From: a virus
Virus record (IMG/VR): IMGVR_UViG_3300032006_000044
Coordinates: 1 to 32,369 of that record
Direction: 5' to 3' (one strand)
Length of the DNA stretch: 32,369 nucleotides
Shown here: positions 1 through 32,369 of the stretch, one piece after another
Numbering within the stretch: position 1 is the stretch's first letter
How the letters are laid out: each line of letters starts with the position of its first letter
Notes under the pieces: model-generated
What the model was told of the DNA's origin: nothing
Databases searched by the model: none
What the model saw: only the letters and a program-made list of their open reading frames with translations
Translations under genes and position numbers: made by a program

Positions 1-454
1 TGTTTAATTCTGCTGCGGTTGTTGTAACGGCTGAACCACCGATAAGCAACTTGTCTTTAACAACGTCAATAACTGTTGAGCCAGCGGTTAACAGCTTGTC
101 AGCACTTTCATCCCAAAGCAGATAGGCTCCTGATGTAGCACCAAAGAACTTAACGTCAACGCCAGTATCGTCTACACCAAAGGTAGTAGCACCGTCTATC
201 TGTACTGCACCGTCAACATCTACAGCGTCTAAATTGGTTGTTCCGTCTATATCAACATTTCCTGATATGTCCAAAACAGCCGCTGTTAGTGTCCCTGTAA
301 ACGTAGGACCAGCTACGTCAGCTTTAGTTGCTATTGCTGTAGATATGTTATCAAATTCTGTTTCAAATTCTGCGCCTTTAATAACTTTGCCAGAATCACC
401 ACTAGGAAGACTATCCTTAGCTTCAAAGTCTGTAGTCTTAGTGTAATTGGACAT
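1..454 (-). CDS. Tail-fibre-like structural protein, N-terminal part (truncated by window edge)
   Basis: An open frame starts with ATG at 454 and runs off the window at position 1, giving about 151 residues. A good ribosome site (AGGAAG) lies about six bases upstream of the ATG. The protein begins MSNYTKTTDF, is rich in Asp, Thr, Gly and Ala, and contains short repeating units such as TFTGTLTAA, NVDIDG and VDVDGAVQIDG, then ends at TTTAAELN. Such N-termini and the TTTAAELN motif occur in tail-fibre or tail-appendage proteins of marine phages (known family pattern, recalled rather than searched). It follows the capsid gene and its terminator on the same strand. The receptor-binding or distal part is not visible. 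If the window ends are joined, the frame continues for 14 more codons and stops (see the entry at the right edge). Confidence 0.7.
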   Translation of the reverse strand, partial: MSNYTKTTDFEAKDSLPSGDSGKVIKGAEFETEFDNISTAIATKADVAGPTFTGTLTAAVLDISGNVDIDGTTNLDAVDVDGAVQIDGATTFGVDDTGVDVKFFGATSGAYLLWDESADKLLTAGSTVIDVVKDKLLIGGSAVTTTAAELN

Positions 455-469
455 TCGAGCTTCCTATTG

Positions 470-516
470 CGGAAAAAGAAAAGAAATTAAAGAGGGGCCT
501 GTGAAGACCCCTCCTT
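470..516 (-). terminator. Intrinsic terminator after the capsid gene
   Basis: Read on the minus strand, directly after the capsid stop codon, AAGGAGGGGTC pairs with GGCCCCTCTTT around a six-base loop (stem 489-516, two or three G-T pairs). The following 15-20 bases are T-rich. This is the form of a rho-independent terminator and would reduce read-through from the highly expressed capsid gene into the fibre gene. Confidence 0.75.
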
Positions 517-525
517 AAAAGTTCG

Positions 526-1500
526 TTACTCAGCGATTGCGAGAACGAAACCAGCTTCAGGACGATAGACCTGAACACCGTACAGGCAGTCAGCCGTGTA
601 CAGGGTAGACAGGTATTCCTGCTTGTACTGGGTTTGAGAGCGTACTGACTGTTGCTCTGCAAGGACAATAGCGTCCTTGTGGAAAAGCATAGCAGCACGA
701 GTATCAGCAGAGGAGGCAGTGTTGTCGCCTGCTGCTTCAATGGTTGCACAGTTAGAAGACACGTAAACGTCTACACCGTACAGATTACCGATAAGACCTG
801 AATTTGTAGTCTGACCACTTACGAAGTCAGAAGATACATAACGGTCAAGACCCATAATCGTCTTACGAACAGAAGGCGGGATAACAAGTACACGACCTTC
901 CATCGGTACGTTGTTGTCGTCCAGCTTCTGAATCATGTCACGATAAAACGCATCAGTGAACACATCAGTCGCTACAATAGTGTCGTCTGTGTACTGAGTT
1001 GTTGTACCGCCGTCGTTGAAGAAACAACCTGTATGCTGGTAGTCAGTAGCAGCAGCACCGTGTACAACGGCTCCACCATCACCAAAACCAGTGCCACAAG
1101 CATGGAGGTCAGTGTCTACTCGCACTGCGAGAGAGTAACCAGCGTCTTCAGTGTAGAACTGACGGAGGCTGCTGAGAGCCTGAACTTCAACAATGTCTTC
1201 AATCAACCTTGAGTATTCAAAGTGACGATTGATGTCGATAGTCAGTTCTGATTCAGTGTTGGCAATGATAGTAACCGCTGTATCAGCAGCTTTCGCATTG
1301 GCATCACCACGAGTGGGTTTAGGGATGTGAATCTTGTCGCCCTTCTTGCCATTCATAGAAATTTTCTTGACAAGAGGAGCCATTTTAAGATTCTTCTGAT
1401 AAGCAGCAATGATTTCGTCCGACCATATTTCGGGGACAAAAGTTGCGGCTTCTGTTAGTGCAGTATTACCCGCTGCACCGGGATATGTTGCAGTAGCCAT
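526..1500 (-). CDS. Major capsid protein
   Basis: This 324-residue protein is the likely main shell subunit of the head. Size, composition and position (just after an acidic scaffold-like gene and before a strong terminator) fit the HK97-fold capsid proteins of T7-like podoviruses. The N-terminal stretch (residues about 20-90) reads FVPEIWSDEIIAAYQKNL, APLVKKISMNGKKGDKIHIP, a pattern common to phage capsid proteins. No cleavage site or signal peptide is apparent. Start ATG at 1500 has GGAG ten bases upstream. The call rests on family pattern and gene order, not on a search. Confidence 0.88.
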   Translation of the reverse strand: MATATYPGAAGNTALTEAATFVPEIWSDEIIAAYQKNLKMAPLVKKISMNGKKGDKIHIPKPTRGDANAKAADTAVTIIANTESELTIDINRHFEYSRLIEDIVEVQALSSLRQFYTEDAGYSLAVRVDTDLHACGTGFGDGGAVVHGAAATDYQHTGCFFNDGGTTTQYTDDTIVATDVFTDAFYRDMIQKLDDNNVPMEGRVLVIPPSVRKTIMGLDRYVSSDFVSGQTTNSGLIGNLYGVDVYVSSNCATIEAAGDNTASSADTRAAMLFHKDAIVLAEQQSVRSQTQYKQEYLSTLYTADCLYGVQVYRPEAGFVLAIAE

Positions 1501-1519
1501 TAGTCAATTACTCCAATAG

Positions 1520-2311
1520 TTATTTGACTCGACCCTCTGCGTATGCCTTCAAAATTTCTTCTGACAAAGCTTGATAACGCTCAGGGTCAGTTTTCATTAG
1601 TTTAATAATGTCGGCCCGACGATAAACTTTTCTTCTTGGCCCCTCTGAGCTACCTTGTGTGTTACCTGTATTAGCCGCTTTAATTTGTTGCTTACGCGCC
1701 TGTTTTTCAACAGTAGCTGTTTGTGCTGCAATTCCTTTTCGTTCTTTCCAAAGAGAAAACAACTCATCAGCAGCGTCAGCATTAAAATTTTGATCGGCTT
1801 CTATAAATAACTGCGTCCTGATTTTAGAAGCGTTAATCCACCCTGCAAAACCTTCATCTTGAAGAATTTCTTGCATGTCTGGGTGTTTGTTTTGAAGTTG
1901 TGCCAGCGAAGTCTGTTTCTTGTACTGCGCTGTGTACTTTTCCGCTTCTTTTATTTTAGGATGGTTCTCAACAGCACGATTAACGGCTGCTTTAGGGTCC
2001 GTGAAGAAATCAATATCATCTTCAGGCTCAACTGTTTGTTGAGGTGCTACAAGTTGTGATTGATCAGCAATGTAATCATCAACAACTTTACGAAGCTCAC
2101 CTACTTCAGACGACTGACGACCTAGCATTTTTTCAGCTTCTTGGTGCATCTGTACAACTTCTTCCAGAGACTTGTTTTGGTACTTCTCTGGAATTGTAGG
2201 TTCTTCTATTTGAGGTTGCTCAACTTCTTGTTGAATCTCATCTGCTTCGATTTCTAAAGTGTCTGCTTGTTCCTCTTCAGGAGGCAAATCAACAATAGTT
2301 GCTCTTGACAT
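1520..2311 (-). CDS. Capsid assembly scaffold protein
   Basis: A 263-residue, highly charged protein: the first 60 residues are strongly acidic and Glu/Gln rich, the middle is predicted helical, and the last 60 residues are Lys/Arg rich (RRKVYRRADI). An acidic helical body with a basic C-terminal tail that contacts the shell is characteristic of phage scaffolds such as T7 gp9. It lies immediately upstream of the capsid gene (19-base gap), the usual position. GGAG sits seven bases before ATG 2311. It probably acts only during prohead assembly and leaves the particle. Confidence 0.85.
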   Translation of the reverse strand: MSRATIVDLPPEEEQADTLEIEADEIQQEVEQPQIEEPTIPEKYQNKSLEEVVQMHQEAEKMLGRQSSEVGELRKVVDDYIADQSQLVAPQQTVEPEDDIDFFTDPKAAVNRAVENHPKIKEAEKYTAQYKKQTSLAQLQNKHPDMQEILQDEGFAGWINASKIRTQLFIEADQNFNADAADELFSLWKERKGIAAQTATVEKQARKQQIKAANTGNTQGSSEGPRRKVYRRADIIKLMKTDPERYQALSEEILKAYAEGRVK

Positions 2312-2336
2312 AATTAAACTCCGTGAACATTTGTCA

Positions 2337-2558
2337 TTATGGAGATTGAGTTTTTCTACCTGCTTGTTCGTGTTCCTTTAGCCACTTGAGGTGTCTACCG
2401 GGAAAATCTCCGGTATGACCGTCAAGTACAAAAGACGGGGCAGATAGCATTTTAGTAGCAGTTTTGCCACAACCGCACCTACTGGTTGTCACACCACTAC
2501 TAACAAACTTTTCAAAAACAGTACCACAAGGGCACTTAAAATCATAGACTTTAAGCAT
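2337..2558 (-). CDS. Small zinc-ribbon protein (FmdB-like)
   Basis: A 73-residue protein with two cysteine pairs, CPCG near residue 10 and CGCG near residue 29, preceded by YDFKC; this is the layout of FmdB-type zinc ribbons. The C-terminal half (SFVLDGHTGDFPGRHLKWLKEHEQ) is charged and helical. Start ATG 2558 has GGGAG six bases upstream. It sits between the 80-residue gene and the scaffold in the capsid operon. Its role is unknown; zinc ribbons of this size may bind nucleic acid or protein. Confidence 0.75.
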   Translation of the reverse strand: MLKVYDFKCPCGTVFEKFVSSGVTTSRCGCGKTATKMLSAPSFVLDGHTGDFPGRHLKWLKEHEQAGRKTQSP

Positions 2559-2559
2559 C

Positions 2560-2802
2560 TTATTCTCCCGTGTCGGCTTCTGCTTGCTCTCTAGCTGCTT
2601 CTATTGTACCGTCTAGGTTCAATATAGCAGTAAAGGCTGCAACTTGGCCTTTGCGGAAGAATAGGTCTTCTAAGTCTTTAACTGACGTTAGGTCAGATAG
2701 TTTGTTTATATTATTGGAAAGCTCTTCTAAGAGTTGTTTGAAACCACTATGATTAAATAACTCATTATAGTTATTAAAATAAGTTTCAAGCTCAGGAGAC
2801 AT
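2560..2802 (-). CDS. Small acidic protein of unknown function in the capsid operon
   Basis: An 80-residue acidic protein, predicted largely helical (YFNNYNELFNHSGFKQLLEE; RKGQVAAFTAILNLDGTIEA). It is the first gene behind the strong promoter at 2832-2860 and has GAGGAAACCT before ATG 2802. It ends two bases before the zinc-ribbon gene. I do not recognise the family with certainty; similar small proteins occur next to capsid genes in marine podoviruses. A structural or assembly role is only inferred from position. Confidence 0.7.
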   Translation of the reverse strand: MSPELETYFNNYNELFNHSGFKQLLEELSNNINKLSDLTSVKDLEDLFFRKGQVAAFTAILNLDGTIEAAREQAEADTGE

Positions 2803-2814
2803 AGGTTTCCTCTA

Positions 2815-2841
2815 GTGTTAACTATAAGAATAGTTTAACAC
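2815..2841. repeat. Operator-like inverted repeat over the capsid promoter
   Basis: GTGTTAACTAT (2815-2825) and ATAGTTTAACAC (2830-2841) are inverted copies around a four-base loop, with one unpaired A. The repeat covers the -10 box and the likely start point of the promoter at 2832-2860, where a DNA-binding regulator would block or guide polymerase. It could also form a hairpin at the 5' end of the transcript. Part of it recurs at 10909-10928 and 8714-8724. Confidence 0.6.
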
Positions 2842-2860
2842 ATTTTTAAACAAATGTCAA
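2832..2860 (-). promoter_or_regulatory. Sigma70 promoter for the capsid/scaffold block
   Basis: On the minus strand, TTGACA (2860-2855, a perfect -35 box) is separated by 17 bases from TAAACT (2837-2832, 4 of 6 to TATAAT). The predicted start is near 2825, about 23 bases ahead of the first codon at 2802. It would drive the 80-residue gene, zinc ribbon, scaffold and capsid, ending at the terminator at 470-516. Confidence 0.72.
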
Positions 2861-2865
2861 GCTTT

Positions 2866-2985
2866 TTAATAACTTTTTCTTGGTCTTGACTTTTTAAGTT
2901 TTTTTCCTGTTCTGTTTGCAGCCTGTTTAGCTTTTTGCATTCCTTTTTTAGTATAAGGGTACTTTACGCCGCCTACTTTCGGCAT
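2866..2985 (-). CDS. 39-residue basic micro-protein MPKVGG...
   Basis: A short frame of 39 codons begins MPKVGGVKYPYTKKGM and ends RKSY, with about one third Lys/Arg. Small MPKVGG-type proteins recur in marine phage genomes (recalled family pattern). Its ribosome site is extraordinarily strong, which supports real translation. It follows the 51-residue micro-protein by 23 bases. Function unknown; the charge suggests contact with DNA or RNA, perhaps inside the particle. Confidence 0.75.
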   Translation of the reverse strand: MPKVGGVKYPYTKKGMQKAKQAANRTGKKLKKSRPRKSY

Positions 2986-2986
2986 C

Positions 2987-2998
2987 GGATCACCTCCT
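2987..2998 (-). promoter_or_regulatory. Exceptionally long Shine-Dalgarno site
   Basis: AGGAGGTGATCC on the minus strand is complementary over 12 consecutive bases to the 3' end of bacterial 16S rRNA (GGATCACCTCCT in DNA form). The AGGAGG core lies seven bases before the ATG at 2985, the ideal distance. Most genes in this window have only 4-5 matching bases. Confidence 0.8.
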
Positions 2999-3008
2999 AG
3001 TGGTTTAG

Positions 3009-3164
3009 TTATCTTTTTGGTCTTCTAGCAGTTTTAGCTGCTTGTCTAAAGTTTTTAGCGGTTGGTGCTCCCTTTGTTCCGGGTTTTCGCATCTTTTCAC
3101 CACTACCTGCTTTAATTCTAGCTCGTTTTCTTCTTATGTTTTCGTAGAGTCCACGTTTTGCCAT
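3009..3164 (-). CDS. 51-residue basic micro-protein MAKRGLY...
   Basis: A 51-codon frame starting MAKRGLYENIRRKRARIKAG and continuing with SGEKMRKPGTKGAPTAKNF; nearly 40 percent Lys/Arg. Proteins with the MAKRGLY and SGEKMRKPG(T/S)KGAP motifs are widespread in marine phages (recalled), with no known function. Its ATG overlaps the stop of the 95-residue gene (TAATG), and AAGGTG lies upstream. It probably travels with the virion genes as a packaging or DNA-binding factor, but this is inference. Confidence 0.8.
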   Translation of the reverse strand: MAKRGLYENIRRKRARIKAGSGEKMRKPGTKGAPTAKNFRQAAKTARRPKR

Positions 3165-3451
3165 TACCATTTCACCTTATTTGCCCAATATGCTGCTGAA
3201 CACTTACCTTTTGCTATATTCTTAGCGTGTCTAGCCTTAAAAGACTTACGCCTAGCTTTGTCTTTTGCAGACTTAGGATTCTTACCTGCACCACTGACGC
3301 CTTGTTGACCAAAGCGTATAGTTTTAATACTACCGTCCTCACACTTAGCAACAACTACATGAGACTTAGTAGGATGACTAGGCGTTCTTTTTGGCTTGTT
3401 GAACCCGCTTACTCCTGCTCTTGCTAGTCTTGGGTCCTTCTTCTTTGCCAT
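3164..3451 (-). CDS. Conserved basic phage protein (95 residues)
   Basis: Begins MAKKKDPRLARAGVSGFNKP and contains HPTKSHVVVAK, then IRFGQQGVSGAGKNPKSA, KSFKARHAKNIAKGK and the ending SAAYWANKVKW. These motifs are strongly conserved in marine phage genomes (recalled), without a proven function. The protein is very basic, and the FKARH/AAYWANKVKW end suggests a folded nucleic-acid-binding unit. ATG 3451 overlaps the portal stop codon (TAATG), with AAGGAG seven bases upstream, so it is translationally coupled to the portal gene. Confidence 0.85.
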   Translation of the reverse strand: MAKKKDPRLARAGVSGFNKPKRTPSHPTKSHVVVAKCEDGSIKTIRFGQQGVSGAGKNPKSAKDKARRKSFKARHAKNIAKGKCSAAYWANKVKW

Positions 3452-3560
3452 TAGACAACTCCTTGATCTGGCGTTCCAACGCTTCTAAGCGGTTCCATTG
3501 GGGCTTGAGGCGACGGTCTATTTGGTTCAGGAGTGTTTCTAGTTCGTTGTTGGTTAGCAT
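3378..3560 (-). CDS. Small coiled-coil protein fully overlapping portal end and next gene
   Basis: A 60-residue frame starting MLTNNELETLLNQID with a leucine/charged heptad stretch (WNRLEALERQIKELSN, about residues 22-37) and a basic tail (SKSRSKRVQQAKKNA). It lies in a different frame from the last 110 bases of the portal gene and the first 74 bases of the 95-residue gene. AGG lies about eight bases before the ATG. The coiled coil plus basic tail looks like a real protein and resembles small proteins next to the portal gene in related phages, but the total overlap makes it uncertain. Confidence 0.5.
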   Translation of the reverse strand: MLTNNELETLLNQIDRRLKPQWNRLEALERQIKELSNGKEEGPKTSKSRSKRVQQAKKNA

Positions 3561-5490
3561 TTTCTTTACCTATAAGCTCTCTTTCTTTAAGGAGAGTTTC
3601 AGCAACACGTAAGCGTCTCTCAAACTCTTTATCTTCTTGATCACCTTCTTTTAGGTTTTTAGTTATTGCATTGATCAAATCAATTTCAAGCTCTTTTGGA
3701 ACTGTTTCGGCTTCAATCGACAGTTTAACTGCTCTGGCGGAAGATTCTTGCGCTTGTGCAGATAAAGCAGCCGTTTGCGAGTTTTGGAAAGCAAGTTGAG
3801 CCTGTTGCGTAGCTACTTCCAGTTCCTGTGTTTGAGGATCAGGTTGCATAGCTTGTTGCATTGCCGCAAGAAGTTCTTCACGGTTAGACAAATTCATGTT
3901 GTCAATAATGGACTGTACTAAAGTAGAATACAAAGGTGTATCTTGTTGCATGGTTTGTAACAACTGTACAAGTTGTGTAACTTCGTATTCTCTAGCAATG
4001 ATACCCAGAGTGCTACTGGCGTTAAACTTGTAGTCAGCAACGGGGTAGCTTTCAGGGTCAAACTGCATATAACGATAAGCAGCTTTTTTTACAAAAGGTA
4101 TTAGGAACGACTGTTGGAAGTTTATCAAAGTGCGTTTATGACGTTTAATAATAGCACCAAGAGACATAGAAATACCAGCGGCAGTTGCTTCACCATTGAC
4201 AGAACCAGCAATTCCCGCTGAGTCTACGGCTCCTGTAGCCTGTTGCACCATCTGTTGCAAAGCTGCTGCTTGGGCAAAAGTAATTTGATTAACTTGTCCA
4301 AAATTAAACGGCTGTAAAACTTCACGAGGATCACCACTGGTTAGTATCATTTTACCGGGACGTACTTCTGGTTTAGCACCTCTAGGCAGTCTGGTTGCGT
4401 CAATAGCCAACATGGGATGTATGGTGAGACTAAGAGCGTCTATTCTTGCCCTGAGTTCTGTGTCAAGGGCTTTCTGTGAATTGTAACCTTTTTCACAAAC
4501 ACCACGACCCCAGAACCTACCCGGAACTACGTCCCACGGAAAAGCAACTATCGGCCTGTCCTGCATCATGTAAGGGTTGGCTTCCGCCTTTAAAAGAACA
4601 CCACCGTTAGCAATAATAACAATAGCTTCGACGTATTTAGAACCTTCTTTCTTTTCTTCCGTTAATTCTTCAACTTCTTCATCATCTTCCGTCAAAGCAG
4701 AGTCTAAAAGTTCTTTAGGAACTAAACCATAATATTTAGTAAGACGCACTTTGTCGTCATGGTAGATAGTAAGGTCTTGATCTGGCTCTAGGTCTGTATC
4801 AGGCGCTGCTGAACCAATTAAAACGTCCCTGTAAACACCTTGTTCTTGGAGAATCTCTACTTGGTGTAAACTAACAAATTCATCTACTGCAACACCCATA
4901 GCGTCTTCAACGGACGTTGCTACAGGGTCAATTAGAAAGTTTTGCGGCATTACAGGCTTAAGTTTTACTTTTACCCTATCTTCTACAGTAACACCTACAG
5001 CTTGCAAGTCACCGCCCATAATCGGTTGGGTCGCAGGGGCCATTTCCTTCATTTCTTCTATAACAATCTCACCAACGCCTGTACCAAACACAGCAGCGTT
5101 AATTAGACACTCAGCCACTGACTTACGAACCTTACAGTCCTCAAAGTCTTCCATAAGCTTGTTACGTAGGAACATAACGTCCTGACGGTCTGTGTCACCT
5201 AGATTGTCGGAGACATCAAACCACTTACCGCGCCCAAAGGTAGCTTCCTCTAGTTCTGCTACATTAGACTCCACAGCCTGTTGTAACGCAGGGGAAATAA
5301 TACGAGAGCGTTCAGAAGCTCTGTCACTGTCAGCAGGGTCCCATATACCACGCCATAGTCTGTAGTATTCGTCAAAGCGGTAAGAGTAGTTAGACTCGTA
5401 GTGGTCACGCCAATCTTCGCATTTGGTGATAACCCAGTCCTCAATAGATTCCTCTACCATCAGCGGGTCTGCTTCGTATATATCACTCAT
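3451..5490 (-). CDS. Portal (head-tail connector) protein
   Basis: At 679 residues this matches large podovirus portals. The N-terminal third has the typical pattern of the family (DWRDHYESNYSYRFDEYYRLW near residue 30; SNVAELEEATFGRG near 95; LINAAVFGTGVGEIVIEEM near 130). The middle contains FPWDVVPGRFWGRGVCEKG, and the C-terminal 150 residues are Gln/Ala rich helices, as expected for the barrel and crown. The ring of twelve copies would sit at one vertex and serve as the DNA channel docking the terminase. ATG 5490 has AGGA upstream; the terminase gene ends four bases before it. Confidence 0.9.
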   Translation of the reverse strand: MSDIYEADPLMVEESIEDWVITKCEDWRDHYESNYSYRFDEYYRLWRGIWDPADSDRASERSRIISPALQQAVESNVAELEEATFGRGKWFDVSDNLGDTDRQDVMFLRNKLMEDFEDCKVRKSVAECLINAAVFGTGVGEIVIEEMKEMAPATQPIMGGDLQAVGVTVEDRVKVKLKPVMPQNFLIDPVATSVEDAMGVAVDEFVSLHQVEILQEQGVYRDVLIGSAAPDTDLEPDQDLTIYHDDKVRLTKYYGLVPKELLDSALTEDDEEVEELTEEKKEGSKYVEAIVIIANGGVLLKAEANPYMMQDRPIVAFPWDVVPGRFWGRGVCEKGYNSQKALDTELRARIDALSLTIHPMLAIDATRLPRGAKPEVRPGKMILTSGDPREVLQPFNFGQVNQITFAQAAALQQMVQQATGAVDSAGIAGSVNGEATAAGISMSLGAIIKRHKRTLINFQQSFLIPFVKKAAYRYMQFDPESYPVADYKFNASSTLGIIAREYEVTQLVQLLQTMQQDTPLYSTLVQSIIDNMNLSNREELLAAMQQAMQPDPQTQELEVATQQAQLAFQNSQTAALSAQAQESSARAVKLSIEAETVPKELEIDLINAITKNLKEGDQEDKEFERRLRVAETLLKERELIGKENANQQRTRNTPEPNRPSPQAPMEPLRSVGTPDQGVV

Positions 5491-5493
5491 ATT

Positions 5494-6747
5494 TTAATAT
5501 CCTGCTACCACGTCCAGTATTTCGTGGTTGTCAATTTCGTAGTCGTAGTCATAAGCGACATTTGCAAGCTGGTCTATGTAAGCCAAAGCGTCCACAAGGT
5601 CGTCATGGGTTAATGGGTCAGGAAACTGGAACAATTGGTCCAAGAACCTAGCGTTCCACTCTCCTTTGTTTAAAGTAACGTAACCGTTTTCAAAGCGTCC
5701 CTGTAACGCCCACATTACCCTGTCAGTTTTTTTCTTGTTACCGTGGGTTAGTTCCTCAACTCTGAAGAACGTCCCGTACCGCTTCTGTAAGTCTGTCAGC
5801 GGAGACATTACGGCTTGTTTAGCAATGCCTCTTTCGATACCCACACTAACGGGCTTGTAGTCTCTAACTGCCTGAAATATTTTGGCGGCTGTCTCATCAA
5901 GGCTCCATCGCCCATAAATAATATTATCAACGTACCAACCGTTAGGGCTGACTTTGGTGACGGCAATCGCCGTTTCGTCCAACTTAGAATTTTTAGTTCT
6001 TTTCTTGTTAACTTCTTCAAAACCTGCCAAGTCAACAGCAATGTAGTAATCACCCTCCTCTTGTGAGTTTTCGGATACTTTAACCCATTCTTCTTTAAAC
6101 ATCTCAGAGCCACGAGCTTCAAAAGACGCCATGAACTCCTGACGGAATGCGTAGCTGGACATAGACTTCTTAGCTATATCTATTTCTTCTGCGTCCAACA
6201 ACGGATTGTCGTAGGACGTATAGTGCCACGTCTTGTAAGTTTTATCATCTCCTAACTCACCGTACTTGTACAGTTCGTAGAAGTGGTTACGACCCATAGG
6301 TGTACCTATGAACATCGCACAACCTTTTTGGTCAGCTAAAGCAGGTCTTAGTATCTGCTCAAAGACTTCAGGCTTCATATCAGCGTATTCGTCCAATACC
6401 AAAAACTTTAAAGACACACCACGCATTGTTTCCGGTCTGTCTGCACCTTTAAGACTAATAGTAGCCCCGTTGACCATTTTTATTTGCAGGTTGTTAATGT
6501 GGCTCCCCGAAATAACGGGATGCCCCAATTCCAACAACGTCTGCCACATAATGTCTCTAGCCTGTCCCTGAGTGGGTGCGACATAGAAAACATGCCCTCT
6601 ATCAGCTTGTAGAGCGTTAATTATCAACATCCAAGCAGCCAAACGCGACTTACCTGTACGTCTACCAGCAGCAACGATCTTAAAGCGAGTGGTGTCGTTC
6701 CAGACTTCCTGTTGCCACGGAAGTAACTCAATGTTAAGGTCTGTCAC
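5494..6747 (-). CDS. Terminase large subunit (packaging ATPase/nuclease)
   Basis: A 417-residue packaging motor. The ATPase domain shows Walker A (AAGRRTGKS, residues 26-34) and Walker B followed by the catalytic acid (FLVLDEYADM, about 113-122). The C-terminal nuclease domain shows the acidic positions YYIAVDLAGF (about 230) and THDDLVDALAYI (about 388). The start is GTG at 6747, overlapping the TGA of the methyltransferase-like gene (GTGA), with no clear ribosome site, so translation is probably coupled. It acts at the portal to cut and pump DNA into the prohead. Confidence 0.95.
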   Translation of the reverse strand: MTDLNIELLPWQQEVWNDTTRFKIVAAGRRTGKSRLAAWMLIINALQADRGHVFYVAPTQGQARDIMWQTLLELGHPVISGSHINNLQIKMVNGATISLKGADRPETMRGVSLKFLVLDEYADMKPEVFEQILRPALADQKGCAMFIGTPMGRNHFYELYKYGELGDDKTYKTWHYTSYDNPLLDAEEIDIAKKSMSSYAFRQEFMASFEARGSEMFKEEWVKVSENSQEEGDYYIAVDLAGFEEVNKKRTKNSKLDETAIAVTKVSPNGWYVDNIIYGRWSLDETAAKIFQAVRDYKPVSVGIERGIAKQAVMSPLTDLQKRYGTFFRVEELTHGNKKKTDRVMWALQGRFENGYVTLNKGEWNARFLDQLFQFPDPLTHDDLVDALAYIDQLANVAYDYDYEIDNHEILDVVAGY

Positions 6748-7523
6748 TTTTTAGTAACAACTACAGCCGTACCGCTTAATTTTACTTTATTTGGTACAGT
6801 TTCTACGGTATATCTTGTTCCTAAAATTTCCTCAACATCTTTTTTTAATTCTGTGGGTTTAAAACCTTTTTGGTAGTTTCCGTCACTAGTCCAATAAGCG
6901 TTTGGTTCTTTTGCAGGGGTAGACGTTTTGCTTTTTAATCCTGCTTGGGCCGCGCTTTCGCTCCAAGTTTGAATAAGGGCTTTTCCTTTAGATTTTAATG
7001 CTTTTCCAATATTTAAAATAGCTTCTACTCGCAGTTCTGGCGGAAGTACGTTAATAACATTAGTTGAAATAATTTTACCATACTCGTTTGCAGGAACTTC
7101 AGAAGGGTTTTTAAACGTAGGTTTAAAACCTTTTTGCGGAAAAGGTTCAAAAGTATCATCTGCTTTTATAGCTTTTGCGTTTTTTCCTAGTCCTGCCCCA
7201 TAATCTAAAACTTTTCCTTCAGCCCCTAAAGTATCTAAATAATCAGAAGCTTTTTTTGCTGTGTTTACTGTATTAGAACGCTGTGTTTTCTGAGACGCTC
7301 TGTTTTGTAAGTAATCGCTTCCTTTTCTAGCGGCTCTTGCTGCATCAGCAGGTGCTCCTAAAAAGGGAATAGACGACGCAGCGGCTAACGCAGCATCAAC
7401 ATAGTTTCCTTCTATTATGTTTTTAGGTGTATCGTAAAATAAAGCCTTTGCATCTCCGACAACAGGAGTTAAGTCTAATCCTAACTCTAAAGCTAGTTTT
7501 TCATTGTCTGTCAGCATCCCCAT
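6744..7523 (-). CDS. SAM-dependent methyltransferase-like protein with toxin-like N-terminal region
   Basis: A 259-residue two-part protein. Residues 15-67 (LTPVVGDAKALF ... AAASSIPFLGAPADAARAA) resemble the Gly/Ala-rich pre-toxin linker found ahead of polymorphic toxin domains. Residues 104-114 (VLDYGAGLGKN) are a class I methyltransferase motif I; TNVINVLPPE and a GKALKSKGKALI strand later fit motifs IV-V. An internal repeat QKGFKPT occurs twice (about residues 132 and 218), flanking the catalytic region. The substrate cannot be told. It is translated from ATG 7523 (AGGA eight bases upstream) and overlaps both neighbours. Possible roles are modification of DNA or an injected effector; both are inference. 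Confidence 0.65.
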   Translation of the reverse strand: MGMLTDNEKLALELGLDLTPVVGDAKALFYDTPKNIIEGNYVDAALAAASSIPFLGAPADAARAARKGSDYLQNRASQKTQRSNTVNTAKKASDYLDTLGAEGKVLDYGAGLGKNAKAIKADDTFEPFPQKGFKPTFKNPSEVPANEYGKIISTNVINVLPPELRVEAILNIGKALKSKGKALIQTWSESAAQAGLKSKTSTPAKEPNAYWTSDGNYQKGFKPTELKKDVEEILGTRYTVETVPNKVKLSGTAVVVTKK

Positions 7524-7665
7524 TAAGTTTGTCCTTGCTTTTGTCTGCGTCCAAATGTGTTTTGTTTGTCGTTTCCTCTTCTAACTCCAGAGTCGGATCG
7601 CCGTCCCAGTTGAGGTCCATTTGGATTGCTATTGTTTTTTTGTAGTCTCGTGATTGGTTGGACAC
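7501..7665 (-). CDS. 54-residue acidic hypothetical protein
   Basis: A frame starting with GTG at 7665 fills the gap between the peptidase and the methyltransferase-like gene and overlaps the latter by 23 bases. GAGGA lies six bases before the GTG. The peptide is hydrophilic, with a Asp/Glu-rich centre (DLNWDGDPTLELEEE) and a Lys/Asp tail. It is too short and simple to recognise. The ribosome site, dense packing and lack of other explanation for the gap support translation. Confidence 0.55.
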   Translation of the reverse strand: MSNQSRDYKKTIAIQMDLNWDGDPTLELEEETTNKTHLDADKSKDKLNGDADRQ

Positions 7666-7679
7666 GGGTAATCCTCACA

Positions 7680-8033
7680 TTAGTATAACCACATGACAGC
7701 AGGTGTTCCTCTAGTGTCTACGTGTATAAATGTCTTGTCCACGCCAATACCAGTGAATCCTAGTTTCATAGCCTCTTTAACAATACAGTGTCTTTCGGCA
7801 GCAGTGGTAATTCTTATGTCTGCTGCTATACCCTGTGCATGAGTACCGGGTACAGCCTTTGCTGCCTCAATAGGATGATTAGTGGGGTGTCTAAAGCCGC
7901 TTGTAACGACAAAAGCAAAGTTACAGGCAAGACGCAAAGCGTCAAGCTTCTCTAGGAACTCAGGTTCCATACGATTCTCACCTGTTTCTTGGCAGTCAAA
8001 CTCTGACAATTGGAAAAACCTAAGCTTCTTCAT
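7680..8033 (-). CDS. M15-family peptidase, probable endolysin
   Basis: A 117-residue protein of the Peptidase_M15_3 type (D-Ala-D-Ala carboxypeptidase fold). Motifs: LSEFDCQETGENRM at the start, TSGFRHPTNHP (about 44-54), the zinc site HAQGIAADI (H and D ligands, about 70-78) and IHVDTR near the end (H ligand). Family members cleave peptide bonds in peptidoglycan; as a lone domain without signal peptide it is most likely the lysis endolysin, needing a holin. ATG 8033 is preceded by AAGGAG nine bases upstream and overlaps the upstream gene by 14 bases. Confidence 0.85.
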   Translation of the reverse strand: MKKLRFFQLSEFDCQETGENRMEPEFLEKLDALRLACNFAFVVTSGFRHPTNHPIEAAKAVPGTHAQGIAADIRITTAAERHCIVKEAMKLGFTGIGVDKTFIHVDTRGTPAVMWLY

Positions 8034-8427
8034 TAACGATTTCTCCTTCTATGACTTCATCGTTGTTCATGTCAACAGCGCCGACACCAGTAATATTGAT
8101 TTGTATAGCGTTACGGCCACCGTCCTTCACTACTTCCTTCTCAAAAGCACCTACGGGCAGCATACGGTCCATAATCAGCTTCCAAGCCGCTGATTGATTC
8201 TTATGATCGTTGTCCAAAGCGGCATCAAAGATGGTTTCCAAGACTTTTCTGGACTTTGGGGAGGCAAGCATACGAGATTTATACTCATTAATGATTGCTG
8301 CATCGCCTTTAGGCCTACCAAGTTGTTTTCTTGAACCTCTTTTTTTAGAATCAACTACTTGTTTTCTAGGTCTACCCCGTTTTCTGGGGATAGACACACT
8401 TTCTTCAGACAACAGCATTGCCTCCAT
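8020..8427 (-). CDS. AT-hook DNA-binding protein, possible small terminase subunit
   Basis: A 135-residue protein whose first 45 residues carry two AT-hook-like motifs (RKRGRPRK and LGRPKGD). The middle (KSRKVLETIFDAALDNDHKN, AAWKLIMDRMLPVGAFEK) is helical and the end is acidic. It is the first gene of the leftward packaging block (peptidase, methyltransferase, terminase large subunit, portal), and its size suits a small terminase, so that is the favoured role. The start is uncertain: ATG 8427 lacks a ribosome site, ATG 8418 is too close to GGAGG (8425-8421), and TTG at 8412 is spaced correctly from it. Confidence 0.6.
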   Translation of the reverse strand: MEAMLLSEESVSIPRKRGRPRKQVVDSKKRGSRKQLGRPKGDAAIINEYKSRMLASPKSRKVLETIFDAALDNDHKNQSAAWKLIMDRMLPVGAFEKEVVKDGGRNAIQINITGVGAVDMNNDEVIEGEIVNEEA

Positions 8428-8453
8428 ATTTAATTAGGAGATACTTTACAGTG

Positions 8454-8504
8454 CTTTAGAGTAATTATCTATTGGTTTATTCTTTAATAATCCCTCTAAA
8501 GAAT
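8454..8504 (-). promoter_or_regulatory. Leader with two mutually exclusive hairpins
   Basis: In the leftward transcript leader, ATTCTTTA (8479-8486) can pair with TAAAGAAT (8497-8504) over a ten-base loop, or CTTTAGAG (8454-8461) can pair with CTCTAAAG (8494-8501). The two pairings compete for 8497-8501. No T-run follows, so it is not a terminator. It may be a switchable RNA structure or a protein-binding site. Confidence 0.4.
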
Positions 8505-8525
8505 CACTCTAGGCTTACGCTTCAT

Positions 8526-8554
8526 ATTATAGCACATAAGTTAACAAAAGTCAA
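8526..8554 (-). promoter_or_regulatory. Strong sigma70 promoter for the packaging/portal block
   Basis: On the minus strand TTGACT (8554-8549) and a perfect TATAAT (8531-8526) are separated by exactly 17 bases. The predicted start is near 8519, leaving a leader of about 90 bases before the gene at 8427. This is the best sigma70 match in the window and would start the transcript that runs through the terminase and portal genes. Confidence 0.85.
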
Positions 8555-8696
8555 GAACTTTAGTGTACTTTTGCTGTAGTATGTCTACTTTATCCCGTCC
8601 TTTTATTCCTTTTAGTAATATAACACATTAATTAAATAAAACAAAGACTTATTATGCGTTATTTTTGATTACTTTTATTGACTTTTGCTCTTTTTT

Positions 8697-8713
8697 GTGC
8701 GCCAGTGGGAACC
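8697..8713 (+). repeat. 17-base direct repeat, copy A
   Basis: GTGCGCCAGTGGGAACC matches copy B at 8883-8899 at 15 of 17 positions. The two copies bracket the four sigma54 promoter matches. Copy A lies about 50-160 bases upstream of the predicted sigma54 start points, the usual range for an enhancer-binding activator site; this role is inference. Confidence 0.55.
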
Positions 8714-8764
8714 GTTAACTATAATAAACTCACACACGGCCCCCGGGGGTCACAATACACAAAC

Positions 8765-8781
8765 TTGGCACGAATCTTGCA
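8765..8781 (+). promoter_or_regulatory. Sigma54 (RpoN) promoter match 1
   Basis: TTGGCACGAATCTTGCA fits the sigma54 consensus TGGCACG-N4-TTGC(A/T) exactly, with GG at 8767-8768 (-24 element) and GC at 8779-8780 (-12 element), ten bases apart. Predicted start near 8792, reading right toward the antirestriction cassette. Confidence 0.75.
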
Positions 8782-8790
8782 AGCCAAAAG

Positions 8791-8807
8791 TTGGCATGGA
8801 TTTTGCA
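8791..8807 (+). promoter_or_regulatory. Sigma54 (RpoN) promoter match 2
   Basis: TTGGCATGGATTTTGCA has the invariant GG (8793-8794) and GC (8805-8806) with correct spacing and one change (C to T) from TGGCACG. It starts 26 bases after match 1 and shares flanking AAAAG and GGG-AAAC with match 3, showing that the two arose by duplication. Confidence 0.7.
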
Positions 8808-8820
8808 GGGGAAACAAAAG

Positions 8821-8837
8821 TTGGCACGATTCTTGCA
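8821..8837 (+). promoter_or_regulatory. Sigma54 (RpoN) promoter match 3
   Basis: TTGGCACGATTCTTGCA is an exact match, with GG at 8823-8824 and GC at 8835-8836. It starts 30 bases after match 2. Predicted start near 8848. Confidence 0.75.
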
Positions 8838-8857
8838 TGGGTAAACCATTGGTCCGA

Positions 8858-8874
8858 TTGGCACGAATATTGCA
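8858..8874 (+). promoter_or_regulatory. Sigma54 (RpoN) promoter match 4
   Basis: TTGGCACGAATATTGCA is an exact match, with GG at 8860-8861 and GC at 8872-8873. It starts 37 bases after match 3 and is the closest to the genes; predicted start near 8885, about 130 bases before the ATG at 9017. No sigma70 promoter is evident between it and that ATG. Confidence 0.78.
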
Positions 8875-8882
8875 AGGCGTGA

Positions 8883-8899
8883 GTGTGCCAGTGGGACCC
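8883..8899 (+). repeat. 17-base direct repeat, copy B
   Basis: GTGTGCCAGTGGGACCC is the second copy of the repeat at 8697-8713, 186 bases downstream. It begins at about the predicted start point of sigma54 promoter 4. In both copies it is followed within a few bases by a TTAA-containing stretch. Confidence 0.55.
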
Positions 8900-9016
8900 T
8901 TTAAGCTACATTAAAAACCTATGATTAGTGTTGTGTCTTTAAGCTATATCGCGTATCCTCCGCCTTCACATTAACAGTGGGTGTTTCCCCATGCCAACAA
9001 TAGGAGAACCAAAAGT

Positions 9017-9151
9017 ATGACCCGTAAAGAAAAACGCAAAGCGCGTAAGATTAAAGCGCGAGCGATCAAGACAAAACGCATCATCAAATTGGAGCGTGAA
9101 CACGAGCGCCGCAAAGCTAAGCTGCAACGATTAGCAGCAAAGGCCTCATAA
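9017..9151 (+). CDS. 44-residue highly basic micro-protein
   Basis: ATG 9017 has AGGAG with nine to ten bases of spacing. The product begins MTRKEKRKARKIKARAIKTK and ends LQRLAAKAS; about half of its residues are Lys or Arg, with a single predicted long helix. It is the first gene behind the sigma54 array and lies 24 bases ahead of the ArdC-like gene, so both are probably on one transcript. Function unknown; such peptides may bind nucleic acids. Codon choice (CGT, CGC, GCG) matches the next two genes rather than the later operon. Confidence 0.65.
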   Translation: MTRKEKRKARKIKARAIKTKRIIKLEREHERRKAKLQRLAAKAS

Positions 9152-9175
9152 AAAACCAACGAAAGGATAGTGAAA

Positions 9176-10054
9176 ATGATTAATGATAAAAACGCTGCAA
9201 TAATCGCTCAAAAATTCATTGATGCGATTCAAAACGGAACTGTAGACGGCACATGGGTTCGCCCGTGGAATGTGGGAGACAATGGAATGCCACATAATCC
9301 GGTATCCGATAAGCCATTTACCGGAACCAATGCGTTCATTCTACTAATGAATGGCGGCGGTCAATGGGCAACGTTTAAACAGTGGAAAAAATTAGGCGCT
9401 CAAGTACTTAAGCGGGAAGACGTAGGACCCGGAACGCACGTATTGAGGCCTATTATTAAAAAGGACCCGGCGAACCCGTTGGACGATGGCGTTCTACTAG
9501 GTTTTAAGCCATATGTGGTTTTTAGCGCGAACCAAGTTAGCGGATACGAAGCGCCCGTAATTGAAAAACCTGAATTTGATTTTCAATCTATTGAACGGGC
9601 GGAAAAATTCATAAAAGCTACGGGCGCGTCCATAAGATACGACGAAGTAGGTGTACGTGGCGCGTATTATAGTCCCGGTATGGATTCCATAAACATGCCA
9701 GCAAAAAGTCTGTTTAAGTCTGAAGAGGGTTTTTATTCGACAATCTGCCACGAATTAGCACATTGGTCTGGACATGAGTCGCGCTTAGACCGAAAGCTTA
9801 ACCACGGGCGCTTCGGCGACGAAGCGTATAGCTTTGAAGAATTGGTAGCGGAATTTACTAGCACGTTCTTGTGCGCGCACTTAGGCGTACATCAAGGGTT
9901 TAGGGACAATCACGCTAAGTATCTTAAATCGTGGGTTAAAGTGTTAAAAGACGAGCCTACCGCATTAACTAGCGCCGCCTCGATGGCGGATAAAGCGTTT
10001 AACTATCTCAAAACCTTTGACGTTGTCGGAAAGGATAAAATCCGCGCCGCATAA
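9176..10054 (+). CDS. ardC: ArdC-like antirestriction protein (zincin metallopeptidase fold)
   Basis: A 292-residue protein of the ArdC family. The N-terminal half (about 20-110) matches the ssDNA-binding region (WVRPWNVG, NPVSDKPFTGTNAFILLM, QWATFKQWKKLGAQV). The C-terminal half is an M78/zincin-like peptidase with HELAH (about 192-196) and a downstream acidic ligand (FEELVAEFTSTF, about 222). Plasmid ArdC protects incoming DNA from host restriction, and a phage copy would protect injected or replicating genomes. ATG 9176 is preferred over GTG 9170 because AGGA is eight bases from the ATG and only two from the GTG. It is followed by a terminator, and its GCG/CGC-rich codons set it apart from neighbours. 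Confidence 0.9.
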   Translation: MINDKNAAIIAQKFIDAIQNGTVDGTWVRPWNVGDNGMPHNPVSDKPFTGTNAFILLMNGGGQWATFKQWKKLGAQVLKREDVGPGTHVLRPIIKKDPANPLDDGVLLGFKPYVVFSANQVSGYEAPVIEKPEFDFQSIERAEKFIKATGASIRYDEVGVRGAYYSPGMDSINMPAKSLFKSEEGFYSTICHELAHWSGHESRLDRKLNHGRFGDEAYSFEELVAEFTSTFLCAHLGVHQGFRDNHAKYLKSWVKVLKDEPTALTSAASMADKAFNYLKTFDVVGKDKIRAA

Positions 10055-10069
10055 CTTCACTTGCTACGA

Positions 10070-10105
10070 AAGGGCGCTTGCTGGTATAGTGGGCGCCCTT
10101 TTTTT
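10070..10105 (+). terminator. Intrinsic terminator closing the antirestriction cassette
   Basis: AAGGGCGC (10070-10077) pairs perfectly with GCGCCCTT (10093-10100) over a 15-base loop, followed at once by a run of seven T. It lies 15 bases after the ArdC-like stop codon and isolates the cassette from the next gene. Confidence 0.9.
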
Positions 10106-10118
10106 ATGGGTGTAATTT

Positions 10119-10874
10119 ATGCACAAATTCAAAGCGGCCAGTAAGCGCCGCAAATTAAAACCTGAGAGAGGTTTTGTCCTGTACAAAGGACCATCCGCGC
10201 TCGACGGCCAGCCAATTATTGTAGTCGCTACGTTAGTCAGCAAAAACGATAAGACGGGTAATATGATCCAAGTCTGGATTATCAGAGAAGACGTCGAACC
10301 TTTGGATGCATCAAAATTAGGATACGATATAAGCATATGCGGCCATTGTGTCCATCGTCACTATCATAAGGGCGCTTGCTACGTGAATATTGGACAAGCG
10401 CCGAACGGTGTATTTCGCGCCTATAAGCGCGGCGTGTATCCGTTTTTTGACAGTGAAAAACACAGCGCCTATATAACGGGCAGAAAAATCCGATTAGGCG
10501 CTTATGGCGATCCTGCAGCGGCGCCCTATGATGTACTGTCGGATTTTGTCGAGCTTGGTGTAGGACACACTGGCTACACTCATCAATACAATCATCCTAA
10601 TTTTGATAGTCGATTTTTTAACCTAGTGATGGCATCCGTTGATACACCTAAAATGGCGGATAAACTCCAGAAAAAGGGCGCTAATACTTTCAGAGTGGCG
10701 CTTATAGGTGATTCGTTGTCGGATACTGAAAGCGAATGCCTATATGATGCGGAACAATTAAAATGTGCAGATTGTCTAATCTGTGATGGCAATTCTGGTA
10801 ATGTCGCTATACAGGTTCACGGTAGTCGAAAATCTAATTTCAAATCGGTTTTAATACCAATTATTGAGACATAA
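10119..10874 (+). CDS. Conserved phage/plasmid protein of unknown function (251 residues)
   Basis: Begins MHKFKAASKRRKLKPERGF and contains GPSALDGQPIIVVATLVSKN, KTGNMIQVWIIR, a probable metal site SICGHCVHRHYHKGACYVN (three Cys and several His, about residues 68-86), FRAYKRGVYPFF and GAYGDPAAAPYDV. Proteins with this set of motifs occur in many phages and mobile elements (recalled); no function is established. Cysteines recur near the end (KCADCLICDG). It starts only 14 bases after the terminator T-run and lacks a clear ribosome site, so how it is expressed is unclear. Composition resembles the ArdC-like gene. Confidence 0.8.
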   Translation: MHKFKAASKRRKLKPERGFVLYKGPSALDGQPIIVVATLVSKNDKTGNMIQVWIIREDVEPLDASKLGYDISICGHCVHRHYHKGACYVNIGQAPNGVFRAYKRGVYPFFDSEKHSAYITGRKIRLGAYGDPAAAPYDVLSDFVELGVGHTGYTHQYNHPNFDSRFFNLVMASVDTPKMADKLQKKGANTFRVALIGDSLSDTESECLYDAEQLKCADCLICDGNSGNVAIQVHGSRKSNFKSVLIPIIET

Positions 10875-10887
10875 CTGAAATAAATAC

Positions 10888-10916
10888 TTGACCATAACTA
10901 GAAAAAATGTTAAACT
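10888..10916 (+). promoter_or_regulatory. Sigma70 promoter ahead of the repeat block and replication operon
   Basis: TTGACC (10888-10893), a 17-base spacer, and TAAACT (10911-10916). The -10 region GTTAAACT-N6-ATAGTT (10909-10928) is identical in all fixed positions and spacing to that of the capsid promoter on the opposite strand, and TAAACT/AGTTTA form an inverted repeat. Confidence 0.65.
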
Positions 10917-11098
10917 CTCCATATAGTTTAGCTAAAAAGCACTATAGAGAGCACTATAGAGAGCACCATAGAGAGCACTATAGACAGCACTATAGAGACA
11001 ACATAGAAGGCACTATAGAGAGCACTATAGATACCCTTGACTTACACCATAGAGTAGACTATAAACAATACTCTAATGACTATAGAGTACCTATATGA
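10907..11098 (+). CDS. Doubtful 63-residue repeat-encoded ORF
   Basis: An open frame over the 12-base repeats encodes several HYRE-type units (from about residue 12) and then changes phase into IEGTIESTID where one repeat lost a base. No good ribosome site precedes ATG 10907, which itself lies inside the promoter at 10888-10916 and so upstream of its predicted start. The stop codon overlaps the next ATG (ATGA), which is the only support for translation. The DNA repeats are more likely to matter than the peptide. Confidence 0.2.
   Translation: MLNSPYSLAKKHYREHYREHHREHYRQHYRDNIEGTIESTIDTLDLHHRVDYKQYSNDYRVPI
10938..11032 (+). repeat. Eight tandem 12-base repeats (AGCACTATAGAG)
   Basis: Units start at 10938, 10950, 10962, 10974, 10986, 10998, 11010 and 11021. 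Units 1, 2 and 5 are identical (AGCACTATAGAG); units 3, 4 and 8 differ at one base; unit 6 is degenerate (ACAACATAGAAG); unit 7 lacks the first base. Further loose copies are at 11044 (ACACCATAGAG) and 11079 (GACTATAGAG). The block lies between two sigma70 promoters, directly ahead of the replication operon, so iteron-like origin sites or repressor/activator sites are the leading ideas. Confidence 0.85.
11037..11065 (+). promoter_or_regulatory. Sigma70 promoter of the replication/nucleotide operon
   Basis: TTGACT (11037-11042), a 17-base spacer, and TATAAA (11060-11065). The predicted start near 11072 leaves a leader of only about 23 bases before ATG 11095. It overlaps the end of the repeat block. 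Confidence 0.75.
11069..11089 (+). repeat. Inverted repeat over the start point and ribosome site
   Basis: TACTCTA (11069-11075) and TAGAGTA (11083-11089) are perfect inverted copies over a seven-base loop. The GAG (11085-11087) that would serve as ribosome site for ATG 11095 is inside the right arm. It could act as operator or as an RNA hairpin hiding the ribosome site. Confidence 0.5.
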
Positions 11099-11571
11099 AT
11101 ATATTCAGAGTACACGATAACCCCATAATTGCAGCACAATCTCTGTGTAATAAACACGTAGTTAAAATGGTGCTAGAAACAGCCCAGATACTTTCAGCAG
11201 CGCACCACACAGCAAATTCACAGTATGCTGATAAAGTGTACAAAGTTACACATAAAAACCACCCATGTACAAAGTGGGTTCGAGAATCACGCAGTAACTA
11301 CCAATGGACGTTTATTCATCTGTTAGGCTTGTTAAACGAGTATACTTACAGGTATAATAAACGACATAAAACAAGCAGATTGCTACCCTACTTGTGTATA
11401 ACACCTAATTTACCCGACGTTGGAGAGACAGAACCACCTCAAGCAATGTATGATGACTGTAGACACCCTGACGTTATTCATGCTTACAGGACATACTACA
11501 AAGAACGTCAAACCGAAATAGACATGCAATGGACAAAAAGAAAAAGACCAAATTGGTTAAAAACAACTTGA
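11095..11571 (+). CDS. Conserved phage protein, pyrimidine-dimer-glycosylase-like annotation
   Basis: A 158-residue protein starting MNIFRVHDNPIIAAQSLCNK, followed by HVVKMVLETAQILSAAHHTA, NHPCTKWVRESRSNYQWTF, EYTYRYNKRHKTS and the ending WTKRKRPNWL. This motif set defines a phage family sometimes annotated as pyrimidine dimer DNA glycosylase; the short C-terminal W-x-K-R-x-R-P-x-W echo of endonuclease V-type proteins is the only visible basis, so the catalytic claim is weak. It is the first gene of the replication operon. Confidence 0.55.
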   Translation: MNIFRVHDNPIIAAQSLCNKHVVKMVLETAQILSAAHHTANSQYADKVYKVTHKNHPCTKWVRESRSNYQWTFIHLLGLLNEYTYRYNKRHKTSRLLPYLCITPNLPDVGETEPPQAMYDDCRHPDVIHAYRTYYKERQTEIDMQWTKRKRPNWLKTT

Positions 11572-11669
11572 CTGCTAAGTATAGTGGTCGCTATAATCGC
11601 GCCCAAGTGTTTAGAGACAGAAAAAAAGACTCTAAACGTGGTTATGAAAAGCATAAGGAGAAAAATTAG
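11529..11669 (+). CDS. 46-residue basic micro-protein
   Basis: An ATG at 11529, inside the end of the previous gene in another frame, opens a 46-codon frame that fills the gap before 11673. The product begins MDKKKKTKLVKNNLTAKYSG and contains KYSGRYNRAQVF, RDRKKDSKRGYEKHK. The YNRAQ(V/T)F-DRKK-KRGY-KHK pattern is recalled from small proteins of T7-like marine phages. The start has no strong ribosome site, so it may rely on coupling to the overlapping gene. Function unknown. Confidence 0.6.
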   Translation: MDKKKKTKLVKNNLTAKYSGRYNRAQVFRDRKKDSKRGYEKHKEKN

Positions 11670-11672
11670 CTT

Positions 11673-12089
11673 ATGGGTATGGAAACAGAATTTAGTCGAA
11701 ACTCGTTAGGACCAATGCAAGAAAGACAGCAGCTTTTGTTCAGAGATGTTGCGTTACACATGATCAGACAAGGCGAAAGATCCTCAAACACAGAGGGTGA
11801 GTGCAAGTATCGGTACGGCGATTTAAAATGCGCTGTGGGCTGTCTGATTAAAGACGAGCACTACAGTTCTGCTTTTGAAGATTTAACTGTAAATTCAGCG
11901 GAAGTGTCGGGAGCGGTAGAGAAATCTATCGGCAGAAAGTTGCAGGACGAAGACCTTGAAATGTTGAATCTGTTACAGAACGTCCACGATTTCGATCACC
12001 CAGAAGAGTGGAAGTTACACTTAAAGGGAGTCGGTCTGCGTTACTTCAACAAAGATTTACACCAGTTAAAAGTATTGAGAGGTTTCTAA
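11673..12089 (+). CDS. Conserved phage hypothetical protein (138 residues)
   Basis: Contains ECKYRYGDLKCAVGCLIKDE (about residues 44-63) with three cysteines, then ALTVN-type helices and an acidic segment near LLQNVHDFDHPEEWK (about 106-120). The YR-x-KCAVGCLI-x-DEHY and HD-x2-PEEW motifs recur in marine phage hypothetical proteins (recalled); no function is known. AAGGAG lies 12 bases before ATG 11673. It overlaps the next gene by TAATG. Confidence 0.7.
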   Translation: MGMETEFSRNSLGPMQERQQLLFRDVALHMIRQGERSSNTEGECKYRYGDLKCAVGCLIKDEHYSSAFEDLTVNSAEVSGAVEKSIGRKLQDEDLEMLNLLQNVHDFDHPEEWKLHLKGVGLRYFNKDLHQLKVLRGF

Positions 12090-12265
12090 TGACAGACTAC
12101 GAAATTGTCACGCTGTACGACAGCACTAACATAACTTTAGCGGACCTTTCGCTTCGTTCAGGGCGGTCAGTTGCGGAGTTAAAAAAACTCCTCATGGAAA
12201 CTGGTGATCCTTTTGAGGAGCCGTTTGATGATCCCGCCCGTTTTAAATTGAAGAGGTATTTTTAA
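12089..12265 (+). CDS. 58-residue putative helix-turn-helix protein
   Basis: Start ATG 12089 is chosen because GAGG lies seven bases upstream and the ATG overlaps the previous stop (TAATG), although the frame is open further upstream. The product MTDYEIVTLYDSTNITLADL followed by SLRSGRSVAELKKLLM looks like a helix-turn-helix: helix, turn at TNITLADLS, recognition helix SVAELKKLLM. It ends by overlapping thyX. It may be a DNA-binding regulator; this is inferred from pattern only. Confidence 0.6.
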   Translation: MTDYEIVTLYDSTNITLADLSLRSGRSVAELKKLLMETGDPFEEPFDDPARFKLKRYF

Positions 12266-12906
12266 TGCTACCTAAAGAACCCGTCAAGCTTGTTAGTTAT
12301 ACGACAGGAGTAAACGGTGAGTCCATAAAGGACTTAATCGTTTACTGTGCTCGTGTCTCTAATCCAGAGAGTCAATTAAAAGGTGAGAACACCAACAGGC
12401 TCTGGAACTATCTAAAAAGAGAAAAGCACTTCAGTCCGTTTGAAATGGCGTCGGTGTGTTTAGAAATAACCTGTAGCCGTAGCATATCAAGACAGCTAAT
12501 ACGACATAGGTCATTCACGTTTCAGGAGTTTAGTCAACGTTACGCAGACCCTACAGAGAGTCTAGGTTTCGCTTTTCAGGAGGCTAGACTACAGGACAGG
12601 CGTAACCGACAAAACAGCATAGAGACAGACGACGAGCACCTACAGAGAAAGTGGGTAGCTGCTCAGAGTCATGTTAAAGATATAGCATTAGGTACATACA
12701 TCAAAGCACTGTCTTTAGGTATTGCTAAAGAACAGGCGCGATCTTTGCTGCCTGAAGGTTTAACACTCTCGAAAGTGTACATGAACGGTACACTGCGAAG
12801 CTGGATGCACTTTATTGAAGTACGTACAGACGTATCCGCACAAAAAGAGATTAGACAAATAGCAGAAAGCTGTGATACAATAATCCAAAATTTAGTGGAG
12901 AAATAG
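12265..12906 (+). CDS. thyX: Flavin-dependent thymidylate synthase ThyX
   Basis: A 213-residue ThyX. The signature RHR-x7-S is present (RHRSFTFQEFS, residues 80-90), followed by QRY. It converts dUMP to dTMP using methylenetetrahydrofolate, FAD and NADPH, supplying dTTP for phage DNA synthesis. Other family traits: YCARVSNPES (27-36) and HFSPFEMASV (55-64), both typical of ThyX. ATG overlaps the previous stop (TAATG), with GAGG upstream. Together with the class II reductase later in the operon it forms a nucleotide-supply set. Confidence 0.97.
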   Translation: MLPKEPVKLVSYTTGVNGESIKDLIVYCARVSNPESQLKGENTNRLWNYLKREKHFSPFEMASVCLEITCSRSISRQLIRHRSFTFQEFSQRYADPTESLGFAFQEARLQDRRNRQNSIETDDEHLQRKWVAAQSHVKDIALGTYIKALSLGIAKEQARSLLPEGLTLSKVYMNGTLRSWMHFIEVRTDVSAQKEIRQIAESCDTIIQNLVEK

Positions 12907-12909
12907 TTC

Positions 12910-13155
12910 ATGGCGACTAGCAGCTATTGTCACGAAGTAGATATAACAAGCCCTTTAGAAGGCCGCATAACTCAAGACGAAGTAAAAGAGATGGCGGAAG
13001 AATTGGCAAACGATGAGCTTATTAGCATGAGATTGGTTGATGTTAATAAGATCCTTTTAGCGTTCTTAACAGAGAAGTACGAAAAAATGCTTCCCTGCGA
13101 TCTTCAAAAGGTTTATTCTCGTCGCTTTTTTGATCAATATGAGGATTTTATTTAG
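12910..13155 (+). CDS. 81-residue hypothetical protein
   Basis: A small acidic, largely helical protein (RITQDEVKEMAEELANDELI; DVNKILLAFLTEKYEKML). GGAG lies about nine bases before ATG 12910, and its stop directly abuts the next ATG. I do not recognise it; position in an unbroken operon supports it being real. Confidence 0.7.
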   Translation: MATSSYCHEVDITSPLEGRITQDEVKEMAEELANDELISMRLVDVNKILLAFLTEKYEKMLPCDLQKVYSRRFFDQYEDFI

Positions 13156-13419
13156 ATGAGCAGGTGTAGAGCTTGTAATGCTATGATGACTGACGCAGAA
13201 ATGCGTAGAAAAGACCCGAATACTGGAGACTATGCAGATATGTGTACTACCTGTTTTATGTCTTCACTCGATATTTACGTCAGAACAGGTGGTAACATAA
13301 ATGACGTTGATACCCTTCAATTCATGGAGGGAATAGGGGTTTCTTTTGATGAAACCTATGATATACTAAGGGGTATTCAGTACGAATTTAAAGTACCGGA
13401 TAACAAAGACAACTACTAA
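13156..13419 (+). CDS. Small zinc-finger-like protein (87 residues)
   Basis: Starts MSRCRACNAMM and carries CxxC (residues 4-7) and CTTC (about 30-33) pairs separated by a charged loop RRKDPNTGDYADM, the form of a single treble-clef or zinc ribbon. The C-terminal half is acidic. Similar small two-CxxC proteins sit just upstream of the ssDNA-binding gene in T7-like marine phages (recalled). It could bind DNA or a replication protein; not proven. Confidence 0.7.
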   Translation: MSRCRACNAMMTDAEMRRKDPNTGDYADMCTTCFMSSLDIYVRTGGNINDVDTLQFMEGIGVSFDETYDILRGIQYEFKVPDNKDNY

Positions 13420-13436
13420 TATGGAGTTTTTTGCCT

Positions 13437-13817
13437 ATGGCAGCGCAACGACACGTAACTGAAGGTACTGTAGCCTTTCAATCTCTCCGTGAACATGATT
13501 CGTTTAACGGACAAACTACAGGGAAGTACACCCTGACCATTATGCTCCCAGACGATAGTGCTCAGGAGCTTGAAGATCAGGGAGTTAAACTGAAGGATTA
13601 CGAGGGTAAATCCCAGCGTAAATTCAGCAGTAAGTTCTCTGTTCCGATTTTGAACCCAGATGGGTCGCCTTTCGAGGGCGACGTCACTAGGGGTAGCAAG
13701 GTACGTATACAGTACCAGTATGGTAATCCACACCCCGTACACGGTGTTGCTACTTATCTCAACGCTGTAAAGGTGTTGGAGGTTGCTGAAGCTACCGGAA
13801 CCGACACATCCTTCTAA
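13437..13817 (+). CDS. Single-stranded DNA-binding protein (T7 gp2.5-like)
   Basis: A 126-residue OB-fold-type protein. It begins MAAQRHVTEGTVAFQSL and shows DSFNGQTTGKYTLTIMLPDD, a KFSSKFSVPILNPDG strand, VTRGSKVRIQYQYG and an ending ATGTDTSF. T7-type ssDNA-binding proteins end in a conserved acidic/aromatic tail that contacts polymerase and helicase; here the tail is TGTDTSF, with the terminal Phe but few acids. Start ATG 13437 has GGAG ten bases upstream (a TTG at 13431 is possible). It is placed just before the primase-helicase, as expected. Confidence 0.8.
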   Translation: MAAQRHVTEGTVAFQSLREHDSFNGQTTGKYTLTIMLPDDSAQELEDQGVKLKDYEGKSQRKFSSKFSVPILNPDGSPFEGDVTRGSKVRIQYQYGNPHPVHGVATYLNAVKVLEVAEATGTDTSF

Positions 13818-13826
13818 GGGGGCCTC

Positions 13827-15461
13827 TTGTCTAACACAGAAAGCAATTTTGTTAGACACGAGGAGTGCCCAAGTTGCGGAAGCAGGAACAATTTAGCTAG
13901 ATATTCAGACGGGCATGGTTATTGCTTTAGTCCTGAATGCGGCTACTTTGAACCTGCTGACGCAGATTTTTCCTCAGTGGCTAATGGAACCCAACAGCGG
14001 GTTATGGTAACAGAAATGGTAGGAGTAATCGCTTCAATATCCGACAGGCGTATATCTGAACAGACGTGTAAAAAATATAACGTCCGTGTAGAGTACGACT
14101 CGAAGGGTAAAATCAACAAACATCATTATCCCTTTACGGACATAAACACAGGCGAAGTGGTCTGCACGAAGGTCCGTAGGGTGGAAGACAAGCAGTTTTC
14201 AATCAACGGTACTTACGCTAACAATCTTGGTCTTTTTGGTCAGGAAACTTGTAGAGGGACCGGAAAGTACATCACTATAACTGAGGGTGAAATAGACTGT
14301 CTCTCCGTTGCTGAGATGTTTGATAGAAAATGGGACGTCGTATCCTTAAGGACAGGCGCTAACTCTGCTGCTAAAGAGATTAAAGAGCAGCTAGAGTGGC
14401 TTGAAGGTTATGAGAATATTGTCTTGTGCTTTGATAACGACAAGGCAGGGCAAATAGCCGTAGATTCTGTCAAAGATTTGTTCAGCCCCAATAAAGTCAA
14501 GATTTGTAAACTTCCCCTGAAAGACGCCTCAGACATGCTGGTAGCGAATAGGGTTAAGGACTTTACTACGTCTTGGTGGGACTCAAAAACGCACAGGCCT
14601 GACGGTATTGTCGCTGGTGTTGATACGTGGGAACATATCTTAAACGCTCACAAAGTTAAATCCATCCCATATCCGTGGGCTGGTTTAAACGATCTTGTGA
14701 AAGGTGTAAGGCCTTACGAGCTTGTTACCGTTACTTCAGGTAGCGGCATGGGTAAATCTCAATTAGTTCGTGAGATTGAGTATTTCCTGTTTAATGCTAC
14801 GAAGGATAATATCGGTATTATCGCTTTAGAAGAATCCATACGGAGAACTGCTTTAGGTATCATGTCAATGGCTGCTAATAAGCCACTACATGAGGACGAA
14901 GAAGTTAACCCAGAAACTTTTAAGCAGTATTGGGATTCCACTATGGGAACCAACCGCTTTTATTTGCTTCAGCATTTTGGCTCAACGGCGGAAGATACTT
15001 TGATGTCCCATGTTCGTTATCTGGCAAAAGCACTAGACTGCAAGTGGATAATACTTGATCACTTAGCTATTGTTGTGAGTAGCCAAGAGCATGGAGATGA
15101 GAGAAAAAACATAGACGCCATTATGACTAAACTTAGGACTTTGGTTCAGGAGCTTGGCGTTGGTTTATTTCTAGTTTCACACCTAAAGCGCAGCGGAGGG
15201 ACATCCCACGAAGAAGGTGGGAAAATATCTCTCTCTGAACTTAGGGGTTCTCAATCCATTGCTCAACTATCAGACATAGTTATCGGTTTGGAGCGAGATC
15301 AGCAGAACGAGTGTGAAGTCATAAGGAACACGACAACCGTCCGTGTTTTGAAAAACAGATACACAGGTCTAACTGGTCCAGCTTGTTACCTGCGTTACGA
15401 CAGAGAGACAGGCAGAATGTTTGAATCCCCAAAACCGGAGGAAACATCAAGTGATTTCTGA
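13827..15461 (+). CDS. Primase-helicase (T7 gp4-like)
   Basis: A 544-residue fusion, close to T7 gp4 (566). Order of domains: zinc-binding domain (CPSCG ... YCFSPECGYF, about 12-40); TOPRIM primase core (ITEGEIDCLSVAEMF about 153; LCFDNDKAGQIAV about 200); RecA-like DnaB helicase with Walker A (TSGSGMGKSQ about 303-312), Walker B-like WIILDHLAIVV (about 405), and a SHLKRSGGTSHEEGG segment followed by LSELRGSQSIAQLSD. It unwinds the fork and makes primers for the adjacent polymerase. The start is TTG 13827 with AGGGGG upstream; no ATG fits the frame. Confidence 0.95.
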   Translation: MSNTESNFVRHEECPSCGSRNNLARYSDGHGYCFSPECGYFEPADADFSSVANGTQQRVMVTEMVGVIASISDRRISEQTCKKYNVRVEYDSKGKINKHHYPFTDINTGEVVCTKVRRVEDKQFSINGTYANNLGLFGQETCRGTGKYITITEGEIDCLSVAEMFDRKWDVVSLRTGANSAAKEIKEQLEWLEGYENIVLCFDNDKAGQIAVDSVKDLFSPNKVKICKLPLKDASDMLVANRVKDFTTSWWDSKTHRPDGIVAGVDTWEHILNAHKVKSIPYPWAGLNDLVKGVRPYELVTVTSGSGMGKSQLVREIEYFLFNATKDNIGIIALEESIRRTALGIMSMAANKPLHEDEEVNPETFKQYWDSTMGTNRFYLLQHFGSTAEDTLMSHVRYLAKALDCKWIILDHLAIVVSSQEHGDERKNIDAIMTKLRTLVQELGVGLFLVSHLKRSGGTSHEEGGKISLSELRGSQSIAQLSDIVIGLERDQQNECEVIRNTTTVRVLKNRYTGLTGPACYLRYDRETGRMFESPKPEETSSDF

Positions 15462-15990
15462 TATAGACAAAATTGTATCACTTAAAGTAGATACAGACAT
15501 CGTAACTCATGCCCATAAAAAAGCGGTTGAAATGGGAGAGTTAAAAAACTCTATCACGAAAGGCGGAGGAAACTTAGTCGGTTTCATAGGAGAAGGTTTA
15601 GTCCACAAATATCTGCTCGATAATGAAGAGACAGTTCGCTGGTCAAACACTTACGATTATGATATAGTACTGAATAATGGTTTCGCTATCGACGTGAAAA
15701 CAAAACGAACTAACTATAAACCAAAATTGGAATATGAATGTTCTGTAGCATCTTTAAATACAAAACAAAGATGTGACGTTTACGTTTTTACACGAGTAAA
15801 AGGTGATATGTCTGTAGGTTGGCTCTTGGGTTTTTTACCGAAAGACGAATACTTTGAAAAAGCAAACTTTATGGAGAAGGGAGCTATTGACCCTTCTAAT
15901 GGATGGCAGGTAAAATCGGACTGTTACCAAGTACCGATTAGTGATTTGAGGCCAATGGATGAGCTTACTTCAAAAAGCATTGATTCTTGA
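15451..15990 (+). CDS. Putative PD-(D/E)XK nuclease (179 residues)
   Basis: Start GTG 15451 is chosen because GGAGG (15437-15441) lies nine bases upstream. The pattern GFIGEGLVHKYL (helix with Glu), TYDYDIVLNNGF and AIDVKTKR matches the E ... D ... DxK core of restriction-endonuclease-fold nucleases. It is followed by a strand-rich C-terminal half (RCDVYVFTRVKGD, VGWLLGFLPKDEYF). It sits between the helicase and polymerase genes and overlaps both, so a role in DNA processing or host DNA breakdown is likely. The exact family is not certain. Confidence 0.65.
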   Translation: MISDIDKIVSLKVDTDIVTHAHKKAVEMGELKNSITKGGGNLVGFIGEGLVHKYLLDNEETVRWSNTYDYDIVLNNGFAIDVKTKRTNYKPKLEYECSVASLNTKQRCDVYVFTRVKGDMSVGWLLGFLPKDEYFEKANFMEKGAIDPSNGWQVKSDCYQVPISDLRPMDELTSKSIDS

Positions 15991-17680
15991 TATTGAAACG
16001 GATGGGCTAGACGCTACTAAAATATGGTGTTGTTCTACAAACCTTTTTGGCACAGTCTACAACGAGCAGGAGTTTAAGGAGGGACTAGCCTCTTGCGGCA
16101 CTACCTCCATTGTAGCACATAACGGGATAGGTTTTGATTATCCAGTTCTGGAAAGAATTTGGAACGTGGATTGGTCTGGCTACGATCTGTATGATTCGTT
16201 AGTTCTGTCCCGTTTAGCAAACCCTTCAAGAGAGAAGGGACACTCTCTCAGACAGTGGGGAGAGACACTGGGTTTTCCTAAAGGAGAGCACGAGGATTGG
16301 ACACAGTTAACCTGTGAAATGGTTAAATACTGTGAACAAGATGTTGCCGTCACGGTTCGAGTTTTACAGCAACTACAGCTAGAACTTTCTGGTTTTGGTG
16401 AAGAGGCTATAAAACTAGAGCATGATGTTCAACGTATAGTTCAAAAACAGGTCGGCAATGGCTGGCTAATAGACGATAAACACGCTAACTTGTTGTTAGC
16501 TGAATTAAAGGAGAAACTTTATGCGCTTGAGGATACTGTTCATAAAACTTTTTTACCGTTACCAACATACGTTAAGACCGTTGTACCGAAAATTAAGAAG
16601 GATGGTACGCTCTCTACAGTTGGCCTAAAGTTTTTAGGTGACGCTTGGACTCAGGTTGTCGGAGAATTTTCTCGTGTAGATTATCCTCCCTTCAACTTGG
16701 GTTCTCGCAAACAAATAGGCAGATACCTACAGCATTTTGGGTGGAAGCCTACTGCCTTTACAGAGAAAGGACATGCCATTGTAGATGAGTCTACACTAGA
16801 CAATGTGCAGGGCATTCCTGAAGCCAAGCTTATTGCTGAATACATCATGGTTCAGAAGCGTATAGCTCAAGTTCAAAGCTGGTTAGAGGCTGTTAAGGAC
16901 GATGGCAGGGTGCATGGGTACGTCAATTCAAACGGTGCTGTGACAGGCCGTATGACCCACTCAAGCCCTAACATGGCACAGGTTCCCTCAACTAATTCGC
17001 CTTACGGTGAAGAGTGCAGAGCTTGTTGGGTTGCACCGGAAGGTTACAAAGTTGTTGGGATGGACGCAAGCGGTCTTGAATTACGTATGCTTGCTCATTA
17101 CATGGGAGATAAGGAGTTTACCAATGTCCTCCTCAAAGAAGACATACACACAAGAAATCAGTTGGCTGCTGGACTTGAAACAAGACCTCAGGCAAAGACT
17201 TTCATCTATGCTTTCCTCTACGGGGCTGGAGACGCTAAAATCGGAAATATCGTTGGAGGAAGCGCATCAGATGGTGCTTATCTCAAAGAAAGATTTCTCA
17301 GAAACACACCTTCTCTTGGAAGTCTACGAGAACGAGTGGTTAAGGCTGCTGGGAGAGGCTATCTCAGAGGACTCGACGGTAGAAGACTTTTTATCAGATC
17401 AGAACACGCTGCATTAAACACTTTGTTGCAGTCAGCGGGTGCTTTGGTTATGAAAAAGGCTTTGATCTTGCTAGATGAGTATGCTAAACTATGGGACATA
17501 GACTATAAGTTTATAGGAAACATTCACGACGAGATTCAGAGCGAAGTGATTGAATCAAAAACAGAGGTCTTTGGTGGACTAGCAGTTTCCTGTATACAGG
17601 CTGCTGGCTTACATTGGGACTTGAACTGTCCTTTGGACGGCGAATACAAGGTGGGAGACACATGGGCACAGACACATTAA
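15959..17680 (+). CDS. Family A DNA polymerase (T7 gp5-like)
   Basis: A 573-residue replicative polymerase. The 3'-5' exonuclease domain shows Exo I LDIETDGL (10-17), Exo II HNGIGFDYP (about 54) and Exo III KYCEQDVAVT (about 123). The polymerase domain shows motif A VGMDASGLELR (about 364), motif B RPQAKTFIYAFLYG (about 409) and motif C GNIHDEIQSE (about 520). The residue equivalent to E. coli Pol I 762 / T7 526 is Tyr, as in T7. It is shorter than T7 gp5 (704), mostly in the thumb region; no thioredoxin-binding insertion is evident. GAGG seven bases upstream supports ATG 15959. Confidence 0.97.
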   Translation: MSLLQKALILDIETDGLDATKIWCCSTNLFGTVYNEQEFKEGLASCGTTSIVAHNGIGFDYPVLERIWNVDWSGYDLYDSLVLSRLANPSREKGHSLRQWGETLGFPKGEHEDWTQLTCEMVKYCEQDVAVTVRVLQQLQLELSGFGEEAIKLEHDVQRIVQKQVGNGWLIDDKHANLLLAELKEKLYALEDTVHKTFLPLPTYVKTVVPKIKKDGTLSTVGLKFLGDAWTQVVGEFSRVDYPPFNLGSRKQIGRYLQHFGWKPTAFTEKGHAIVDESTLDNVQGIPEAKLIAEYIMVQKRIAQVQSWLEAVKDDGRVHGYVNSNGAVTGRMTHSSPNMAQVPSTNSPYGEECRACWVAPEGYKVVGMDASGLELRMLAHYMGDKEFTNVLLKEDIHTRNQLAAGLETRPQAKTFIYAFLYGAGDAKIGNIVGGSASDGAYLKERFLRNTPSLGSLRERVVKAAGRGYLRGLDGRRLFIRSEHAALNTLLQSAGALVMKKALILLDEYAKLWDIDYKFIGNIHDEIQSEVIESKTEVFGGLAVSCIQAAGLHWDLNCPLDGEYKVGDTWAQTH

Positions 17681-18528
17681 TAGATGACATATATCATCTA
17701 GTTTCAACGCACAAAGTTCCAGAAAGTGTTGATGTAGAAGCTGAAATAGACAAGTTCGGGGAAGCTATGAAAGCTCTCATGCGTACTGAATTTAGTAGGG
17801 AACGTGTCGAAGACAGGCGGAAATTACGGCTATCTATGATAGGAAGACCAGATAAGTTCATCTGGAATAGTTTTCACGATACTATCAAAGAAGAAATAGC
17901 TCCGCACACCTATGTCAAATTTCTATACGGGCATGTTATAGAAGAGATGCTTTTGTTTCTGACTCGCATGTCTGGACACAAAGTAACTGACGAGCAGAAG
18001 AAGTGTAAAGTAGAAGGCGTGACAGGACACATGGATTGTAAGATTGATGGTGTTGTTACTGACGTTAAATCTGCTAGTGTGTTTGGGTTTAAAAAGTTTA
18101 AAGAACGAAGAGTTCCTGAAGACGATCAGTTTGGTTACGTAGATCAAATCAAAGCTTACGCTCACTCAGAAGGAGAGAGAAAGTTTGCTTGGCTTGCTAT
18201 GGATAAACAGAACGGTCATTTAACTTTTTGTATGCACGATTTAGACGACACGTCTGATCCTATGCACGAGCTTCTACAGGGAGACATTGCGGAAAGAGTT
18301 AAGCATATAAAAAAGTTAGTAGAACAGGAGGAGCCATCAGATTTCTGTTATCCCGACGTTCCAGAGGGGAAAGCTGGAAATCGCAAATTAGCTATTGGCT
18401 GTTCTTACTGTCTTTACAAAGAAAAATGCTACCCAAATTTGCGAACATTTTTATACGCAAAGGGACCAGTTTTCTTAACGCATGTAGAAAAAGAGCCAAA
18501 CGTCATGGAGGTCAGAAGTGACTTCTAA
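17662..18528 (+). CDS. Cas4/RecB-like PD-(D/E)XK exonuclease with C-terminal Cys motif
   Basis: Start ATG 17662 follows GGGAG; longer starts would lie deep inside the polymerase gene. The 288-residue protein has FLYGHVIEEMLLFL (about 92), VTGHMDCKIDGVVTDVKSAS (about 118-137; D and DxK catalytic residues) and DQIKAYAHSEGERKFAW (QxxxY-like), the RecB/Cas4 nuclease order. Near the C-terminus CSYCLYKEKC (247, 250, 256) has the CxxCx5C spacing of the Cas4/AddB iron-sulfur motif. The usual N-terminal Cys is not obvious (LSMIGRPDKF has Asp at the likely place). It probably degrades host DNA or takes part in recombination, replacing T7 gp6. Confidence 0.82.
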   Translation: MGTDTLIDDIYHLVSTHKVPESVDVEAEIDKFGEAMKALMRTEFSRERVEDRRKLRLSMIGRPDKFIWNSFHDTIKEEIAPHTYVKFLYGHVIEEMLLFLTRMSGHKVTDEQKKCKVEGVTGHMDCKIDGVVTDVKSASVFGFKKFKERRVPEDDQFGYVDQIKAYAHSEGERKFAWLAMDKQNGHLTFCMHDLDDTSDPMHELLQGDIAERVKHIKKLVEQEEPSDFCYPDVPEGKAGNRKLAIGCSYCLYKEKCYPNLRTFLYAKGPVFLTHVEKEPNVMEVRSDF

Positions 18529-18901
18529 AAAAGCACGTTATGGTAGGTATAGGTCGGGTCTTGAAAAAAAGTTTGCTGAGAGTATTCCTCCCAGAACGAT
18601 GAAGTATGAGCCTTACTCAATACCTTATACGATGCACAGAGAATATAAACCAGATTTTGTCTTCAATGATTGGTTGTTTGTAGAGTGCAAAGGTTTCTTT
18701 CGGCAAGGAGATACTTTAAAATATAAATCAATACGAGACTCTTTAAGTAATGAAGAGCTTGTGTTTGTTCTTTCTGATCCAAACAAGAAAATTCGCAAAG
18801 GGGCTAAGATGACGATGGGCCAGTGGTGTGAAAAAGAAGGTTTGAAATTTTATACCGTGTCTACCGTTAGCGAGTTACTTGATTATGCAAATGCTGTATG
18901 A
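18518..18901 (+). CDS. Endonuclease I, Holliday-junction resolvase (T7 gp3-like)
   Basis: A 127-residue protein beginning (GTG) MTSKKARYGRYRSGLEKKFAE. Active-site pattern of T7 endonuclease I: Glu in RSGLEKKFAE (about 16), Asp in YKPDFVF (about 45), and E-x-K in LFVECKGFF (about 53-55). It cuts branched DNA before packaging and helps degrade host DNA. GGAGG lies about nine bases before GTG 18518. It overlaps both neighbours. Confidence 0.95.
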   Translation: MTSKKARYGRYRSGLEKKFAESIPPRTMKYEPYSIPYTMHREYKPDFVFNDWLFVECKGFFRQGDTLKYKSIRDSLSNEELVFVLSDPNKKIRKGAKMTMGQWCEKEGLKFYTVSTVSELLDYANAV

Positions 18902-19064
18902 AGAACTTAAGGAACGTATCTTACAAGAGTACGACGTTGATCTTCTTTGTGAAACACTGAGCATCAGTGCTGAAGATTTACTGGATGCTTTTGAATCGCG
19001 TGTCCTGCAAAATTTAGAAAAGTTTGATGAATTAGAGTTATCGGCTTATGAAGAGGAGGACTAA
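18891..19064 (+). CDS. 57-residue acidic hypothetical protein
   Basis: ATG 18891 lies inside the end of the endonuclease gene. Product MLYEELKERILQEYDVDLLC then ETLSISAEDLLDAFESRV and an acidic end; wholly helical, with an ISAEDLL-type turn that could be a small helix-turn-helix. Similar MLYEEL-type small proteins are recalled from marine podoviruses. The next gene follows its stop by one base, so it is part of the operon. Confidence 0.65.
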   Translation: MLYEELKERILQEYDVDLLCETLSISAEDLLDAFESRVLQNLEKFDELELSAYEEED

Positions 19065-19065
19065 G

Positions 19066-19326
19066 ATGGGTATTGATACCGCTACTCCACAAGAGTGGGA
19101 CAAAGCTTTTGACGCCGTTACTAGACCAGCGCATTACAACAATGGTCAAGTCGAGGCTATTGAATACATCAAGCAGCAGCTTGGTGAGACAGGGATAATG
19201 GACTACTACGAAGGTTCAGTCCTCAAGTACCTCCACCGTTGGAAGTACAAAACTAACCCAATAGAGGATCTTAAGAAGGCCCGTTGGTACTTGGACCGTC
19301 TTATTGAAGCAGTAGAGGAGGAGTGA
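19066..19326 (+). CDS. DUF3310 protein (86 residues)
   Basis: Start ATG 19066 is chosen for the strong GAGGAGG site just upstream. Contains RPAHYNNGQVEAIEYIKQQL and YYEGSVLKYLHRWKYKTNPI then EDLKKARWYLDRLIE: the HY-x-G-x-E-x-I and KYL-x-RW-K motifs that define DUF3310, frequent in T7-like phages and often labelled nucleotide kinase without proof. It may bind nucleotides or nucleotide-metabolism enzymes. It ends overlapping the next gene. Confidence 0.9.
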   Translation: MGIDTATPQEWDKAFDAVTRPAHYNNGQVEAIEYIKQQLGETGIMDYYEGSVLKYLHRWKYKTNPIEDLKKARWYLDRLIEAVEEE

Positions 19327-19556
19327 TGAAAGTTATCAAAGGTAACTTTAAAGAAAAGACAGAAAAAGTCGGAGTTCCAGAAGTTTTTAACGCCATCACA
19401 TCCGTTGAAAACTTAAAGGATTACAGTGATGCTTTCTGTATAATAAAATCGGACGAATACATAATGGTGTCTACAAACATGGACTCTGCCGATTTGAATT
19501 TTTTGTTCGATCAAATGAAAATGACTTTATTAACCAGTGGGGAATATGAACTTTAA
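19326..19556 (+). CDS. 76-residue hypothetical protein
   Basis: ATG 19326 is preceded by GAGGAGG; an in-frame GTG three bases earlier is less likely. Contains AFCIIKSDEYIMVSTNMDSADLN (split here as AFCIIKSDEYIMV and STNMDSADLNFLFDQ), a beta-hairpin-like stretch followed by a helix. It resembles small phage proteins of unknown role found near ribonucleotide reductase genes. Stop and next start overlap (TAATG). Confidence 0.65.
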   Translation: MKVIKGNFKEKTEKVGVPEVFNAITSVENLKDYSDAFCIIKSDEYIMVSTNMDSADLNFLFDQMKMTLLTSGEYEL

Positions 19557-21427
19557 TGGACGCCTACCAGCAGTACATACATAAATCTAGGTACGCCCGT
19601 TACCTACCGGAAGAACAACGCCGGGAATCTTGGGAAGAGACAGTGAACCGTTACTTGGACTTCTGGGTAACACAAGAGAAGCTGACTAGCAAAGAAGCTA
19701 AAGACCTTTACAAACAGATACACAGCTTGGAAGTTATGCCCAGCATGAGGGCCTTGATGACTGCGGGAGAAGCTCTGTTAAGAGACAATGTGGCTGGCTT
19801 TAACTGCTCTTATCTACCCATAGATCACCCTAAAGCCTTTGACGAAATGATGTACGTGCTTATGTGCGGCACAGGTGTTGGATTTAGTGTAGAGCGTCAG
19901 TACGTTAGTAAGTTACCAGAGGTTGCAGAGGAGTTTTATGATACCGATACAGTTATACACGTCGCTGACTCTAAGATTGGATGGGCAAAAGCATTCAGGG
20001 AGCTTGTTGCAATGCTCTATTCTGGTCAGGTTCCAAAGTGGGACGTCTCTGGAGTTAGACCTGCAGGGTCAGCCCTTAGAACCTTTGGAGGTAGAGCGTC
20101 TGGTCCAGAGCCTCTTGTCGATCTCTTCCTATTCACCGTTGAAGTTTTTAGGACGGCTGCTGGAAGGAGACTTAGTTCCATTGAGTGTCACGATCTCTGC
20201 TGTAAGATTGCACAGATCGTCGTCGTCGGCGGTGTCAGGCGATCTGCTCTCATCAGTCTCAGTAACCTCACTGACGACAGAATCCGACGAAGCAAGTCAG
20301 GGCAGTGGTGGGTCGATAACCCTCAACGTGGTTTAGCTAATAACTCAGCTTGTTACACAGAGAAGCCAGACTTTGAAGCATTCCTCAACGAGTGGCAGAG
20401 TCTGTACGAGTCACGATCTGGTGAACGTGGTGTCTTCAGCCGTGTCGCTAGTCAAGCACAGGCTGCTAGGAATGGACGTAGGGACGCAGAGGTAGACTTT
20501 GGTACTAACCCCTGCTCTGAAATCATACTCAGGCCATATCAGTTCTGTAATCTGTCTGAGGTTGTTATACGAGCCGACGATACTTTACAAAGTTTACGTT
20601 TAAAAGTTAGATCAGCAGCAATACTGGGTACGCTACAAGCTACCTTGACTAACTTCAGATATTTAAGAAAGATATGGAAGGACAATACGGAAGAAGAAGC
20701 ACTACTGGGTGTATCACTAACAGGTATCATGGATCATCCAGTGATGTCAGGAAGAAAAAATTATGAAGACCTGCAATATTGGCTTACGCAACTTAAGGAC
20801 GAAGCTATCAAAACTAACGATAAATGGGCGAAGCGTCTTGGTATTAACGCTAGTACTGCTATCACTGCTGTTAAGCCAAGCGGCACAGTAAGTCAGCTAG
20901 TGGACAGTGCGTCTGGGATACACCCTAGATACGCAGAGCAGTACATACGTAGGGTTAGGGCTGACGCCAGAGATCCTCTGTGTAGCGTTCTGGAGGTCGC
21001 TGGAGTGCCTGTAGAGGAAGATGTAACCGCCCCTACGACTAAGGTCTTTTCGTTCCCTATACGCTCTCCTGAGAACGCTGTAGTGGCTCCTGAGATGGGT
21101 GCTATGGAACAGTTAAAACTGTGGGAAATGTATCAAGATTATTGGTGTGAACACAAACCAAGCATGACGTGTTACTACAAGGACGATGAGTTTTTAGAAG
21201 TGGGACAGTGGCTGTACAACAAGTTCGACAAGGTAAGTGGCATTAGCTTCCTGCCTTACGCAGAACACACGTACCAGCAAGCACCTTACGAGCCTGTAGA
21301 CAAGAAGACTTATGAGACTATGATTAAAGGTTTCCCAACGGAGATCAACTGGAATGTCTCAGAGGAATCGGACATGACTGAAGGGTCACAGCAGTTGGCC
21401 TGTACTGGTAACAGTTGCGAGATATAA
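19556..21427 (+). CDS. nrdJ: Class II (cobalamin-dependent) ribonucleotide reductase
   Basis: A 623-residue monomeric reductase of the Lactobacillus RTPR type. Active-site features: first redox Cys in GFNCSYLP (about residue 82); thiyl Cys and Glu in NPCSEIILRP (about 319) followed 11 residues later by the second redox Cys (QFCNLSE); the phosphate-binding PSGTVSQLVDSASG (about 440); and the C-terminal regenerating pair C616/C621 (ACTGNSCEI). It makes deoxynucleotides from ribonucleotides and needs adenosylcobalamin from the host, but no oxygen or metal-radical partner protein. No inteins or introns are seen. TAATG overlap with the previous gene. Confidence 0.96.
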   Translation: MDAYQQYIHKSRYARYLPEEQRRESWEETVNRYLDFWVTQEKLTSKEAKDLYKQIHSLEVMPSMRALMTAGEALLRDNVAGFNCSYLPIDHPKAFDEMMYVLMCGTGVGFSVERQYVSKLPEVAEEFYDTDTVIHVADSKIGWAKAFRELVAMLYSGQVPKWDVSGVRPAGSALRTFGGRASGPEPLVDLFLFTVEVFRTAAGRRLSSIECHDLCCKIAQIVVVGGVRRSALISLSNLTDDRIRRSKSGQWWVDNPQRGLANNSACYTEKPDFEAFLNEWQSLYESRSGERGVFSRVASQAQAARNGRRDAEVDFGTNPCSEIILRPYQFCNLSEVVIRADDTLQSLRLKVRSAAILGTLQATLTNFRYLRKIWKDNTEEEALLGVSLTGIMDHPVMSGRKNYEDLQYWLTQLKDEAIKTNDKWAKRLGINASTAITAVKPSGTVSQLVDSASGIHPRYAEQYIRRVRADARDPLCSVLEVAGVPVEEDVTAPTTKVFSFPIRSPENAVVAPEMGAMEQLKLWEMYQDYWCEHKPSMTCYYKDDEFLEVGQWLYNKFDKVSGISFLPYAEHTYQQAPYEPVDKKTYETMIKGFPTEINWNVSEESDMTEGSQQLACTGNSCEI

Positions 21428-21430
21428 GCC

Positions 21431-21811
21431 ATGTCCTACAGTGATAAAGTAATGGATCACTACGAGAACCCACGGAACGTCGGTAAGCTAAACGCTGACG
21501 ACGAAGACGTGGGTACTGGGATGGTGGGAGCACCTGCATGTGGTGACGTAATGAAGCTACAGATTAAAGTAGGCAACGAAGGCATCATTGAAGACGCCAA
21601 GTTTAAGACCTACGGATGCGGTAGTGCCATTGCGTCTAGCTCCCTGCTGACTGAGTGGGTCAAGGGCAGGACTCTGGAAGAAGCAGGTAGTATCAGGAAC
21701 ACACAGATTGCGGAAGAACTAGCGTTACCGCCTGTAAAGATACATTGTTCTGTGTTGGCTGAAGACGCTATTAAAGCTGCTATTAGTGACTACCAAAAGA
21801 AAAACAAATAG
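21431..21811 (+). CDS. iscU: IscU-type iron-sulfur cluster scaffold protein
   Basis: A full-length 126-residue IscU homologue (E. coli IscU is 128). All functional residues are present at the same numbers as in E. coli: C37 and D39 (APACGDVM), C63 (YGCGSAIASS), the HscA-chaperone motif LPPVK (99-103), H105 and C106 (IHCSVLAEDA). It assembles 2Fe-2S clusters from cysteine desulfurase and passes them to client proteins. It is the last gene of the rightward operon, three bases after nrdJ, and its stop faces the converging structural block. No other Isc gene is present, so it must plug into the host system. Confidence 0.95.
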   Translation: MSYSDKVMDHYENPRNVGKLNADDEDVGTGMVGAPACGDVMKLQIKVGNEGIIEDAKFKTYGCGSAIASSSLLTEWVKGRTLEEAGSIRNTQIAEELALPPVKIHCSVLAEDAIKAAISDYQKKNK

Positions 21812-21816
21812 GCTTA

Positions 21817-23913
21817 TTACATCTGCTCCTCTGCAGCCATTTGTTCAGCTAAGTTACCCATAAGCATTCCTCCTTGAGCAACATTAGAGGCTGTTCCTAA
21901 GTAGTTGGGCCTTACTTGTTCCTGTAGTATGTTGGAAGAAGGAGACAAGGTTTCAACAACAGGAGATTCAGACAAAGCGGGTTGGCCTTTAAGCGTCCTT
22001 CTGTCTAAGACAGGGTTGTCTGTTCCCAATCTTTGCTTTATTAGGTTTTCTCTTGAAGTAAGATCATCAGACACACCAAAGTTTTTAGAGAGATACTCTG
22101 ATCTTTCTTCTTTGCTTACGTTTCTTTGTTCTGCTCTGCTTTTACTGTCAATAGTAATTTCGTTTCTAGTTGTATTGCCCCGCATGTTGTATTGTACTGG
22201 TGGGAAAACAACAACAAGTGGGTTTCCTCCTAAAGGGTCCATACCAAACAGATCATGCCTGTCAGACTGAACTACAGTTGCTTTACCTGTATTTAAATCT
22301 ATAGCAAAGAACTGATTCATACCTCCGTGTACTTTACTGGCTGAGTTAATTGAGCCTTGAAAGTATAAGGTATTAGAAGAAGCTTCGTAGTTTACAGGCG
22401 GCTCTGCCGCTAATTTTCTACGAGCTATGTTGTATTTATAAGCCGCGCTGTTTTTATCCTGTTTAAAATTAAAGCCTTTTGCTTCTGTTTTCCAAACATC
22501 AGCCGGGGCTTCGTTTTGCAGTAGAGCTTTTTCTTTGTCATCTAAAACTCTACCCCGCAAAAGAGATATTGCTTCTTCTGGAGACATGCCTTTAAAATCG
22601 TGGACTTCTCCTAAACGAAAAACATTTTTAGATGTTCGACTTTGGCCTCCTCCTGCCGTTAACTCGCTTCGTATGTTTGTAGGATTAAACGGGTCTTCAA
22701 AAATAATACTAGGATTACCTTTTATGTTAAGAACACCTCTTCTTTCTGTCCCTAGATTGTGAGCTTTAATTATATGGTTATACAACCTATTTCGCTGAGT
22801 TTGGTTAAAGTCATAGTCAGCAGAGTTCCATATTTTTTGATCAAAATCGGCTCTGTTTTTAGGGTCTATGTCGGCTAACCTAGATACTTTACCGACAATG
22901 TTTTCTAAGAACGGAGAACCTGTGGAAGGCATTTGGTAGTTCATCATGTAATGAGCATACTTCCAAGCGCCTGAATCTAAATTATAAGAAGGAAGCGAAT
23001 AAAGATCGGACATTTGTTTTTTAAGAGCGTTAACTTCTTTTGTTATGTGTTCGTACTCTTTTTTCTTTTGCGCTTGTTCGGCTCTAGTTCCTTTTATTGT
23101 TCGCAAGTCTATTTTTCCGCTTTCCAATTCTTTTATTCTTCTTTGTAGAGCGTCTGCCTTTTGTAAAGCAACAATAACTTCACCCGCCTGTTCTCGCATA
23201 CCCCGACTAATACCCATTTGGTCAAAGATTGCTTTGTCTGTTGGGCTTAGTCCTGCCCAGAAACCTCGTTCAAAACCTTTTCCAAGAGCTTTAACGGTCC
23301 CTATTACTTTTTTATAAGGATCGTGGCTTTCGTAAAAGTCTTGAACTTTAGTATCCATATTAACAACGGCACTGTTTACACCTTTTTTTACAAACCTAAC
23401 TCCTAAAAGATCAGTAGCAACCGCTCCGCTTCTTACAGCAGTTTCAGTTTCTTCAGGATAGTTTTCTTGTAAGTAACCAGCAATATCAGTGTTTTCAATA
23501 GTGTCTTTTATACTGGTCAACGCTTGTCCTAACAAACCTGTTCCCTTTTCGTACATAGAGTCTACAAAAGGTTCAACAACATAATCATCAGCAACAGAAC
23601 GATAACCAAGTTCAAGAACATCGCTAAATAAACCTCCTCCTGCTTCTGCGGCTGAAGCTATACCTCTTAACCCTGCTTGAGTGTAGCCAATTTCTCCAGC
23701 TTGTCTTTTTAGTTCATCTTCTGCAAGTTGGTTTCCAAAAGTTGTTCCTGTTTCTGATAAAGACTCTCCAAAATTTGTAATAGCGGGAGTAACACCAAAA
23801 CGCGACATTCCCCCTACAACTGCTGGCATATAAAAAGGACTGTCTACCACATAATCTTTTAGACCTTTTTTAACTGATTCAATTCTATCTACTGTTCTTT
23901 CAAGACCAGACAT
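21817..23913 (-). CDS. Large virion-associated protein of unknown function (698 residues)
   Basis: Last gene of the right structural block. N-terminal 230 residues are Gly/Ala-rich helices with hydrophobic patches (MPAVVGGMSRFG; AVATDLLGVRFVKKG), followed by a charged coiled coil (ALQKADALQRRIKELESG, about 250; KKKEYEHITKEVNALKKQM, about 280) and a mixed C-terminal half with a beta-rich segment (NTLYFQGS, NQFFAIDLNTGKATVVQSDR, GNPLVVVFPP, about 520-590). Size and place match internal virion/ejection proteins of T7-like phages. The C-terminal segment may be a separate enzymatic or toxin-like domain, not identified. ATG overlaps the previous stop. Confidence 0.6.
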   Translation of the reverse strand: MSGLERTVDRIESVKKGLKDYVVDSPFYMPAVVGGMSRFGVTPAITNFGESLSETGTTFGNQLAEDELKRQAGEIGYTQAGLRGIASAAEAGGGLFSDVLELGYRSVADDYVVEPFVDSMYEKGTGLLGQALTSIKDTIENTDIAGYLQENYPEETETAVRSGAVATDLLGVRFVKKGVNSAVVNMDTKVQDFYESHDPYKKVIGTVKALGKGFERGFWAGLSPTDKAIFDQMGISRGMREQAGEVIVALQKADALQRRIKELESGKIDLRTIKGTRAEQAQKKKEYEHITKEVNALKKQMSDLYSLPSYNLDSGAWKYAHYMMNYQMPSTGSPFLENIVGKVSRLADIDPKNRADFDQKIWNSADYDFNQTQRNRLYNHIIKAHNLGTERRGVLNIKGNPSIIFEDPFNPTNIRSELTAGGGQSRTSKNVFRLGEVHDFKGMSPEEAISLLRGRVLDDKEKALLQNEAPADVWKTEAKGFNFKQDKNSAAYKYNIARRKLAAEPPVNYEASSNTLYFQGSINSASKVHGGMNQFFAIDLNTGKATVVQSDRHDLFGMDPLGGNPLVVVFPPVQYNMRGNTTRNEITIDSKSRAEQRNVSKEERSEYLSKNFGVSDDLTSRENLIKQRLGTDNPVLDRRTLKGQPALSESPVVETLSPSSNILQEQVRPNYLGTASNVAQGGMLMGNLAEQMAAEEQM

Positions 23914-25661
23914 TACTTGCTTTCCTCTTCTTCGTGAGCTTTTTCAGCGTCTTCTGGTAATGCGTTTAAATCGTTTAGCAGTGTAACTAAGAAAACACGG
24001 TCTGCTTTTAATTCTTTTATCATGGCAGAATTTTCTGTTTTCTTTAAAGCACTATCTAATCCAAGAATTGTTGTGCCTATTGCTTTTTTAAGTTTGGGAA
24101 GAGAAAGACCCCCTTTAATAGCTGCACCTGTTCCAACAATAGCCGCGCCTCCCGCAACATAAGGAGCATATCCTGAAATAAAACCCAGTATAGCAGAACC
24201 AGTAAACGCTAAACCTAAAGGAGTCATTGGAACAGTTATTCCTGTAGCTCTTTTTATGTTAGCTTTGATTCTTTCTATTATACCCGGAACTTCTGCAGCA
24301 AACTTACTATTAAGTGTGTTTTTTGCATCGAACAATAAAAACTGTTTACGAAGTAGCTGGTCTGCGTTTGCTTCAGGAACAATAGCTTCAAGCTCCTCAT
24401 TTAATTTATTTCTTATTAAACGAGTTATTCTACTTTCAGAAGCTCTAACTGAGTTATAAGCAGGATCGTTAACATGCGGCCTATAGTCATTAGCTCTTCT
24501 GTCTATTTCTCTACGTGCTTGTAAAAGACCTAAAGCTGTTCCGTCGCTATCGTTAATTATTTTAAGTGCAAGGTTAGTAAAATCTTTTGCAAACGACGAG
24601 CTTCCACCCGCAAGTCTAAAATCAATAGCTTCGTCAAGTTGACTTTTTGAGTCTAAAAGTTTTTCAATTTCTAAATTTAATTCAAAAATTATAGCATCTT
24701 TATCAAACTCAGGGTTTCCAGCTTTATTTATTCTTTTTTCTAATTCTTTAGCAACTGTAACTATTTCTTTATTAACAATAGGAATATTATAACCTGCTGA
24801 TCTATTAGGGTTTATCCCATTAATATCAGCAACAACATCTATAACTTCGTTTTCAAAACGCGTGGGAACATAAACTTGGTCGTCAAAATACCCTTCAACA
24901 CGCACTTCTCCTTGAGCTTTGTGTGGTTTTAAAGGTTCTAACATTTCTTGAACACCCGGACGACGGTCTTTAGCTATTCCTTTTTGCCCTTCTTGTTTTA
25001 ACCTTTTTCCTTTTTCAGGTAAATCTCCCAAAATAGGACTAAGTTTAGTCGGCGGAGCACCTAAAGCAGCAACATCAATAAAACTTTCTATTTGTCTGCC
25101 TTTTAATTCGTTTTCTTTTGAAGCGTCTTTCCAATTAAGATAACCTTCGTAGTTTTCTTTTGCAAGGTTTAGAACCTTTTCAGCCCACGGGTTTTCTAAT
25201 AGAAAAGAAGATAAATCCTTAAAAACATCGACTGCAAACGCTTCTACACGTTCTGGAGCTAAAGCTTGTGCTCCTGCAGACAAAAGCGTTCCCGCTGCTT
25301 CACCTGCAGCAGGGATAACGCCTTCTGTTCCCGCAAAAAGAGCCGCTGTGGCTTGTCTTCCAAAAGGTGTACCAGCATTAAACTCACCTTCTAAATATTC
25401 TTTGCCAACACCAAAACCTCCTTTTTTATAGGTGTCAAGAGCACTTTTTAAACCCTCTGTTGTATAGGTTGCTAGTTCTTCCGGTGATCGTGCTTTATAA
25501 GGCGACTGCAAAGGTTCTTCCGGTATAGCAAGATAAGCCTCTCTCAACCCTTGAACATATACGCCCTGCTCTTTTTTTTCATCCCCATCAGGCATATTAT
25601 CAAAGCTCATCAAAGCCCTTTGCAACTCATTAAAAATGTCTTGTCGTGTAGGTTGAGCCAC
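23913..25661 (-). CDS. Internal virion (ejection) protein candidate with hydrophobic segment
   Basis: About 582 residues from GTG 25661, chosen because AAGGA lies seven bases upstream; a GTG at 25691 would overlap the previous gene. Features: Gly/Ala-rich stretch near 100-140 (FAGTEGVIPAAGEAAGTLLS), long charged helices (250-460), and a strongly hydrophobic region near 480-525 (LGLAFTGSAILGFISGYAPY, AGGAAIVGTGAAIKGG) able to span a membrane. Such proteins are carried in the head and injected first to form a channel through the cell envelope; this role is inferred from size, order and composition. Confidence 0.6.
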   Translation of the reverse strand: MAQPTRQDIFNELQRALMSFDNMPDGDEKKEQGVYVQGLREAYLAIPEEPLQSPYKARSPEELATYTTEGLKSALDTYKKGGFGVGKEYLEGEFNAGTPFGRQATAALFAGTEGVIPAAGEAAGTLLSAGAQALAPERVEAFAVDVFKDLSSFLLENPWAEKVLNLAKENYEGYLNWKDASKENELKGRQIESFIDVAALGAPPTKLSPILGDLPEKGKRLKQEGQKGIAKDRRPGVQEMLEPLKPHKAQGEVRVEGYFDDQVYVPTRFENEVIDVVADINGINPNRSAGYNIPIVNKEIVTVAKELEKRINKAGNPEFDKDAIIFELNLEIEKLLDSKSQLDEAIDFRLAGGSSSFAKDFTNLALKIINDSDGTALGLLQARREIDRRANDYRPHVNDPAYNSVRASESRITRLIRNKLNEELEAIVPEANADQLLRKQFLLFDAKNTLNSKFAAEVPGIIERIKANIKRATGITVPMTPLGLAFTGSAILGFISGYAPYVAGGAAIVGTGAAIKGGLSLPKLKKAIGTTILGLDSALKKTENSAMIKELKADRVFLVTLLNDLNALPEDAEKAHEEEESK

Positions 25662-25674
25662 TATTTTGTCCTTA

Positions 25675-27009
25675 TTAAGGTTGGAGATCACCAGTTTTTA
25701 AAAACGCTTCAAGCCTTTCAGCACCGCTCATGCCGGAATTTGCAACTTCCGTTTGTAAGGTCAATATTTCTATAAGGGCCTCGTCTGTAAGATTGTCTCG
25801 ATTTTCATTTAGAATGTTAGTAGCTTTGTTAAACTGTGTTTTAGCGTATTGTGCTGAAACAATATATTGACCAATTACAGTTTTAAGCGCCCCTGCAGTA
25901 AGCCCTATGTCTCCACCAACTGCTTGTATTGCAATTCTTGCGTCGTTATCAGACAAACCTGTACCAGCGCCAAGCTTTTGAATAAAAACAGCCATTTCTT
26001 CTAAACGGTTAATAATAAAAGCTTCAGTAGCTTCTACATTGCCTTTAATTTCTTCAGGAACTGGAATACCCAGAGTGTCGCTTAAAAATACTGCCGCTTT
26101 TCCTAGTGTTAATTTTGTAGTTGCTCCGGGTCCTATAAAAGCTTGATCGATAAGGTTTAAAGCTCTTACACCGCTTTCTATTGTTTTCGCACCTGTTTTA
26201 GCTGCAGCGTGTAACTCTGCATAATCTGTAAAAGCCATTTCAGCGAGAAGCTCATTAACCTGTTCGTTATCATTAAGTTCTTCATTCTGCGTTCTGGTAA
26301 TTGCAGGAGTAAGGCCTAGACTGCTTGGCTCAACCCATTCTTTTTCACCTTCTTTTCCTGTTCCAAATAAAGGGTTTTTAACTAAGCCAGACTCTTTACG
26401 AACAGTTCTAAAAACTTGATTATTCTCTTTATCTGTAAAAGCTATTTGTTCTGTTTGTAAACTCTTTATAAGAGAGTCAAACCCTTCTTTTTTCATTCCA
26501 AAAACGTCTTCTTTAGTCAGATCAAGTTGAGTAGGATCAGTAATTCCCACTTGTTCTAAACGAACTAGACGTCCCTTTTTAGGAGAAATTTGTTCCACTT
26601 GTTTAGCTTCAAGTTCTATCAGTTGTTTCTGATAATTACCTATATCTCCAGCAAGAATGTCATCAGCCGACACTGTAATTCCTACTTTTCCAAAACGTTC
26701 AGACATACTTGCAGCCAAATTGCTTCGTTTTTCTTTCTGTTGTGCTTCTTGTGCAAGCCTTGATGCTTCACCTGCATAAACAGTAGCTTCTTTAAAGTTG
26801 CCTCTAGCTTGATAAAGCTTTGCTAGTTTTAATAAGTCCTCAGGTTTAGACATATCAAGGTTTTCAGAACCTCGTTTAAAGTCAGCTTCCTCTCTTGCCT
26901 GATTAAAAAGCATACCGCCAGCACCTAGAGTTCTTCCAATTCTACTCAAATCTTCTGATAACGCTGGAGAAGCAAGACGAGATATTAACCCTTGTGATAA
27001 TCTAGCCAT
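25675..27009 (-). CDS. Internal virion protein candidate (444 residues)
   Basis: A mostly helical, charged protein with a tetratricopeptide-like stretch near the start (DLLKLAKLYQARGNFKEA, TVYAGEASRLAQEAQQKEK, about 58-95) and an Ala-rich helical end (GAGTGLSDNDARIAIQAVGG about 350). No enzymatic motif is seen. It lies in the row of four large late proteins between the tail tube genes and the replication operon, the position of ejection proteins. AGGA lies eight bases before ATG 27009. Confidence 0.6.
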   Translation of the reverse strand: MARLSQGLISRLASPALSEDLSRIGRTLGAGGMLFNQAREEADFKRGSENLDMSKPEDLLKLAKLYQARGNFKEATVYAGEASRLAQEAQQKEKRSNLAASMSERFGKVGITVSADDILAGDIGNYQKQLIELEAKQVEQISPKKGRLVRLEQVGITDPTQLDLTKEDVFGMKKEGFDSLIKSLQTEQIAFTDKENNQVFRTVRKESGLVKNPLFGTGKEGEKEWVEPSSLGLTPAITRTQNEELNDNEQVNELLAEMAFTDYAELHAAAKTGAKTIESGVRALNLIDQAFIGPGATTKLTLGKAAVFLSDTLGIPVPEEIKGNVEATEAFIINRLEEMAVFIQKLGAGTGLSDNDARIAIQAVGGDIGLTAGALKTVIGQYIVSAQYAKTQFNKATNILNENRDNLTDEALIEILTLQTEVANSGMSGAERLEAFLKTGDLQP

Positions 27010-27021
27010 TATTTTTTCCTA

Positions 27022-27897
27022 TTAAATTTTTCCAAGACCAGCAAATAAACCAGAAAGTGCCGTTTCGGCTACACCTGCTCCTAATTTTCCAATAAGATCA
27101 GCTTGACCTATACCGGACGCAAGCAACGCATCAAGACCTGAAGCGTAAGTTTCTCCGTAAGCACCTGTTTGTTGAGCTAAGGCTTGTCTCGCTCTTTCAG
27201 AAGCTGTCATGCCCGGAGCAAAAGCCCCTGTAAGCTGTGCTTGAGGTATATAACCAGAAGCTAACATTCCAGAACCCATTGCAGCAGCGCGATCTCTTTC
27301 TTCCGCTACATATTGCATAGCAGCTAGTTCTGTTCTAGCTCTGGCTTCTTCTCTTGCTTTTTCAAGCGCAAGCTGTTCTGGAGTTCCTCCAAACATAGCA
27401 GTGCGTACACCTAAACGTCCTTGATTAAACAAGTTTTCTTGCAGAGCTTGTCTTGCTCTTTCTTCTTCAGGACGAGAAAGTTCTCTTAGTCTGTCGTAAA
27501 CTTGTTGTTCTCTTTTAGACATATCTTGAGTAGCAAGCCCAAACAAACTTTCGGCTCTTGCTAACTGAGCTTCTTGTAAAAGCCTTTCATTTTCTGATAA
27601 TTCAGATTTAAAAATTCTTTGTCCAGTATCAGGATCTACAGACATGCCAAACTTACCACCCGTAGGGGTAGTTACTGTATAAGGCTGAAATTCTAAACGT
27701 CTGTCAAGTTCAGAAGCTAAACCAAGACGATTTCCTTCACTATCAAAAATAGCGTTTCCTTCATCGTCAACACCTGCCATTAGTTTAGCAGCACGATCTC
27801 CTATTGTTCCTAGTCTATCAACACCTTGTTCAACTAACTGTGCTCCTAAACCGGAACCTAACAGACCTCCAATAACTTCTGCTATGCCATCGCTCAT
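27022..27897 (-). CDS. Virion protein, Ala/Gln/Arg-rich (291 residues)
   Basis: N-terminal Gly-rich hydrophobic helix (VIGGLLGSGLGAQLVEQG), a short beta segment (PYTVTTPTGGKFGMSVDPDT), then long Ala/Arg/Glu/Gln helices (QARAESL..., REEARARTELAAMQYVAEE) and a Gly/Ala-rich end (GLDALLASGIGQADLIGK, GVAETALSGLFAGLGKI). Similar proteins in marine podoviruses are labelled internal core or injection proteins (recalled). GGAGG nine bases before ATG 27897. Confidence 0.6.
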   Translation of the reverse strand: MSDGIAEVIGGLLGSGLGAQLVEQGVDRLGTIGDRAAKLMAGVDDEGNAIFDSEGNRLGLASELDRRLEFQPYTVTTPTGGKFGMSVDPDTGQRIFKSELSENERLLQEAQLARAESLFGLATQDMSKREQQVYDRLRELSRPEEERARQALQENLFNQGRLGVRTAMFGGTPEQLALEKAREEARARTELAAMQYVAEERDRAAAMGSGMLASGYIPQAQLTGAFAPGMTASERARQALAQQTGAYGETYASGLDALLASGIGQADLIGKLGAGVAETALSGLFAGLGKI

Positions 27898-27949
27898 TAG
27901 TAGGTTCCTCCACTAATATTTTTAAAATCTGTAATTTTTGTACACCTGT

Positions 27950-29503
27950 TCATAGTATTCTACCCACTAATGCAAGTACGTTTATTTCCTGTAATGACAA
28001 TTCATCTCCGTTAATGTCTGCTTCCATGTTAATAGACACACTACCACCACTTCCGTTAGCATTAACGCCCAGCTTTGTTGTTACTAGCTCACCTGTAGAA
28101 AACTGGCCTATATTAAATTCTGATGTATTAAAATATGCAATAGACTGTGAAGGCAAAGAAATAAAAGATGAACCGGAAGTTGTTTTAAAATCATAACCCC
28201 AAGTTATATAAATATTAGCCCCACTGCCCCCTATAATAACAGGTCTAAGTTTTTTTACAAACTTAAGTCTAGTGATGTCGCCAAAAGTAAGTTCAGGGCT
28301 TGTGTACTGAAAACGGTAAGTTTCTCCGTTATCTAAATACCCTGAATATTCTCCTAGTCCGTTTACGCTTCCTATTAAAAGAGTCCCGTCGTCTTTACGC
28401 TCATAACTTGTAAACCCTGTTCCGGGCCATCGTGTTACACGGTAAGAACCGCTTTCTTGTAATGTACCTCTTACATCAAAACAATACGTTGTGTTAAAAC
28501 CTGTCATTGTAAGAAGGTAAAAGCTTTCTTCAGGAAAATAAACCGATCTAAAAAACTCAGTTTCTGCACCAACTAAAGCAACTAAGTCTTTAGTAATTGT
28601 GCCAGACAAAGTGCTTATTGGCATAGACTTTTCTTGAATAGTCCTACCAAAGCTTTTAAGGCCCATGTTAGACAAAAATATAAGGTCTGTACCTGTATGT
28701 TGCACTGTGTCTCTGCCAGCACAACCTATGCCAGCTACGGTATCTGAAAGAGTCATAGAAGCAGGAGTGTCTGCACCTGCATAAACAACAATACTGTTTT
28801 TACCGAATATTATTAACTGATCGTTATGAGCCGCAAGAGCAACAATTTCATCATAACCATTAGGCCATACTTTAGAAATATCTATAGACCCTGATGAGCC
28901 TCCTGTCCAGATATGTCCCGACAAAAGATCAGACCAGTAAATAGTAGACTTGTCAGTAGCAAAATCTGCGGTCCACAACCTACCATACGCTGCAAGAACT
29001 TCATTACCGTACATTGCAGATGTTAAGCCAGCAGCACTATTAACTGAGCTTAACGTAACGACATTACTATTAGCACCACCTGATGATCCTGATGCTATTG
29101 TATTATAAATTAACGGTTGATAACCCCGTTGAAAAAAATAAGTGCTGTCGTTAAAATTAACCATCTTCCAATCGTTAGCACTTATGCTGTAACCGCCGGG
29201 AGTTTCGTCAGCTAACGTAGCTACACCGCTTAGTATTTTATTGTTACCTACAGAAAATATTTTAGTTGTACCAGCATCGTTTTTAAACTCTTTTATAGCT
29301 GTTATTTTAGCAGTTCCCAGTTGGGTTTTGTTTGTTGTTTTAACATCAAGCCCTTTACGTGCAGCAAGACGCCCACGCTGGTCTATTACAGCGTTATCTG
29401 CAATTTCAGCAAAAGTTTGATCTTGAGCTATTGGCGAATCTTCGGTGTTAATACCTTTAAACGCTGGAGCTACAAGGTTAATGCTGGTTAACTGTTGTGC
29501 CAT
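27950..29503 (-). CDS. Tail tube / stabilisation protein (T7 gp12 or P22 gp10-like)
   Basis: A 517-residue beta-rich protein. It starts with NLVAPAFKGINTEDSPIAQD and then FAEIADNAVIDQRGRLAARKG, the opening typical of podovirus tail stabilisation/tubular B proteins, followed by propeller-like repeats (LWTADFATDKSTIYWSD; AALAAHNDQLIIFGKNSIVV). It would form the lower tail nozzle beneath the adaptor encoded just upstream. GAG six bases before ATG 29503; the adaptor gene ends eight bases earlier. Confidence 0.8.
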   Translation of the reverse strand: MAQQLTSINLVAPAFKGINTEDSPIAQDQTFAEIADNAVIDQRGRLAARKGLDVKTTNKTQLGTAKITAIKEFKNDAGTTKIFSVGNNKILSGVATLADETPGGYSISANDWKMVNFNDSTYFFQRGYQPLIYNTIASGSSGGANSNVVTLSSVNSAAGLTSAMYGNEVLAAYGRLWTADFATDKSTIYWSDLLSGHIWTGGSSGSIDISKVWPNGYDEIVALAAHNDQLIIFGKNSIVVYAGADTPASMTLSDTVAGIGCAGRDTVQHTGTDLIFLSNMGLKSFGRTIQEKSMPISTLSGTITKDLVALVGAETEFFRSVYFPEESFYLLTMTGFNTTYCFDVRGTLQESGSYRVTRWPGTGFTSYERKDDGTLLIGSVNGLGEYSGYLDNGETYRFQYTSPELTFGDITRLKFVKKLRPVIIGGSGANIYITWGYDFKTTSGSSFISLPSQSIAYFNTSEFNIGQFSTGELVTTKLGVNANGSGGSVSINMEADINGDELSLQEINVLALVGRIL

Positions 29504-29510
29504 ATTATTC

Positions 29511-30158
29511 TCAAGGTGTGTAGAAGATTAATTCTTCAGGATGTCTACCAGCATCGTGAGCTACAGCGTCAGACAAATACTTGTTTGCAATCTGAAAGTG
29601 TTCTGCTACTGAAGTACCTGTAGTTTCACCACGTTCTCTTACCGCTAAAGCAAGAGCTAGCTGTACAACAGGGTTTTCAGGAACTGCTAAAGAATCAGAG
29701 TCTGCACTTAACGCAGCATTGCGTTTTACTGCGTCTACTCTTAATGCGTACACTGCATCGGGTTTAGGATAAACGTCTATTGTCATGTCTCCATTACCGT
29801 CTACACCAGCATACGTGTAGTATCGTGGTGCTCCTGAAACAGGGTTATTTATGTGATACTGTTCGTCAAACCAATTATTAGTCTGGTACTGCATAACAAG
29901 ATTAGACGTGTCGTTAATAATGTTTAGCTCTTTTATTTTATCTGAGCTACCTGTCAGTGAATAGTTAGACGTACCGGAAACCGTATTAATTGCAAGTGTA
30001 GTTCTAAGCGCAGACCAATCCCACGAACTTTCTACTAAATCTTTAGCGTCGTTTACAAGATCACCTATAAGTTTACTGTAGCTGTCTGCTTGAACAGTAG
30101 ACACTTCGTTTTCTCTTAGTCGCCTAAGAACGCTATTAACTAGCTGCACATAAGTCAC
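29511..30158 (-). CDS. Tail adaptor (T7 gp11 tubular A-like)
   Basis: A 215-residue protein with LVNSVLRRLRENEVST at the start, LVNDAKDLVESSWDWSALRT (about 50) and a beta-rich middle (FDEQYHINNPVSGAPRYYTY), ending HPEELIFYTP. The VLRRLRE ... ESSWDWSALR pattern is typical of gp11-like head-tail adaptors that form the ring between portal and nozzle. The start is GTG 30158 with GGAGG nine bases upstream, overlapping the previous stop (GTGA). Confidence 0.85.
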   Translation of the reverse strand: MTYVQLVNSVLRRLRENEVSTVQADSYSKLIGDLVNDAKDLVESSWDWSALRTTLAINTVSGTSNYSLTGSSDKIKELNIINDTSNLVMQYQTNNWFDEQYHINNPVSGAPRYYTYAGVDGNGDMTIDVYPKPDAVYALRVDAVKRNAALSADSDSLAVPENPVVQLALALAVRERGETTGTSVAEHFQIANKYLSDAVAHDAGRHPEELIFYTP

Positions 30159-32098
30159 GAGAACATTCCTCCGTCTCTCATAAGACCTTGTAAAACAGGT
30201 CTTGTAGGTTCTGTATATAAAGTTGCTGTTTGAAGATTTCTAAGCGGAGTTATCATATCTTGAAACAAAAACTCTACGGGTGTAAAAGGAGGTAAATTTA
30301 AATCCCGTCTATTTTGAGCAAGATCGGCCTGTTCAAACTTAATTCGTCCGCCTCCTCCGCCTCCGCTTGGCGGTTCTGGTTCTGGTGGTGTGGGCGTAGG
30401 TGGTCCAGTAAAAGGATCATCTGGCGGCGGTGGTGGTTGTGTTAAAGGATCTTCTTGAAATGATTTGTTATGTACAATAACACCGTCTACAGCATACGTG
30501 TGTGTTTCTGCTGTAGTAAAGTTATAAACTTTTACTGTTTGTTCTTCGCTACTAAGTTTTTTAACTTCTTCCGTTCCGTCTACAGTTATCAACGTATCGC
30601 CTATATTAAGCTGTTGTACGTCAATGCCGTATGACATATAAAGGTCTTTAGAAGCTTCTGAATTGTTAGATTTCCAACCTTCTTCCGTCAAAAATGGATG
30701 AGCTTCAGTTGTAACAATTCTGTTGTTTATTGTCCAAAGAGTTCTTGTTTCTTCAGGAATATCGTGAACATAAACAACTGTATCCGTCAAACCGTCTTTT
30801 GCAAGAACAACATCATTAACTTCTATGTCTTCAATATTTTTTAAGGTTCCGTCTGCCATATTTACAGGCGTACCCGCTACAAAACAAGATAACCTATCGT
30901 CTCGTTTTTCTGTAGTGCTTGGCCCTCCGCTTCCCGGTCTAACTTTAGGCTTATCATCAGGCGAAATTACTGGTCCAAGAGGTTTTTTTGGTGGAATTTT
31001 GGTGTCATCTGGAGGAGGACCGTCATCTAGTGGGGGCCTTCTATTGGTGTCGTCAACTCTTCCTGTATTGGGCGGCGGCGTAGGAGTATTAGTAGAATCA
31101 TTAGGATAGTCATCACTATTGTCGCCTATACCGTCGTTATCACTATCAACGGTTTCTGTTGGGTCGTCAGGAAAAGCGTCTTGTGAATCTGGAACCCCGT
31201 CACCATCAGAGTCAAGATCAGTACCAACAGGCGGTGTTTCAGTAGGACCTTCGTCTAAACGAAGCGTCGGTATAACTTCTGTATTTACCCTATTAATAAG
31301 ATCGCCTACCCACCAAACGCTAGGGTCAATAACACCTTCAAATTCTGAGTCAAAAATGCTTCCAATTACGTTACCAGCTATATCAAGAATATCCCCTACG
31401 CTGTTTACTGAACCAACGTCTTCAAGTTCACCTAAAATATCTGAAGCTTTATCAAAAAGTTTTTGAGGAAGACCTTGTATATCGCCCCATAATTCTCCTA
31501 TTTTTGCAGCAGCAGAACTAGCAAAAACATTGTTTCCGTTTTCGTCAGTTATGTCTATTTCTAAAATACCGTCCTTTATAAAAGGAATGCCAGTATTAAT
31601 AATTAGTGTTTTACGGCCTCCCGGCTCACCGTAAACTTTTATGCCTATTCCACCACCACCAAGTAAAGCTTTATCGAGAAGTGTTGAAAGCTCTTTATCT
31701 AACTCATTGTCGCTTTGTAAAATTTTAGCTAATTCAGCTTCCGACATTTGCTGAAGCATCATAGTATATTTTTCAAGCTCTAAATCTTGTGCTGCTTGAT
31801 CCCCTGTTAAATCTGGATCTGTTTCAAAAGTACCTTCTTCTTCAGCACCGTCGTTTACAACTTCTTCTCCTTTTAAGAGTCTTACAAGATTCTTAACGTC
31901 AGCTTCTTCATAACCAGAGGCAGCTTGTAGCAACTCCATTACATTGTTTATTTCGCCACTTTGTCTTGCGCCGTCTCTTAACCATTGATAAAAAAACTTT
32001 AAGTCTGGATCACTAACAGTACCTATAAATGTATCAAGTTCGCTCCATCTTTCGTTTGGCCTATTTGGATCTCTTTTATAATTTCGATTCTCAGTCAT
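30155..32098 (-). CDS. Virion-block protein with TSP3-type calcium repeats and a Hint autoprocessing domain
   Basis: A 647-residue mosaic. Residues 1-290: helical then mixed region, no known motif. Residues 294-335: two thrombospondin type 3-like calcium loops (DLDSDGDGVPDSQDAFPDD; VDSDNDGIGDNSDDYPND). Residues 340-400: Pro/Asp/Lys-rich linker. Residues 405-544: Hint (Hedgehog/intein) domain with Cys405 (SCFVAGTPVNMADGT), block B T464-E-A-H467 (TTEAHPFL) and the terminal His543-Asn544 (VIVHNKS). There is no homing endonuclease insert. The residue after Asn is Lys, so normal protein splicing is unlikely and self-cleavage is more likely. Residues 550-647: Pro/Gly-rich linker and a short folded tail ending MRDGGMFS. 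It sits between the holin-like gene and the tail adaptor; a processed tail appendage is inferred. Confidence 0.8.
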   Translation of the reverse strand: MTENRNYKRDPNRPNERWSELDTFIGTVSDPDLKFFYQWLRDGARQSGEINNVMELLQAASGYEEADVKNLVRLLKGEEVVNDGAEEEGTFETDPDLTGDQAAQDLELEKYTMMLQQMSEAELAKILQSDNELDKELSTLLDKALLGGGGIGIKVYGEPGGRKTLIINTGIPFIKDGILEIDITDENGNNVFASSAAAKIGELWGDIQGLPQKLFDKASDILGELEDVGSVNSVGDILDIAGNVIGSIFDSEFEGVIDPSVWWVGDLINRVNTEVIPTLRLDEGPTETPPVGTDLDSDGDGVPDSQDAFPDDPTETVDSDNDGIGDNSDDYPNDSTNTPTPPPNTGRVDDTNRRPPLDDGPPPDDTKIPPKKPLGPVISPDDKPKVRPGSGGPSTTEKRDDRLSCFVAGTPVNMADGTLKNIEDIEVNDVVLAKDGLTDTVVYVHDIPEETRTLWTINNRIVTTEAHPFLTEEGWKSNNSEASKDLYMSYGIDVQQLNIGDTLITVDGTEEVKKLSSEEQTVKVYNFTTAETHTYAVDGVIVHNKSFQEDPLTQPPPPPDDPFTGPPTPTPPEPEPPSGGGGGGRIKFEQADLAQNRRDLNLPPFTPVEFLFQDMITPLRNLQTATLYTEPTRPVLQGLMRDGGMFS

Positions 32099-32332
32099 CT
32101 AAACCACCATAGACGTAAAGACAGCCAACAGGGTTGTTCCTGCTGCACCAATGACCAACCAAGCAACTTTCTCCCACCTAGCGGAGTGTTCTTGAGTAGA
32201 CTTCTTTAGTTCTCTCAGTTCCACAGTTGCTTCTGCCCAACGCTCACCACATTCTTTTTCATGTACAGCTATGCGCTCCAAAGCTTCTAAAGCTATGTCC
32301 AACGTGTTTGTTAAGTTTTGAGACGGTTTCAC
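32099..32332 (-). CDS. Holin-like small membrane protein (77 residues)
   Basis: GTG 32332 overlaps the stop of the upstream gene (GTGA) and has AAGGA upstream. Residues 1-50 form a charged amphipathic/coiled-coil helix (LTNTLDIALEALERIAVHEK; ERWAEATVELRELKKS); residues 55-77 form one hydrophobic transmembrane helix (VAWLVIGAAGTTLLAVFTSM) at the very C-terminus. This XhlA/holin-like layout suits a lysis membrane protein working with the M15 peptidase, though a structural membrane anchor is possible. Its stop is directly followed by the Hint-protein ATG. Confidence 0.65.
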   Translation of the reverse strand: MKPSQNLTNTLDIALEALERIAVHEKECGERWAEATVELRELKKSTQEHSARWEKVAWLVIGAAGTTLLAVFTSMVV

Positions 32333-32369
32333 TTAGGCATCCTTACGTAATTAAGAGCATAATGATCCC
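32329..32369 (-). CDS. Last codons of an upstream gene (edge-truncated)
   Basis: Only this minus-strand frame is open to the edge and ends in TGA overlapping the GTG of the holin-like gene; the peptide is DHYALNYVRMPK. If the window ends are joined, the tail-fibre frame at positions 1-454 continues into exactly this frame (AAELN-R-DHYALNYVRMPK, stop), so it may be the C-terminus of that protein. Confidence 0.5.
   Translation of the reverse strand, partial: DHYALNYVRMPK

Follow-up and report, generated by a model that had tools for sequence, protein, structure and literature searches.

The window analysed here is the whole of IMG/VR virus record IMGVR_UViG_3300032006_000044, a stretch of 32,369 nucleotides whose genes run outwards from a divergent control region at positions 8428–9016 (Table 1). 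Leftward of this region lie the terminase and structural genes (candidate TerS, an endolysin-like peptidase, TerL, portal and major head protein), and rightward the early and replication genes, first a 44-residue basic ORF, an ArdC-like gene and genes for a phrog_2554 protein and a pyrimidine-dimer glycosylase-like protein, and then those for a T7-type primase-helicase, a family A DNA polymerase, a class II ribonucleotide reductase and IscU. The closest named polymerase (50%) is that of Pelagibacter phage HTVC103P, whose genome is arranged on the same general lines, its early genes and a leftward TerS lying at opposite ends; no DNA similarity was found between named phages and the array region described below. 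The IscU iron-sulphur scaffold is full-length (21431–21811) and its closest solved structures are those of Haemophilus and E. coli IscU, a likeness hinting at a gammaproteobacterial host. Two further coding features were noted: a 12-bp tandem repeat (7.9 copies, 10938–11031) inside a small ORF, encoding a HYREHYREHHREHYRQ-type repeat protein, and an apparent intein/Hint-like segment (CFVAGTPVNMADGTLKNIEDIEVNDVVLA ... AVDGVIVHN), recognized by eye only, in the structural-region protein at 30155–32098.

Table 1. Features of the divergent control region and its neighbouring genes (window coordinates).
Feature	Position	Strand	Sequence or remarks
Terminase large subunit (TerL)	5494..6747	-	phrog_2, 2.3e-43
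Candidate terminase small subunit (TerS), first leftward gene	8020..8427	-	synteny with HTVC103P; no profile match
Sigma70-type promoter, leftward terminase/structural operon	8526..8554	-	TTGACT-17-TATAAT, 11/12, extended -10
Upstream frame block U	8697..8729	+	GTGCGCCAGTGGGAACCGTTAACTATAATAAAC; kept across the clade with or without array; recurs in relatives
C-rich tract opening the variable slot	8738..8752	+	GGCCCCCGGGGGTCA; CCCCTCCCCCG in relatives
Sigma54-type site 1	8765..8781	+	TTGGCACGAATCTTGCA; exact match
Sigma54-type site 2	8791..8807	+	TTGGCATGGATTTTGCA; exact match; in 30-bp tandem duplication with site 3
Sigma54-type site 3	8821..8837	+	TTGGCACGATTCTTGCA; exact match
Sigma54-type site 4	8858..8874	+	TTGGCACGAATATTGCA; exact match
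Downstream frame block D, closing the variable slot	8883..8913	+	GTGTGCCAGTGGGACCCTTTAAGCTACATTA; GTTGACAAGTGTGTGGACTTATGTTGGWCCC in relatives
First early ORF	9017..9151	+	44-aa basic protein (MTRKEKRKARK...); AGGAG upstream; no family match
ArdC-like antirestriction protein	9170..10054	+	ArdcN PF08401 and zincin-like MPTase-PolyVal PF18818; phrog_7245

Within the control region the pattern TTGGCAYGNNNNTTGCA is matched exactly four times, always on the + strand, with site-to-site steps of 26, 30 and 37. The initial annotation had described four same-strand sites within 110 bases and taken three of them as exact; an exact pattern scan bears out the number and the strand and finds all four to be perfect, and a repeat search confirms that sites 2 and 3 lie in a 30-base tandem duplication. 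In every site the −24 GG and −12 GC elements are ten bases apart within TTGGCACG-N4-TTGCW, and all four face the ORF at 9017 at a distance in keeping with sigma54 promoters, in agreement with the earlier view of sigma54-type sites directed into the early operon. By our own estimate, which counts 12 fixed bases and one two-fold base on both strands, a window should contain about 0.002 exact matches, so that four within 110 bases cannot be put down to chance, as had been argued from the start. Elsewhere in the window, TTGGCAYG-N4-TTGCA has no match with two or fewer mismatches; the remaining 12 matches have three mismatches each, and the number found at that tolerance (16, with 13.9 expected) leaves them at chance level. 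The motif is thus not comparably dense in other parts of the genome, and the statement that the window holds no other clear match stands. A reversed-motif control and a search for further exact sites both returned zero over the whole record, which is the same 32,369 bases. If site 4 follows sigma54 rules, its transcript would start about 12 bases past the GC, near 8885, with a predicted 5′ leader of about 132 nt before the ATG at 9017.

An extended sigma54 consensus was reportedly set out by Barrios in 1999. Across 874 sites, the bases that our search pattern leaves free also match the sigma54 consensus, with T or C before TGG, A or T after TTGC, and purines at −2 and −4 (for the consensus and E. 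coli binding sites, see PMC12316311 and PMC4591121). Judged from these sequences, host RNA polymerase-sigma54 very probably binds the array sites. The sigma54 activator domain (PF00158) was found in 0 of 30 records and the sigma54 DNA-binding domain (PF04552) in 0 of 46, both sets consisting of clade relatives and other array phages and both searches detecting their positive controls; nor did reading through the window ORFs reveal anything like sigma54 or an activator. These two counts speak against a phage-encoded sigma54 regulatory circuit in the records covered, and the earlier remark that no activator is encoded holds for the window ORFs as for the 30 records. Neither an NtrC site nor, apart from the clade frame described below, any shared motif was found beside the arrays, and with no conserved activator-binding site the proposed wiring of the phage to a nitrogen, stress or envelope signal is not supported. 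Sigma54 activators present at high level can work without a DNA site.

For spacings between same-strand neighbours, each of 86 nucleotide-linked groups contributed a given value no more than once; this gave five counts at 17–19 bp, none at 20–23 bp, 66 at 24–29 bp (mode 26) and two at 30–32 bp. Face-to-face pairs cluster at 18–22 bp and back-to-back pairs at 23–25 bp. The 24-bp floor for same-strand neighbours is like the footprint of the sigma54 closed complex, about 24 bp, which suggests that the sites are occupied side by side. Helical phasing, with peaks at 26, 37, 47 and 57, is suggestive; per-cluster counting leaves firm only the 24–29 mode, the empty 20–23 interval and the near-empty 30–32 interval.

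Many IMG/VR phages share the terminase of the window. In 49 terminase-adjacent regions, chosen by the terminase and not by the motif, we counted 54 sites in the forward direction, 5 in reverse and none for the control motif, with at least one site in 19 of these relatives and at least two in 14. On the TerL tree, the subclade that includes the window (support 95/87) has 18 members, each with an array, and arrays are also present in outer lineages, which were picked by motif so that their array rate is biased upward; in the remaining lineages the array was lost or never present. Clade arrays hold from one site to nine or more, and over 104 regions, motif-found ones included, 261 sites point forward into the early genes and 21 point away, counts that do not represent independent events since tandem duplication preserves orientation. 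Asking, as the initial annotation had proposed, whether arrays are conserved upstream of ardC in relatives gave a divided answer: the arrays are conserved, but ArdC is absent downstream in nearly all relatives that bear the array at the same place, and the first early gene varies. The array therefore belongs to the early operon as such. ArdC is rejected as the generally controlled gene, and with it goes the specific link to antirestriction. In the window itself the array does not front a stand-alone ArdC cassette, as had been thought, but lies in the divergent region, and the gene directly behind it is the 44-codon basic ORF (ATG 9017), ArdC being second.

Across the clade the frame around the array runs in the order block U, C-rich tract, variable slot and block D. 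Block U is a direct repeat of block D (86% in the window repeat search), and the two may be early promoter or regulator sites of the clade's own; in relatives, blocks U and D also bear inverted GTCAACCCC / GGGGTTGAC ends around the slot. The slot itself contains sigma54 arrays, DnaA-box arrays (TTATCCACA), occasionally both and often neither: with thresholds of at least two sigma54 sites and at least three DnaA boxes, 47 terminase-selected regions comprised 11 with sigma54 only, 7 with DnaA only, 1 with both and 28 with neither. DnaA boxes numbered 73 in 94 clade regions, against 2 reversed-control matches, and none occurs in the window. In the sister phages L141, L136, L143, L146, L145, L129 and L135, 5–7 DnaA boxes (TTATCCACA, with TTATGCACA variants) in steps of about 12 bp replace the sigma54 sites in the slot. 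Pelagibacter phage HTVC103P has a U-like block and the C tract, no sigma54 site, and a host that we take to be without rpoN.

Phage early transcription is usually ascribed to the housekeeping sigma70. In the window, no sigma70 match was found on the + (early) strand of the control region, and the leftward operon has its own sigma70-type promoter (Table 1); a late-strand match of at least 10/12 is likewise present in 44 of 54 array-bearing relatives. Since an early-strand sigma70 match is also absent from 32 of 33 array-less relatives, the clade starts early transcription some other way, and the array is not essential for it.

The same kind of array recurs at a like place in many unrelated phages and almost never in bacterial genomes. 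At least 120 stretches in IMG/VR carry the two-site pattern, against 2 for the reversed-motif control, and at least 119 carry the three-site pattern, against 13 matches in 257 Gb of genome sequence from bacteria and archaea, several of these 13 being repeats of another kind. Two exact scans of complete records, one of 30 and the other of 34, found the reversed motif in none of them, and such controls lead us to reject chance or low complexity as an explanation. For position, 50 other records were searched for a terminase and the 28 with a usable match were measured; record G055, with a weak TerL match and scattered sites, was excluded. In these 28 records, which span 23–94 kb, the array lies 5′ of TerL in 27, within 2.6 kb in 17 and at a median of 2.3 kb (KS vs uniform, p=4e-16), distances that assume circular maps in records that are not a random sample. 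Single-direction arrays in the other records face away from TerL in 21 of 24 cases.

Several phages have face-to-face arrays (3+3 or 5+5 sites). In record G041 (L247), five-site arrays at 55330–55456 and 58106–58224, with 26–28 bp spacing, face each other across 2.6 kb beside the terminase. Two phages of 94 and 148 kb (L053 in record G001 and L061 in record G002) have 15–16 exact sites within one stretch of about 12–13 kb, not as one array. RNA hairpins as the source of face-to-face pairs are disfavoured: the N4 parts of facing sites do not match, which argues that it is the motif that was selected and not a hairpin. One facing pair in phage VCPH forms a strong hairpin. Among the 13 bacterial and archaeal three-site matches is a Methylococcaceae MAG (L210, 5266–5402) in which four sigma54 sites face against the genes of a satellite-like element with integrase, AlpA and D5-type primase, adjoining pheT and an IHF/HU gene.

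Akin to these arrays, the sites of the T5-like Vibrio phages pVp-1, VCPH, D260 and D419 and of Pseudomonas phage SYP are concentrated in the early/pre-early region, near A1/A2 where annotated, with several face-to-face pairs; about 285 Vibrio phage records have a match to this stretch, at an E near 1 per record that is to be read with the exact D419 scan. In pVp-1, VCPH and D419, DnaA boxes accompany the sigma54-type sites in this pre-early/injection-stop region, next to the pre-early genes for DNA transfer, but the sites are sparse and often face to face and the phage family is another. Bacterial sigma54 (RpoN) promoters (−24/−12, TTGGCACG-N4-TTGCW) have the same sequence, the same strict GG-N10-GC and the same flanking preferences; they are normally single with activator sites, whereas the phage arrays hold at least three perfect copies about 26 bp apart with no recognisable activator site, and triples, unlike in the phages, are nearly absent from bacterial genomes. 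Tandem host-polymerase promoters for early genes are also found as A1-A2-A3 in T7, a related phage type (PolA, T7-like primase-helicase), the difference being that T7 uses sigma70, which opens unaided, and sigma54 requires ATP-driven activation. DnaA-box clusters, as in oriC and datA, are likewise arrays of sites for a host regulator and occupy the same slot in the sister phages, although the protein is a different one. The sigma54 element type is already known; what is apparently undescribed is its recurrent use by phages as arrays at a specific position. The literature searched, from which most subscription journals are missing, yielded no report of such arrays in phages; the nearest papers describe phi1422 and Q19, phages that encode single sigma54-type regulators (PMC3391216, PMC7693777).

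For this phage we favour, with some reserve, the view that the sites are early promoters set in tandem and switched on by a host activator, because the direction of the sites is conserved and there is no early-strand sigma70 match here. The array would present high-affinity sites for host RNA polymerase-sigma54 in the divergent region by the terminase genes, facing the early operon; on entering the cell, phage DNA would draw in this scarce holoenzyme and keep it in closed complexes at several closely set sites. A host enhancer-binding protein in its activated state, working either from solution or at a distance, would then open these complexes and so start the early operon (basic ORF, ArdC and replication genes). 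Binding at the sites, transcription from them and the identity of the activator are all things that we infer from the DNA. Neighbouring open complexes need more room than a spacing of 26–30 bp gives. Against a promoter role stand the face-to-face alternation in other phages, which is not expected of simple promoters and raises the prospect of a non-promoter role, and the failure to find an activator-binding site conserved beside the arrays.

One such role would be titration, in which the array is a sink for sigma54 or its holoenzyme and, once phage DNA has replicated, shuts host sigma54 genes, the targets being flagella, pili, type VI secretion or RtcR- or PspF-controlled responses. Before replication, the four sites of a single infecting genome are too few to tie up the sigma54 of a cell, and a sink needs no orientation, yet the clade ratio is 261:21 forward and the other records mostly run the same way; we regard titration as unlikely, even though the perfect consensus, the several copies, the packing at about 26 bp and the lack of a conserved activator site would all suit it. 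So would the alternating face-to-face arrays (3+3, 5+5) with mismatched N4 segments, the Methylococcaceae satellite-like element whose four sites face against its own genes, and the linkage of RtcR-like sigma54 activators to defence loci (PMC11090510). It is quite improbable, in our estimation, that the slot is a docking place of host-protein sites (sigma54 or DnaA) at the packaging-proximal genome end, serving as an entry or first-replication handle, a stop signal or an origin and not as promoters. The replacement of sigma54 by DnaA-box arrays in the sister-phage slot (11 vs 7, both in 1; n=47), the arrays adjoining the terminase in unrelated phages and the pre-early sites beside the A1/A2 DNA-transfer genes of T5-like Vibrio phages are what speaks for docking, as does the T5 injection stop signal, whose repeats, palindromes and DnaA boxes are thought to engage host components (PMC13250531). 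However, 28 of the 47 relatives have neither array, docking would not require directional sigma54 sites, and the nearness of the array to the physical genome ends is assumed for this clade. That the repeats are iterons or operators of a phage protein, resembling sigma54 sites by coincidence, is hardly credible: both typically take the form of dense repeats close to early genes, and some of ours are tandem duplications, but motif and flanking preferences equal the host sigma54 consensus across 86 nucleotide-unlinked groups and in many unrelated phages with differing adjacent genes, no phage sigma54-like DNA-binding domain was found (PF04552, 0/46 records), and HTVC103P, with its presumably rpoN-less host, shows the frame without any of the sites.

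Titration and docking as explanations both draw on the face-to-face arrays, the missing activator site, the close packing and the way in which DnaA boxes and sigma54 sites replace one another, and either may hold in other phages even if the array in the window is a promoter. A broader proposition, which we entertain as doubtful, is that many unrelated phages have a dedicated packaging-proximal slot of sigma54 or DnaA arrays where DNA entering the cell picks up inactive RNA polymerase-sigma54 (or DnaA), so as to control entry, first replication or host reprogramming, ordinary transcription not being the main work of the arrays. Whichever of these applies, the recurrence of tight arrays of perfect sites suggests that many phages in the environment either rely on the signal-gated sigma54 polymerase or put it out of action. 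If so, infection would be tied to the activator state of the host (membrane stress, RNA damage, nitrogen, motility), and a host range limited to RpoN-bearing bacteria is suggested, of which the array would be a sequence mark. A sigma54 role is testable in cultured phages of P. aeruginosa (Kat) and Vibrio (D419 group, pVp-1, VCPH) with related sites, the Pakpunavirus Kat having four exact ones.

Follow-up and report, generated by a model that had tools for sequence, protein, structure and literature searches.

A row of short tandem repeats at the head of a phage operon containing replication genes is most likely a switch for the DNA-synthesis genes that lie downstream of it. The array of 12-mers is real, and it is probably functional and of a known kind. 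We would give an even chance to one particular role, that of a promoter-proximal tandem operator for a candidate regulator of the replication operon. An operator is the simplest reading because the repeated word is oriented, arranged in tandem and close to presumed transcription starts, in phages that otherwise have little in common at these places.

The window, that is, the whole stretch of DNA analysed here, is a record of 32,369 bases from an uncultured marine virus of bacteria, with the gene set of a tailed phage. Its minus strand carries the portal, the terminase and the major head protein, and its plus strand an anti-restriction-like protein, thyX, a primase-helicase, a DNA polymerase, a Cas4-like exonuclease and a ribonucleotide reductase. 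Two further products may be mentioned. The gene at 21431-21811 (+), judged by its sequence, presumably encodes an IscU-like iron-sulphur scaffold. In the translation of 30155-32098 (-), a protein of the structural region, SCFVAGTPVNM...HTYAVDGVIVHNKS resembles a Hint/intein-type domain.

The array lies inside the 220-base gap 10875-11094. The operon behind it comprises a pyrimidine-dimer-glycosylase-like gene, thyX, an SSB-like gene, the primase-helicase and the polymerase, and the SSB-like gene and the primase-helicase begin 2.3-2.7 kb downstream of the start of the glycosylase-like gene. An earlier sequence-only reading had placed the array just before the replication genes. Since the first downstream gene is a Pyr_excise match, the array heads the operon that contains these genes, but the gene next to it is not strictly a replication gene. 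Two flanking sigma70 promoters had also been proposed. Matches are present on both sides (P1 and P2, Table 1), but they are only moderate, as 52 of 500 shuffles of the gap also reach at least 10/12 matches to a sigma70-type promoter. Past the array, two looser copies of the unit are found; copies with three mismatches are common by chance, so that the one at P2 is meaningful by its position alone. The inverted repeat at the end of the gap would be able to form a 7-bp RNA hairpin immediately ahead of the start codon.

Table 1. The array and neighbouring features of the window (positions are those of the window)
Feature	Position	Strand	Remarks
P1, promoter-like, TTGACC-17-TAAACT	10888-10916	+	9/12 matches, weak
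Alternative to P1, TAGAAA-17-TATAGT	10899-10927	+	9/12 matches, weak
63-aa ORF spanning the array	10907-11098	+	frame broken by unit 6; no family above cut-off
Array of eight tandem units	10938-11032	+	units start at 10938, 10950, 10962, 10974, 10986, 10998 (11 bases), 11009 and 11021; end at 11032
Unit 6 of the array	10998-11008	+	11 bases; third from end
P2, promoter-like, TTGACT-17-TATAAA	11037-11065	+	10/12 matches; begins 5 bases past the array
Looser outlying copy TACACCATAGAG	11043-11054	+	3 mismatches; within the P2 spacer
Inverted repeat TACTCTA-N7-TAGAGTA	11069-11089	+	belongs to a stretch resembling the L086 45-base repeats
Outlying copy ATGACTATAGAG	11076-11087	+	2 mismatches; past P2, ahead of the start codon at 11095
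Pyrimidine-dimer-glycosylase-like gene, first downstream of the array	11095-11571	+	Pyr_excise PF03013, phrog_624
58-aa protein, helix-turn-helix candidate of the sequence-only reading	12089-12265	+	two-helix model, mean pLDDT 62.6

The units have the consensus AGCACTATAGAG with the core CACTATAG, and their period is 12 bases except for one 11-base unit: five regular units are followed by the irregular one and by two more. TRF calls the array at 10938-11031 (period 12, 7.9 copies) with a score of 139, to be compared with a maximum of 62 among the 149 rows obtained when the whole window was shuffled 30 times with dinucleotides preserved. The description first given, of eight tandem 12-base repeats with one 11-base unit, therefore stands. 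A BLASTN search of phages and plasmids with 10930-11094, in which the low-complexity filter may mask repeats, gave no match, and neither did an IMG/VR scan with a 24-base exact pattern. No account of the array was seen in a literature search at the level of titles and abstract openings, which does not imply its absence from print; PMC7693777 concerns a putative phage sigma54-like factor rather than promoter arrays.

The same 12-mer array occurs ahead of the replication genes of a distant phage, L179 (IMGVR_UViG_3300006929_000044), a 36.7-kb record whose primase and polymerase are each 39% identical to those of the window. There, the primase, thyX, polymerase, exonuclease and reductase genes lie on one strand and the structural genes on the opposite one. 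The L179 array is intergenic, has the consensus CACTATAGAGAA/G and contains seven exact CACTATAG at 2344-2446. From 2344, six regular 12-base units, the sixth being CACTATAAAGAG, are followed by an irregular 11-base unit and by two regular ones. The two arrays have in common the consensus, the intergenic location and an 11-base unit with two more units after it, but the regular units that precede this one number six in L179 and five in the window, and L179 alone shows TATAAT-like stretches before the first unit and within the irregular unit. Local alignment of the two arrays scores 107, against 22.9 +/- 4.2 for shuffles (0/300 as high). This common plan is suggestive of common descent without being proof of it.

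Comparison with L179 also bears on a coding role. The odd unit does shift the reading frame, as had been noticed, and the 63-aa ORF passes there from HYRE-type to IEGT/IEST repeats. A peptide repeat was rejected on three grounds, namely the frame broken at unit 6, the lack of a family for the ORF and the L179 array, which lies within no plus-strand ORF over 33 aa. The 63-aa ORF is probably not a selected protein, and selection on a peptide, already doubted in the sequence-only reading, finds no support.

Where the units vary, they do so mainly outside the core. Compared with CACTATAGAGAG, all eight units of the window differ at 3/64 core and 6/32 spacer positions (p 0.056). For the eight regular units of L179, with the irregular one left out, the figures are 1/64 and 5/32 (p 0.015), and for the two sets combined 4/128 and 11/64 (p 0.001); in this test the core was chosen after inspection of the data, and L179 had been found through a CACTATAG search. 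The counts point to selection that would act on the CACTATAG core.

Another phage, L230, has a 139-base intergenic element with CACTATAGAGAACACTATAG in two inverted copies (2648-2784 and 10539-10674; 84.9% identical). One copy is directed at minus-strand thyX and primase-like genes and the other at plus-strand genes. Pairs of the form CACTATAG-N2-7-CACTATAG were then considered more widely (81 stretches, 80 loci analysed). In eight of the 80 loci (6 distinct) there is a terminase with 45% identity or more to that of the window, and in five a primase with 30% or more, whereas with the reversed pattern (at least 120 stretches, 80 loci analysed) 0/80 loci have a terminase relative and 0/80 a primase relative. 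Such pairs are thus over-represented in this phage group. All eight terminase-bearing loci have their sites directed away from the terminase, which is also the orientation in the window. In six of these eight (4 distinct), the pair starts exactly 23 bases past the start of a sigma54-like TGG, which is 8 past TTGC, while L217 and L193 have no sigma54-like site. The near-identical pairs L240/L229 and L177/L174 are included in the counts of eight and six, hence the lower numbers of distinct loci. The distance of 23 bases would be near the presumed sigma54 start, if the usual consensus and start distance are taken as a guide. It was the CACTATAG pattern that led to L179, L230 and the eight terminase-bearing loci; presence of the motif in them is therefore by construction, and the weight lies with gene content, orientation, spacing and copy number.

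Sigma54-like sites are also found elsewhere. The window has four of them in tandem at 8764-8877 (+), in the divergent gap, of the TTGGCACG-N4-TTGCA type and with TGG at 8766, 8792, 8822 and 8859. Among 59 terminase relatives, 17 have at least two such sites upstream of the terminase, and up to six.

Most relatives are without the array. All close relatives fetched lack it, including L086, whose gene order is that of the window, with thyX identical over 212 residues and a primase 89% identical. In the matching gap of L086 there is no CACTATAG array, and two 45-base repeats are found instead. The tail of the window's gap, 11033-11094, aligns to the L086 gap with a score of 32 (0/300 shuffles as high), whereas the array itself shows no resemblance to that gap (45/300 shuffles as high). 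A lack of repeats at this place in relatives had been named as an outcome that would refute the proposal; this is half the case, the close syntenic L086 having different repeats there and L179 the same ones. L086 has homologues of the genes 11673-12089 (94% identical) and 12089-12265 (91%). Since L086 lacks the array, both proteins would be poor candidates for its reader, unless they read the L086 repeats too. The 58-aa protein 12089-12265, which has no PHROG or Pfam match and whose single-sequence model shows two helices at low confidence, was the one candidate reader among the window proteins.

The thyX genes deserve a separate remark. The window's (12265-12906) and that of L086 (1609-2244) are 100% identical at the protein level, against 55% for the glycosylase-like gene and 89% for the primase, an excess suggesting that the two lineages may have recombined recently. 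Slicky01 also matches the window, in thyX only.

Farther out, a CTATAG tandem is present upstream in 0/59 terminase relatives that include 1.5 kb or more of upstream sequence, which were fetched regardless of motif; the element is thus patchy. An ACTATAG pair occurs in one of 160 primase- plus terminase-relative loci (L095). In L170, four ACTATAG copies with a 10-base period stand within CACTATAGAG repeats; exact CACTATAGAG was found in 7/80 phrog_624 loci, all in one repeated context without tandem copies, and in 0/80 primase-relative loci, 0/80 terminase-relative loci and neither of the two loci fetched via the 10119-10874 protein. Arrays of at least three ACTATAG (104 stretches, 80 loci analysed) occur in many phages with no match to window proteins, a primase relative being present in 5/80 loci. 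Short CTATAG-type repeats therefore arise elsewhere too. A genome scan for ACTATAG triples gave at least 118 stretches, mostly in Bacteroidales contigs and, among the matches listed, most with a 9-base period. In L179 and L170, TATAAT accompanies the ACTATAG arrays; a general association was dropped, as among 82 arrays 6 had TATAAT upstream and 7 its reverse complement. In two related phages, the corresponding part of the divergent gap contains other short tandem repeats, the 11-mer ACACCACAGGC in L112 (2907-2967) and the 10-mer AGCCTATAGT in L095 (3008-3036). In L140-L143, L151 and L154, 12-mer arrays of GCTAGGGAAGCA stand immediately upstream of the primase start; these are taken, without proof, for coding repeats.

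Such patchiness invites the idea of a drifting minisatellite, in which slippage would have multiplied one operator-like word and the copy number would be without function. The absence of the array from the close relatives examined, the different repeats at the equivalent place in L086, the unit of odd length and the similar CTATAG repeats in many unrelated contigs all speak in this sense. We nevertheless consider drift unlikely: the same 12-mer array stands ahead of the L179 replication genes, spacing and orientation are fixed in other phages, and the substitutions spare the core, at a level borderline for the window alone.

The array had been proposed to be either the iterons of a replication origin or a multimeric regulator site. 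As origin iterons, the copies would be bound by an initiator, which would open the DNA beside the replication genes. The array does consist of short tandem repeats of one unit close to such genes, and arrays of initiator repeats are a theme in this phage group, where tandem DnaA boxes with an 11-base period are found. At least two exact DnaA boxes are present in 13 of the 59 terminase relatives that extend 1.5 kb or farther upstream. Arrays of TGTGGATAA or near it, with that period, stand in the divergent gap of L279 (1873-1982) and L281 (5475-5564), and arrays of the same type in the terminase relatives L264, L271, L272, L277, L280, L282 and L335. A role of these DnaA-box arrays as origin or in DnaA titration is possible. 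The window has 0 exact DnaA boxes (TTATCCACA); its array was thus rejected as a DnaA-box array, and the phage may need another initiator site. However, the DnaA-box arrays of the group sit in the divergent gap (8428-9169 in the window), about 2 kb from the array studied here, and it is near this gap, too, that the window has its GC-skew minimum, a position confounded by gene direction. In addition, the two L230 copies facing two operons suit operators better than one origin, and among the scanned proteins, several of them small and without family, none was recognised as an initiator. An origin is therefore the less favoured half of the proposal and, in our opinion, improbable. The regulator site is supported, indirectly, by the recurrence in L179, the operon-facing copies of L230, the one-way orientation, the fixed promoter distance and the core conservation.

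The repeats could also act in the transcript. In a structured RNA leader, the palindromic CTATAG units would pair and control translation, stability or attenuation. Folding z-scores of -3.69 for 10923-11094, -3.93 for the array and -4.78 for the L179 array are in line with this, as is the -6.83 of the L086 leader (232-380), which occupies the position of the array in the window. This leader contains two long AT-rich hairpins; the latter, at its end, is terminator-like and runs into a U run, an attenuator-like arrangement. However, any palindromic repeat outfolds its shuffles, the L177 stretch has a z of only -0.49, the conserved CA lies outside the palindrome and is unnecessary for pairing, and the window has no Rfam match. 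A leader of this type seems quite unlikely.

The resemblance to T7-type promoters was well seen, as CACTATAG, exact in six of the eight units, corresponds to positions -7 to +1 of the T7 promoter. This counts for tandem promoters, or fragments of them, read by a single-subunit RNA polymerase of the T7 type. However, the upstream recognition half is missing from the 12-base unit, and PF00940 has no match in the window, L179 or 19 further records (21 in total, most of them, like the window, fragments), while phage T7 was recovered at 9.9e-110 in the same search as the window. The absence of a T7-type polymerase from the window, already pointed out, is thereby confirmed, and the T7-type promoter was rejected; we would regard it as extremely unlikely.

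Coming back to the operator, the row of direct copies of the oriented recognition word CACTATAG would be a cis-acting control site. From what precedes we infer that the copies lie close to, or overlap, the transcription start of a promoter driving the replication operon. A putative sequence-specific DNA-binding protein, of the phage or of its host, would bind neighbouring copies cooperatively, and the bound copies would repress or time the operon, from the glycosylase-like gene and thyX through the SSB-like gene to the primase-helicase and polymerase. Constant orientation is observed at several operons and in several relatives (the two L230 copies, the eight loci, L179). The patchy distribution, the lack of the array in L086, the weak promoters of the window and the absence of TATAAT enrichment count against this reading. 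A broader proposal can be made tentatively and is rather doubtful. The CACTATAG repeats would be the site of an undescribed regulator at replication-side transcript starts in several marine phage lineages, with sigma54-like or sigma70-like promoters, and would have spread between lineages as a promoter-proximal cassette.

With at least 599 terminase relatives in IMG/VR, the phage group is common, but the phage collection contains no cultured phage close to it: the best hits to the terminase reach 32-42% identity over half to two thirds of its length. In this context, the array bears on the question of replication timing in the group. A 12-base word common to distant members offers a handle to fish out the regulator. 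It also allows one to ask how phages without an RNA polymerase of their own in the searched records stage their genes.

Like T7/SP6-type promoters, the array presents CACTATAG with an AGAG-like stretch after it, but it has no recognition half and no cognate polymerase was found. Plasmid and phage iterons and DnaA-box arrays are tandem short repeats near replication genes, as here; in contrast with the DnaA-box iteron arrays, the window array has no exact DnaA box or recognised initiator and stands outside the divergent gap. Its unit sequence and 12-base period are not known to match any tandem direct-repeat operator, and no cognate protein is known. At tandem direct-repeat operators, such as met-box or ParR/omega-type arrays, cooperative binding is expected. 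The tandem operators of phage and plasmid regulators are made, as is the window array, of short in-register oriented repeats beside promoters or, in the window, promoter-like sequences.
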